Shown: one piece after another, positions 1 through 37,342 of the stretch
Position numbering within the stretch: position 1 is the stretch's first letter
Layout: each line of letters opens with the position of its first letter
Virus record (IMG/VR): IMGVR_UViG_3300037587_000599
Location: 1 to 37,342 of that record
Length of the DNA: 37,342 nucleotides
Direction: 5' to 3' (one strand)
Source: a virus
The notes under the pieces: generated by a model
Told to the model about the DNA's origin: nothing
The model's input: the letters and a program-made list of their open reading frames with translations, nothing else
Databases searched by the model: none
Translations under genes and position numbers: made by a program

Positions 1-127
1 ACCCTTGAGCATCATCAATTCTAAATGTAGAACGCCAAGCCCTAGGTGTGACTAAATTATCAGCTTCCGACCTAATTTCAACCCGATAGGTAACAGCTTT
101 ATTTGAAGCAACCGACGCAGACATTGC
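1..127. repeat. Direct terminal repeat, left copy (circular overlap)
   Basis: The first 127 bases are identical to 37216-37342. The gene that enters here from the right end continues in frame, so the repeat is the overlap of a circular assembly rather than a gene duplication. A length of 127 equals a common largest k-mer of short-read assemblers, which makes an assembly overlap more likely than a biological terminal redundancy. The unique genome length is 37,215 bases. Confidence 0.95.
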
Positions 128-658
128 AATAATAAAACCGTCATGCCCTGATGGAATTGTATAATGAGACCCTTGGGTTTGACTTTCGCCGATAGTACCA
201 CCACTATTTAAACCTATGTAAGCTTGAACTGAACCACCGCCACCTACTTGGATTGAAATATTGCCGTCATTACGGTTACCATAAACACCGACAGTTGTTA
301 CATACGCTCTATATACCCGTATAAACAATTGTGTAGTTAGTGCTGATGCTGTTGTTCCGTTTAATTCAAGTTCCTCAGAAATTAAGTTAAACCCACTATC
401 TAAACCGAATATAAGAACCTTTCGTGCATGTGTACCTGCTAATGTATCATTAACAGAATCCGAAACTACTTCTAATTGAACCGCTGCTGTTAAATAAATT
501 AGATCCCCACCAAAACGCCAAATATCCTCGGTGGTAGAACCTATATTGTCATTTGTTCCAAATTTAGTCACTAGAGAATATCCGGGTATTGAATTATTCG
601 CAACATCGAAATAAAAGTTATCAGCATCAAATCCGGGTAATGATTTAGTTCTAGCCAT
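1..658 (-). CDS. Virion structural protein, N-terminal part (continues across the circular join)
   Basis: Translating leftward from the ATG at 658 gives an open frame to base 1, which continues in frame at 37215 and stops at 37082. The joined gene is 792 bases (263 residues). The product starts MARTKSLPGFDADNF and carries the stretch ARKVLIFGLDSGFNLISEE followed by LNGTTAS. Stretches of this kind (GLDS-N-ISE, LNGTT) recur in a family of beta-rich virion proteins of marine phages, often fibre or capsid-decoration proteins. The start overlaps the stop of the upstream fibre gene by one base (TAATG), so translation is probably coupled. It sits in the late unit between the long fibre and a small beta protein preceding the holin. 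The exact virion location is inference. An internal ATG at 124 is in frame but has no reason to be the start. Confidence 0.8.
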   Translation of the reverse strand, partial: MARTKSLPGFDADNFYFDVANNSIPGYSLVTKFGTNDNIGSTTEDIWRFGGDLIYLTAAVQLEVVSDSVNDTLAGTHARKVLIFGLDSGFNLISEELELNGTTASALTTQLFIRVYRAYVTTVGVYGNRNDGNISIQVGGGGSVQAYIGLNSGGTIGESQTQGSHYTIPSGHDGFIIAMSASVASNKAVTYRVEIRSEADNLVTPRAWRSTFRIDDAQG

Positions 659-3522
659 TATTTAATCCTTGCTATAGAAAACCAGTTAAATTCAGCAGAC
701 GTTGACAGAGATGTACTAATACTAGTATCAGACCTTATCTCTAGAGTGTCACCTGCTACCAATTGCAAGGTGTCAGACATAGAAGCATATACACTAAATG
801 TTGATGCGACCTGCACCCTAGTTATTGTCCTGTTCACCCCTGTACCGTTGACAAAAATTCTCAAACCAGCTTGGTGGCCGGCAGACCAAGAATCTAATGA
901 TGCTGTAAGAAACGAAGCATTTACGGTATAAATTCCACCTTCATTTTCAGGTATAGTGTACACTCCGGTTCCGGTATTGTAGGCACCGTGGGTATCGTAA
1001 TCAACATCCTCATATTCTATTGTGCCTGCTGTACCTATTGATTGGCCGCTGTTACTGGTGTACCTTGCTGCAACAGTTTCCGATCCGAATGTACTAAACA
1101 CTGAGAAGTCTGGTCGGTATGCAATACTAAATGTTGCTCCTGTTGTTCCTCCAGTGTAGGAAGGTGACGCACCAGTACATAGCGATTGAACCTCAACAAT
1201 ATCCCCTCTAGTAACTGATAACATTCCACCAATTTCAGGGACCAATCTAGTCGTGGCACCTGTACTACTACTAGACCCTATCAAAATTTCACCCGTAGTG
1301 ATGTTAATAATTCTAACATCTGCACGTCTACTAGTTCCCGATGTAAATGAAATTTCAAGAAACGCATGTACATCTATTTCACCTGTATGGGATGCAGTCC
1401 ATTGTCCGGTAGATACATTGTATAAACTAAATTTATCGGTTACGCTTGCAAACTTTGCTACATTGTACGCTGCTGAAATAGTGCCTGTTGGTGTTTGGAT
1501 GTTAGTTGTTTTGGTGAAAATTGTCTGTAGTGCAATCTCACTTGTTGAAAGTGATGCGGTTGCTTCCCAACCGTCTATTGGGACACCTCTCAAATTTACA
1601 AAACACTTATCGTTTTGACTCCAAGTTGCAGGGTTAGTCGCATTCCACTGAGCATTAGCCCCAACAGTTAACGCGCCAAACGTTGTTGCTGAGACCTTGT
1701 TAATAGTACCTAAAGGAAAGAAAGGACTACTTGTTGACCCGGCAAAATACCCCATTGATAGACTGGAACCAACAACAGTAGGTCCAAAAGATAGACCACC
1801 GGGTAATGATACCAAAAATGTCCCTGTTGGTAGTGTTGACCCAATTATGATGGCCCCTCTAATGTCTATTGAATCACCAACCCTCCTATATTCTAGCGAC
1901 TGTGTGGCATTCCCTAAATTTGTTAAGGTTGCTGTATATGGTTGCCATGCTGTAATAATAGCACCCGGCACTACTTCGTCTGGACCGATTTTCATTGAGT
2001 CTATTGTAATTTTTGACGCTACACTAGGTGCAACTAATACTTTCATTCTTAATGCGTATGTGTTTGCGTCATTGTCTATCTGCACCCGGCTGTGAAATGG
2101 AATCTTACCTGAACTAGATAGTATCTTACCACCTAACTCATCAATTAAATCAATATCGGCAGCGGTTGCATCCAACCGGCGTAAAACAAATTGCACGTCA
2201 TTTGTAGAAAAATTACCATCAGTGAAGTATTCAAAACTAATGGGTAGAATTTTAGAACCATCAACGTCAATAGGATCAACATCGTCCATTTCAAAATCAA
2301 CAAAGTCGGCAGTTGTTGCACCGGTTCCGATTGTCAACGTCAATGATTGTGACCCTCTAATATTTGTTACAGTGTCAAGTCCGGGGGTTATGTTACCTGT
2401 TGTAGTTACATCCGAACCGTCAACCTCAAAATCTTTATTTTTAAAGTAATTAATTCCACCTTGGCCTGTACCACCACCAACATCAGGCACCCAATTAGAA
2501 CCGTCCCATGTAAGAACCTCACCCACAACAGGAGTGTCAGTTACAGTGTCAACATCTGAATGGACATTGATAGAACCACTAGCTGAAACCTTAGCTGTGT
2601 TTGCAATTACCCCGGCGTTTGCATCAACCAAAGCGTTTGAGAAATATTTGTTTGTACCCTCTGAAATATCATCTGTATCTAGAACAACATTACCAGTTTG
2701 ACCGTTGACGTCTTTAACTTCGTCCGAGTTAATAGACAGTTCCCAAATTGTACCGTTGTACACAGCCCAATCACCGGCATCAAAAATAATATTGCCGCTA
2801 CCAAGGTCGATAGTACCAGCAACCGAAACATTGAAAACGTCCCCGGTGCTGCCAGTACCATCAATAAGTGTGGGGGTATTTGTTGACGCATTCCAGTTAC
2901 CGAGAAAGTCCATTAGTGTTTCAGGTAATTGACTTGACGGTACCTTGCCGCCACCGTCTAACGTTGCAACCCCATTGGCTGAACCCTTTTCACTTGAGGG
3001 TATTTTTAATTCAACTTCCGTTTCTAATTCCTGAATGTTTGCTTTGGTTGATTGGTTGTCTGTAATAACCGAACCTGTATAGGTTCCCATATCAGTATCA
3101 CTAACAGATGTGCCTGTTGTAGTCCGAATGTCCGCAACGTTTGCTGTGTTAGTTTCAATTTCAACTTGATGTTCATTAATTGCTGCCTGAACGTCGGTAG
3201 CGGTTAAACCTGAGATTGGATCAACAATAACATTATCGGCATCTAAATTCGTTAACGTGTTGGCAATACCGTCAATTGTTTTATTAGCCATTGTTTGGGT
3301 TGAACTCTCATCAATGACCGGCAACCAAGCTGTGCCATTATAGAATCTGATTGTATTTGAAGTAGTGTTGAAATAAATATTGCCGACTTTAGGCGCTCCT
3401 AATTCAGCAGCTTCAAATGCAGCATCATTGGCATACTGGACTAAATCAGATGCTACAATATTCCCTATTGTCGGAACTGTACCGGATGATGCACCATCAA
3501 AAAAGTTAATTAACCTAGCCAT
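658..3522 (-). CDS. Long tail fibre / receptor-binding protein with C-terminal C1q-like domain
   Basis: This 954-residue protein is rich in Thr, Ser, Gly, Asn and Asp, as trimeric phage fibres are. Near residues 46-68 it has the fibre motif IYFNTTSNTIRFYNGTAW, at about 103-113 GLTATDVQAAI, at about 188-200 GGGKVPSSQLP, and at about 340 a second LTWDGSNWVPD segment, all common in fibre shafts. The last 130 residues have a jelly-roll pattern (GIYTVNASF, LRIFVNGTG, LEIRSDT, FNWFSIARI) typical of C1q/TNF-like heads that bind receptors. The start has a good ribosome site (AGGAG) 8 bases upstream. Its position downstream of the tape measure and tail tip genes supports a distal tail role. Fibre assignment is strong; the receptor is unknown. 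Confidence 0.85.
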   Translation of the reverse strand: MARLINFFDGASSGTVPTIGNIVASDLVQYANDAAFEAAELGAPKVGNIYFNTTSNTIRFYNGTAWLPVIDESSTQTMANKTIDGIANTLTNLDADNVIVDPISGLTATDVQAAINEHQVEIETNTANVADIRTTTGTSVSDTDMGTYTGSVITDNQSTKANIQELETEVELKIPSSEKGSANGVATLDGGGKVPSSQLPETLMDFLGNWNASTNTPTLIDGTGSTGDVFNVSVAGTIDLGSGNIIFDAGDWAVYNGTIWELSINSDEVKDVNGQTGNVVLDTDDISEGTNKYFSNALVDANAGVIANTAKVSASGSINVHSDVDTVTDTPVVGEVLTWDGSNWVPDVGGGTGQGGINYFKNKDFEVDGSDVTTTGNITPGLDTVTNIRGSQSLTLTIGTGATTADFVDFEMDDVDPIDVDGSKILPISFEYFTDGNFSTNDVQFVLRRLDATAADIDLIDELGGKILSSSGKIPFHSRVQIDNDANTYALRMKVLVAPSVASKITIDSMKIGPDEVVPGAIITAWQPYTATLTNLGNATQSLEYRRVGDSIDIRGAIIIGSTLPTGTFLVSLPGGLSFGPTVVGSSLSMGYFAGSTSSPFFPLGTINKVSATTFGALTVGANAQWNATNPATWSQNDKCFVNLRGVPIDGWEATASLSTSEIALQTIFTKTTNIQTPTGTISAAYNVAKFASVTDKFSLYNVSTGQWTASHTGEIDVHAFLEISFTSGTSRRADVRIINITTGEILIGSSSSTGATTRLVPEIGGMLSVTRGDIVEVQSLCTGASPSYTGGTTGATFSIAYRPDFSVFSTFGSETVAARYTSNSGQSIGTAGTIEYEDVDYDTHGAYNTGTGVYTIPENEGGIYTVNASFLTASLDSWSAGHQAGLRIFVNGTGVNRTITRVQVASTFSVYASMSDTLQLVAGDTLEIRSDTSISTSLSTSAEFNWFSIARIK

Positions 3523-3525
3523 AGT

Positions 3526-3996
3526 TTACGCTCCTGTATATTCATAAATTTCAAGTCCGGAAGGTTCTATCGAATCGTTTAACGCTTCATTCCCGATAAC
3601 ATCACCATATGTTGGATATATCTTTTCTTCATACTGTCTAACTATTCCAATAAAATTATTAGGATCAAGTGTATGGTTTACCATACTATACTTAAAAATG
3701 TATTCCTTTTCAAGTTCAACCTCCGGAACATTCAATTGAACAATATCAAAATCGAATCTAATGTAACCATGAGCAAAATTTTCAGTAAACCCGTTATTAA
3801 TATCAACGTAATTTATTGTAGATGTTGCAAGTAATGTCGCACCATCAAATATCTGTAACTGTAAATCACCATCTACAATAATGCCATGTTTATATATCCA
3901 AGGTCTAACGTGAGCTATCATAATGTTGCGTGTAATTTTGACTGGTTGTTCGAAAACAATGCCGGGGTTCAGTTCATCTAAAAGTAAGGTACTCAT
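3526..3996 (-). CDS. Tail-region structural protein of unknown function
   Basis: The product is 156 residues and beta-rich by pattern, with no signal peptide or membrane segment. The gene lies between the tail tip candidate and the long fibre; its ATG overlaps the end of the preceding gene by four bases and three bases separate it from the fibre start region. I recognise no catalytic motif. Alternating hydrophobic residues (for example RFDFDIVQLNVPEVE) suggest a beta-sandwich, perhaps an adaptor joining fibre to tail tip. That role is inference from position only. Confidence 0.7.
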   Translation of the reverse strand: MSTLLLDELNPGIVFEQPVKITRNIMIAHVRPWIYKHGIIVDGDLQLQIFDGATLLATSTINYVDINNGFTENFAHGYIRFDFDIVQLNVPEVELEKEYIFKYSMVNHTLDPNNFIGIVRQYEEKIYPTYGDVIGNEALNDSIEPSGLEIYEYTGA

Positions 3997-4766
3997 ATAA
4001 CCTCACTCATTTTGATTGACGTTGAGTATTGCTTGCCGCCGTTAGCGTCCCATTTTGGCATTTTGTCCATATAACCATACATGGCAAGTTTGAATTGCCC
4101 GTCATTAATTGCATCTGAATTAGGATCAATAATAATCCAAAGGGGTTCACTAATACCATGAACAGTAAACATATCATCTAATATTTCTTGTTCGGTTAAT
4201 GTTGCGAACTCTAGACCCCCGTCTAATAATTTAACCTTGTTCCGTTTATCAATGAACCTTTGACCGAAATCGTTTTCTTTGACCTTAGACAAGTCCTGTC
4301 TACCGTAACCGAATGAATCTATAGACAAACTCAAATCAGGTAAATTGATTCTCTCCCCTATAAATATTTTTGATATTTCTGAAAATGAACCTGTACCAGT
4401 CAACGTAATTTCAACGTATCGGCGACTAACGGGGGTTATAAATTCATATCCTATATTTTCTGTTGCTGAAATTGCTATAGGTATTGATGTACTACTCGAA
4501 AAATCTAACGTTACCGACGTTTTAATTGATACCGATGTGACACCGAATGAGCCGGTTGCATCCCCAACTAAGGCAAACGTGTCAATTGCCCGAGTCTGTA
4601 GTAGGTCAGCAACAATGACAACAGTATTCCCAACACTTCGAAACTTCCGAGTTGTTGTGTTGTTTTTTAAATTACTCAAAGGGAACTGTGCATTTTCACT
4701 ACCTGTAGTAATACTAAGGGTTGCAACATCGGCTAAGTTTTCAGATAAAAAATTAATACCGGACAT
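3993..4766 (-). CDS. Tail tip-associated protein, galactose-binding-like N-terminus
   Basis: A 257-residue protein. Residues 20-115 have the pattern FPLSNLKNNTTTRKFRS, then a hydrophobic AIDTFALVGDATG and a RRYVEITLTG strand, as in discoidin/carbohydrate-binding-like domains found just downstream of tape measure genes in many siphophages. The C-terminal half (EPLWIIIDP, FKLAMYGYMDKMPKW) fits the family of small tail-tip proteins in that position. It overlaps the tape measure stop by one base (TAATG), so the two are probably translated together. A role in the tail tip complex is inferred from order; the fold call is tentative. Confidence 0.65.
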   Translation of the reverse strand: MSGINFLSENLADVATLSITTGSENAQFPLSNLKNNTTTRKFRSVGNTVVIVADLLQTRAIDTFALVGDATGSFGVTSVSIKTSVTLDFSSSTSIPIAISATENIGYEFITPVSRRYVEITLTGTGSFSEISKIFIGERINLPDLSLSIDSFGYGRQDLSKVKENDFGQRFIDKRNKVKLLDGGLEFATLTEQEILDDMFTVHGISEPLWIIIDPNSDAINDGQFKLAMYGYMDKMPKWDANGGKQYSTSIKMSEVI

Positions 4767-7120
4767 TATGTAACCTCCCCTAATTCAAAACCGTTAGCAA
4801 CGTGCCGAGATACACTTTCTGTTATCTCTAAACCATCTAACACAATCGAGGTTCTAACTACAATATCACCACCACCGCCGGCACCGGAACCGTTAGCTAA
4901 TCTCATAAAGTTCCTTTGTTGTTGGGAGGTTATCACAGCCTCACCGCTATTACCTCTAAACAATAATTTATCACCACTAGGCGAATCACCACCTAAAAAC
5001 CCGCCATGTTCAAACCCCTTGATAGCTGATGCTGCGATGATACCACTACTCAACGTGGTGTTAGTCGTAATCAACGCCTGCATCTGTGCTAGTGCTGCAA
5101 GGTTTGCAGGGTATGGGATAGCTGCTGTCTGTGCTATTGCAGCAGCACGTGCAATACCGTCATTAATCCAGACCTGTGCAACCGCAGCAGCTTTCTGAAT
5201 TAAAAATTGCTCCTTTGAACCATCCTTAGCTAATGATGCTGCTAACGTAAAACCCTTACCTATTGCAGAATTTTTAAGATTCTGATTAGTCTTTTCGATT
5301 TTGACTTTAGCTTCCGAAATTTTCTTTTGAGCTGCTGCATCTGCGAGTCCAATTTTATTTATAGCTTCACTAAATTTACCGGCATCAACTAACTTTTTAG
5401 CATCCTCAGCTAACCTCAATGCAGTTTCAGAACCTAATTGATTCTGGATTCTTAAAAAAGACTCCTCCTCAAATAACCCTTGTTGGTCTGCCATTTCTAT
5501 ACGGTGGGCTAGGTCTGCTGTTAGTTCTTCTTGTCTAAATGCATCCTTGATTGATTTTTGTTTTTCTGCACCTTCACCACCACCAGTATCATCACCAAAC
5601 CCCGGCGGTAATTCAGGGCCTAAAGGTTGATCAAATATCAAACCGTCCTTAACTTTATTCTGCTTATCAATTAAACCCTGTAATTTTTCATTCAAACTAA
5701 CTAGAGAATTTTCGGCAAAAGTTAACGCGCCTTTAGTACCCATTATTCTATCAACAATGCTAGGACCTTCGGCACCAGATTGAACTCTCTTCAATCTTTC
5801 AATTTCAGTAGCAACCTCACCAATTATATCTTTTTGTCTATTAATTTCTCGATTGAGTTCATGTGCCTCTAATGCAGCACCCTTCAAATCTAAAGCCTTT
5901 AGACCATCAGCAAACGAGTTCATAAATGATGTGGCTTTATCTACAGTTCCATCAGTGAAAGGTTTTAAAACTAATCCCACTGATGCGCTCAAATTAAACC
6001 ATGCATTATCTAATTTTTGGATCTTAGATTCGGATGATTTAAACGCAGCTTCCGACTCCTCCATTAACGCAGTTGTATCTTGGATTGCGCGGTTTGCAGT
6101 TTCTACAGCATCTGTATATTTATCGTAACCTGTAACAATAGCGTTCACTGTTCTAATAACACGTTTATCAACAAGACCTAAATTCTGTAGTGTTGACGTC
6201 ATGCCCTCAGCAGATAACTTAGCACCATTCAAACCCTTAGCGAATAACTTAAACGCTTCAATTGGTTTATCCCTGAACGCCTCCACGAAAGTATCAGTTG
6301 ATACGTTAGCAGCATCAGCGAAATTCTTAAGGGCAGAACCGCCGTTAGTTACGGCTAATGTTATTTTCTGCATAATGGTTGCTGTACTTGTACCGGCAAC
6401 GGCAGCATCAACACCGAAACTTTTTAATGCAGTACCTAAGGCCAACACATCAGCAGCACCAAACTTAAATTGTGCGGTTGATTGACCTATGGAGGTAGCA
6501 GTATCAAGTAGCTCACCCTCCATAACTTCAAAATTGTTACCTAATTCAACAATTGCAGAACCGACTTTGTCAACATCCTGAATGCCTGTTGATGTTACGT
6601 TAAGTAAACGGGCCATTGATATTGCACCCGATTCACCAGCGATATCGGTTGCAGACTTTAACCTAGCCATAGTGTCAGTGAACTTGATTAAGTCCTTACT
6701 ACCTTTAACACCTAATTGTGCAGCAACTTTACCTAACCCGATAAGTTCAGTTGTTGCTACCGGTATATCTCGACTCAATTGTATAAATTCGTCACCCAAT
6801 GATGCTAATTCTTTACCTTGGGTATTGGTAGTTTTACCTAGACCGATTAATGCGGTTTCATATTCACGCGCATTTACAACAACGTCACCAACCGCTTCCG
6901 AAATTTCACTCAACGCCCTTACAGCTAAACCTGCTGTAAGATTACCGACAAATGAAGCTGCTGAAAGTTGTGATAATTTCAACTGCTTGTTTATGTTGCT
7001 TGTTGTTGCCTCGATTTTATTAAACTGTTTGTCAGCTACCTTAGCATGACCGTTCAACTCTGCCATGTTTTTATTAGCAGCGCTTAATAGTAGTTTTATA
7101 TCTATGTCTAAATTAGCCAC
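4766..7120 (-). CDS. Tail tape measure protein
   Basis: This 784-residue protein sets tail length and is ejected with the DNA. Its N-terminal 370 residues match the TP901-type tape measure core: AREYETALIGLGKTTN, then ELIGLGKVAAQLGV, then MQKITLAVTNGGSAL. A long helical stretch (about 410-620) follows, then an Ala-rich hydrophobic segment near 640-700. By the rule of about 0.15 nm per residue the tail would be near 118 nm. The start is a GTG at 7120 overlapping the chaperone extension gene by eight bases. It has no convincing ribosome site, so coupling is likely; an ATG 18 codons downstream is the alternative. It is preceded by the frameshifted chaperone pair, the standard siphovirus order. 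Confidence 0.92.
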   Translation of the reverse strand: MANLDIDIKLLLSAANKNMAELNGHAKVADKQFNKIEATTSNINKQLKLSQLSAASFVGNLTAGLAVRALSEISEAVGDVVVNAREYETALIGLGKTTNTQGKELASLGDEFIQLSRDIPVATTELIGLGKVAAQLGVKGSKDLIKFTDTMARLKSATDIAGESGAISMARLLNVTSTGIQDVDKVGSAIVELGNNFEVMEGELLDTATSIGQSTAQFKFGAADVLALGTALKSFGVDAAVAGTSTATIMQKITLAVTNGGSALKNFADAANVSTDTFVEAFRDKPIEAFKLFAKGLNGAKLSAEGMTSTLQNLGLVDKRVIRTVNAIVTGYDKYTDAVETANRAIQDTTALMEESEAAFKSSESKIQKLDNAWFNLSASVGLVLKPFTDGTVDKATSFMNSFADGLKALDLKGAALEAHELNREINRQKDIIGEVATEIERLKRVQSGAEGPSIVDRIMGTKGALTFAENSLVSLNEKLQGLIDKQNKVKDGLIFDQPLGPELPPGFGDDTGGGEGAEKQKSIKDAFRQEELTADLAHRIEMADQQGLFEEESFLRIQNQLGSETALRLAEDAKKLVDAGKFSEAINKIGLADAAAQKKISEAKVKIEKTNQNLKNSAIGKGFTLAASLAKDGSKEQFLIQKAAAVAQVWINDGIARAAAIAQTAAIPYPANLAALAQMQALITTNTTLSSGIIAASAIKGFEHGGFLGGDSPSGDKLLFRGNSGEAVITSQQQRNFMRLANGSGAGGGGDIVVRTSIVLDGLEITESVSRHVANGFELGEVT

Positions 7121-7502
7121 GTTTTTTATTTATCTCTTTCAATTGCTTAGTTTCAACTTCACCCTCAAGTTGTTCAAACACTTCAAATATATCTATCACC
7201 TTAGCGGGTTGGTCACTCATACAACCAGCAAACGGCATAACACCATTTTTTGAATACTGCCTGTAGAGGGTGTAGAAATAACTGAACCCCTCGAAATTTA
7301 ACGGGTTGTCGGTTTGAAATTCAACGTTTAAGGATCGGACTTTAGTTTTAGGTGCGGACTTATGTTTGGATAACACACGTTTAATAGCTTCCGGAGTATA
7401 GTTTCTAGATATCAATTGACTTTCCAAACTCTTGTCTCCTACTTGGTTGTAATGTCCAATCAACGTCACGTATTCCTGATTGGTTAACCCGCTTATTCTC
7501 AT
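7113..7502 (-). CDS. Tail assembly chaperone, frameshift extension (gpT-like part)
   Basis: The 129-codon frame from the ATG at 7502 is probably expressed mainly as the C-terminal part of a fusion with the gene at 7553-7963. The same frame is open upstream from 7559, and a slippery heptamer lies exactly in phase to move ribosomes into it. The predicted fusion has 135 residues of the first gene, 19 junction residues and these 129, 283 in all. It contains a conserved-looking GVMPFAG and ends KEINKKRG. In lambda the equivalent gpGT binds the tape measure and recruits tail tube subunits, and this gene abuts the tape measure. Independent initiation at 7502 is possible but its ribosome site (AAAGG only two bases before the ATG) is badly spaced. 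Confidence 0.8.
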   Translation of the reverse strand: MRISGLTNQEYVTLIGHYNQVGDKSLESQLISRNYTPEAIKRVLSKHKSAPKTKVRSLNVEFQTDNPLNFEGFSYFYTLYRQYSKNGVMPFAGCMSDQPAKVIDIFEVFEQLEGEVETKQLKEINKKRG

Positions 7503-7530
7503 AACCTTTCGATAAACTAAAGTTAGGAGC

Positions 7531-7565
7531 GGACTAAAAAACCACGAATACGTTAGTCCTTTTTT
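7531..7565 (-). promoter_or_regulatory. Programmed -1 ribosomal frameshift site
   Basis: On the minus strand the chaperone gene ends CCT GAA AAA AAG GAC TAA. The heptamer A AAA AAG (7565 to 7559) has the X XXY YYZ phasing of an efficient bacterial -1 slip site. After slipping, the frame reads GGA CTA ACG and has no stop before joining the downstream ORF in frame (57 bases, 19 codons, to its ATG). A 7-bp inverted repeat, GGACTAA at 7559-7553 and TTAGTCC at 7537-7531 with a 15-base loop, starts right at the slip site and could act as a stimulator. It is closer than the usual 5-8 base spacing. Confidence 0.82.
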
Positions 7566-7963
7566 TCAGGTAAATCCTTTGTTATTATCCGAACACCCTC
7601 TAAAACTTCATTAGTCGCAACGTCAATAAATTCATCAGGGATACCGTTAATCAATGCAATACATATAGACGAAATTTTAGAGTTACAACTAAGATTCATT
7701 AAATCACTTAATGCATCATCGGTTAATTTACCACCATCGAATTCTAATTGGTGTTCACTACCGTCGGGTGACGTTAAACCTTTGACGTTCTTAATAGCAT
7801 ATTGCAGGGCTAGAACTCCACCTTTCATCATACCATCAATATCCTTTGACAGCAGTAACGCTTGTATTTCACTCTTCTCATGGTAACTTAAAGGGCTAAC
7901 GTGTATTTCTATATCACCAACTTGAATTTTAACCCTATCACTTTTTCTATAAACAACTGACAT
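7553..7963 (-). CDS. Tail assembly chaperone (gpG-like part)
   Basis: This 136-residue protein lies between tail tube and tape measure, the position of the lambda G-type chaperone. It is a small mixed alpha/beta protein with the opening VKIQVGDIEIHVSPLSYHEK, a pattern of tail assembly chaperones that start with a short beta hairpin and continue in helices. The start ATG follows AAAGGG. The last codons carry the slippery run that yields the longer fusion with the next gene. In the lambda system the short and long forms together coat the tape measure and are absent from the finished virion. Confidence 0.8.
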   Translation of the reverse strand: MSVVYRKSDRVKIQVGDIEIHVSPLSYHEKSEIQALLLSKDIDGMMKGGVLALQYAIKNVKGLTSPDGSEHQLEFDGGKLTDDALSDLMNLSCNSKISSICIALINGIPDEFIDVATNEVLEGVRIITKDLPEKKD

Positions 7964-7979
7964 TGGAAACCCTTTCCCG

Positions 7980-9173
7980 TTAGATTATTGAAATATAAAT
8001 TTCTTCACTGGTTCCATCAGTTCCACGGTTGGCAGAAAATGACAAAGTCTCCTGTAATAGACCATCCTGATCAGCTTCCGCATATTCAGTAACTAAACAG
8101 TTAGGCATAAAGAATGCTACGATATCTTGAACCTCACCGTCAACTCCAGTGGGGATAGACATAGACCCAAACAAACTAAACGGGGTGTTATTTTTGAACC
8201 TATTGAAGTTGTCAATATTATCATCCTGTTTGTAAGGATCGATGGTCCCTGACACAACCCGTTCTGTAATTCTAGATGATATTTTCCCATTTTCAGAACA
8301 AGTAGAAGTTTTAGAACCTAAAGTGTTTTCAATCGAAAAGGCAACACTATTCATTGGAATCTGTACACCATCCTGATAAATACACGCATTCAAAACGATA
8401 GGAGGTAATGCATCATCTAATGCTGGTGTGATGACTAATGCGCTTAGACTAGAATCCCAAGACAAACCCTCAAACCCAAAACTAAAGTCTGCTAACTGAC
8501 CTGTTGTGAAATTATTTAGGGCCATAGAAATGACTCGACAACCGGCAGCGGTTTCCTTTCGGGCATCCTCCATATATTTAGTCATTGAGAATGTTGGGTG
8601 TCCAGAGTTAGCTGGTACGTAAGTTGTTACGGCACTAATTACATCACCATCAGTAAACGCATTAGCAGCAGGGACTAATAGATCAATAAAAACATCACCA
8701 GGAGTGTCGCTAATTGCATCAATTGCAGAAACATGATGGTCACCAGAAACCTTTACATGTGCAACATCCCCAACCTTATACTTACCTGCATCTGAATCTA
8801 ACAAGTAAATTCTAGATGTGGTATGTGGGGTTGTGGAGTCTGTATCATCAGCAGTGCTAGTGGTAACTTGACGTTTAGAACCTAAGGCCGATTCGATCAA
8901 CAAACCGTATTCTGGTGCAGCACCCTCCACACCGGAAGCTTTAGCTTCAACAGGGATGCTACCTGTGACACTTTTCATTCCGGTTCTAGGTGTTGATTTA
9001 CCAATTGACGAATTCAGGTTGTTCCGTTCTAAAGTCTCCTGTGAAGGGCTGAATTCTAAACCATCAGCCAAAGGTGATAGGAAGTCCGAACCGGCAGTAG
9101 GTGCAACATAAACACCCTCTGTTACTTCAACATTAATCGCTACCTTCGTATTATTTTTGACCATATCAGCCAT
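7980..9173 (-). CDS. Major tail tube protein
   Basis: A 397-residue protein forming the tail tube by inference. The N-terminus (KVAINVEVTEGVYVAPTAG, then LEFSPSQETLERNNLNSS and TGMKSVTGSIPVE) follows the pattern of the Phage_tube_2-like tail tube family: the 'built from a reference, with step in the domain' openings TP-GT-Y and conserved G-V-G-IPVE. It is longer than simple lambda gpV-like tubes, so an extra surface domain is likely in the middle (about residues 95-190). A strong ribosome site (GGAG) precedes the ATG. It sits between the tail terminator candidate and the chaperones, the usual order. Confidence 0.85.
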   Translation of the reverse strand: MADMVKNNTKVAINVEVTEGVYVAPTAGSDFLSPLADGLEFSPSQETLERNNLNSSIGKSTPRTGMKSVTGSIPVEAKASGVEGAAPEYGLLIESALGSKRQVTTSTADDTDSTTPHTTSRIYLLDSDAGKYKVGDVAHVKVSGDHHVSAIDAISDTPGDVFIDLLVPAANAFTDGDVISAVTTYVPANSGHPTFSMTKYMEDARKETAAGCRVISMALNNFTTGQLADFSFGFEGLSWDSSLSALVITPALDDALPPIVLNACIYQDGVQIPMNSVAFSIENTLGSKTSTCSENGKISSRITERVVSGTIDPYKQDDNIDNFNRFKNNTPFSLFGSMSIPTGVDGEVQDIVAFFMPNCLVTEYAEADQDGLLQETLSFSANRGTDGTSEEIYISII

Positions 9174-9182
9174 AATTACTCC

Positions 9183-9629
9183 TTAAATTAATTCTCTATA
9201 GGTTACCAAAAAACTCATTTCAACTACAACCATTTTACTTTCCACAACATGTAAAGGTGGTTCAACATCTAATTCCGTTACGTTCAAACAAACGGAAGGT
9301 AAACCACATTTAGTATCAACAACATCCTTATAAATATCCTTAACCAATTCCAATGTATCAATTGCAACCTGCTGTTGAATTGAATCACTCATCGGTGTGT
9401 TGATATAAGTGTTCCCAACTTTGACAACAAAGGTTTGATTATATGTAATCGATCTAGTCACTGTGGTGATATCTGTAATATCCTCAGGCAGTACTGCGTA
9501 AATTTTCTTACTTGCAGCTTGATTATTCTTTTCAAAATCAATTCCATAACCCGCAACACTGTAACTAGCACCAAGGACAATTCCTGCACGCGTTACAATA
9601 CTATTTTTAAGGTCGTTAATTGTACTCAT
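9183..9629 (-). CDS. Tail terminator / tail completion protein candidate
   Basis: The product is 148 residues, alpha/beta, and directly precedes the tail tube gene, where siphophages place the tail terminator (lambda gpU position). It opens with an amphipathic helix (INDLKNSIVTRAGI) and ends with a strand MVVVEMSFLVTYREL, compatible with the gpU-like fold of helix plus mixed sheet. No catalytic motif is expected. Its ATG overlaps the end of the upstream gene by four bases (ATGA). The assignment rests on size, order and rough pattern, not on a firm family match. Confidence 0.6.
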   Translation of the reverse strand: MSTINDLKNSIVTRAGIVLGASYSVAGYGIDFEKNNQAASKKIYAVLPEDITDITTVTRSITYNQTFVVKVGNTYINTPMSDSIQQQVAIDTLELVKDIYKDVVDTKCGLPSVCLNVTELDVEPPLHVVESKMVVVEMSFLVTYRELI

Positions 9630-10453
9630 CGAGTAACCCTATGACCTTTAAATTCTGTGTGATTTTCGGTTATATCTTTCAAACCATCATCATCTAAATC
9701 TAAATTAAGGACAGCTAATTTCATAGCCTCCTTATACCCGGACTCAAATGATTTAGACTTCCGTTCATATGAATCATTGGGCTCATCACTGAAATTAAAA
9801 TAGATAATCGATAAGGCCTTCAATGTGGCGGCTGCATTTATTTGATCTATGTCTAACAGATCCCAAATTGTAATGTCTTGCAACACACCATCAACATCAC
9901 GCTTACCGTAATTTTTATTTCTCAATTCCTGAATGATATTCTTTTTAGCTGATACATGAGCTAAAACATGCGATGACTTACCTGTTAGGTGAGCATCATC
10001 ATTAATTTCTGGAATACGTTCAGCTAGATCCTTATCATCAGCGAACAATAAATTTAATCCGTTAATGTCCATAGTAGTAGCAACCGAACTATTTGTAAGC
10101 TTGTACCAAAACAATTCCTTACCGTCTACAGTATTAGCTACCTGATTCGTTTGTTCCCTAGACCATTGTATAAACCCATTACGTGAGTATGTTTTAGTTT
10201 CATCTAATACATCATCAAGATCGACAAAGGCCGAACCGTTCCAATATTGAATTGTGAGTGTAGAGGATAAACTGTTAGGGGAGGTTAGGTCAATGTAGAT
10301 TTTGTTAATCGGTTTGTAGAAACCTACATACAAAATAGCAGAACTCAAATCAAAAATTACACTATCACGGGTGAAGTCCTGCATATCTACAGAGATATCA
10401 GTAAACCCCGAGTTGTCAATCAATACTGTTAATTGGGAATTGGGGTTTAACAA
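9626..10453 (-). CDS. Head-tail connector region protein, unknown family
   Basis: The start is a TTG at 10453 with a good GAGGAG site six bases upstream; no nearby ATG fits. The 275-residue protein has two parts. Residues 1-140 are beta-rich with FYKPINKIYIDLTSP and LTIQYWNGSAFVDL, like a carbohydrate-binding or adaptor sandwich. Residues 150-270 are helical (AHVSAKKNIIQELRNKN, WDLLDIDQINAAATLKAL, GYKEAMKLAVLNLDL), which resembles gp6-like head completion helices. It lies between major capsid and tail terminator, so a head-tail adaptor role is the best inference. A fusion of adaptor and beta domain would be unusual. Confidence 0.6.
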   Translation of the reverse strand: MLNPNSQLTVLIDNSGFTDISVDMQDFTRDSVIFDLSSAILYVGFYKPINKIYIDLTSPNSLSSTLTIQYWNGSAFVDLDDVLDETKTYSRNGFIQWSREQTNQVANTVDGKELFWYKLTNSSVATTMDINGLNLLFADDKDLAERIPEINDDAHLTGKSSHVLAHVSAKKNIIQELRNKNYGKRDVDGVLQDITIWDLLDIDQINAAATLKALSIIYFNFSDEPNDSYERKSKSFESGYKEAMKLAVLNLDLDDDGLKDITENHTEFKGHRVTR

Positions 10454-10463
10454 GATACGCTCC

Positions 10464-10511
10464 TCAAAAAGTAATGCCCTAAGTACAACAAAATTAAGTC
10501 ATACAAAGGGC
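10464..10511 (-). terminator. Possible weak terminator/attenuator after the capsid gene
   Basis: Reading leftward just past the capsid stop, GCCCT (10511-10507) can pair with AGGGC (10480-10476), with GTA/TAC pairing inside. A run of five T follows at 10470-10466 after a five-base gap. The structure is weak and the loop is long. It would make capsid mRNA more abundant than the genes downstream, which suits a major capsid protein. Confidence 0.35.
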
Positions 10512-10522
10512 TAGGAAAGGGA

Positions 10523-11377
10523 TTAAGATCCAGTAGCTGAAAATGCAACCATTCTTTTACCAGCATCAAGGGTTTTCCTACCCCAAAAGCCTCGAACAGA
10601 AACGAATGTCTGTGCCTTAGGTTCATCAACTTGATCAATGACTCTAAGTGTTTTCTGCCAAGCATATGCAGCAGAACTTTTATGGTAAACAAGGCAAGTA
10701 TCAGCAGTCACCTGATTAGATACCAACAGCTTAATACCATAAATCTCAGAGAACTGCCCGGTTACGTTTGGTGAAGCAACACCAGACTTAGAGGCGTCTG
10801 CAATGTCATCGATACTTAAAAGGGCTGTTTTGATTTTAGGTGTTACAACCATAAATCTATCACCACTAGGAACCTTTTGAACATCCAACAACTCGGAAGC
10901 TAATCGGATATCAGCGAGTGTAGGAATTATGTTTGCCGTACCAGACATTTGAAGTAAATGGTCAGGGGAGGAGGTAGATGCACCAGAGAACATTTCAGTG
11001 TATAGCTTAGCCTCCATATCCTCAGCAAACACTCGGGGTGCAGCATCGAAGAATGCATTTTTAAGATCTACAGTTGATTGTAGGTCACCTGTCTCAAGGA
11101 TGTAGTCGGGAACCTCACGAAACTGATTAAGTAGTAAAACATCAGCGTCAACCGTCATTCCACCAGCCGATTGATCATTACCATCCTCTTTAACATCAAG
11201 GGCAGAAAGTCCTGCAATCTTAGGAATACCTACAGATTTGGCACCCGGTCTAACTTGGGATGTTAGATTCATAATTGATGTAATTATTACCGCCTCATCT
11301 GTGAGAAAATCTTGTACTATTTGTTGGGCTATTTGTGCTTCCGAAACGTTAGCAACACCCGCTGCATTTAATGCCAT
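10523..11377 (-). CDS. Major capsid protein
   Basis: This 284-residue protein is the head shell subunit. It lies directly after the scaffold gene and before head-tail connector genes. The pattern ISIMNLTSQVRPGAKSVGIP near residue 40, VDADVLLLNQFREVPDYIL near 80, then a helix ending FAEDMEAKLYTEMFSG and GDRFMVVTPKIKTALLSIDD near 170 follows small HK97-fold capsid proteins. The C-terminal strand has VSVRGFWGRKTLDAGKRMV. No N-terminal delta domain is fused, consistent with the separate scaffold. Fold assignment is from family knowledge; gene order is strong support. Confidence 0.85.
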   Translation of the reverse strand: MALNAAGVANVSEAQIAQQIVQDFLTDEAVIITSIMNLTSQVRPGAKSVGIPKIAGLSALDVKEDGNDQSAGGMTVDADVLLLNQFREVPDYILETGDLQSTVDLKNAFFDAAPRVFAEDMEAKLYTEMFSGASTSSPDHLLQMSGTANIIPTLADIRLASELLDVQKVPSGDRFMVVTPKIKTALLSIDDIADASKSGVASPNVTGQFSEIYGIKLLVSNQVTADTCLVYHKSSAAYAWQKTLRVIDQVDEPKAQTFVSVRGFWGRKTLDAGKRMVAFSATGS

Positions 11378-11390
11378 TTATAATCCTTGG

Positions 11391-11996
11391 TTAGGTGGTT
11401 TTCATTTTAGCTTCAATTAATTGACGTCTGAGATCATTTCTCTCATCGACAGTCATTTTTTGAACTGGTTTTGGATTAACGTCACCCGACTCGGGTTGTT
11501 CGTTTGGCAGTCTACTAGATTGCTTGACCTTGATTAGTTCTGGATATTCTTTTTTTAAACGTGCAACTTCATTATCCACGGTTGATAAATCAACTTGACC
11601 ATCATTATCAATAATTACCCGACTAGTGTCAATGAATTTATTATAGACCTCTTTCTTAAACCCACCCAATTTATCCTTAACTGCTGATAACTTTTGAGCT
11701 TTTATAAAAGAATTATTTTTTTCTTCAATGTCTGAACGCAACCCTTTCACTTCCGATTGTGACTCTTCGTACAAACTTTTGTACTCTTCTTTACTTTCAC
11801 GGGACTTACGTTCGGCATCCTCACGATCAAGACCCTGTTGGTCAAGTTTGGCTTGAAGTTCTGCCATACCTGATTTGTATTTGTGCATATCATCCGACAC
11901 TTGCCTGAATGCTTTATCGGAATGTGTCTTTTCATTAGCCTTTTTTGCAGCAGCTTCGTCTTGTAGTCTTTTTGCTTCAATCTCTTCTGGTGTCAT
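11391..11996 (-). CDS. Capsid scaffolding protein
   Basis: A 201-residue, highly charged, almost entirely helical protein. Residues 1-110 form a probable coiled coil rich in Glu, Lys, Ala and Gln (for example AELQAKLDQQGLDREDAERK), followed by a less regular C-terminus (KMTVDERNDLRRQLIEAKM) that may bind capsid. This composition and the position just upstream of major capsid are typical of the GP20-like scaffold family. It has a strong AGGAGG ribosome site. It should be absent from mature particles. Confidence 0.8.
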   Translation of the reverse strand: MTPEEIEAKRLQDEAAAKKANEKTHSDKAFRQVSDDMHKYKSGMAELQAKLDQQGLDREDAERKSRESKEEYKSLYEESQSEVKGLRSDIEEKNNSFIKAQKLSAVKDKLGGFKKEVYNKFIDTSRVIIDNDGQVDLSTVDNEVARLKKEYPELIKVKQSSRLPNEQPESGDVNPKPVQKMTVDERNDLRRQLIEAKMKTT

Positions 11997-12008
11997 ACTA
12001 TGACCCTC

Positions 12009-12467
12009 CTATTTTAGTTTGTTTAAAAATTTCTGTACTCTTTTTTCTAACTTAATTCTTAACTGTTTGAACTCAGGTTTACTAAGATGAAAGAAGTTTC
12101 GACCAGCATCCTGAACCCACTTGGCTTTATCCTTAGCGAACTTCTTTGTAAACTTCAAAGACACACCAGCACGTCTAGCGTTAACTCCAATGTGGTCCAA
12201 CATATCACTAGTCAACGTAAGGTTAGATTTACTAGGGCGGGTAAATGAACTTAACCCCTTCATTTTCTTACGTTGCTTTTTATACTTAGTTGATAACTTA
12301 TCAAGCTTAGTCCGTGGTCCTAAAGAACGTTCAACACCACCACCTAACCGAGTCCTACGTTTAATCAGCTTACGTGAATCATCACCGAGTATTTTCATTG
12401 ACTCCTTAGATGACATTTTCCTCAACCCAAGTCTTATAATTTGATCAATGTCCGTAAACTTTCCCAT
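12009..12467 (-). CDS. Virion morphogenesis / head-tail connector protein (gpG/gp10-like) copy 2
   Basis: A very basic protein of 152 residues. It shows the layout of gpG-like and HK97 gp10-like morphogenesis proteins: a middle LTLTSDMLDHIGVNARRAGV segment (the family's L-x-G-x-ML-x-SI motif), then a C-terminal AGRNFFHLSKPE in place of the usual R-FLGLS. Such proteins join head to tail or cap tail ends. It starts with ATG overlapping the stop of the related gene upstream by one base. Two neighbours with the same layout suggest an old duplication with divergence. Confidence 0.65.
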   Translation of the reverse strand: MGKFTDIDQIIRLGLRKMSSKESMKILGDDSRKLIKRRTRLGGGVERSLGPRTKLDKLSTKYKKQRKKMKGLSSFTRPSKSNLTLTSDMLDHIGVNARRAGVSLKFTKKFAKDKAKWVQDAGRNFFHLSKPEFKQLRIKLEKRVQKFLNKLK

Positions 12468-12961
12468 TAGATACCCAACTTAGCTAATATGTTTTGCACT
12501 ATGGCATCTGCAATTGATTGACGAATCCGATCCTCATTGGAAGGACCTCTCTGCTTATCAACCTTGAGAATTATAGAATCAAGATCGGCATCAGTTAAAC
12601 CTAAGAACTTCCTAGATGCTCCGTTGTCACTACGCTGCAACCATACAGCTTTATCATTCTCAAACGAACCAGCTTCATAACCGATAGTTACAAAACCAGT
12701 TCCGTGACTCAATACCTCAATGGACGCGATTGTATCACCCGACTGTGACAGGTTAACTCTATTAGTCTTACCTGCAATGTCAAAGTCTACCGAATCCTTA
12801 TAGTCATCCGAGTAGGGTTTAAAGGATGCATTATTAATATCCTTACCCTTGGCAGTTCTGTCTTGGATAAAACTAATTACAAGTCTGCCCACAAGCTGCC
12901 TTTCATTGGAATCAAATTCCCTAGGTATTGTTAATCTACGTTTGAGTTGAGGTTCTGCCAT
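12467..12961 (-). CDS. Virion morphogenesis / head-tail connector protein (gpG/gp10-like) copy 1
   Basis: This 164-residue protein has the family elements more clearly than its neighbour: FIQDRTAKGKDINNASFKPYS (DRT, KG, F-PYS) near 30-50, VNLSQSGDTIASIEVL near 70, and ASRKFLGLTDADLDSI near 115-130. These match gpG-like virion morphogenesis proteins that act at the head-tail junction. The C-terminus is a helix (IRQSIADAIVQNILAKLGI). It sits in the head-assembly part of the late unit, before scaffold and capsid. Confidence 0.7.
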   Translation of the reverse strand: MAEPQLKRRLTIPREFDSNERQLVGRLVISFIQDRTAKGKDINNASFKPYSDDYKDSVDFDIAGKTNRVNLSQSGDTIASIEVLSHGTGFVTIGYEAGSFENDKAVWLQRSDNGASRKFLGLTDADLDSIILKVDKQRGPSNEDRIRQSIADAIVQNILAKLGI

Positions 12962-13332
12962 TACTCTTTATCCAAGTCCGATAGTAACGCATCACGTTTA
13001 GCATCCTTGGCTTTACGGGCAGCTACATTTTTATCATACTTAGCACAGCGTTCAATATACAATTGCTCTTGAGTTTTCTTATTACCAATCATACCCTCTA
13101 GATGTGCAATACGTTCCATTAGTTCAACATCAACCTTATTAGATAATTTAGCCTGCAACAGTTCAGCTTCTAACTCAGCAACACGTTTATCAATCTCAAC
13201 CTCAGCAGTTGATTTTTCTTTAACCTCAACTGGATCGGAACCAACTTCACCCTGCATATCAAGTTCCCTCTGGTTATCCTCACTTGGCAATCCAATCTCA
13301 TCGGCAGTCATTGTTTTATTCTTTTTACTCAT
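12961..13332 (-). CDS. Coiled-coil protein of unknown function in the head module
   Basis: I start this at the ATG at 13332, giving 123 residues. It overlaps the stop of the metallopeptidase as ATGA and has AAAGGA eight bases upstream. A longer frame from 13359 lacks a ribosome site. The protein is charged; residues 45-95 are a likely coiled coil (EVEIDKRVAELEAELLQAK). A single Cys lies near residue 96 and the C-terminus is Lys/Asp-rich. No family is recognised. Its place between portal and connector genes suggests a small assembly factor or virion component. Confidence 0.7.
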   Translation of the reverse strand: MSKKNKTMTADEIGLPSEDNQRELDMQGEVGSDPVEVKEKSTAEVEIDKRVAELEAELLQAKLSNKVDVELMERIAHLEGMIGNKKTQEQLYIERCAKYDKNVAARKAKDAKRDALLSDLDKE

Positions 13333-13667
13333 GTTATTTTTCCTTTTGGTTGTAGGCAAAATGCCTGAGTTATTACTTTAGCTATTTGTTCAACAATTAT
13401 TTCTTCAACATCACTATGTAAGGACGTTTGACCGACACCCGACTCGTGCAGTACAGCGTGGTTAATTTCGTGAATAAGAGTACTGACAAAAACATCACCA
13501 GTATCCAAGCTATCAATAGAGATAACCTTTGTATGCACATCACACCAACCGTGAATCCTGCCACCATCATCACCCTTTAGATCCTTCGTTATCTGGATCT
13601 TGTACCCCACTCCCAACACTTGAATCTTTGTCATTTTCATTATTGGACTCATCTTTTTTTGCTTCAA
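13329..13667 (-). CDS. Small HExxH zinc metallopeptidase-like protein
   Basis: The product has up to 112 residues with a zinc motif HEINHAVLHESG (about residues 66-77), preceded by the sheet pattern VISIDS and a probable downstream Glu (EEIIVEQIAK) that could be the third ligand. This fits the compact ImmA/IrrE- or SprT-like minimal metallopeptidases often found in phage late regions. The start is unsettled. A TTG at 13667 has GAGGAG seven bases upstream; ATGs at 13652, 13640 and 13634 have weaker sites. Every choice lies inside the 3' end of the portal gene, so 65-98 bases are read in two frames. Substrate unknown; a role in capsid maturation is only a guess. Confidence 0.65.
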   Translation of the reverse strand: MKQKKMSPIMKMTKIQVLGVGYKIQITKDLKGDDGGRIHGWCDVHTKVISIDSLDTGDVFVSTLIHEINHAVLHESGVGQTSLHSDVEEIIVEQIAKVITQAFCLQPKGKIT

Positions 13668-15000
13668 CTGCCAACTCCTCGATCAATATATCTTGTTCAC
13701 TTGTTGTTAAGTCTGGATTAGCTTCCCTGATAGCACGTTCCCTAGTTGTGAGCTTATTATCTATTTTGAATTGAAGGTTATCCCTTTTCTCACCCGGATC
13801 AACAATTGGAGTCATATCACCGTACTTGATTGAAATTTCAAAATCTTTACTAAAACTACCTGATAGTTCGGGGGAGTCTAGTTCCTCATTCGCCACCCAT
13901 ATATTATGCATTATTGAAATGAGTAACCATAAATCCTGTTCTGCTGACTTGAATAGTTTCATATTCTCTTTACGTACATCCGTAACATCGGCACTGTCAA
14001 TCAGCTTGGCAAACCCGCTAGCCTGAACCTTTCCCGAACCGTCGACTTTTAAGGACCGAGATTCAAGGTACATTATTAACTCTTCTTTTGTCAAGTTGAT
14101 TACTTTATCAATGTCAACGGAAGGAGCTAACACTCCAATTTCAGGCTTAGCGTTTTCAGTCTCCATAGATTTAACTGACCAAAATGCATCAGGGTTACCC
14201 TCTAGATTGCTAATGTCAACGTCGATTCCGTACCTGATACCATGTGACAAATACTTAGAAGCATAGTTTAAATCAGACAACAACTTAGGAATTAAAATAG
14301 CAACCGCGTATGAATCCTCATCAGGCTTAGGGACCAATTTAGATATACTCAAGTTCATATAAGTAAATGGGATTCGGTTAAAATCGTGGAGTTTTCTATT
14401 AACGATATGCATATCAGAATGAATAGTAATAAATTCGTCTTTATCATACAACACATAAATGTTAACCCGAGTCTCGATTGTATTTTCATCGACAATTTCG
14501 GATGTAGTCTTTGAACCCATAAACTTGATGAACACTGTCGGTTTAGTTTTATCATGCACATCATCGGACCACACCGTAAATTGATCGGGCGTCAACACCC
14601 TAAGTTGAGGTTTACCATCCCTAACATAAGGTTCAAACGCACATGACCTAAGGAGGTTCAGCATACTGTCAGACTTAGACATTAGATTATCGAGATCTAG
14701 AACAGTTTCGTATTCAGTTACTAAATTGTTATCGGTATCATCTGCACTACTCCGTTCAACCCCTTGACTGTACACCTTAGCAAGCTTATCAGTGGTACGC
14801 TTCAAAACATTGATAGGGATGATTCTTTGTCTAGCAGCTTGAAATGCATTAGGATTAAATTCGATACTCATCGACGCTTCAATGTGTTCCTTGAGATTAC
14901 CTTCGTACACATCCAACAGATTACTGTGTGTGACAGTATTATTAATCTGAATACTTTCAGCATACTGGACGATAGTTTCTAGATCCTCAGTTTTAATCAT
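13570..15000 (-). CDS. Portal protein
   Basis: The protein is 476 residues, close to the usual SPP1 gp6-type portal length. It lies between large terminase and the head assembly genes. Features consistent with the family are an N-terminal helical start with the TDKLAKVYSQGVERS segment near 70-85 (portal 'wing' entry), HDFNRIPFTYMNL near 215-227, and a C-terminal part with TPIVDPGEKRDNLQFKIDN then LTTSEQDILIEEL. The last 35 residues are acidic and low in complexity, overlapping the metallopeptidase gene. The portal forms the 12-mer through which terminase pumps DNA. Confidence 0.85.
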   Translation of the reverse strand: MIKTEDLETIVQYAESIQINNTVTHSNLLDVYEGNLKEHIEASMSIEFNPNAFQAARQRIIPINVLKRTTDKLAKVYSQGVERSSADDTDNNLVTEYETVLDLDNLMSKSDSMLNLLRSCAFEPYVRDGKPQLRVLTPDQFTVWSDDVHDKTKPTVFIKFMGSKTTSEIVDENTIETRVNIYVLYDKDEFITIHSDMHIVNRKLHDFNRIPFTYMNLSISKLVPKPDEDSYAVAILIPKLLSDLNYASKYLSHGIRYGIDVDISNLEGNPDAFWSVKSMETENAKPEIGVLAPSVDIDKVINLTKEELIMYLESRSLKVDGSGKVQASGFAKLIDSADVTDVRKENMKLFKSAEQDLWLLISIMHNIWVANEELDSPELSGSFSKDFEISIKYGDMTPIVDPGEKRDNLQFKIDNKLTTRERAIREANPDLTTSEQDILIEELAVEAKKDESNNENDKDSSVGSGVQDPDNEGSKG

Positions 15001-15191
15001 TGTATCTCACCTTTCCTTTTCTTTAATAAATCATTCCACGCCTCAATAAATTCAGGTGTACCAATCAACAACCCATCAGTCACACCTGCCTTAGGTTCTT
15101 CAACCACCCAACCCAACAGACTCAACACATCGACTAACGTTGCCAACACATTGTCCATATCCTCCTGAGACAAATCTTTAGAACAATGCAT
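14997..15191 (-). CDS. Small protein of unknown function upstream of portal
   Basis: The product has 64 residues, with DNVLATLVDVLSLLGWVVEE as a likely helix and TPEFIEAWNDLLKKRKGEIQ at the C-terminus. It overlaps both neighbours (14 bases with the membrane protein upstream, 4 with the portal start), a sign of a translated gene. I recognise no family. No membrane segment is clear, although residues 15-29 are hydrophobic. Confidence 0.6.
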   Translation of the reverse strand: MHCSKDLSQEDMDNVLATLVDVLSLLGWVVEEPKAGVTDGLLIGTPEFIEAWNDLLKKRKGEIQ

Positions 15192-15360
15192 TTCTACTCA
15201 TGACACCAGCAATGTAATTAACACTGAAAGCAATATCAACCAACACATAAAATATTAGAATCCTATACGCCAACATGCAAGCTATAGGAACGGCAACCTT
15301 AATTCTATTTAGAACTTTCTTAACCGCCTTAGTTATTTTTAATTTTGTATGAGTTGTCAT
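15178..15360 (-). CDS. Small membrane protein of unknown function
   Basis: I start at the ATG at 15360 (60 residues), which has AAGGG eight bases upstream; a GTG nine bases earlier is less likely. The N-terminus is strongly basic (KLKITKAVKKVLNRIK) and is followed by one or two membrane-spanning stretches (VAVPIACMLAYRILIFYVLV, then FSVNYIAGV). It lies between TerL and portal genes and close to three more tiny membrane peptides on the other side of TerL. A holin or antiholin role is possible but unsupported. Confidence 0.6.
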   Translation of the reverse strand: MTTHTKLKITKAVKKVLNRIKVAVPIACMLAYRILIFYVLVDIAFSVNYIAGVMSRNALF

Positions 15361-15371
15361 AATTACCACCC

Positions 15372-16574
15372 TTAAATGTTAATTGTTCTAGATTTTTTAT
15401 ACATATCTCTTAATGGAAAGTGATACCAAGCTAAGTATCCTAAGCAGTCACTCATGTGTGACAACATATCATCCGTGTTGTCATGTGTGAACTTCTCTAA
15501 GTCTGCAATCAACTTCTTACATGACGGATGAATGATCAACCTGTTATGGGCTAGCAACCCATTGATGCAGTTGTACCTATCTTTGACTGCCGGGTTCGTT
15601 TTGATCTTGAGGATGAACCCTTTGTCTTTAAGTATTTGATGGTCTGTCGAAACTGCTGATGTTTTTCTACCCTTACCTGTAGAGTCGGGGTGTAGTGTGG
15701 TCTTGTGAGTACCGAACTGTTCATACAACATATCTGCCAATTCATACGTATTAGAATCTTTTTTCCAAGTCTCACCACCGATGAAAATCTTGTTGCCATG
15801 TATCCAACCCTGAACAGCAGTAATAGGTGATACATTAAAATCGCAACCGATTCGCCGCGTTGTATGTCTAAAGATCTTACGGTCAAATTCCCTAACGTGT
15901 TTATCTCGATCGAAAGCATGATACACCTGTCCTGCAAAAATGTTTATGTATTCACCATCACGTTCCTGTGCTAAGAACTTATCATCATATTGTGCTTCCA
16001 GTGTACGAATGTAATCATCTGGTAAATGCCTGTTGTCCATACTAGTTGCCGTAACTGTCTGTTTTGTTTCGTCTTTGTTCTCTTCAAAGAAGTCATGCAT
16101 CCAATTGAAACCTCTTGGAGTTGTGGTACATCTGAGTGTTCTTGGACCGTGCTTGTCTCGTAGCCGGCCTATGATTACTTGGATAGCTTCCCATTTATAA
16201 AGGGATGCCTCGTCTGCATAACACCACCCATATTCAGGACCACGTAGATCCTCATAATTCTTAACCGACCGGCAGTGAACTATCGTATTACCAATTTTCA
16301 ATTGTGCCTTGGCACCACCGAGATACCTGAAAGGGATTCCCAATTCTTCAAGCAACCTGAAAAGGGTGGGGAGGGTAGCATCATTCAACTGTTTGTATGA
16401 GGGTGCTGTGATTAGACCTAATGCCTTTGGATACTTAAGGACCATGTGAATTACGTGTGCTGCACCAGCATGTGTTTTACCAGAACCAAGCCCACCACGG
16501 AATAACCCAAATTTTGTATCAATTGCCAAAAAGTCCATTTGAGGTTTTGATAATGAGAGTTCCCTATCAATCAT
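15372..16574 (-). CDS. terL: Terminase large subunit
   Basis: The 400-residue DNA packaging motor. The ATPase domain has a Walker A-like GGLGSGKTH (residues 27-35), a Walker B WCYADEAS with D121 and E122, and a coupling TTTPRG at 150-155. The nuclease domain shows CDFNVSP with D245, a second acidic LHPDSTGKG near D297, and a C-terminal DDMLSHMSDCLGY acidic cluster, together the RNase H-like metal site. Length and motifs are normal. It starts at an ATG overlapping a tiny membrane peptide gene. With TerS upstream and portal downstream the packaging module is complete. Confidence 0.95.
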   Translation of the reverse strand: MIDRELSLSKPQMDFLAIDTKFGLFRGGLGSGKTHAGAAHVIHMVLKYPKALGLITAPSYKQLNDATLPTLFRLLEELGIPFRYLGGAKAQLKIGNTIVHCRSVKNYEDLRGPEYGWCYADEASLYKWEAIQVIIGRLRDKHGPRTLRCTTTPRGFNWMHDFFEENKDETKQTVTATSMDNRHLPDDYIRTLEAQYDDKFLAQERDGEYINIFAGQVYHAFDRDKHVREFDRKIFRHTTRRIGCDFNVSPITAVQGWIHGNKIFIGGETWKKDSNTYELADMLYEQFGTHKTTLHPDSTGKGRKTSAVSTDHQILKDKGFILKIKTNPAVKDRYNCINGLLAHNRLIIHPSCKKLIADLEKFTHDNTDDMLSHMSDCLGYLAWYHFPLRDMYKKSRTINI

Positions 16575-16674
16575 CGTATAAATCCCAATTTCCGTTTTTT
16601 TCTATTACACGCCCTAATTGGATAACAGGTGCTAACCAGATAATAAAAAGTAAAATTCCTATAATCATTTCCAT
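16567..16674 (-). CDS. Tiny membrane peptide 3 (35 residues)
   Basis: A short frame from the ATG at 16674 (or 16668) to TGA at 16567 encodes MEMIIGILLFIIWLAPVIQL followed by a charged tail ending NWDLYDD. The first 20 residues form one membrane helix with the C-terminus polar. It overlaps the previous tiny frame by 10 bases and the TerL start by 8. That tight chaining suggests real translation, although no strong ribosome site is visible (GG two bases upstream only). Confidence 0.5.
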   Translation of the reverse strand: MEMIIGILLFIIWLAPVIQLGRVIEKNGNWDLYDD

Positions 16675-16754
16675 GAGAACACCAAGTCCCAAAGTACTGG
16701 AATTATTAAGGTAAACACAACTGCTAAGCAAACTCCATTTACTATGTATTCCAT
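16665..16754 (-). CDS. Tiny membrane peptide 2 (29 residues)
   Basis: The frame runs from the ATG at 16754 to TGA at 16665. It reads MEYIVNGVCLAVVFTLIIPV and then LWDLVFSWK, a single hydrophobic helix ending in aromatic and basic residues, as in small inner membrane peptides. It starts one base after the stop of peptide 1 and shares its MEY opening, so the two may be duplicates. The ribosome site is weak; reinitiation after peptide 1 is plausible. Confidence 0.5.
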   Translation of the reverse strand: MEYIVNGVCLAVVFTLIIPVLWDLVFSWK

Positions 16755-16755
16755 A

Positions 16756-16839
16756 TTAATACCTGAATCCTGCAAAGTATCCGAATGCCCCACCGATTAC
16801 AATTAATGTAATATAAAAAATTGTGTCTAAGTATTCCAT
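16756..16839 (-). CDS. Tiny membrane peptide 1 (27 residues)
   Basis: The ATG at 16839 has an excellent AAGGGGAG ribosome site six bases upstream, placed inside the last codons of the preceding gene. The peptide, MEYLDTIFYITLIVIGGAFG then YFAGFRY, is one glycine-containing membrane helix with a basic aromatic end. It is the best supported of the three tiny frames because of the ribosome site. A holin-like or membrane-adaptor role is possible; nothing in the sequence decides. Confidence 0.6.
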   Translation of the reverse strand: MEYLDTIFYITLIVIGGAFGYFAGFRY

Positions 16840-17093
16840 TTACTCCCCTTCACTTTCTTTTTAGTTTTCTTAACTGGTTTCTTCTTAAGTCCAATTTTGA
16901 ATATCCCAATCTCAAAGTTGATGAGTTCTATTTCTTCTCTAAGAGCCTGTACCATCAATCGGTCACTCTCAGGTAGGAACACATCGGGTTGTACTTCGAT
17001 ACGTTCGATTTGGTAATGTACTCTAGAAACGTTCTTCTTTAAGTTATTGATAACACTAAGGACTTCCAATTCCTTTTTAGTCACTCGAATCAC
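16827..17093 (-). CDS. Basic helical protein of unknown function
   Basis: An 88-residue product with an N-terminal helix-rich part (VTKKELEVLSVINNLKKN, then LMVQALREEIELINFEIG) and a very lysine-rich C-terminus (residues 69-82, KKKPVKKTKKK). The tail suggests nucleic acid binding. It lies between small and large terminase genes and overlaps TerS by 17 bases. It might assist packaging; no family is recognised. Confidence 0.7.
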   Translation of the reverse strand: MIRVTKKELEVLSVINNLKKNVSRVHYQIERIEVQPDVFLPESDRLMVQALREEIELINFEIGIFKIGLKKKPVKKTKKKVKGSKWNT

Positions 17094-17463
17094 CCTCGTA
17101 CTTGAATATCACGTTGATATCAGGCATGGTGGTCTCAGCTTCCCCACCTTCGATTAGCTTGTTGAGTTCCTTTTGTATATTGAGGGCCAATGTGGTATCT
17201 TTTTGAACTAAAAGAGCATTATTGTACATTTTCTCTAATCTTTCTCTGTACTTAGCTCTTAACTCCCCTTTGACCTTTTTATCTATTTGGAGGAAACCTT
17301 CGGTTACCTTTTTGAGATATCTACCAACTTGACCTCGACCTATTCCGTATTTCTCTTGAGCCCACACATTCAAATCTTTGGATCTGTACCCCTGTAGTGT
17401 CAATTCTCGTAATTCAGTGACAATGTGGATCTGCTGTGCTGGTGATAATTTCTGTTCTGCCAT
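17077..17463 (-). CDS. terS: Terminase small subunit
   Basis: A 128-residue protein at the head of the late unit. Residues 8-55 look like a helix-turn-helix (HIVTELRELTLQGYRSKDLN, then EKYGIGRGQVGRYLKK), followed by a central helical oligomerisation region (RAKYRERLEKMYNNALLV, TLALNIQKELNKL) and an acidic tail ending EGDSSD. This is the standard TerS plan: DNA recognition, ring formation, TerL contact. Its being first in the late transcript and close to TerL supports the call. The packaging site is probably nearby but was not identified. Confidence 0.75.
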   Translation of the reverse strand: MAEQKLSPAQQIHIVTELRELTLQGYRSKDLNVWAQEKYGIGRGQVGRYLKKVTEGFLQIDKKVKGELRAKYRERLEKMYNNALLVQKDTTLALNIQKELNKLIEGGEAETTMPDINVIFKYEGDSSD

Positions 17464-17568
17464 TTCGAGTAAACCTTACTGTATGGGGTTGAGGGTGCCT
17501 ACAAGACACTGTTCTCTATTTATGATACATTATCTCATATTGGGATAAAAATCAAACAAGGAGCGAAT
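17464..17568. promoter_or_regulatory. Divergent control region between late and lysis/early blocks
   Basis: This 105-base gap separates the leftward and rightward transcription units, so promoters in both directions are expected. It is AT-rich and holds two small dyads, TTATC (17530-17534) with GATAA (17544-17548), and GATA/TATC around 17524-17534. A leftward -10 (GATAAT at about 17534-17529) has only poorly spaced -35 partners (TTGTTT or TTGATT). No convincing rightward sigma70 promoter was seen, so a phage-specific activator may be used. The ribosome site AAGGAG of the amidase lies at its right edge. Confidence 0.45.
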
Positions 17569-17991
17569 ATGAGAGTAATTAACATGGTTGTAGTCCACTG
17601 TACAGCTTCCCCTGATTCTGCTGACCATATTGGGGTTGACGAAGTGAGAATGTGGCATAAACAGCGGGGTTGGTCAGATGTGGGGTATCACTGGATTGTG
17701 ACCAAACAGGGTGAAGTACAACAGGGGAGAGTAGAGGATATTGCCGGCGCTCACGCATATGGCTATAATTCAAAGTCAATCGGCATTTGTTGGGTTGGTC
17801 TCAATTCATGTCTGCATCAACAGTTGGATTCTCTTACAGCCAAAATTGCCGAAATTGTCATAAAGTACGATATTCCTATTGACAATGTGGTTGGTCATTG
17901 TGAGCTACCGGGAGTACGCAAGACCTGCCCTAACTTATCTATGACATATATTCGGAATGTGGTTCAACAACTCACGGGGATGAAAAACTAA
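17569..17991 (+). CDS. Endolysin: N-acetylmuramoyl-L-alanine amidase of T7 lysozyme type
   Basis: This 140-residue enzyme cleaves the bond between MurNAc and L-Ala in peptidoglycan. The Amidase_2/PGRP fold shows zinc ligands H10 (VVVHCTAS), H110 (VVGHCELPG) and C120 (RKTCPN), with Y40 (VGYHWIV) and K118 as the catalytic pair equivalents of T7 lysozyme Y46 and K128. It has no signal peptide, so release through a holin is needed; a holin candidate is at 36355-36756. The start ATG follows AAGGAG. Its TAA overlaps the next ATG. The spacing from H110 to C120 is slightly longer than in T7 lysozyme. Confidence 0.92.
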   Translation: MRVINMVVVHCTASPDSADHIGVDEVRMWHKQRGWSDVGYHWIVTKQGEVQQGRVEDIAGAHAYGYNSKSIGICWVGLNSCLHQQLDSLTAKIAEIVIKYDIPIDNVVGHCELPGVRKTCPNLSMTYIRNVVQQLTGMKN

Positions 17992-18344
17992 TGACAAGTA
18001 AAATCAAAAGTAGCATTTTGAATAATCTTAGAAAATTGGATATGTGGGGGGACATTCGAAAAGCCACACTTAAAGCAGGTCTCAATAGAGTGTGTGTTGG
18101 TAATTTCAAAAACGGTAAACCTAAATATTTGAACATGTATGAGTGTGTTCATTGTCGGGGTAGTTTTGTTGCCAAGGATATAGATGTAGACCACATATTC
18201 CCCAACATATCAATGAAGGGGTTGGTTGATTTAGATTGGACAACATACATAGATAATTTAATTTGTACCCCCGTCGAGGGTAGGCAACTGTTATGCAAAC
18301 CGTGTCATGTAAATAAAACTAATGCAGAGAGGGCTAAAAAATGA
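17991..18344 (+). CDS. HNH endonuclease with two CxxC zinc pairs
   Basis: The 117-residue protein has C52-x2-C55, the HNH core IDVDHI (D67, H68), N89 in YIDNLIC, and C102-x2-C105-H106 with N108 and K109. These give the beta-beta-alpha metal site and a structural zinc. Small HNH proteins of this type are common beside packaging genes, where some HNH nucleases help terminase. Here the gene sits just across the divergent region from TerS, translationally coupled to the amidase. It could also be a free-standing homing enzyme; the tight overlaps on both sides argue for an integrated phage gene. Confidence 0.85.
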   Translation: MTSKIKSSILNNLRKLDMWGDIRKATLKAGLNRVCVGNFKNGKPKYLNMYECVHCRGSFVAKDIDVDHIFPNISMKGLVDLDWTTYIDNLICTPVEGRQLLCKPCHVNKTNAERAKK

Positions 18345-18760
18345 AAAGTCAAATAAAAAGGATAATGATGGTTGTTGTGATATTTTTGGTGGGAATTGGT
18401 ATTGGATATATGAATGCACCCGAGAAAATTGTAACCGAAACTAAGATTGTGACTCAAGTTGAGACAGTAGAGAAAATAAAGATGAGAACTGTAATTAAGG
18501 AACTTCCTAGTGGGGAAAAAACAACTACCATAGTGTATCAATCTGATACATCTGAGAATAAAAAAGTAGATGCCCGTACAAAAAAGGTAAGTATTAAAAA
18601 GAAACTTGATTGGTCTGTCTCAGTGGGGAAGTTGAATTCTAAGTATATCCTCTCACTTGATAGAAGAATCCTAGGTACGGTTTCGGTGGGATATTCCGTA
18701 GTAACTGACAGAAACCTCAAGGGCGTCCAGTCTGGAATGTATCTACGATACCGATTCTAG
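18341..18760 (+). CDS. Membrane-anchored periplasmic protein, spanin-like candidate
   Basis: In the 139-residue product, residues 7-24 form one membrane helix (MMVVVIFLVGIGIGYM) after a basic start, giving an N-in orientation. The outer part begins with a Val/Thr/Lys/Glu-rich stretch (TETKIVTQVETVEKI) then RTVIKELPSGEKTTTIVYQ, and ends with strands (GVQSGMYLRYRF) that resemble an outer membrane-type beta hairpin. Position directly after endolysin and HNH suggests a lysis role similar to an Rz-type spanin. No lipobox or nested second spanin frame was found, so the call stays tentative. Confidence 0.6.
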   Translation: MKSQIKRIMMVVVIFLVGIGIGYMNAPEKIVTETKIVTQVETVEKIKMRTVIKELPSGEKTTTIVYQSDTSENKKVDARTKKVSIKKKLDWSVSVGKLNSKYILSLDRRILGTVSVGYSVVTDRNLKGVQSGMYLRYRF

Positions 18761-19198
18761 GTATTAAAAGTTTGAACTGAGTATCGGCGCTTGATGCGCC
18801 TCTCAGTAATTAGGACCAAAATTTAAACGTAAGTATATGTTATCTCTTATAAACTTGAAAGTTTAAAAAAGTTACTCACTGTAAAAATTACAGCTTCTCA
18901 CGTCCTGCAACCTGTTCTAAGCAGGAGTACCTGGCCAAAGGTTTTGTTTGCAGCAGTCTTGAATCCTACCTGTTGGAACCCCGATTATGTTTGGGTTCTG
19001 TAGAAACGCTGTTTAAGGCAACAGCCGCCGGCAGTCTTTTCGTTATCAGGTTCATTTTTACGTGCCCTGTAGGCGACTAACCCCTCTCACACACAGGAAT
19101 AATATTACCACAATGTTTGACGTGTGTACAACAAACAGGTACATTTAATGTAGCCAGAGATTGTTAACCCCCTATCCCCTTACAATTCTTTGGCAACC
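18761..19198 (+). ncRNA. Long noncoding stretch with serial hairpins; candidate structured RNA
   Basis: No supported gene lies in these 438 bases, although the rest of the genome is packed. On the plus strand I see hairpins in series: GGCGC/GCGCC inside ACTGAG/CTCAGT (about 18778-18808); TAAACTT-GA-AAGTTTA (18850-18865); CTGTAA/TTACAG (18879-18893); TCCTGC/GCAGGA (18903-18926); ACCT/AGGT (18929-18942); GAACCC/GGGTTC (18976-18998); GCTGTT/AACAGC (19008-19025); and ACACAC/GTGTGT around 19088-19128. Base composition between 18890 and 19090 is richer in G and C than its surroundings. A strong terminator follows, as expected for an RNA 3' end. I recognise no known RNA class; a structured 3' UTR or a phage small RNA are both possible. 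Confidence 0.5.
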
Positions 19199-19230
19199 AC
19201 CCCCTTCGATAGTGTTGGGGGTTTTTTTTT
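19199..19230 (+). terminator. Rho-independent terminator
   Basis: ACCCCC (19199-19204) pairs with GGGGGT (19217-19222) around a 12-base loop, followed at once by a run of nine T (19222-19230). This is a strong terminator for rightward transcription, ending the amidase-HNH-membrane protein unit together with the noncoding stretch. It insulates the lysis genes from the early genes downstream. Confidence 0.85.
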
Positions 19231-19238
19231 GTCTCAAA

Positions 19239-19267
19239 TTGATAACATCTAAAATTCTGCTAAAGTT
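19239..19267 (+). promoter_or_regulatory. Possible rightward promoter for the early genes
   Basis: TTGATA at 19239-19244 (five of six consensus bases) and TAAAGT at 19261-19266 (four of six) are 16 bases apart. They lie just past the terminator and upstream of the first early gene, where a promoter is required. The match is moderate in AT-rich DNA. Confidence 0.4.
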
Positions 19268-19307
19268 TTGAATTATGTTACCGAAAAGTAATATACCAGG
19301 GGGGTTT

Positions 19308-19529
19308 ATGATGTTTACTATATATCTACTTTTTAGTAACAAACAAATTATCAAAAAGTCGAATATCAAATTTCAACAAATCCGTGACATTCTAGACATT
19401 TTGAAAGCCGGGGATGTTTCCTTCAAGTATTGTGTTCGAAAAGAAACAAATAAAAAAATCTGTGTACGTGTTAAAAAGGTTAGTCACGAACAACTTAAGA
19501 ACAAAAATTTAATTTTCAAATTAGTTTAA
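19308..19529 (+). CDS. Small basic early protein of unknown function
   Basis: I start at the ATG at 19308 (73 residues), which follows AGGGGGG; a longer frame from 19275 lacks a ribosome site. The product is rich in Lys and Ile (KQIIKKSNIKFQQIRDILDI, then KKICVRVKKVSHEQLK) with no membrane segment. It is the first gene after the terminator, a typical place for small host-takeover proteins. Function not recognised. Confidence 0.65.
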   Translation: MMFTIYLLFSNKQIIKKSNIKFQQIRDILDILKAGDVSFKYCVRKETNKKICVRVKKVSHEQLKNKNLIFKLV

Positions 19530-19547
19530 CTGCATAAAGGGGTTTGT

Positions 19548-20108
19548 ATGTTGATTGATAGATGGTTTATTTTGTCGTTACATCCTTGTAAGTGTCGGTT
19601 AGTTAATTACATTAATCACTACAAGGATTGGTCTGGTACATGGTCTGAGTTCTTAGAGTTAGAACACATCACCACCGCTGATAAATTGTGGGTGTTTTCT
19701 CAAAGAATTAGCGGTATCCAACCTGAACAAAGGTTGTTTGCATTAATATGTGCAGATATTGCTGTTGGTAAAAGTGATAAGATCGAACTTAAAGAATTTC
19801 TTAATTTACAAGCTTCAATTGTTGAGGGTGGTTTATATAGTTTGATTAATTACCGTAAAAGTGAATCATTACAGTATCGAGATGACCGTTCAATATATTA
19901 CGGTATACGCAATAACACCTATCACATTGCACATGATAGATATAGCTGTAGTATGTATGTTGATGTGTATGCATATCTAATAACATCACATTTAACAAAA
20001 CGAATCGCAAGTGAGGTTGTTGCGTGTATAGTTTTTGTTGCAAGATGTAACATAAGTAGACAAAACGAACAACTCGAAATTGTTAAATCTGTAATGGTGG
20101 GGGTGTAG
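19548..20108 (+). CDS. Early protein of unknown function, helical
   Basis: A 186-residue protein with a good AAAGGGG ribosome site. It begins with a Cys/Trp-rich region (HPCKCRLVNYINHYKDW) and continues in helices (TTADKLWVFSQRISGIQPE, QRLFALICADIAVG). The layout of 'D-LW' followed by a helix with repeated Ala faintly resembles phage proteins labelled putative immunity proteins, but I do not claim homology. Tyr residues are abundant near 107-150. Confidence 0.65.
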   Translation: MLIDRWFILSLHPCKCRLVNYINHYKDWSGTWSEFLELEHITTADKLWVFSQRISGIQPEQRLFALICADIAVGKSDKIELKEFLNLQASIVEGGLYSLINYRKSESLQYRDDRSIYYGIRNNTYHIAHDRYSCSMYVDVYAYLITSHLTKRIASEVVACIVFVARCNISRQNEQLEIVKSVMVGV

Positions 20109-20109
20109 G

Positions 20110-20526
20110 ATGTTTAAAGTTGGGGATAAGGTAAAATGTATAGGTGCTAGATCTAATTACTTTAAGGGGATACTAGAAATTGTAGAGATAATAAATCCAC
20201 GCATATATCAATGCACCTCTGGCGGTGATGTTATATATCTTGACCCTGATGAAATGGAATTGGTTGTACCTGAACTTAAGGTTGAATTCAGACCTTACGT
20301 CCCCGACAGAGGTACATTCGGTTCAGGTGGTGGTGGTGGTAATATAAAATTACCCGACAACATGAGTGTTGATCTGGAACATCTAAATGATGCTTTGAAG
20401 TATTGTATAGGATCACCCACAGAAAAGGAATTTCAAGAAACTACACTTACCTGTAGTTGTGGTGAGGATGCCACAGGCAACCAAGGGCAGCATAGTAATT
20501 GGTGTAAGAAGAGTACACTACAATGA
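20110..20526 (+). CDS. Early protein with SH3-like N-terminus and Cys-rich C-terminus
   Basis: The 138-residue product opens MFKVGDKVKCIGARSNYFKG, a small beta-barrel (SH3/KOW-like) pattern that also appears in the nucleotide enzymes at 29052 and 29747. A Gly linker (GSGGGGG, near residues 73-79) follows. The C-terminus has CSCGEDATGNQGQHSNWC, with three Cys and a His that could bind zinc. Function unknown. Its stop overlaps the next start (ATGA), so it is part of a chain of small coupled genes. Confidence 0.65.
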   Translation: MFKVGDKVKCIGARSNYFKGILEIVEIINPRIYQCTSGGDVIYLDPDEMELVVPELKVEFRPYVPDRGTFGSGGGGGNIKLPDNMSVDLEHLNDALKYCIGSPTEKEFQETTLTCSCGEDATGNQGQHSNWCKKSTLQ

Positions 20527-20663
20527 ATGTGTATTACAATGCCAAACGGAATTGGTTAGGTGTAGCCAATAAAAGGTCATTGATATATTTTACTAGTACT
20601 ATGTTTAGATCAATAGAAACTGAATACATGAGTGACGATTGGGAACTTATAACAACATTTTAA
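20523..20663 (+). CDS. Small protein of unknown function (46 residues)
   Basis: The ATG at 20523 overlaps the preceding stop as ATGA and the frame ends at TAA 20663, twelve bases before the next gene. The product is MNVYYNAKRNWLGVANKRS and on to SDDWELITTF. It carries several aromatic residues and resembles a short beta domain. Context and overlap support translation; no family is recognised. Confidence 0.55.
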   Translation: MNVYYNAKRNWLGVANKRSLIYFTSTMFRSIETEYMSDDWELITTF

Positions 20664-20674
20664 AGGGGTAATTA

Positions 20675-20941
20675 ATGGGTACATTTACTGTTGGTGATTT
20701 AATTGAATTTTTAAAAGAATTTTCAGATAAAACCAGAATTGAAATTATTGGAAGGGATTGTTCATATTTTATAACTGGTGTTAGTTCATCATTTATCAAT
20801 ACTCCTGAAAATAAACTTGTAACGTTACATTCAGATATTGAACATAGAATGTTGCTTGGTATGGGTGAGTATAAATCGCTTCTTAAGTGTAAATGTGAAT
20901 TAGCAGAAATTAAACAACTTTTACTAAGGGGTAAGTCATGA
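20675..20941 (+). CDS. Small early protein with TVGDLIEFLKEF-type start
   Basis: The 88-residue product begins GTFTVGDLIEFLKEFSDKT and then IEII, a pattern common in short phage and bacterial proteins of unknown role, where a helix is followed by a strand carrying a D-x-V/I site. The C-terminal half is helical (LKCKCELAEIKQLLLRGKS). AAAGGGG precedes the ATG. It overlaps the next gene as ATGA. Confidence 0.65.
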   Translation: MGTFTVGDLIEFLKEFSDKTRIEIIGRDCSYFITGVSSSFINTPENKLVTLHSDIEHRMLLGMGEYKSLLKCKCELAEIKQLLLRGKS

Positions 20942-21111
20942 GTAATTTAAAGACTAAAGTTTTAGATTTTTTTAATAGTATGAGCATTACTAACGAATGT
21001 TTACTAGCTGATGCGTTTGGTGTCGTGTTTTGTTTGGGGTTGGATACTGAATGCTTCATATTTATTATCAAATTGGGAAAGATCCAATTAGGGGTTTACA
21101 TACAGTACTAA
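20938..21111 (+). CDS. Small protein of unknown function (57 residues)
   Basis: The frame from ATG 20938 (overlapping the previous stop as ATGA) to TAA 21111 encodes MSNLKTKVLDFFNSMSITNE and a more hydrophobic second half (AFGVVFCLGL, CFIFIIKLG). One weak membrane or buried helix is possible. It ends just before a promoter, closing this gene chain. No family is recognised. Confidence 0.5.
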   Translation: MSNLKTKVLDFFNSMSITNECLLADAFGVVFCLGLDTECFIFIIKLGKIQLGVYIQY

Positions 21112-21144
21112 AATGATACATGTTTTAATAAATCAACTTTTCTA

Positions 21145-21173
21145 TTGACAAATATTTACGATACGGTTACATT
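21145..21173 (+). promoter_or_regulatory. Sigma70-type promoter
   Basis: A perfect TTGACA (21145-21150) is followed after exactly 17 bases by TACATT (21168-21173), four of six -10 bases. It lies in a 92-base gap upstream of the gene at 21204 and drives rightward transcription into the second early gene group. This is the best bacterial promoter in the window and indicates early use of the host RNA polymerase. Confidence 0.7.
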
Positions 21174-21203
21174 AATATACAGGGGTAACGAAGGGGCAAC
21201 AAA

Positions 21204-21491
21204 GTGACTAATACACATGTTAAATATAAAGATTCTGCAACATTCCGATCTATAGCGATTGAGGATAAAACATTCGATTTATGTCACGTTAATTCTAGTG
21301 TCTTAGTTGGGGACACTATTACATATAAAGAATGTGCAGATATTCTAGAAATTCCAAAACGTTCGATTGAAGCTGAGGTCATATTTATTGACTCCTCAAC
21401 GTTGATTCAAGTTGACGGTAACTTCTTTGTTGTTATGTCTATTCAAATTAAACCCCACACAATTAAAGGTGAGGAGGTTCAAATTGGATAA
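21204..21491 (+). CDS. Early protein of unknown function
   Basis: The start is a GTG at 21204 with GAAGGGG upstream; no ATG is in frame nearby. The 95-residue product is mostly beta by pattern (SIAIEDKTFDLCHVNSSVLV, EAEVIFIDSSTLIQV) with a short helix KECADILEIPKRSI. It is the first gene after the strong promoter. Function not recognised. Confidence 0.6.
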   Translation: MTNTHVKYKDSATFRSIAIEDKTFDLCHVNSSVLVGDTITYKECADILEIPKRSIEAEVIFIDSSTLIQVDGNFFVVMSIQIKPHTIKGEEVQIG

Positions 21492-21696
21492 GTATAAAAT
21501 GCAATCAAGACTGACAGAGTTGGAAGTTGAAATAGGTAGGGTTAATGTATCAATTCATCGTCTTAGAATGGTTCATGGTGACACTGTTGCCGACACTAGT
21601 CATTTCATTGATGACCGTTTGAAACTTCAAAAAGAAAAGGATCAACTAGAGGATGATTACCGGGCAATGAATAGAAAATTACCAAGGGGTATTTAA
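21484..21696 (+). CDS. Small coiled-coil protein
   Basis: I use the TTG at 21484, which has a perfect GAGGAGG site six bases upstream and overlaps the previous stop; an ATG at 21499 is the alternative. The 70-residue product is helical with heptad-like spacing (MQSRLTELEVEIGRVNVSI, RLKLQKEKDQLEDDYRAMN). It probably pairs with itself or another protein. Function unknown. Confidence 0.6.
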   Translation: MDKYKMQSRLTELEVEIGRVNVSIHRLRMVHGDTVADTSHFIDDRLKLQKEKDQLEDDYRAMNRKLPRGI

Positions 21697-21947
21697 TGGC
21701 ATTTTTAGAGGGTATAGATTTTAAAGTCATTTACCGCTGTGAAGTTAGGTTAACCGCTGCCGGTACGATTAAGATTACAGTTTTTGATAAACATAAACAA
21801 GTTGGCGGTATTGTCCATTGTATCAATTTAGGTGCGCTTGACCATGCCCTATATAGACTTAGAAAAATGTATAGTTTAACAGATGAAAATGTAAATATTA
21901 ACATAGAAAGGAAGTCATTATGTCCGATAGTCAATCCAGTTGGGTAA
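21696..21947 (+). CDS. Small early protein of unknown function
   Basis: The 83-residue product overlaps the previous stop as TAATG. It is a mixed fold with strands (FKVIYRCEVRLTAAGTIKI) and a helix (LGALDHALYRLRKMYSL). The last nine codons overlap the next gene in another frame. No motif is recognised. Confidence 0.6.
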   Translation: MAFLEGIDFKVIYRCEVRLTAAGTIKITVFDKHKQVGGIVHCINLGALDHALYRLRKMYSLTDENVNINIERKSLCPIVNPVG

Positions 21948-22240
21948 ATAACATAGCCAAAATATGGCGTAAAAAAGACAACAGTGGGAATTTTATGTCA
22001 CTCCCCTTAGCTGAACCTGTCACGTTGAAACTGCAACGTAAAACTAAAGACGGGTTTGTTGTTGAGGAGGTTACTTTAATTCCTCAGACAAATGATAAAG
22101 GTTATTCGTCTGTAATGTTTACGATGAAAAAACCTGAACCGTATCAAGGCCGTGAGGGTGTAGTTAATCCTCCTGAAAATTTGAAATTTGAGTTGTCTTT
22201 ACCTCCACAATCTAGTGGTGATGGTGAGAGTGATTTTTAG
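21920..22240 (+). CDS. Small protein with SSB-like acidic C-terminal tip
   Basis: The 106-residue product has a basic, beta-rich body (IAKIWRKKDNSGNF, VTLKLQRKTKDGFVVEEV, then MFTMKKPEPYQGR) and a disordered tail ending SGDGESDF. An acidic tail ending in Phe is the hallmark of single-stranded DNA-binding proteins, which use it to recruit partners. The body is shorter than a typical OB-fold SSB and I cannot confirm the fold. It is placed just before the replication module. GGAAG lies upstream of the ATG. Confidence 0.55.
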   Translation: MSDSQSSWVNNIAKIWRKKDNSGNFMSLPLAEPVTLKLQRKTKDGFVVEEVTLIPQTNDKGYSSVMFTMKKPEPYQGREGVVNPPENLKFELSLPPQSSGDGESDF

Positions 22241-22410
22241 AATTACAGAGTAGTGTCTGTTAGTACCCGGTGCCCACATGCCGGTAATGTGAAAGTTGCA
22301 AATATCCTGTTGATATATGTGTTAGGCGCGGCGATTAGAGGTAATAGGTCTATCGAGTAAAGATCTAAAAAGACTGTGGGATTTTTTTTTAATCTTTTAA
22401 AGGGGATACG
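22241..22410 (+). ncRNA. Noncoding stretch, possible structured RNA or leader of the A1-like gene
   Basis: No frame is supported here. CCCACA at about 22273-22278 can pair with TGTGGG at about 22375-22380, closing a roughly 105-base region, and nine T follow within three bases. Inside are ATATC/GATAT (about 22300-22315), a bulged TACC-GG/CC-GGTA element (22263-22285) that overlaps the left closing arm, and AGGTCT/AGATCT-like pairing (about 22346-22372). A closing stem plus T-run looks like a terminated small RNA or an attenuator ahead of the phosphoesterase gene, whose AAAGGGG site follows. The structure is by eye only. Confidence 0.4.
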
Positions 22411-24063
22411 ATGAAATACTCAACTAAGCACATCCGATATATTGTTCAACAAAAAGTCAACGGTGTTGGTTGGGAACAAATCACACGTAATTTCAATCGT
22501 AAATTTAAAACCTCTCAAGTTTTGTCTGCAATCAAAACTAAATATCAGAAAACTGATATATCCACAATTAAACTTGAACCGCATAAGCACGAAGATTTTA
22601 CTAACGCTGCGCTTGGCGATTTGATCAAGAACAAGAAATTAAAAAAGGGTAGGTTTTTTATTACAGCAGCGTCACCAACTACACACCTAGATATGAACCG
22701 GCGTGACATTGCCAAGCTAGAACGTGGTGAATATATCGAAGGTTCGAACCTTGATGTACCTGCATTCAAATCTATCCAAAATTATTGTAAACGGAATAAT
22801 GCCGAGTTGATTATCCTTCCCATGAGGGCGCATGTTCGGGCACTACATTCTCAACCTCAACATTTCGATCCTTTACTTAAAAAGTACCTTAAGAATTTCG
22901 CCACCGAGTTCACCTTTAACGAACATCTAAAGGCGCTAGATATGCAGTTGAATCCTCAACAGGCAAACCCGTTAACAGGTATGCAATCTGTACATGGTAA
23001 AAAATCTAGCTATTGGAAAAAATACAAAACGTCCATCCTGTTTGCACACTCTAAGCAAGATATGGAAGTGTTGGCAACAGGTAATGATACACACCCTAGG
23101 TTGATTCACTCAACCGGTTGCATTACTAAACCGGCATACCTGAACAATAGAATAGGTAGGTTGGCCAAGGACACCCATATCATCGGGGGGTTGATTGTAG
23201 ATATTGACGGACCCATTTTTCACTTAACCCAAATTCGTATATGTTCCCCTGATGGTTCATTTTGTAATCTAGACACTCGGTATTTTCCCGATGGTAAGGT
23301 ACAAAAAGAACGTGCCGAGTTGTTAAGAACTGGCGATTTACACATAGGTCAAGAGTCTACTTATTCTCTTGCGGCAACCGCCGAAATGATTAAGGTGTTC
23401 AAGCCTAAAAGAATTACGTTTGATGATATGTTTGACGGGACTTCAATTTCACATCACATCGAAGGTCGGCATTTTACTAAAGCACAAATTAGAACCGGCA
23501 GTAAGGGTAAACACTTCCAAACATTAGAGGGTGAACTTAAATACTGCAAGTCTGTTTTTGATAAAATTGTGAGTGACATTCCTAAAGATTGTGAAATGAT
23601 TATTGTTGCGTCCAATCATCACAACCACCTAACCCAATATTTAAACGAAGGTCGATACCTAAAAGATCCTGTCAATTATGAGTTTGCACATCGATGTATT
23701 GTTCAGATGTTTGATGGTGTCATGCCGTTTCAGTCATATCTAGATCCTAATTTAAAGTGTACTTGGTTGACTGACAATGATGATTATTTTGTTCAAGGTG
23801 TCAATGTTGCAGTACATGGTCATGTTGGTTTGAATGGTTCAAGGGGTTCTAAACAACAGTTTCATAAAATCTATCAGAACGCCATGACAGCACATTCTCA
23901 TTCCCCTGGAATATTCAAGGACATTTTTACTGTAGGTCACTTGAGTATGAAGCGGCACGGGTATAATAACGGACCTACAACTTGGTTAGCTTGTAACGGT
24001 GTTATTTATAAATATGGACAGAAACAATTGAGGTTAATTGTTGATGGTTCTTGGAAGGTGTGA
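22411..24063 (+). CDS. T5 A1-like protein, calcineurin-like phosphoesterase
   Basis: A 550-residue protein, about the length of phage T5 A1 (about 556), which triggers host DNA breakdown and the second step of DNA transfer. The C-terminal half has the metallophosphoesterase motifs in order: GDLHIG (D309, H311), DDMFDG (D338-D342), SNHHNHL (N402, H403), VHGHVG (H469, H471) and AHSHSPG (H495, H497). The segment FDGTSISHHIEGRHF is the kind seen in A1 proteins. Residues 1-45 look like a DNA-binding helix-turn-helix (GWEQITRNFN). The call is homology by recognised motifs; a nuclease role here is inferred. It opens the replication module with an AAAGGGG ribosome site. Confidence 0.75.
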   Translation: MKYSTKHIRYIVQQKVNGVGWEQITRNFNRKFKTSQVLSAIKTKYQKTDISTIKLEPHKHEDFTNAALGDLIKNKKLKKGRFFITAASPTTHLDMNRRDIAKLERGEYIEGSNLDVPAFKSIQNYCKRNNAELIILPMRAHVRALHSQPQHFDPLLKKYLKNFATEFTFNEHLKALDMQLNPQQANPLTGMQSVHGKKSSYWKKYKTSILFAHSKQDMEVLATGNDTHPRLIHSTGCITKPAYLNNRIGRLAKDTHIIGGLIVDIDGPIFHLTQIRICSPDGSFCNLDTRYFPDGKVQKERAELLRTGDLHIGQESTYSLAATAEMIKVFKPKRITFDDMFDGTSISHHIEGRHFTKAQIRTGSKGKHFQTLEGELKYCKSVFDKIVSDIPKDCEMIIVASNHHNHLTQYLNEGRYLKDPVNYEFAHRCIVQMFDGVMPFQSYLDPNLKCTWLTDNDDYFVQGVNVAVHGHVGLNGSRGSKQQFHKIYQNAMTAHSHSPGIFKDIFTVGHLSMKRHGYNNGPTTWLACNGVIYKYGQKQLRLIVDGSWKV

Positions 24064-24066
24064 ATT

Positions 24067-24249
24067 ATGTTTATTGTTAAAGGTTTTAGTGGTCACACTA
24101 TTATAGAATTGGCGAAACGGATCAATTTCTATCTATGTGATTGTAGGGGGCATTCAGATTTACATGATATTCAATATTCCGTGTTATCAAAAGAGTCTGA
24201 ATATGAAAGATATACAGCAATTGTTACTGTAAAAAGGAAACCTGCATAA
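24067..24249 (+). CDS. Small protein of unknown function (60 residues)
   Basis: The frame starts three bases after the A1-like gene and overlaps the next ATG (TAATG). The product has FIVKGFSGHTIIELAKRINF and a CDCRGHSDLHD segment with two Cys and two His, which could bind a metal. AAGGTG precedes the ATG. No family is recognised. Confidence 0.6.
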   Translation: MFIVKGFSGHTIIELAKRINFYLCDCRGHSDLHDIQYSVLSKESEYERYTAIVTVKRKPA

Positions 24250-24539
24250 TGGCACGTTTACCCGATCGGGTATTGTATGAAATTATTGATGGTACGTGGA
24301 ATATTCCATTGAGTACTGTTGTTGGTATCAATGGCAGGTTAAAAATTAAATATCAGTTTACGATTTTGAATGATGATATGAATGTTATTGAGAGTTGGGA
24401 AAATATACTGGATAGGTTGAAAATTAAATATGTAATTCTACAGGCCTATAAGCAGAATTTAGAATCATCTATTGACTCACATAAAGTAAAAAGAACATTT
24501 GGTTATATTATTATGTCTGAACGGACTAAACTATTTTAA
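24249..24539 (+). CDS. Small protein of unknown function (96 residues)
   Basis: The product begins MARLPDRVLYEIIDGTWNIP and has a strand-rich middle (LKIKYQFTILNDDMNVIES) and a helical end. It is coupled to the previous gene by a one-base overlap and followed by AAAGGGG for the exonuclease. The fold and function are not recognised. Confidence 0.6.
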   Translation: MARLPDRVLYEIIDGTWNIPLSTVVGINGRLKIKYQFTILNDDMNVIESWENILDRLKIKYVILQAYKQNLESSIDSHKVKRTFGYIIMSERTKLF

Positions 24540-24549
24540 AGGGGTATGT

Positions 24550-25077
24550 ATGAAAGATATAATGATAGATTTAGAAACCATGGGTGTCGGTCCTAATGCT
24601 GCAATTATTCAAATTGGTGCTGCATTTTTTGATAGGGAAACTGGTGTTGTTGGTCGAGCGTTTAAGGTTAATATCGACTTAGATTCATCAATTAAATCTG
24701 GCGGTATTGTTGATGGTGAAACTGTTCGATGGTGGTTGAATCAAATTTGTGATGCACAAGAGTCAATTACCGAACAACCTAATGTGTCTATGGTTCAGGC
24801 GTTATGTAAGTTTCTGGACTTTATAGGGGACGATTATATCATCTGGTCACATGCAACATTTGATTTTGTTATCTTGAATAATGCAATGAAACGTTGCGAT
24901 GTTTCACCAATGCATTATAGGTCTGCCTGTGATATTAGGACATTGGTCGATTTATCCAACATCAAGGTGCAAGATTACAAACGGGAAGGTATTCATCATG
25001 ACGCCTTAGATGATTGTGTTTTCCAAATTAAATATTGTGTTGACGCTATGAATATTTTAAGAAAGAGAAAGGTTTAA
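24550..25077 (+). CDS. DEDDh 3'-5' exonuclease (DnaQ/RNase T-like)
   Basis: I start at ATG 24550 after AAAGGGG (175 residues); the frame is open further upstream without a ribosome site. The four motifs are present: DLE (D7, E9), HATFDF (D105), and HHDALDD (H150, D155), giving a complete DEDDh metal site. Compact size and the opening MKDIMIDLETMG match the phage RNase T / exodeoxyribonuclease VIII-like group, which trims single-stranded ends. With the PD-(D/E)XK nuclease and ERF protein downstream it suits a recombination or DNA recycling role. PolB has its own exonuclease domain, so this is probably not the polymerase proofreader. Confidence 0.87.
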   Translation: MKDIMIDLETMGVGPNAAIIQIGAAFFDRETGVVGRAFKVNIDLDSSIKSGGIVDGETVRWWLNQICDAQESITEQPNVSMVQALCKFLDFIGDDYIIWSHATFDFVILNNAMKRCDVSPMHYRSACDIRTLVDLSNIKVQDYKREGIHHDALDDCVFQIKYCVDAMNILRKRKV

Positions 25078-25080
25078 ATT

Positions 25081-26175
25081 ATGTCTGATGAAATTAAGAA
25101 AATATCCTATTCAGCGTGGAATACATATCTAACCTGTCCCATGAAATACTTCATAGAACGTAAGCTGAATTACGAGGAGTTACAAAAATCATCAGCTTTA
25201 GTTTTTGGTGTTGGTATTGACGAAGCGTTGAATTATTTACTTGAGACCTTCCGAGATGGTGAACTTGATATTGAAGGCGCTAAGACAATGTTCAAGACGT
25301 CAATCAAGTGTATGTTCAAGTCTACGGAACATTACTTTTTTAAGGCAGATTTTGATTTTGATATTATCACGGAGAAGCAAGCACAGATTGGTTTGGATTA
25401 TCTAGCTGAATTAGATTATGACGGAACGTTAGATATTGAGGTCCTTCACACTATGCTGTTTAAAAAAATCATAGAGAATAAAAAAGATTATTCAGTGATT
25501 ACTAAAAATCAGCAATTATTCATTTCGTGTGTTTCAACTCTAAGCCTGAAACAAAAGGGTATCATGATGATTGATGCTTATGTTGAAAAGGTCCTTCCTA
25601 GAATTGAAAAGGTCATTTCAGTTCAGCGTGAAACTGAGAACCGGTCCGGGTTCATTGATATTGAACTTGAACTAAAGGGGTTCGGTAGAGTTACAGCGGA
25701 CCATAAAACAGCTTCAAATATGAATCGAAATAACAACATAGAATATGCCCCCCAACTGTTACTTTATGATTATGAAGCTAACAACAAGCAAATAGCATAT
25801 ATTGTACTTGGTAAAAACGTTATGAAAAATACAGAAAAAACCTGTAGTGTTTGCGGGTTCAATGGTAACGGTCTCAGACATAAAACCTGTCCTAATGAAC
25901 CTACACCGAAAAAAAGGTGTGACGGTGCTTGGGATATTATGATTACACCTGAAATTGATATTGATATTCGGGTTGGTGATGTAAACGAGAAGTTACAGGA
26001 TGTTGTATTAAGATCAATTACTAGTGTAGAAAAAGCGGTTCATCTTGAAGCATTTCCTTTGAATCTTGAATCCTGTCCGAACCAATTCGGCAAACCGTGC
26101 CCATATAAAGATTACTGTCATAATGGTAGTGCTAAGAAAATGAAAAAAAAGAAACCACGAAAGGATAAAAAATAA
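25081..26175 (+). CDS. PD-(D/E)XK nuclease with Cas4/AddB-like iron-sulfur cluster
   Basis: The 364-residue protein opens with ISYSAWNTYLTCPMKYF, the classic RecB-family entry, with C19. The active site pieces follow: GFID (D193), ADHKT (D207, K209) and QLLLY (Q225). Cysteines C332, C340 and C346 (SCPNQFGKPCPYKDYC) with C19 form the four-Cys iron-sulfur pattern of Cas4 and AddB. A further C255-x2-C258 with C270 and C280 looks like an inserted zinc knuckle. The enzyme probably resects DNA ends to give single strands for the ERF protein encoded next, which it overlaps by one base. Confidence 0.85.
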   Translation: MSDEIKKISYSAWNTYLTCPMKYFIERKLNYEELQKSSALVFGVGIDEALNYLLETFRDGELDIEGAKTMFKTSIKCMFKSTEHYFFKADFDFDIITEKQAQIGLDYLAELDYDGTLDIEVLHTMLFKKIIENKKDYSVITKNQQLFISCVSTLSLKQKGIMMIDAYVEKVLPRIEKVISVQRETENRSGFIDIELELKGFGRVTADHKTASNMNRNNNIEYAPQLLLYDYEANNKQIAYIVLGKNVMKNTEKTCSVCGFNGNGLRHKTCPNEPTPKKRCDGAWDIMITPEIDIDIRVGDVNEKLQDVVLRSITSVEKAVHLEAFPLNLESCPNQFGKPCPYKDYCHNGSAKKMKKKKPRKDKK

Positions 26176-26780
26176 TGAGTGATTCAAAGGAAGTTAGTAA
26201 CCCTGAGTTACCTGTATTAGTGTCGAGTGAACCTGTTGTCATGAGTGAGTCGATAGGTAAGTTGGCCTTAGCTTTATCTAAAGCACAGGGTGAGATTGGT
26301 AATGCCCACAAGGACAGCACCAACCCATTTTATAAATCTAATTACGCGGACCTAGCGTCATGTTGGGATGCAGCACGGGAAGCATTATCCAAGAATGAGT
26401 TGGCAGTTATTCAAACCCACTCTGTTTGCGGTAAAGGTGATGTTGTTTTGACAACAATACTCGCACATAGTTCTGGTCAATTTATTAAAGGAACAATTTC
26501 GATTCGACCAACTAAAAATGACCCTCAAATGTATGTGTCTGCTACCACATATGGGCGCCGTTGTGGGTTCTCTGCAATAGTTGGAATTAGTCCGGGTGAG
26601 GATGATGGTAATGCAATTAGTGGTAAGACTAAAACTCAGGTTAGTAAGCCTGCACCAGCTAGTAAAGGTAAGCCTGCACCAGCTAGTAAAGGTAAGCCTG
26701 TAAGTAAGGGTAAGCCTGCATCCAAACCAGCTAGTAAAGGTAAACCTGCACCTGTTGATAATGGTGATGATGAATTTTAA
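26175..26780 (+). CDS. erf: ERF-family single-strand annealing protein
   Basis: The first 150 residues match the ERF superfamily: SIGKLALALSKAQGEIGNAH, then NPFYKSNYADLASCWDAARE, then LTTILAHSSGQFIKG. These proteins anneal complementary single strands in phage recombination. Residues 155-197 are a Pro/Ala/Ser/Gly/Lys repeat linker (PAPASKGK units), and the protein ends DNGDDEF, an acidic tip like that of SSB. The preceding gene encodes a nuclease that could supply its substrate. The start ATG overlaps that stop by one base. Confidence 0.88.
   Translation: MSDSKEVSNPELPVLVSSEPVVMSESIGKLALALSKAQGEIGNAHKDSTNPFYKSNYADLASCWDAAREALSKNELAVIQTHSVCGKGDVVLTTILAHSSGQFIKGTISIRPTKNDPQMYVSATTYGRRCGFSAIVGISPGEDDGNAISGKTKTQVSKPAPASKGKPAPASKGKPVSKGKPASKPASKGKPAPVDNGDDEF
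26646..26741 (+). repeat. Short tandem repeats encoding a Lys/Pro/Ala linker
   Basis: Two exact 24-base units (26646-26669 and 26670-26693, each encoding KPAPASKG) are followed by a shortened 18-base unit (26694-26711) and a 30-base variant (26712-26741). All stay in frame. Slippage can change the length of the ERF linker without breaking the gene. The linker is positively charged and could contact DNA. Confidence 0.85.
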
Positions 26781-26885
26781 TTTGACGCTAGTCGGCTAGA
26801 CTTTGGTCTGGTTTACACTTGAGTCACATGCAGGCAAACGTTGTGAGTTGGTCGCCGACCGTTTTTATTAACATAATGGGGATTC
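26781..26885 (+). promoter_or_regulatory. Structured leader upstream of the primase-helicase gene
   Basis: The 105-base gap contains GTCGGC (26791-26796), which pairs with GCCGAC (26854-26859), followed by a T-rich run GTTTTTATT. The right arm can instead form GGTC-GCC-GACC (26850-26860), so two exclusive folds exist. Inside are AGAC/GTCT and GTTT/AAAC hairpins. Alternative stems next to a T-run suggest an attenuator or terminator that sets primase-helicase levels. GGGG precedes the ATG at 26886. Confidence 0.42.
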
Positions 26886-28442
26886 ATGTTTATATCAGTT
26901 GCACATGATAATGTTAACTTTAAACCTGTTGAGGTTAAGAACTTCAATATGTTGGTTAAAATTATGTGCAGTAAAAAGATTAAAGCATATTCCTTTTCTA
27001 CATATGAAAATAACTACAGAAAAATGTCCAACTTCAAATCTATGCGCTGTATCGGTCTTGATATAGATAACGATAAAGCTGGTGAGATTCTAAATCTAGA
27101 GGATGCTAAGGTCAAGTTCCAAGATTACAAACATATCATAGCAACCACCCGGTCACATCAAATAGAAAAGAACGGGTTAACTGTCGATCGGTTTCGTGTT
27201 GTGTTGTTTTTTGAAAATGATGTTACTGATGCACAAGAATTTAGGCGGGCGTGGTATTCACTCAAAGAGTTGTACCCCGAAGTAGATCCTATGTGTAAGG
27301 ATGAATCTAGGTACTGGTTCCCTTCCAATGAAGTCATACAGATTCAAAAGGAAGGTAAATACGTTGATATACCTGATTATATTGAACCTACAGTCACCTT
27401 ACCTGATGAAATAGATGATGTTTTATCTGACAGCAGTGATGGTATTGTTGGTAAACTATCATACAACACTATGAAATTTTTCTGTCAAGGTGCTGATGCC
27501 GGTGAACGGAACGGCGCATTATTCAAGGCGGCTGTCGATTGTAACGAACAGGGTTACGATATTGATTACGTTAAAACTATGGTTTCAAACATGATTACAT
27601 CTACAGGTAATTGGGGTACTGATTACCTGAATGAAAAGGATATTGAGGCAATTACAAACGCCTATTCTAGGGATGTAAAGTATGATAAACGCGACGTTGA
27701 ATCATCCGGAATTATCCCATTTAATTTTACACATATAAAAGAAACGTTAACCGACGAATCAATAAAAACTGACTGGTTGATTGATGGGATGTTAACGGTT
27801 GGTGGGTTCTCTTTGTTTGCAGGTCAACCCAAATCAGGTAAGTCCACCATCACACGTCAAGCTGCAATTTCTATCGCACAGGGTAATTCTTTTTTAGACC
27901 GTAAAGTAAAGGCTGGAACTGTCTATTACTTAGCTCTAGAAGAGCAAGCTTCCCTAGTTAAGGACCAATTTATAGCACAAAAGGTATCAATGGACGATCC
28001 GATCTATGTACACTACGGTCATTGTAGTGCTGATATGGACGGGTTAAAAAATGCGTTAATTACAAATGATGTATCGTTATTGATTATTGATACAATGGCA
28101 TTATTTTTAAACCCTGATGATTTGAATAACTATGACTCAATAAATAAAATGTTGAGTTTGTTGCGTGATGTTGCACGGGAATCGGGTTGTCATATTACAT
28201 TAATTCACCACCAAAATAAAAGTCCTGAGGGCGGCACTAAATCAATTATGGGTTCTAATGCAATACATGGTGCGGTTGATAATGCAATTACGTTTGATGT
28301 GTGTGGTAAATTTAGATACATCACAACAAGTCAACGTGGGGGCGTTAGGTTTAACGATGTTAAACTATCATACAATGAAACAACTCAAACTTATAAAATA
28401 GCTAAGAAACAAAAACAGGAGGATGATAATGACGGGTTCTGA
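26886..28442 (+). CDS. Primase-helicase: AEP-like primase fused to RepA-like RecA-fold ATPase
   Basis: In this 518-residue protein the N-terminal part has LDIDND (D59, D61), TTRSHQ (S90, H91) and VDPMCKDESRYWFP (D134, then D139), the three motif positions of archaeo-eukaryotic primases. The C-terminal part has Walker A AGQPKSGKST (K319), a Walker B LLIIDT (D402) and IHHQNKS (H441, H442), like RepA/AAA_25 replicative helicases. Together they would unwind and prime DNA for PolB. The protein ends QEDDNDGF, another acidic aromatic tip. The ATG follows GGGG after a structured leader. Motif assignment in the primase part is moderately sure. Confidence 0.8.
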   Translation: MFISVAHDNVNFKPVEVKNFNMLVKIMCSKKIKAYSFSTYENNYRKMSNFKSMRCIGLDIDNDKAGEILNLEDAKVKFQDYKHIIATTRSHQIEKNGLTVDRFRVVLFFENDVTDAQEFRRAWYSLKELYPEVDPMCKDESRYWFPSNEVIQIQKEGKYVDIPDYIEPTVTLPDEIDDVLSDSSDGIVGKLSYNTMKFFCQGADAGERNGALFKAAVDCNEQGYDIDYVKTMVSNMITSTGNWGTDYLNEKDIEAITNAYSRDVKYDKRDVESSGIIPFNFTHIKETLTDESIKTDWLIDGMLTVGGFSLFAGQPKSGKSTITRQAAISIAQGNSFLDRKVKAGTVYYLALEEQASLVKDQFIAQKVSMDDPIYVHYGHCSADMDGLKNALITNDVSLLIIDTMALFLNPDDLNNYDSINKMLSLLRDVARESGCHITLIHHQNKSPEGGTKSIMGSNAIHGAVDNAITFDVCGKFRYITTSQRGGVRFNDVKLSYNETTQTYKIAKKQKQEDDNDGF

Positions 28443-28584
28443 AATTGAAGTATTGAAATATTGTTACGGTAGAACTGATGAAATGTGGGCTGCCTGTGTG
28501 GTTGGTATAATATTAAAATGTGATTTTCGAGATTCAACGTCGAAACTTCAAGAATTAGTATCTGAGGGGGTTATATATGAATAA
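28429..28584 (+). CDS. Small wHTH-like protein (51 residues)
   Basis: The ATG at 28429 has a strong AGGAGG site inside the end of the helicase gene. The product (EIEVLKYCYGRTDEMWAACV, then LQELVSEGVIYE) has the rhythm of a winged helix: helix, helix, recognition-like helix, short wing. It overlaps the helicase by 14 bases and the next gene by 8, so it is clearly part of the operon. It may be a small DNA-binding regulator; the fold is inference. Confidence 0.6.
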   Translation: MTGSEIEVLKYCYGRTDEMWAACVVGIILKCDFRDSTSKLQELVSEGVIYE

Positions 28585-29062
28585 ACCAAAGGTATATCTA
28601 TGTGCAAGAGTTTCAAATGATGCACATAAAACGAATAACGAAATATGTGATTTATTGAGTCCGTTCTTTCAAGTGTTCGCTCCCCATAAAAAGGAAGCTG
28701 AGTTACGGAGTATCAAGGACCCTGTAGAAATTTATAATCTTGATATTGAGGGTATGAATAGTGCTGATATATGCGTGACTATTGCACCTTACGGTAAAGA
28801 CTGTAGTTGGGAAATGGGTTATTTTGTAGGTCGAGGTAAACCTATTTATATGTATGTACCTACAGTTGACGCCTTACCTGATAAAGAGTGGATGATTAGT
28901 GAAGGTCTTACTGTTATTATTACTGATTGTGAAAAGGTTGCACGTAAAGCTGCCCGGAGTGATTTTAATTATACAGTTTTATATTCGAGAAATAGCTTGA
29001 TCGGTGCAGTGTTAACTAAATTTTATAACAAAACTAAAAAGGTGGTAATCAGTGAGCTATAA
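28577..29062 (+). CDS. Nucleoside 2-deoxyribosyltransferase-like protein
   Basis: The 161-residue product opens with a strand (KPKVYLCARV), a helix with FFQVFAPHKK, then DIEGMNSADICVTIAPYG and DCSWEMGYFVGRGKPIYMY. This is the D-x(n)-SxE-GY-G-xxKP pattern of the NDT family, where Asp binds the sugar and Glu is the nucleophile (here E in WEMGY). Such enzymes move deoxyribose between bases. In this operon, next to a dNTP diphosphohydrolase and MazG, a nucleotide pool role is likely. DUF4406-type relatives share this pattern, so activity is not certain. Confidence 0.75.
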   Translation: MNKPKVYLCARVSNDAHKTNNEICDLLSPFFQVFAPHKKEAELRSIKDPVEIYNLDIEGMNSADICVTIAPYGKDCSWEMGYFVGRGKPIYMYVPTVDALPDKEWMISEGLTVIITDCEKVARKAARSDFNYTVLYSRNSLIGAVLTKFYNKTKKVVISEL

Positions 29063-29747
29063 AGTTGGTGATAAATTAATCGACAGTTCTGGTGTTGTGT
29101 GCATACTTAAATCAATAGATACAACAGTTAAATATAAGTTTAACGTTCTGTATGCTACCGGTGATAAATTGCAATATACACTCAAAGAACTTAACCAATT
29201 GTTCCAACTTGTAGAACCTGAACAACACCATAAATATAAAGTTGGTGATAAGTTAATTGATGGTGGTGGTGTTGAGTGTGTACTTGAATCAATCGGGGGT
29301 GTTGGTCCTTATATTTTTTATGTTAAATACGATATTGGTCCCGCTGTTCCATGCTCACTCAAAGGACTTAACCAATTGTTCCAACTTGTAGAACCTGATA
29401 TGTCAACTGTTGACATTGTTAAAGATTCTTTTGTCGGTGGCACTAAACACGATGACAACAAAATACCCCTCGAATTACTTTCACCTATTGCACTAGATAT
29501 GATAGGTGAGGTTCTTAAATTCGGTGCAACTAAGTATGACTCTCACAATTGGAGGAAAGGTTTTGGTTGGTCTCGTTTAATCGGTGCAGCACTGAGACAC
29601 ATTCTAGCTTTCATGCGCGGGCAGGATAATGACCCTGAAACTGGATTGTCACACATCGCACATGCTGGTTGTTGCATCATGTTTTTGTTGGAGCATATTG
29701 CAGATGATTTAGGTTCGGATGATAGATATAAAAAAGGTGGTGAGTGA
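29052..29747 (+). CDS. dATP/dGTP diphosphohydrolase with two N-terminal SH3-like repeats
   Basis: This 231-residue protein starts with GTG at 29052 after AAGGTGG. Residues 3-56 and 62-115 are two copies of a small beta module (YKVGDKLID, ending LNQLFQLVEP). Residues 128-215 are the enzyme: KHDDNKIPLELLSP, LKFGATKYDSHNWRKG, GAALRHILAFMRGQD and DPETGLSHIAHAGCC, the pattern of phage dATP/dGTP diphosphohydrolases related to MazZ, which hydrolyse dATP and dGTP to monophosphates. Normally this domain stands without such modules. No PurZ-like partner is present, so a 2-aminoadenine genome is not supported. It precedes MazG. Confidence 0.82.
   Translation: MSYKVGDKLIDSSGVVCILKSIDTTVKYKFNVLYATGDKLQYTLKELNQLFQLVEPEQHHKYKVGDKLIDGGGVECVLESIGGVGPYIFYVKYDIGPAVPCSLKGLNQLFQLVEPDMSTVDIVKDSFVGGTKHDDNKIPLELLSPIALDMIGEVLKFGATKYDSHNWRKGFGWSRLIGAALRHILAFMRGQDNDPETGLSHIAHAGCCIMFLLEHIADDLGSDDRYKKGGE
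29058..29398 (+). repeat. Intragenic tandem duplication (period 177 bases)
   Basis: Blocks 29058-29221 and 29235-29398 are in-frame copies at a spacing of 177 bases (59 codons). Their last 41 bases (29181-29221 and 29358-29398) differ at one position, with 33 identical in a row, while the middle has diverged more. Near-identical DNA at the ends points to recent duplication or gene conversion. Confidence 0.9.
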
Positions 29748-30262
29748 TGAGTAACTTCAAATATAGGGTTGGTTCTAATGTTTTAGATATTGTCGATAGT
29801 GAGTTGTTTACTGTTAGTTTTGTTGATTCTTCTGAAAAACCGATAAGAATAGGATTAATTGATTCTGTCGGTCGGTTAAATATATTCACTGAAAACTATT
29901 TATTTACACACTTTAGCTTGCCCACAATTTCGGATAATTGTGATAAGTTTAAAAAACACGTTGAACAATTCACCCAAGATAAAGTTCAAGATAACCTGAT
30001 GTGGCGCGTTAGTGGGTTAGTTGAGGAGGCAGGTGAGGTCCTTCAAATAATCCGAGAACTTGAATATAAAAATAAACTTGTAGATGTTAACCACCTCAAG
30101 GAGGAATTAGGTGATGTTTTATATTATGTTCAATCGTTAGCCAATAGGTTCGGGTTGACGCTTGATGATATCAAACAGGCAAACATTGATAAACTAAACA
30201 AACGATTCCCTAGTGGTGAGTACACTACCAAGGATGCTATTAGGAAGGTAGACCATGAATAA
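29747..30262 (+). CDS. MazG-family nucleotide pyrophosphohydrolase with N-terminal beta module
   Basis: I use the ATG at 29747 (171 residues), six bases after AAGGTGG and overlapping the previous stop; a GTG three bases earlier is in frame. Residues 63-170 are MazG-like: GLVEEAGEVLQIIRE (E93, E94, E97) and KEELGDVLYYV (E120, D123) give the metal-binding EExxE and ExxD. Residues 5-57 (YRVGSNVLDIVDSELFTVSF) look like a third, diverged copy of the module found twice in the upstream enzyme. MazG proteins hydrolyse NTPs or ppGpp; the phage substrate is unknown. The stop overlaps PolB by eight bases. Confidence 0.85.
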   Translation: MSNFKYRVGSNVLDIVDSELFTVSFVDSSEKPIRIGLIDSVGRLNIFTENYLFTHFSLPTISDNCDKFKKHVEQFTQDKVQDNLMWRVSGLVEEAGEVLQIIRELEYKNKLVDVNHLKEELGDVLYYVQSLANRFGLTLDDIKQANIDKLNKRFPSGEYTTKDAIRKVDHE

Positions 30263-32423
30263 AAATCTAATCTATGGTAAAGATGCCACCGAGAATATAG
30301 TATCAATTGAAGTTGTTGGTGACCATCTGGAAGTGTTCACTGAAACCAATGGTGTGGTTGAATGTCACGTCAAAGAGTATGACGGTCAATTTATGGTGTT
30401 CCATAAACCTTTATCAGATAAGATGTTGGAACTTGATGGTGATTTATTTTACAAATACATTATCAACTATAAGGACCTAGGTAAATTGAAGGAAGTTAAG
30501 CAAACTTGTTACAAAAAAAGACGTGAGTTTTTTACTGTTGCAGAACCTAAAGAGAACTCAATGTTACAGTCGGGCATGACTTATTTTAATGGCATGGAAC
30601 CTAAACAAGTCTCGATTCTATCATTTGATTTGGAGACCACATCATTAACCCATAGCGATGAATCCAAAATTTTGATTATATCCAACACCTTTAGAAACAA
30701 CAAAGGTAAAGGTAACACTATTAGAAAATTGTTCTGTCATGATGATTATGATTGTGAGGGTGATATGATTGTTGCTTGGTGTGATTGGGTGACTTCCGTT
30801 GATCCTTCGATTATATGTGGGCACAATATATACGGGTATGACTTCCCTTACCTTAGATATTGTGCAGAACGTGCAGGGGTTGATTTGTGTCTAGGCCGAG
30901 ACCTCTCCTCTATTAAATTCAACCCTAGGTTATCCAAGAAAAGAAAGGACGGTTCTCAAGAATACGAGTACACAAATTGTTGGATCTATGGACGTGAGAT
31001 TGTTGATACGTTTTTCTTAGCTATTACATATGACATCGGTCGGAAGTATCCTAGTTATGGGTTGAAACCTATTATCGAATTTGAGGGTTTGGAAGTTAAA
31101 GGTCGACAACATTATGACGCATCAACCATCAGGCATAATTACAAAAATGAGGAGGAATGGGTTAAGATCAAAAAGTATGCTGAACATGATGCCGATGATT
31201 CGTTAGCTTTATTTGACTTGATGATACCTTCATTTTTTCACTACACTAAGTCTATCCCTAAACCGTTTCAACAGATTATCAATACGGCAACAGGTTCTCA
31301 GGTAAACTCTGTTATGATTCGAGGTTACTTACAGGATGGTCACAGCTTACCCAAATCTAGTGAAGCAGAACATTTTGAGGGTGCTATATCATTCGGTAAC
31401 CCGGGCATGTATAAAAGGGTTTACAAAGTTGACGTTGCTTCCTTGTACCCATCAATCATGCGACACTTTAAAGTGTGTGATGTTGCCAAAGATCCAAAGG
31501 GTTTATTTTTGGAATTGATTGAGACCTTTACCGTTGAACGTCTTAAGAATAAAGAACAATTCAAAGAAACCGGTGAACGGATCTATTCGGACCTTTCAGA
31601 TTCTCAGAAAATATTCATTAACTCAGGTTATGGGTTTCTTGGCGCACAGGGGTTATTATTCAATTCACCCGAAAATGCGTCATTTGTTACCCGTAAAGGT
31701 AGGATGATTTTAACTAAGGGTTTGGACTGGTGTAAGGCTAAGGGTTATCCTGTTGTTAATGCTGATACAGATTCATTTAGTTATGTTGGCCCTACAGGTT
31801 ACAACAAAGAATCATTTAAGGATGACATAGATGACCTCAACAAACTTTTCCCTGAGTTGATTGTTTGGGAGGATGATGGTACTTACAAAAAAGTCATTGT
31901 CGTTAAAACTAAAAATTACATTTTAGATGATGGTAAAAAAATTATCATCAAGGGTAGTTCACTTAAGGCAACAATGAAGGAACCCATCCTGAAACAAATG
32001 ATTAAGGATATTATTAAACACCTGTTGAATGATGCACCCTACATTCTACCTGCAATCTATGATAGATATGTGGGCATGGTCGAAGAGATTGAAACTGGTG
32101 TTGATATGGCCAATTGGGCATCAAAAAAGACAGTAACCGAATCAGTTTTAAAAGGCACTGAAACGACAGCACGAAAAATGCGGGCAGCAATAGGCACTAA
32201 GCATGTTCAGGAGGGGGACAAATTACATGTATTTTTTAAGGAGGATGAATCATTGTGTCTACTTGAAAACTTCAATGGCGACTTTTCTAGAAACAAATTG
32301 TATGAAAAGATTTACAAAACGTTGTGCATATTTGACACATTATTTTCAATGGATATGATATGTGATTTTTCTAAAAAAACTAAAGATAAAAAAATGGAGG
32401 CGTATTTCAATGAGGTTTATTAA
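30255..32423 (+). CDS. Family B DNA polymerase
   Basis: The 722-residue replicative polymerase. The proofreading domain has Exo I FDLETT (D125, E127), Exo II GHNIYGYDFPYL (N191, D196) and Exo III YAEHDADDS (Y308, D312). The polymerase domain has motif A KVDVASLYPSIM (D393), motif B KIFINSGYGFLG (K452, N456, Y459) and motif C NADTDSFS (D504, D506), then KTKNY (K553-Y555). All catalytic residues are present. The absence of a terminal protein-type TPR insertion or gene suggests ordinary primed synthesis with the upstream primase-helicase. GGAAGG lies before the ATG. Confidence 0.95.
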   Translation: MNKNLIYGKDATENIVSIEVVGDHLEVFTETNGVVECHVKEYDGQFMVFHKPLSDKMLELDGDLFYKYIINYKDLGKLKEVKQTCYKKRREFFTVAEPKENSMLQSGMTYFNGMEPKQVSILSFDLETTSLTHSDESKILIISNTFRNNKGKGNTIRKLFCHDDYDCEGDMIVAWCDWVTSVDPSIICGHNIYGYDFPYLRYCAERAGVDLCLGRDLSSIKFNPRLSKKRKDGSQEYEYTNCWIYGREIVDTFFLAITYDIGRKYPSYGLKPIIEFEGLEVKGRQHYDASTIRHNYKNEEEWVKIKKYAEHDADDSLALFDLMIPSFFHYTKSIPKPFQQIINTATGSQVNSVMIRGYLQDGHSLPKSSEAEHFEGAISFGNPGMYKRVYKVDVASLYPSIMRHFKVCDVAKDPKGLFLELIETFTVERLKNKEQFKETGERIYSDLSDSQKIFINSGYGFLGAQGLLFNSPENASFVTRKGRMILTKGLDWCKAKGYPVVNADTDSFSYVGPTGYNKESFKDDIDDLNKLFPELIVWEDDGTYKKVIVVKTKNYILDDGKKIIIKGSSLKATMKEPILKQMIKDIIKHLLNDAPYILPAIYDRYVGMVEEIETGVDMANWASKKTVTESVLKGTETTARKMRAAIGTKHVQEGDKLHVFFKEDESLCLLENFNGDFSRNKLYEKIYKTLCIFDTLFSMDMICDFSKKTKDKKMEAYFNEVY

Positions 32424-32682
32424 AAAGATTATATCAATTTTGACTTTTCCTTTTCGGTATCCTGTTATAATTATCAATGTGATGATTAAAAAACATCATT
32501 ACGATAAAACTAAAAAACAAGCTTGGGGGTTGTTCTATAAACGCAACAAAATATGGCTCAATACTTGGTATAATGAAAAGGGTTTAAATTCCAAACCCCC
32601 TGTTATTTATGACCAAGGTTCACAAAGATTTATTAAGTTGAACCGTCAAGCTAGACGGCTACATTCCAAAAGGATTCATTGA
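32410..32682 (+). CDS. Small basic protein with one membrane-like segment
   Basis: I start at ATG 32410, which has GGAGG upstream inside the polymerase gene; it overlaps PolB by 14 bases. The 90-residue product has a hydrophobic stretch (IISILTFPFRYPVIIINVMI) near the N-terminus and a very basic, aromatic rest (YKRNKIWLNTWYNEKG, RQARRLHSKRIH). It could be membrane-associated or bind nucleic acid. It is the last rightward gene and ends 15 bases before the convergent late unit; no terminator was seen between them. Confidence 0.6.
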   Translation: MRFIKKIISILTFPFRYPVIIINVMIKKHHYDKTKKQAWGLFYKRNKIWLNTWYNEKGLNSKPPVIYDQGSQRFIKLNRQARRLHSKRIH

Positions 32683-32697
32683 TTTTATTGGTGTGGG

Positions 32698-33282
32698 TTA
32701 ATACCAGATTGTTATTTGACCTGCACCACCATTACCGCCACTAAAACCGGATGAACCACCACCGCCACCGGCAGCAATACCACCAGCACCACCGGCACCA
32801 GTCACACCTTGACCACCTACACCGACACCACCACCGCCACCATGACCATCAATTCCACTAGATCCACCTAATGCTAAGTGTGACCCTTCACCGTGAAAGG
32901 TACTATGACCACCCATAGAACCACCGCCGGCAGTTGACCCTTGGTTGGCCGTTCCGTTAGGTTGACCACCACCAGCACCAATGACAGACATTGAACCAAA
33001 TACAGTTGATGTTCCGTTACTACCAAATGTGGAACTACCTGCACCGCCGCTGCCTATAGTAACTGTTACATTATCACCAGGTACAACAGTTTCAATTCCG
33101 TTTAATATATGCCCGCCGTAACCCCCACTGCCACCACCGGCACCACCACCGCCGCCACCAGCGGCACCGAATACCTCAACATGTATTTGATATACATCTT
33201 TGGGAACAACAAACGTTGTACTTGAACTAAATACCTGTTTGGTTAAATTTCTTTTAGGAAAATGTAAACTTGACCCACTCAT
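32698..33282 (-). CDS. Glycine-rich tail adhesin (polyglycine tip)
   Basis: The first 40 residues are ordinary beta (TKQVFSSSTTFVVPKDVYQI, then VEVFGA). The remaining 150 are dominated by glycine runs (GGGGGGAGGGSGGYGG and several more), ending GAGQITIWY. The opening 'F-VP-VY-V-V-GAGGGG' with glycine-rich motifs is found in phage adhesins, including the T4-like gp38 type, where polyglycine helices pack side by side and loops bind receptors. As the last gene of the late unit, after the fibre-like gene, it fits a receptor-binding tip. ATGA overlap couples it to the gene before. Confidence 0.75.
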   Translation of the reverse strand: MSGSSLHFPKRNLTKQVFSSSTTFVVPKDVYQIHVEVFGAAGGGGGGAGGGSGGYGGHILNGIETVVPGDNVTVTIGSGGAGSSTFGSNGTSTVFGSMSVIGAGGGQPNGTANQGSTAGGGSMGGHSTFHGEGSHLALGGSSGIDGHGGGGGVGVGGQGVTGAGGAGGIAAGGGGGSSGFSGGNGGAGQITIWY

Positions 33283-33791
33283 GATAACTCCCCATAAATG
33301 CTAAGGTGAAAGTCCCCTTGATCTACCTGAACCCCGGTGATTCTCATTCTGATTAAATCATTCTGATTAAAACTTTGGGAAGGCACATCAATCCAATTAA
33401 CAGTTCCCGAAACTGAACCAACCGTAATTCCAGTTAATTCAACGGGTGTCGATAATAAAGGTGACCAATTGATACCGTTATCGGTTGATCGGTCCACCTC
33501 AATTTCTAAAGTTCCACTGGTTGATGCTGTAAGGAGAGTGATAATAAAACTGGTAAACGTTGCAGCAACCGGTGCTTTAAAAGTTGGAACACGTTCGTTA
33601 ATTTCACTGATTGAATATTCATTAATTTGACCGTTGAATTTGGTATCAAAAATATCAATAACAGAGGTCTGTTTAAGGGCCTCAATGTCAGTATTAAATG
33701 AATCTTGATTGTCTTTAATTGTTTGCCAAAGTTCTTCTTTAACTGCCTTACCCGCTTCGATGTCTGTAATATTTAGGGGAGTGTATGCCAT
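33279..33791 (-). CDS. Fibre-associated structural protein
   Basis: The 170-residue product has an N-terminal helix IEAGKAVKEELWQTIKDNQD followed by a beta-rich C-terminus (FTSFIITLLTASTSGTLEIEV, then RMRITGVQV). An N-terminal attachment helix followed by a sandwich with 'TDNGINW' is a layout I know from fibre subunits of marine siphophages and podophages. It probably links the glycine-rich adhesin to the tail. Nine bases separate it from the upstream large tail gene. Confidence 0.65.
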   Translation of the reverse strand: MAYTPLNITDIEAGKAVKEELWQTIKDNQDSFNTDIEALKQTSVIDIFDTKFNGQINEYSISEINERVPTFKAPVAATFTSFIITLLTASTSGTLEIEVDRSTDNGINWSPLLSTPVELTGITVGSVSGTVNWIDVPSQSFNQNDLIRMRITGVQVDQGDFHLSIYGELS

Positions 33792-33799
33792 AACTGTCC

Positions 33800-36355
33800 T
33801 TACGTTATTAGATTGGTGTTTGCTGTATCTTCGTTATCGTCAACTATGCCGTTTGCATCTGTAATATATCCGTATTTTAATTTTTCGTCAACAGTTGCAG
33901 CAGAAAAGTCCGATGTAGTGTTAGGTGCTATAATTGCAGACTGATTAAATGTGTTACTCAAATCTGAAAGGATGAACGTTATTTGTTCACCATCTACCTT
34001 TTTACCGACAATGTATGCAATCTTTTTTCTAGTTGAACTATCCCCGTGACGTTTATACAATCTATCAAAATTCAAAACTACAACATTACCGATTATTAAA
34101 TTTTCAAGCCTCAAGTCGCTAACGATTGTTACTGTGGCTCTGGATAATTGATTGTAGTAAATATCTCTGTGTGACATTATCTTAGCTGAAATTGTTTTAT
34201 ACAGGTAAACGTCTATATCATTTGTGTCATTTGTTCCAATGTACTTTCTAACAAACTCACTTTCATGTGACACCGTTAATAATCCAGGTTCTAACGTTTG
34301 CCTGATTACATCTTGGTGTCTGTAATTAACAATTGAGTTCCGGTAAGTCTTGCCGTTTGTCGCCTTGATTTTAAAGCTTTTGATATCATTATCATTAAGT
34401 TGTGTTGTATCATCTGCGCTTTCAACCAATAGAACCTTATATCTAAGATTAAGACTGTTATTCAATGTCAGTGCAGCGAATATAGACTTGTTGATTCTAT
34501 CAATCACAGTTTTAGTTTTGGTCAATGTACTTGTTGGGTTTGACGGTATCATCATAGAAACCAAATGATCTGCATCAATTGCAGCATCATCAAAAGACGA
34601 TGTTTCTATATTGGTAATGCCAACCTGATTTAGAACGTCCTGCACCAACTTAGCGCCAGTTTCAATCCAAACGCCGCTCGGTGTATTGTTTTCAGTCCTA
34701 CCTAAAACATCACAGGATACAATAGTAGAATCACCAACATATTCAGGGTGCTTTAATGTACCGTTGTCTGTTATTGTGGCATCTACAAAAACAGTTCTAA
34801 TTGTCATAGATTGATTGGTAACCTTTAGAATTTCATAATAAGTTGTAAATGATGCGTTTGCCGGGCGTATCCAGTCCCGACTTGTAAACGTTGCATTCAA
34901 GTCAACATTCTCAATTGTTGATATTGTTCTGCTGCCGTTAGTGAAGGTTAAATCTATATTGATGTTTCTAGGTCTAGCTAGATTAAATTCAACATCATCA
35001 TCAAGGGTAACTGTAGTTTCACTACTTGAGTTGTTAATTGTAAAATTGTTACTTAAAACCTCAACACCCTCGACAAATAAATTTTGAATCGGTAGACGTT
35101 TTACATCACTCGATATTGTAGGGATGTTGATCATATTTTGCCGCAACACGATAATATTACCTGGTGCTGTGTTTTTTATTTCGATACGTTCACCAGTTGA
35201 AATGAACTCGATAAAGTCACCCGGACTCAATCCTATAACATCACTCAAAACAACCCGGTTAAATTGTAGAACTGAGACCACAGTTTTTGTAAGTTCAGCG
35301 GTGGCATGACCTGCAACAAAGTGAACTCTATTTTTTGTTACTGTAGGGATATTCGGAACCACGTTTGCAACGTTCCCATTAAATGCATAATTGGGGTTAT
35401 CCGATAAAGTTAAGCTTGTATCTGATATTACATCATCAATATCTAATTCTAAGGTGTCGATCAATAAAGTATCACCGGGGGATAGTTCACTTAAAAATGT
35501 AGTTCCAACTCCGGTTAAAGTTAACGAATCCGATGTACCTGAAACTGTACCTGTAATTGCATACCCGTCACTTATTTGGTCTACAGATTGAAGTTTAAGG
35601 CCGTCAACGCGACCATACACCCACCGTTTAATGTTACCCTTCACAGAGTCATTGACATTATCATCATCGGTAAATGCCTGTTGTGGGACGTTTTGGAGTA
35701 CGTCAAACAGTTGATCCTTAACAGTAAATCGAACGTTATCATTGTCAAAAAATTTATTGGTAACTTTACCGCGGTAAATTATTTGACTCTCGCTAATTGG
35801 TATTTGAGTATTCCAATTATATATTTCAACGTCCTGATTTTCAAAAATTAGGGTTTCAAAAATTTCATCTAGTTCAGCGTCAACGTTTTGAAGTTTAAGC
35901 GAACCCTTCCCTACAATAGATGATAGGTTTTGTTCTATTCCTATCTGGTGGTCATATGCAGGTGATTTACGAATCCGACCTTCATAGTGAACATGTTCAC
36001 CTGTGTCTGTTAAATCCCATGATGATGAAAATGATTTGTTTGCATAAAATAACCTGTATTGGATAATCATTTCGGAATCAACCGGATTAGAACTGTCAAG
36101 TAATTCTATATAGACTGTCTTGGTTGATATTTCATAAAAGAATGTTCCAGCAACAACGGCACCCAATGAGGTGACGCGTGTCAATGAAACCGTTTCAAGT
36201 TTCACATCATTAACGAACTCGGACAAAGTACGTTTATAAATATCCCCTGAATGAACGGACCAATTAATAACGCGCCTATTCGCATGTACATGTGCGAATA
36301 CAACCTTTTCGGAAGCAGCAGCATTAATAAAATCAGAACGGGAATTAAACGCCAT
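33800..36355 (-). CDS. Large tail protein, probable tail tip/hub component
   Basis: The 851-residue product is largely beta and shows no enzyme motif. Residues 1-250 (MAFNSRSDFINAAASEKVVF, YEGRIRKSPAYDHQIGIEQ, FTVKDQLFDVLQNVPQQAF) recall the central tail tip proteins of siphophages that describe measured-surface 'GxVxD' repeats, but I do not see a clear family signature. The rest contains several short repeats of strand-turn-strand with V-V-L-D. It is the second-largest late protein and lies beside the holin and fibre genes. Its ATG overlaps the holin stop (TAATG). Confidence 0.6.
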   Translation of the reverse strand: MAFNSRSDFINAAASEKVVFAHVHANRRVINWSVHSGDIYKRTLSEFVNDVKLETVSLTRVTSLGAVVAGTFFYEISTKTVYIELLDSSNPVDSEMIIQYRLFYANKSFSSSWDLTDTGEHVHYEGRIRKSPAYDHQIGIEQNLSSIVGKGSLKLQNVDAELDEIFETLIFENQDVEIYNWNTQIPISESQIIYRGKVTNKFFDNDNVRFTVKDQLFDVLQNVPQQAFTDDDNVNDSVKGNIKRWVYGRVDGLKLQSVDQISDGYAITGTVSGTSDSLTLTGVGTTFLSELSPGDTLLIDTLELDIDDVISDTSLTLSDNPNYAFNGNVANVVPNIPTVTKNRVHFVAGHATAELTKTVVSVLQFNRVVLSDVIGLSPGDFIEFISTGERIEIKNTAPGNIIVLRQNMINIPTISSDVKRLPIQNLFVEGVEVLSNNFTINNSSSETTVTLDDDVEFNLARPRNINIDLTFTNGSRTISTIENVDLNATFTSRDWIRPANASFTTYYEILKVTNQSMTIRTVFVDATITDNGTLKHPEYVGDSTIVSCDVLGRTENNTPSGVWIETGAKLVQDVLNQVGITNIETSSFDDAAIDADHLVSMMIPSNPTSTLTKTKTVIDRINKSIFAALTLNNSLNLRYKVLLVESADDTTQLNDNDIKSFKIKATNGKTYRNSIVNYRHQDVIRQTLEPGLLTVSHESEFVRKYIGTNDTNDIDVYLYKTISAKIMSHRDIYYNQLSRATVTIVSDLRLENLIIGNVVVLNFDRLYKRHGDSSTRKKIAYIVGKKVDGEQITFILSDLSNTFNQSAIIAPNTTSDFSAATVDEKLKYGYITDANGIVDDNEDTANTNLIT

Positions 36356-36756
36356 TATTTTTTGCTCCTCTTTTCAAACAGGTATAAAACTTTCGATGAT
36401 AGTTTATCCCAAAAATTAATACCAGTCAATACCTCAACGTTTTCAAAAAAGCTTTTGGTTTCTGTTATTGCTATAAGTGATGATATGATTTTTATAACAG
36501 GCATACCCGGAATTAAATACTTTTCTAAAACCATAGATACAATAACAGCAGATTGATATACCAATGTTTTTGAAATGGTTTGCCTAAACCCACTCGATGT
36601 AATTTTCTTTTTAAGTTTTTTAGCCGCCATTATACCGGTTATAAAATCAAACGCAACAAGGACACTGATTCCTATAATGACGTCATGTACCGGGGTTACA
36701 TAAACCCACGATACACTTATAACCTTCATACATATAGATAGTATTTTATCTTTCAT
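36355..36756 (-). CDS. Holin
   Basis: I start at ATG 36756 (133 residues) with AGAAG upstream; a TTG at 36786 is a longer alternative. Three membrane segments are visible: VHDVIIGISVLVAFDFITGI, TLVYQSAVIVSMVLEKYL and PVIKIISSLIAITETKSFF. The motif DFITGIMAAKK, followed by SSGFRQTISKTLVYQ, matches the Phage_holin_4/toxin-secretion type holin family. It should release the amidase encoded on the other strand at 17569-17991. The C-terminus is basic. It sits inside the late unit, so lysis timing can follow late transcription. Confidence 0.82.
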   Translation of the reverse strand: MKDKILSICMKVISVSWVYVTPVHDVIIGISVLVAFDFITGIMAAKKLKKKITSSGFRQTISKTLVYQSAVIVSMVLEKYLIPGMPVIKIISSLIAITETKSFFENVEVLTGINFWDKLSSKVLYLFEKRSKK

Positions 36757-36757
36757 G

Positions 36758-37066
36758 TTATAACTTCTTTTTTGAAATAATTTCAACCGCTGCCGATCCG
36801 GTTACACTAGAAATATCAACCCTAATATATTCATAACTAGCCGCTGAAATATCCCAAAAAATAATTTCAGCACCCGTTACAACTTTAGTTGAGCTTGCAA
36901 GATCAACCCAATTAACACCATCATTACTTGTTTGTAATTTAAAGGTTGCTGTTGTGAATCCTGCACCTATGTTACCTTGAATAGAAACTATTGTGGACAA
37001 TTCAAGGTTTAACGCTACGCTTGTTTTGTTACCTGAAACTGCCTCATTTAATAATGTATCTAACAT
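36758..37066 (-). CDS. Small virion structural protein, beta-sandwich type
   Basis: The 102-residue product has a repeated strand pattern (LELSTIVSIQGNIGAGF, FKLQTSNDGVNWVDLAS, YEYIRVDISSVTGSAAVEI). The 'L-SNDG-NW-L' and 'YIRV-SS-G-A-VE' elements occur in small phage proteins that form tail or head decoration, like the C-terminal sandwich of the fibre at 33279. Its stop is one base before the holin start. Position between the fibre-like protein and the holin suits a virion component. Confidence 0.6.
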   Translation of the reverse strand: MLDTLLNEAVSGNKTSVALNLELSTIVSIQGNIGAGFTTATFKLQTSNDGVNWVDLASSTKVVTGAEIIFWDISAASYEYIRVDISSVTGSAAVEIISKKKL

Positions 37067-37081
37067 ATTTACTCCTGTGGG

Positions 37082-37342
37082 TTAGCAAATTGATAAGTCT
37101 CTTAATATTATTTGGTAATCAAATGAACATTCTGCGCTAGTACCTGTAATTGCAGTTACTTTAATATCGGTCTTTTCCTCAATAAATAAAGGTCGAATAT
37201 TAGAAAATATATTGGACCCTTGAGCATCATCAATTCTAAATGTAGAACGCCAAGCCCTAGGTGTGACTAAATTATCAGCTTCCGACCTAATTTCAACCCG
37301 ATAGGTAACAGCTTTATTTGAAGCAACCGACGCAGACATTGC
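37082..37342 (-). CDS. Virion structural protein, C-terminal part (continues from base 658)
   Basis: This is the end of the gene described at 1-658. Bases 37216-37342 repeat bases 1-127, and the frame goes on to TAG at 37082. The part unique to this end encodes the last 44 residues (IFSNIRPLFIEEKTDIKV and a C-terminal strand FDYQIILRDLSIC). The ATG at 37339 is an internal Met, not the true start. Read in the circle, the gene has 263 codons plus stop. Confidence 0.8.
   Translation of the reverse strand, partial: AMSASVASNKAVTYRVEIRSEADNLVTPRAWRSTFRIDDAQGSNIFSNIRPLFIEEKTDIKVTAITGTSAECSFDYQIILRDLSIC
37216..37342. repeat. Direct terminal repeat, right copy (circular overlap)
   Basis: Identical to bases 1-127. 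Together the copies show that the window closes on itself and that the two end fragments of the virion gene are one gene. Confidence 0.95.

Follow-up and report, generated by a model that had tools for sequence, protein, structure and literature searches.

In the 37,342-nt viral sequence analysed here (hereafter the window), a programmed −1 ribosomal frameshift almost certainly joins two tail assembly chaperone frames, designated G and T below, in an arrangement of the lambda G/GT type. The frame relation of the two genes, the slippery heptamer, the conserved linker that follows it and the gene order are all directly apparent in the sequences of the window and its relatives.

The whole feature lies on the minus strand, which the initial annotation had left unspecified. 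The G gene (7553-7963, with its ATG at 7963 and its TAA ending at 7553) codes for a 136-residue candidate tail assembly chaperone, the zero-frame product, which has homologues at 35 other loci. Its 3' end reads ...GAT TTA CCT GAA AAA AAG GAC TAA CG... on the minus strand, and because of the seven A's in this reading the heptamer A AAA AAG (7565-7559) falls in exact X XXY YYZ phase, as the initial annotation had noted. One sense codon, GAC, separates the heptamer from the TAA stop of G (7555-7553). The first −1 codon, GGA, has its first base in common with the heptamer, and from 7565 onwards no stop interrupts the −1 frame until the one that ends at 7113. The T coding region in this frame (7113-7559) comprises 148 residues after the slip, plus the stop. 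Its first 19 codons (GLTYSWFFSPLLTLVYRKV, 7503-7559), from the slip to the first ATG at 7502, constitute a transframe linker. The opening of these 19 codons in frame with the next ORF had been read correctly from the start, and the length predicted for the fusion, 135 + 148 = 283 residues, agrees with that initially proposed; its junction residues would be KKGLTYSWFFSPLL. The pair had also been placed between tail tube and tape measure genes. Upstream we found a gene for a tail tube protein (7980-9173, PF18906, E = 2.4e-13) and downstream a gene for a 784-residue tape measure protein (4766-7120, phrog_13339, E = 1.3e-58), both likewise on the minus strand and with homologues at the same places in the relatives.

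Using the tail tube protein of the window, we retrieved three IMG/VR relatives, at 73, 58 and 45% identity. In L003 and L004, an in-phase GAA AAA AAG stands shortly ahead of the G stop; in L002, the closest relative, AGA AAA AAG directly precedes it. Further IMG/VR relatives were collected by profile searches with G and T alignments built from these four loci, and in almost all of the loci both frames could be placed with profile HMMs. After removal of duplicates, the family set consisted of 36 distinct IMG/VR loci, including the window; these are mutually related, and counts among them are therefore not independent. Identity to the window goes down to 20% for G and to 16% for T across the set, and the divergence of the 36-sequence T alignment was too great for a degenerate-pattern scan. 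Of a different nature is a peculiarity of L004, whose tail tube gene (4001-5180) is split into two overlapping frames (4001-4477 and 4440-5180), by an assembly error or by another frame change.

The G/T family is absent from Pfam and PHROGs, and its sequences have no match in the isolate phage collection that we searched. Neither G nor T of the window matched any Pfam or PHROG entry, and comparisons of G or T with named chaperone families returned no sequence match at E values up to 0.1. In INPHARED (50,697 phage records), tblastn searches with G and T of the window, with its tail tube protein and with the T proteins of L047, L018 and L036 gave no match. A single-sequence search for loci related to the window G found nothing, and two scans of bacterial and archaeal genomes yielded no relative. 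Elsewhere in the window, the nearest isolate relatives of a family B DNA polymerase (30255-32423) are found in Salinibacter phages, at 24-30% identity, and the large terminase (15372-16574) is nearest to those of Prochlorococcus siphophages such as MED4-184, at 32% identity.

All 36 loci have T in the −1 frame with respect to G. Within the overlap, an in-phase X XXY YYZ heptamer is present at 35 of them, versus 2.4 expected from codon shuffling within each G gene, a comparison that does not translate into a strict probability because the loci are related. The conservation of the heptamer in related phages, suggested in the initial annotation as the comparison to make, is thus borne out. A AAA AAG accounts for 26 loci, versus 0.27 expected by codon shuffling, and the heptamers that replace it are also slippery, namely A AAA AAA (four loci), A AAA AAC (one), G GGA AAG (L017), G GGA AAC (L010 and L037) and C CCA AAG (L045). 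For the window by itself, 0.25% of shuffles of the G codons placed A AAA AAG in the short overlap, and 4.1% placed some X XXY YYZ heptamer there. Over the first 20 codons past the slip, the 36 loci together have no stop codon in the −1 frame, whereas the G frame contains 82 stops and the third frame 49. The linker is conserved as protein across the 36 loci, with a mean BLOSUM62 score of 0.46 versus −0.90 for shuffled sequences.

These data also bear on whether T might be a separate gene, translated from ATG 7502 by reinitiation or from its own ribosome binding site, with the heptamer being incidental. In the window this ATG is preceded by AAAGG, two bases away, a spacing shorter than an efficient ribosome binding site would require, and some ATG is present within 30 codons of the slip at 15 of the 36 loci. 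However, the other 21 loci have no ATG within 30 codons after the slip, and 11 of the 36 have no ATG, GTG or TTG in that interval. The protein-level conservation of the 19 codons preceding the ATG also argues against a separate start, which moreover leaves the conservation of the heptamer unexplained. In the AlphaFold2 model of T (pLDDT 87), predicted helix 1 spans residues 12-25 and covers the internal ATG codon at residue 22, so initiation at 7502 would probably cut the T domain. We consider an independent T gene very unlikely. Because the linker is conserved, helix 1 covers the ATG and many loci are devoid of start codons, T is most simply explained as being made only as part of a fusion.

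RNA polymerase slippage on the A7 run, instead of a shift by ribosomes, could also change the frame. The seven consecutive A's of the window and the runs of seven to nine A's in several relatives would be in line with it, but several other relatives, e.g. L006 and L018, have only six A's before the G, and L010, L017, L037 and L045, carry G GGA AAC/AAG or C CCA AAG in place of a homopolymer. Such non-homopolymer and six-A sites fit tandem tRNA slippage and not slippage on a homopolymer. The X XXY YYZ phase is kept throughout, and the enrichment upstream of the slip of sequences complementary to the anti-Shine-Dalgarno (anti-SD) sequence, presented below, points to ribosomes, which makes polymerase slippage extremely improbable. 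As for a disabled or mis-sequenced single gene, which the homopolymer at the break might evoke, its probability is negligible, since 35 other contigs show the same −1 relation and 34 of these have an in-phase slip site at the corresponding position. Altogether, the −1 frame relation, the heptamers, the open −1 frame, the linker and the missing start codons strongly support the programmed −1 frameshifting put forward in the initial annotation.

A single locus, L039, has both frames intact and no full heptamer in the overlap, a combination that had been held in advance to speak against a frameshift. The G and T sequence scores of L040-L042 are the same as those of L039. The start of T in L039, KVIGP, aligns with KKVIG of L023, L036 and L044. 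This alignment suggests a shift at GTA AAG TAA (region 658-688), where no more than half of a heptamer, A AAG, precedes the stop. Single-tRNA slippage is possible at A AAG, and L039 is a candidate for a slip site of this kind. A strong stem-loop is located just downstream of the putative slip site.

We looked for elements that might stimulate slippage on both sides of the heptamer. A Shine-Dalgarno (SD)-like element located 7-11 nt upstream of the slip is enriched across the family, with a z score of −7.6 relative to codon shuffling and of −4.2 relative to synonymous resampling, a level reached by none of 300 resamples. Short purine motifs are found upstream at 20 loci, versus 11.8 expected from synonymous resampling. 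In the window, the candidate element is AAAGGA (7574-7579), with a gap of 8 nt to the slip; its predicted duplex of −5.4 kcal/mol, which alone is not significant (P = 0.25), was calculated with the general bacterial anti-SD sequence. On the downstream side, 45-nt segments of the 36 loci that start 0-6 nt past the slip are predicted to form somewhat more stable structures than shuffled sequences, with an effect exceeding that at other offsets (mean z about −0.85; 9-10 of 36 below −2). At the usual spacing of about 5-9 nt after the heptamer, the window itself has no 3' structure (z = +1.05). It lacks a dnaX-like 3' stem-loop at this spacing and is not classed as such a cassette.

The initial annotation had drawn attention to a 7-bp inverted repeat starting at the slip site (7531-7559). 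This repeat is indeed exact, with arms GGACTAA (7559-7553) and TTAGTCC (7537-7531), and a 7-bp repeat within 40 nt from the last slip base was obtained in 0.8% of mononucleotide shuffles; as a possible functional element, it did not hold up. It starts on the final base of the heptamer, which would place its 5' arm within the ribosome during decoding; the stimulator spacers usually studied measure 5-9 nt, with wider variation known (PMC5009743). The repeat is absent from L002, and long repeats are not in excess family-wide (36 loci). Because it includes the last slip base, is missing in the closest relative and shows no enrichment in the family, it is probably incidental and not a stimulator, and we rejected it as a classical one, too close to the slip site and unconserved. 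The upstream SD-like element is thus, as judged from these comparisons, the better candidate stimulator. When read on the plus strand, the region (7531-7565) consists of the inverted repeat followed by seven T's and resembles a weak terminator that would be in antisense orientation to the tail genes. This role was rejected as well, given the antisense orientation, the lack of conservation and the absence of the repeat from the list of our terminator scan, whose loop limit of 3-8 nt leaves the 15-nt loop of the repeat outside its range.

The order tube, G, T, tape measure is found throughout the family. The ORF of ~400 codons upstream in the relatives matches PF18906 in 18 of 31 cases, and most of the others align with the tail tube ORF at 36% identity or more. 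The downstream ORF matches one tape measure PHROG in 24 of 31 cases. The AlphaFold2 model of G (pLDDT 92) was compared with solved structures using VIA-align, which gave Z scores of 6.4 for 5IR0, 5.1 for 2OB9 and 5.0 for 3FGX, followed by an entry at 2.1. The predicted G model aligns with the HK97 tail assembly chaperone (2OB9) over 85 residues with an rmsd of 4.1 and 7% identity over the aligned part, the Z score being moderate. Foldseek gave an E value of 0.67 for the G model. Many of its BFVD neighbours are named tail assembly chaperone, at best E values of 0.01-0.1, and none passes 0.001. The T model yielded no convincing fold match (best BFVD E value, 0.64; best VIA-align Z score, 4.0). 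The gene order and the resemblance of the predicted G fold to the HK97 chaperone support the lambda G/GT reading made initially. As a separate observation, the T domains of 15 of the 36 relatives, including L018, L019, L038, L046, L047, L048 and L049, harbour a CxxC...C...C cluster that may bind a metal; T of the window and of its nearest relatives lacks this cluster.

The −1 frameshift system of lambda G/GT is described in PMC5009743, which cites Levin 1993 and Xu 2004. According to that paper, gpG and gpGT (molar ratio 30:1) bind the tape measure protein, T binds the tube protein, and the G/GT-type arrangement is conserved despite low sequence similarity. Like the lambda genes, the pair of the window consists of overlapping ORFs between the tail tube and tape measure genes, with the second in the −1 frame and a slippery heptamer shortly before the first one terminates. 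The lambda slip site is G GGA AAG, the very heptamer found in the relative L017. Unlike lambda, the window pair has no sequence similarity detectable by family libraries and its slip site is A AAA AAG; in addition, the linker here is the start of the T domain, and the SD-like element is enriched upstream of the slip in the family. Escherichia coli dnaX offers a second comparison, with the same A AAA AAG heptamer and an SD-like element about 10 nt upstream. In dnaX, the internal Shine-Dalgarno sequence is positioned 10 nt upstream of the frameshift site (PMC5009743). A 3' stem-loop is likewise present in some relatives, whereas the window is without a good one at the usual spacing. The genes are unrelated, however, and the shift in dnaX shortens the product, whereas here it would extend it.

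We propose that most ribosomes would terminate at the TAA (7555-7553) and release the short chaperone G of 136 residues. In a minority of cases, the lysyl-tRNAs in the P and A sites would slip back by one base on A AAA AAG, and the slipped ribosomes would read on in the T frame, yielding the 283-residue GT fusion. By analogy with lambda, G may form a coat on the tape measure protein, and the T domain may serve to bring in tail tube subunits. As in other pairs of this type, G and GT would be expected in unequal amounts, both required for tail formation but missing from the virion. We infer the slippage in the host, its efficiency and the G:GT ratio, as well as the stimulation of slippage by the upstream SD-like element. 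A broader reading, which we put forward tentatively as possible but somewhat doubtful, would be that the 36 loci represent a family of tail chaperone pairs not named before and without members among the isolate phages searched, in which A AAA AAG combined with an upstream SD-like stimulator is a general setter of the G:GT ratio, and in which ~40% of the T domains carry a metal-binding-like CxxC...C...C motif.

Frameshifting in tail chaperone genes has itself long been known. This G/T family is missing from Pfam and PHROGs, and gene callers will therefore keep missing the GT fusion. Our finding confirms this type of recoding, which is among the most widely conserved in tailed phages, in a phage group unmatched among the isolates searched. 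With its slip-site variants and its upstream SD-like signal, the set of 36 loci provides a comparative set for testing how phages tune frameshifting.
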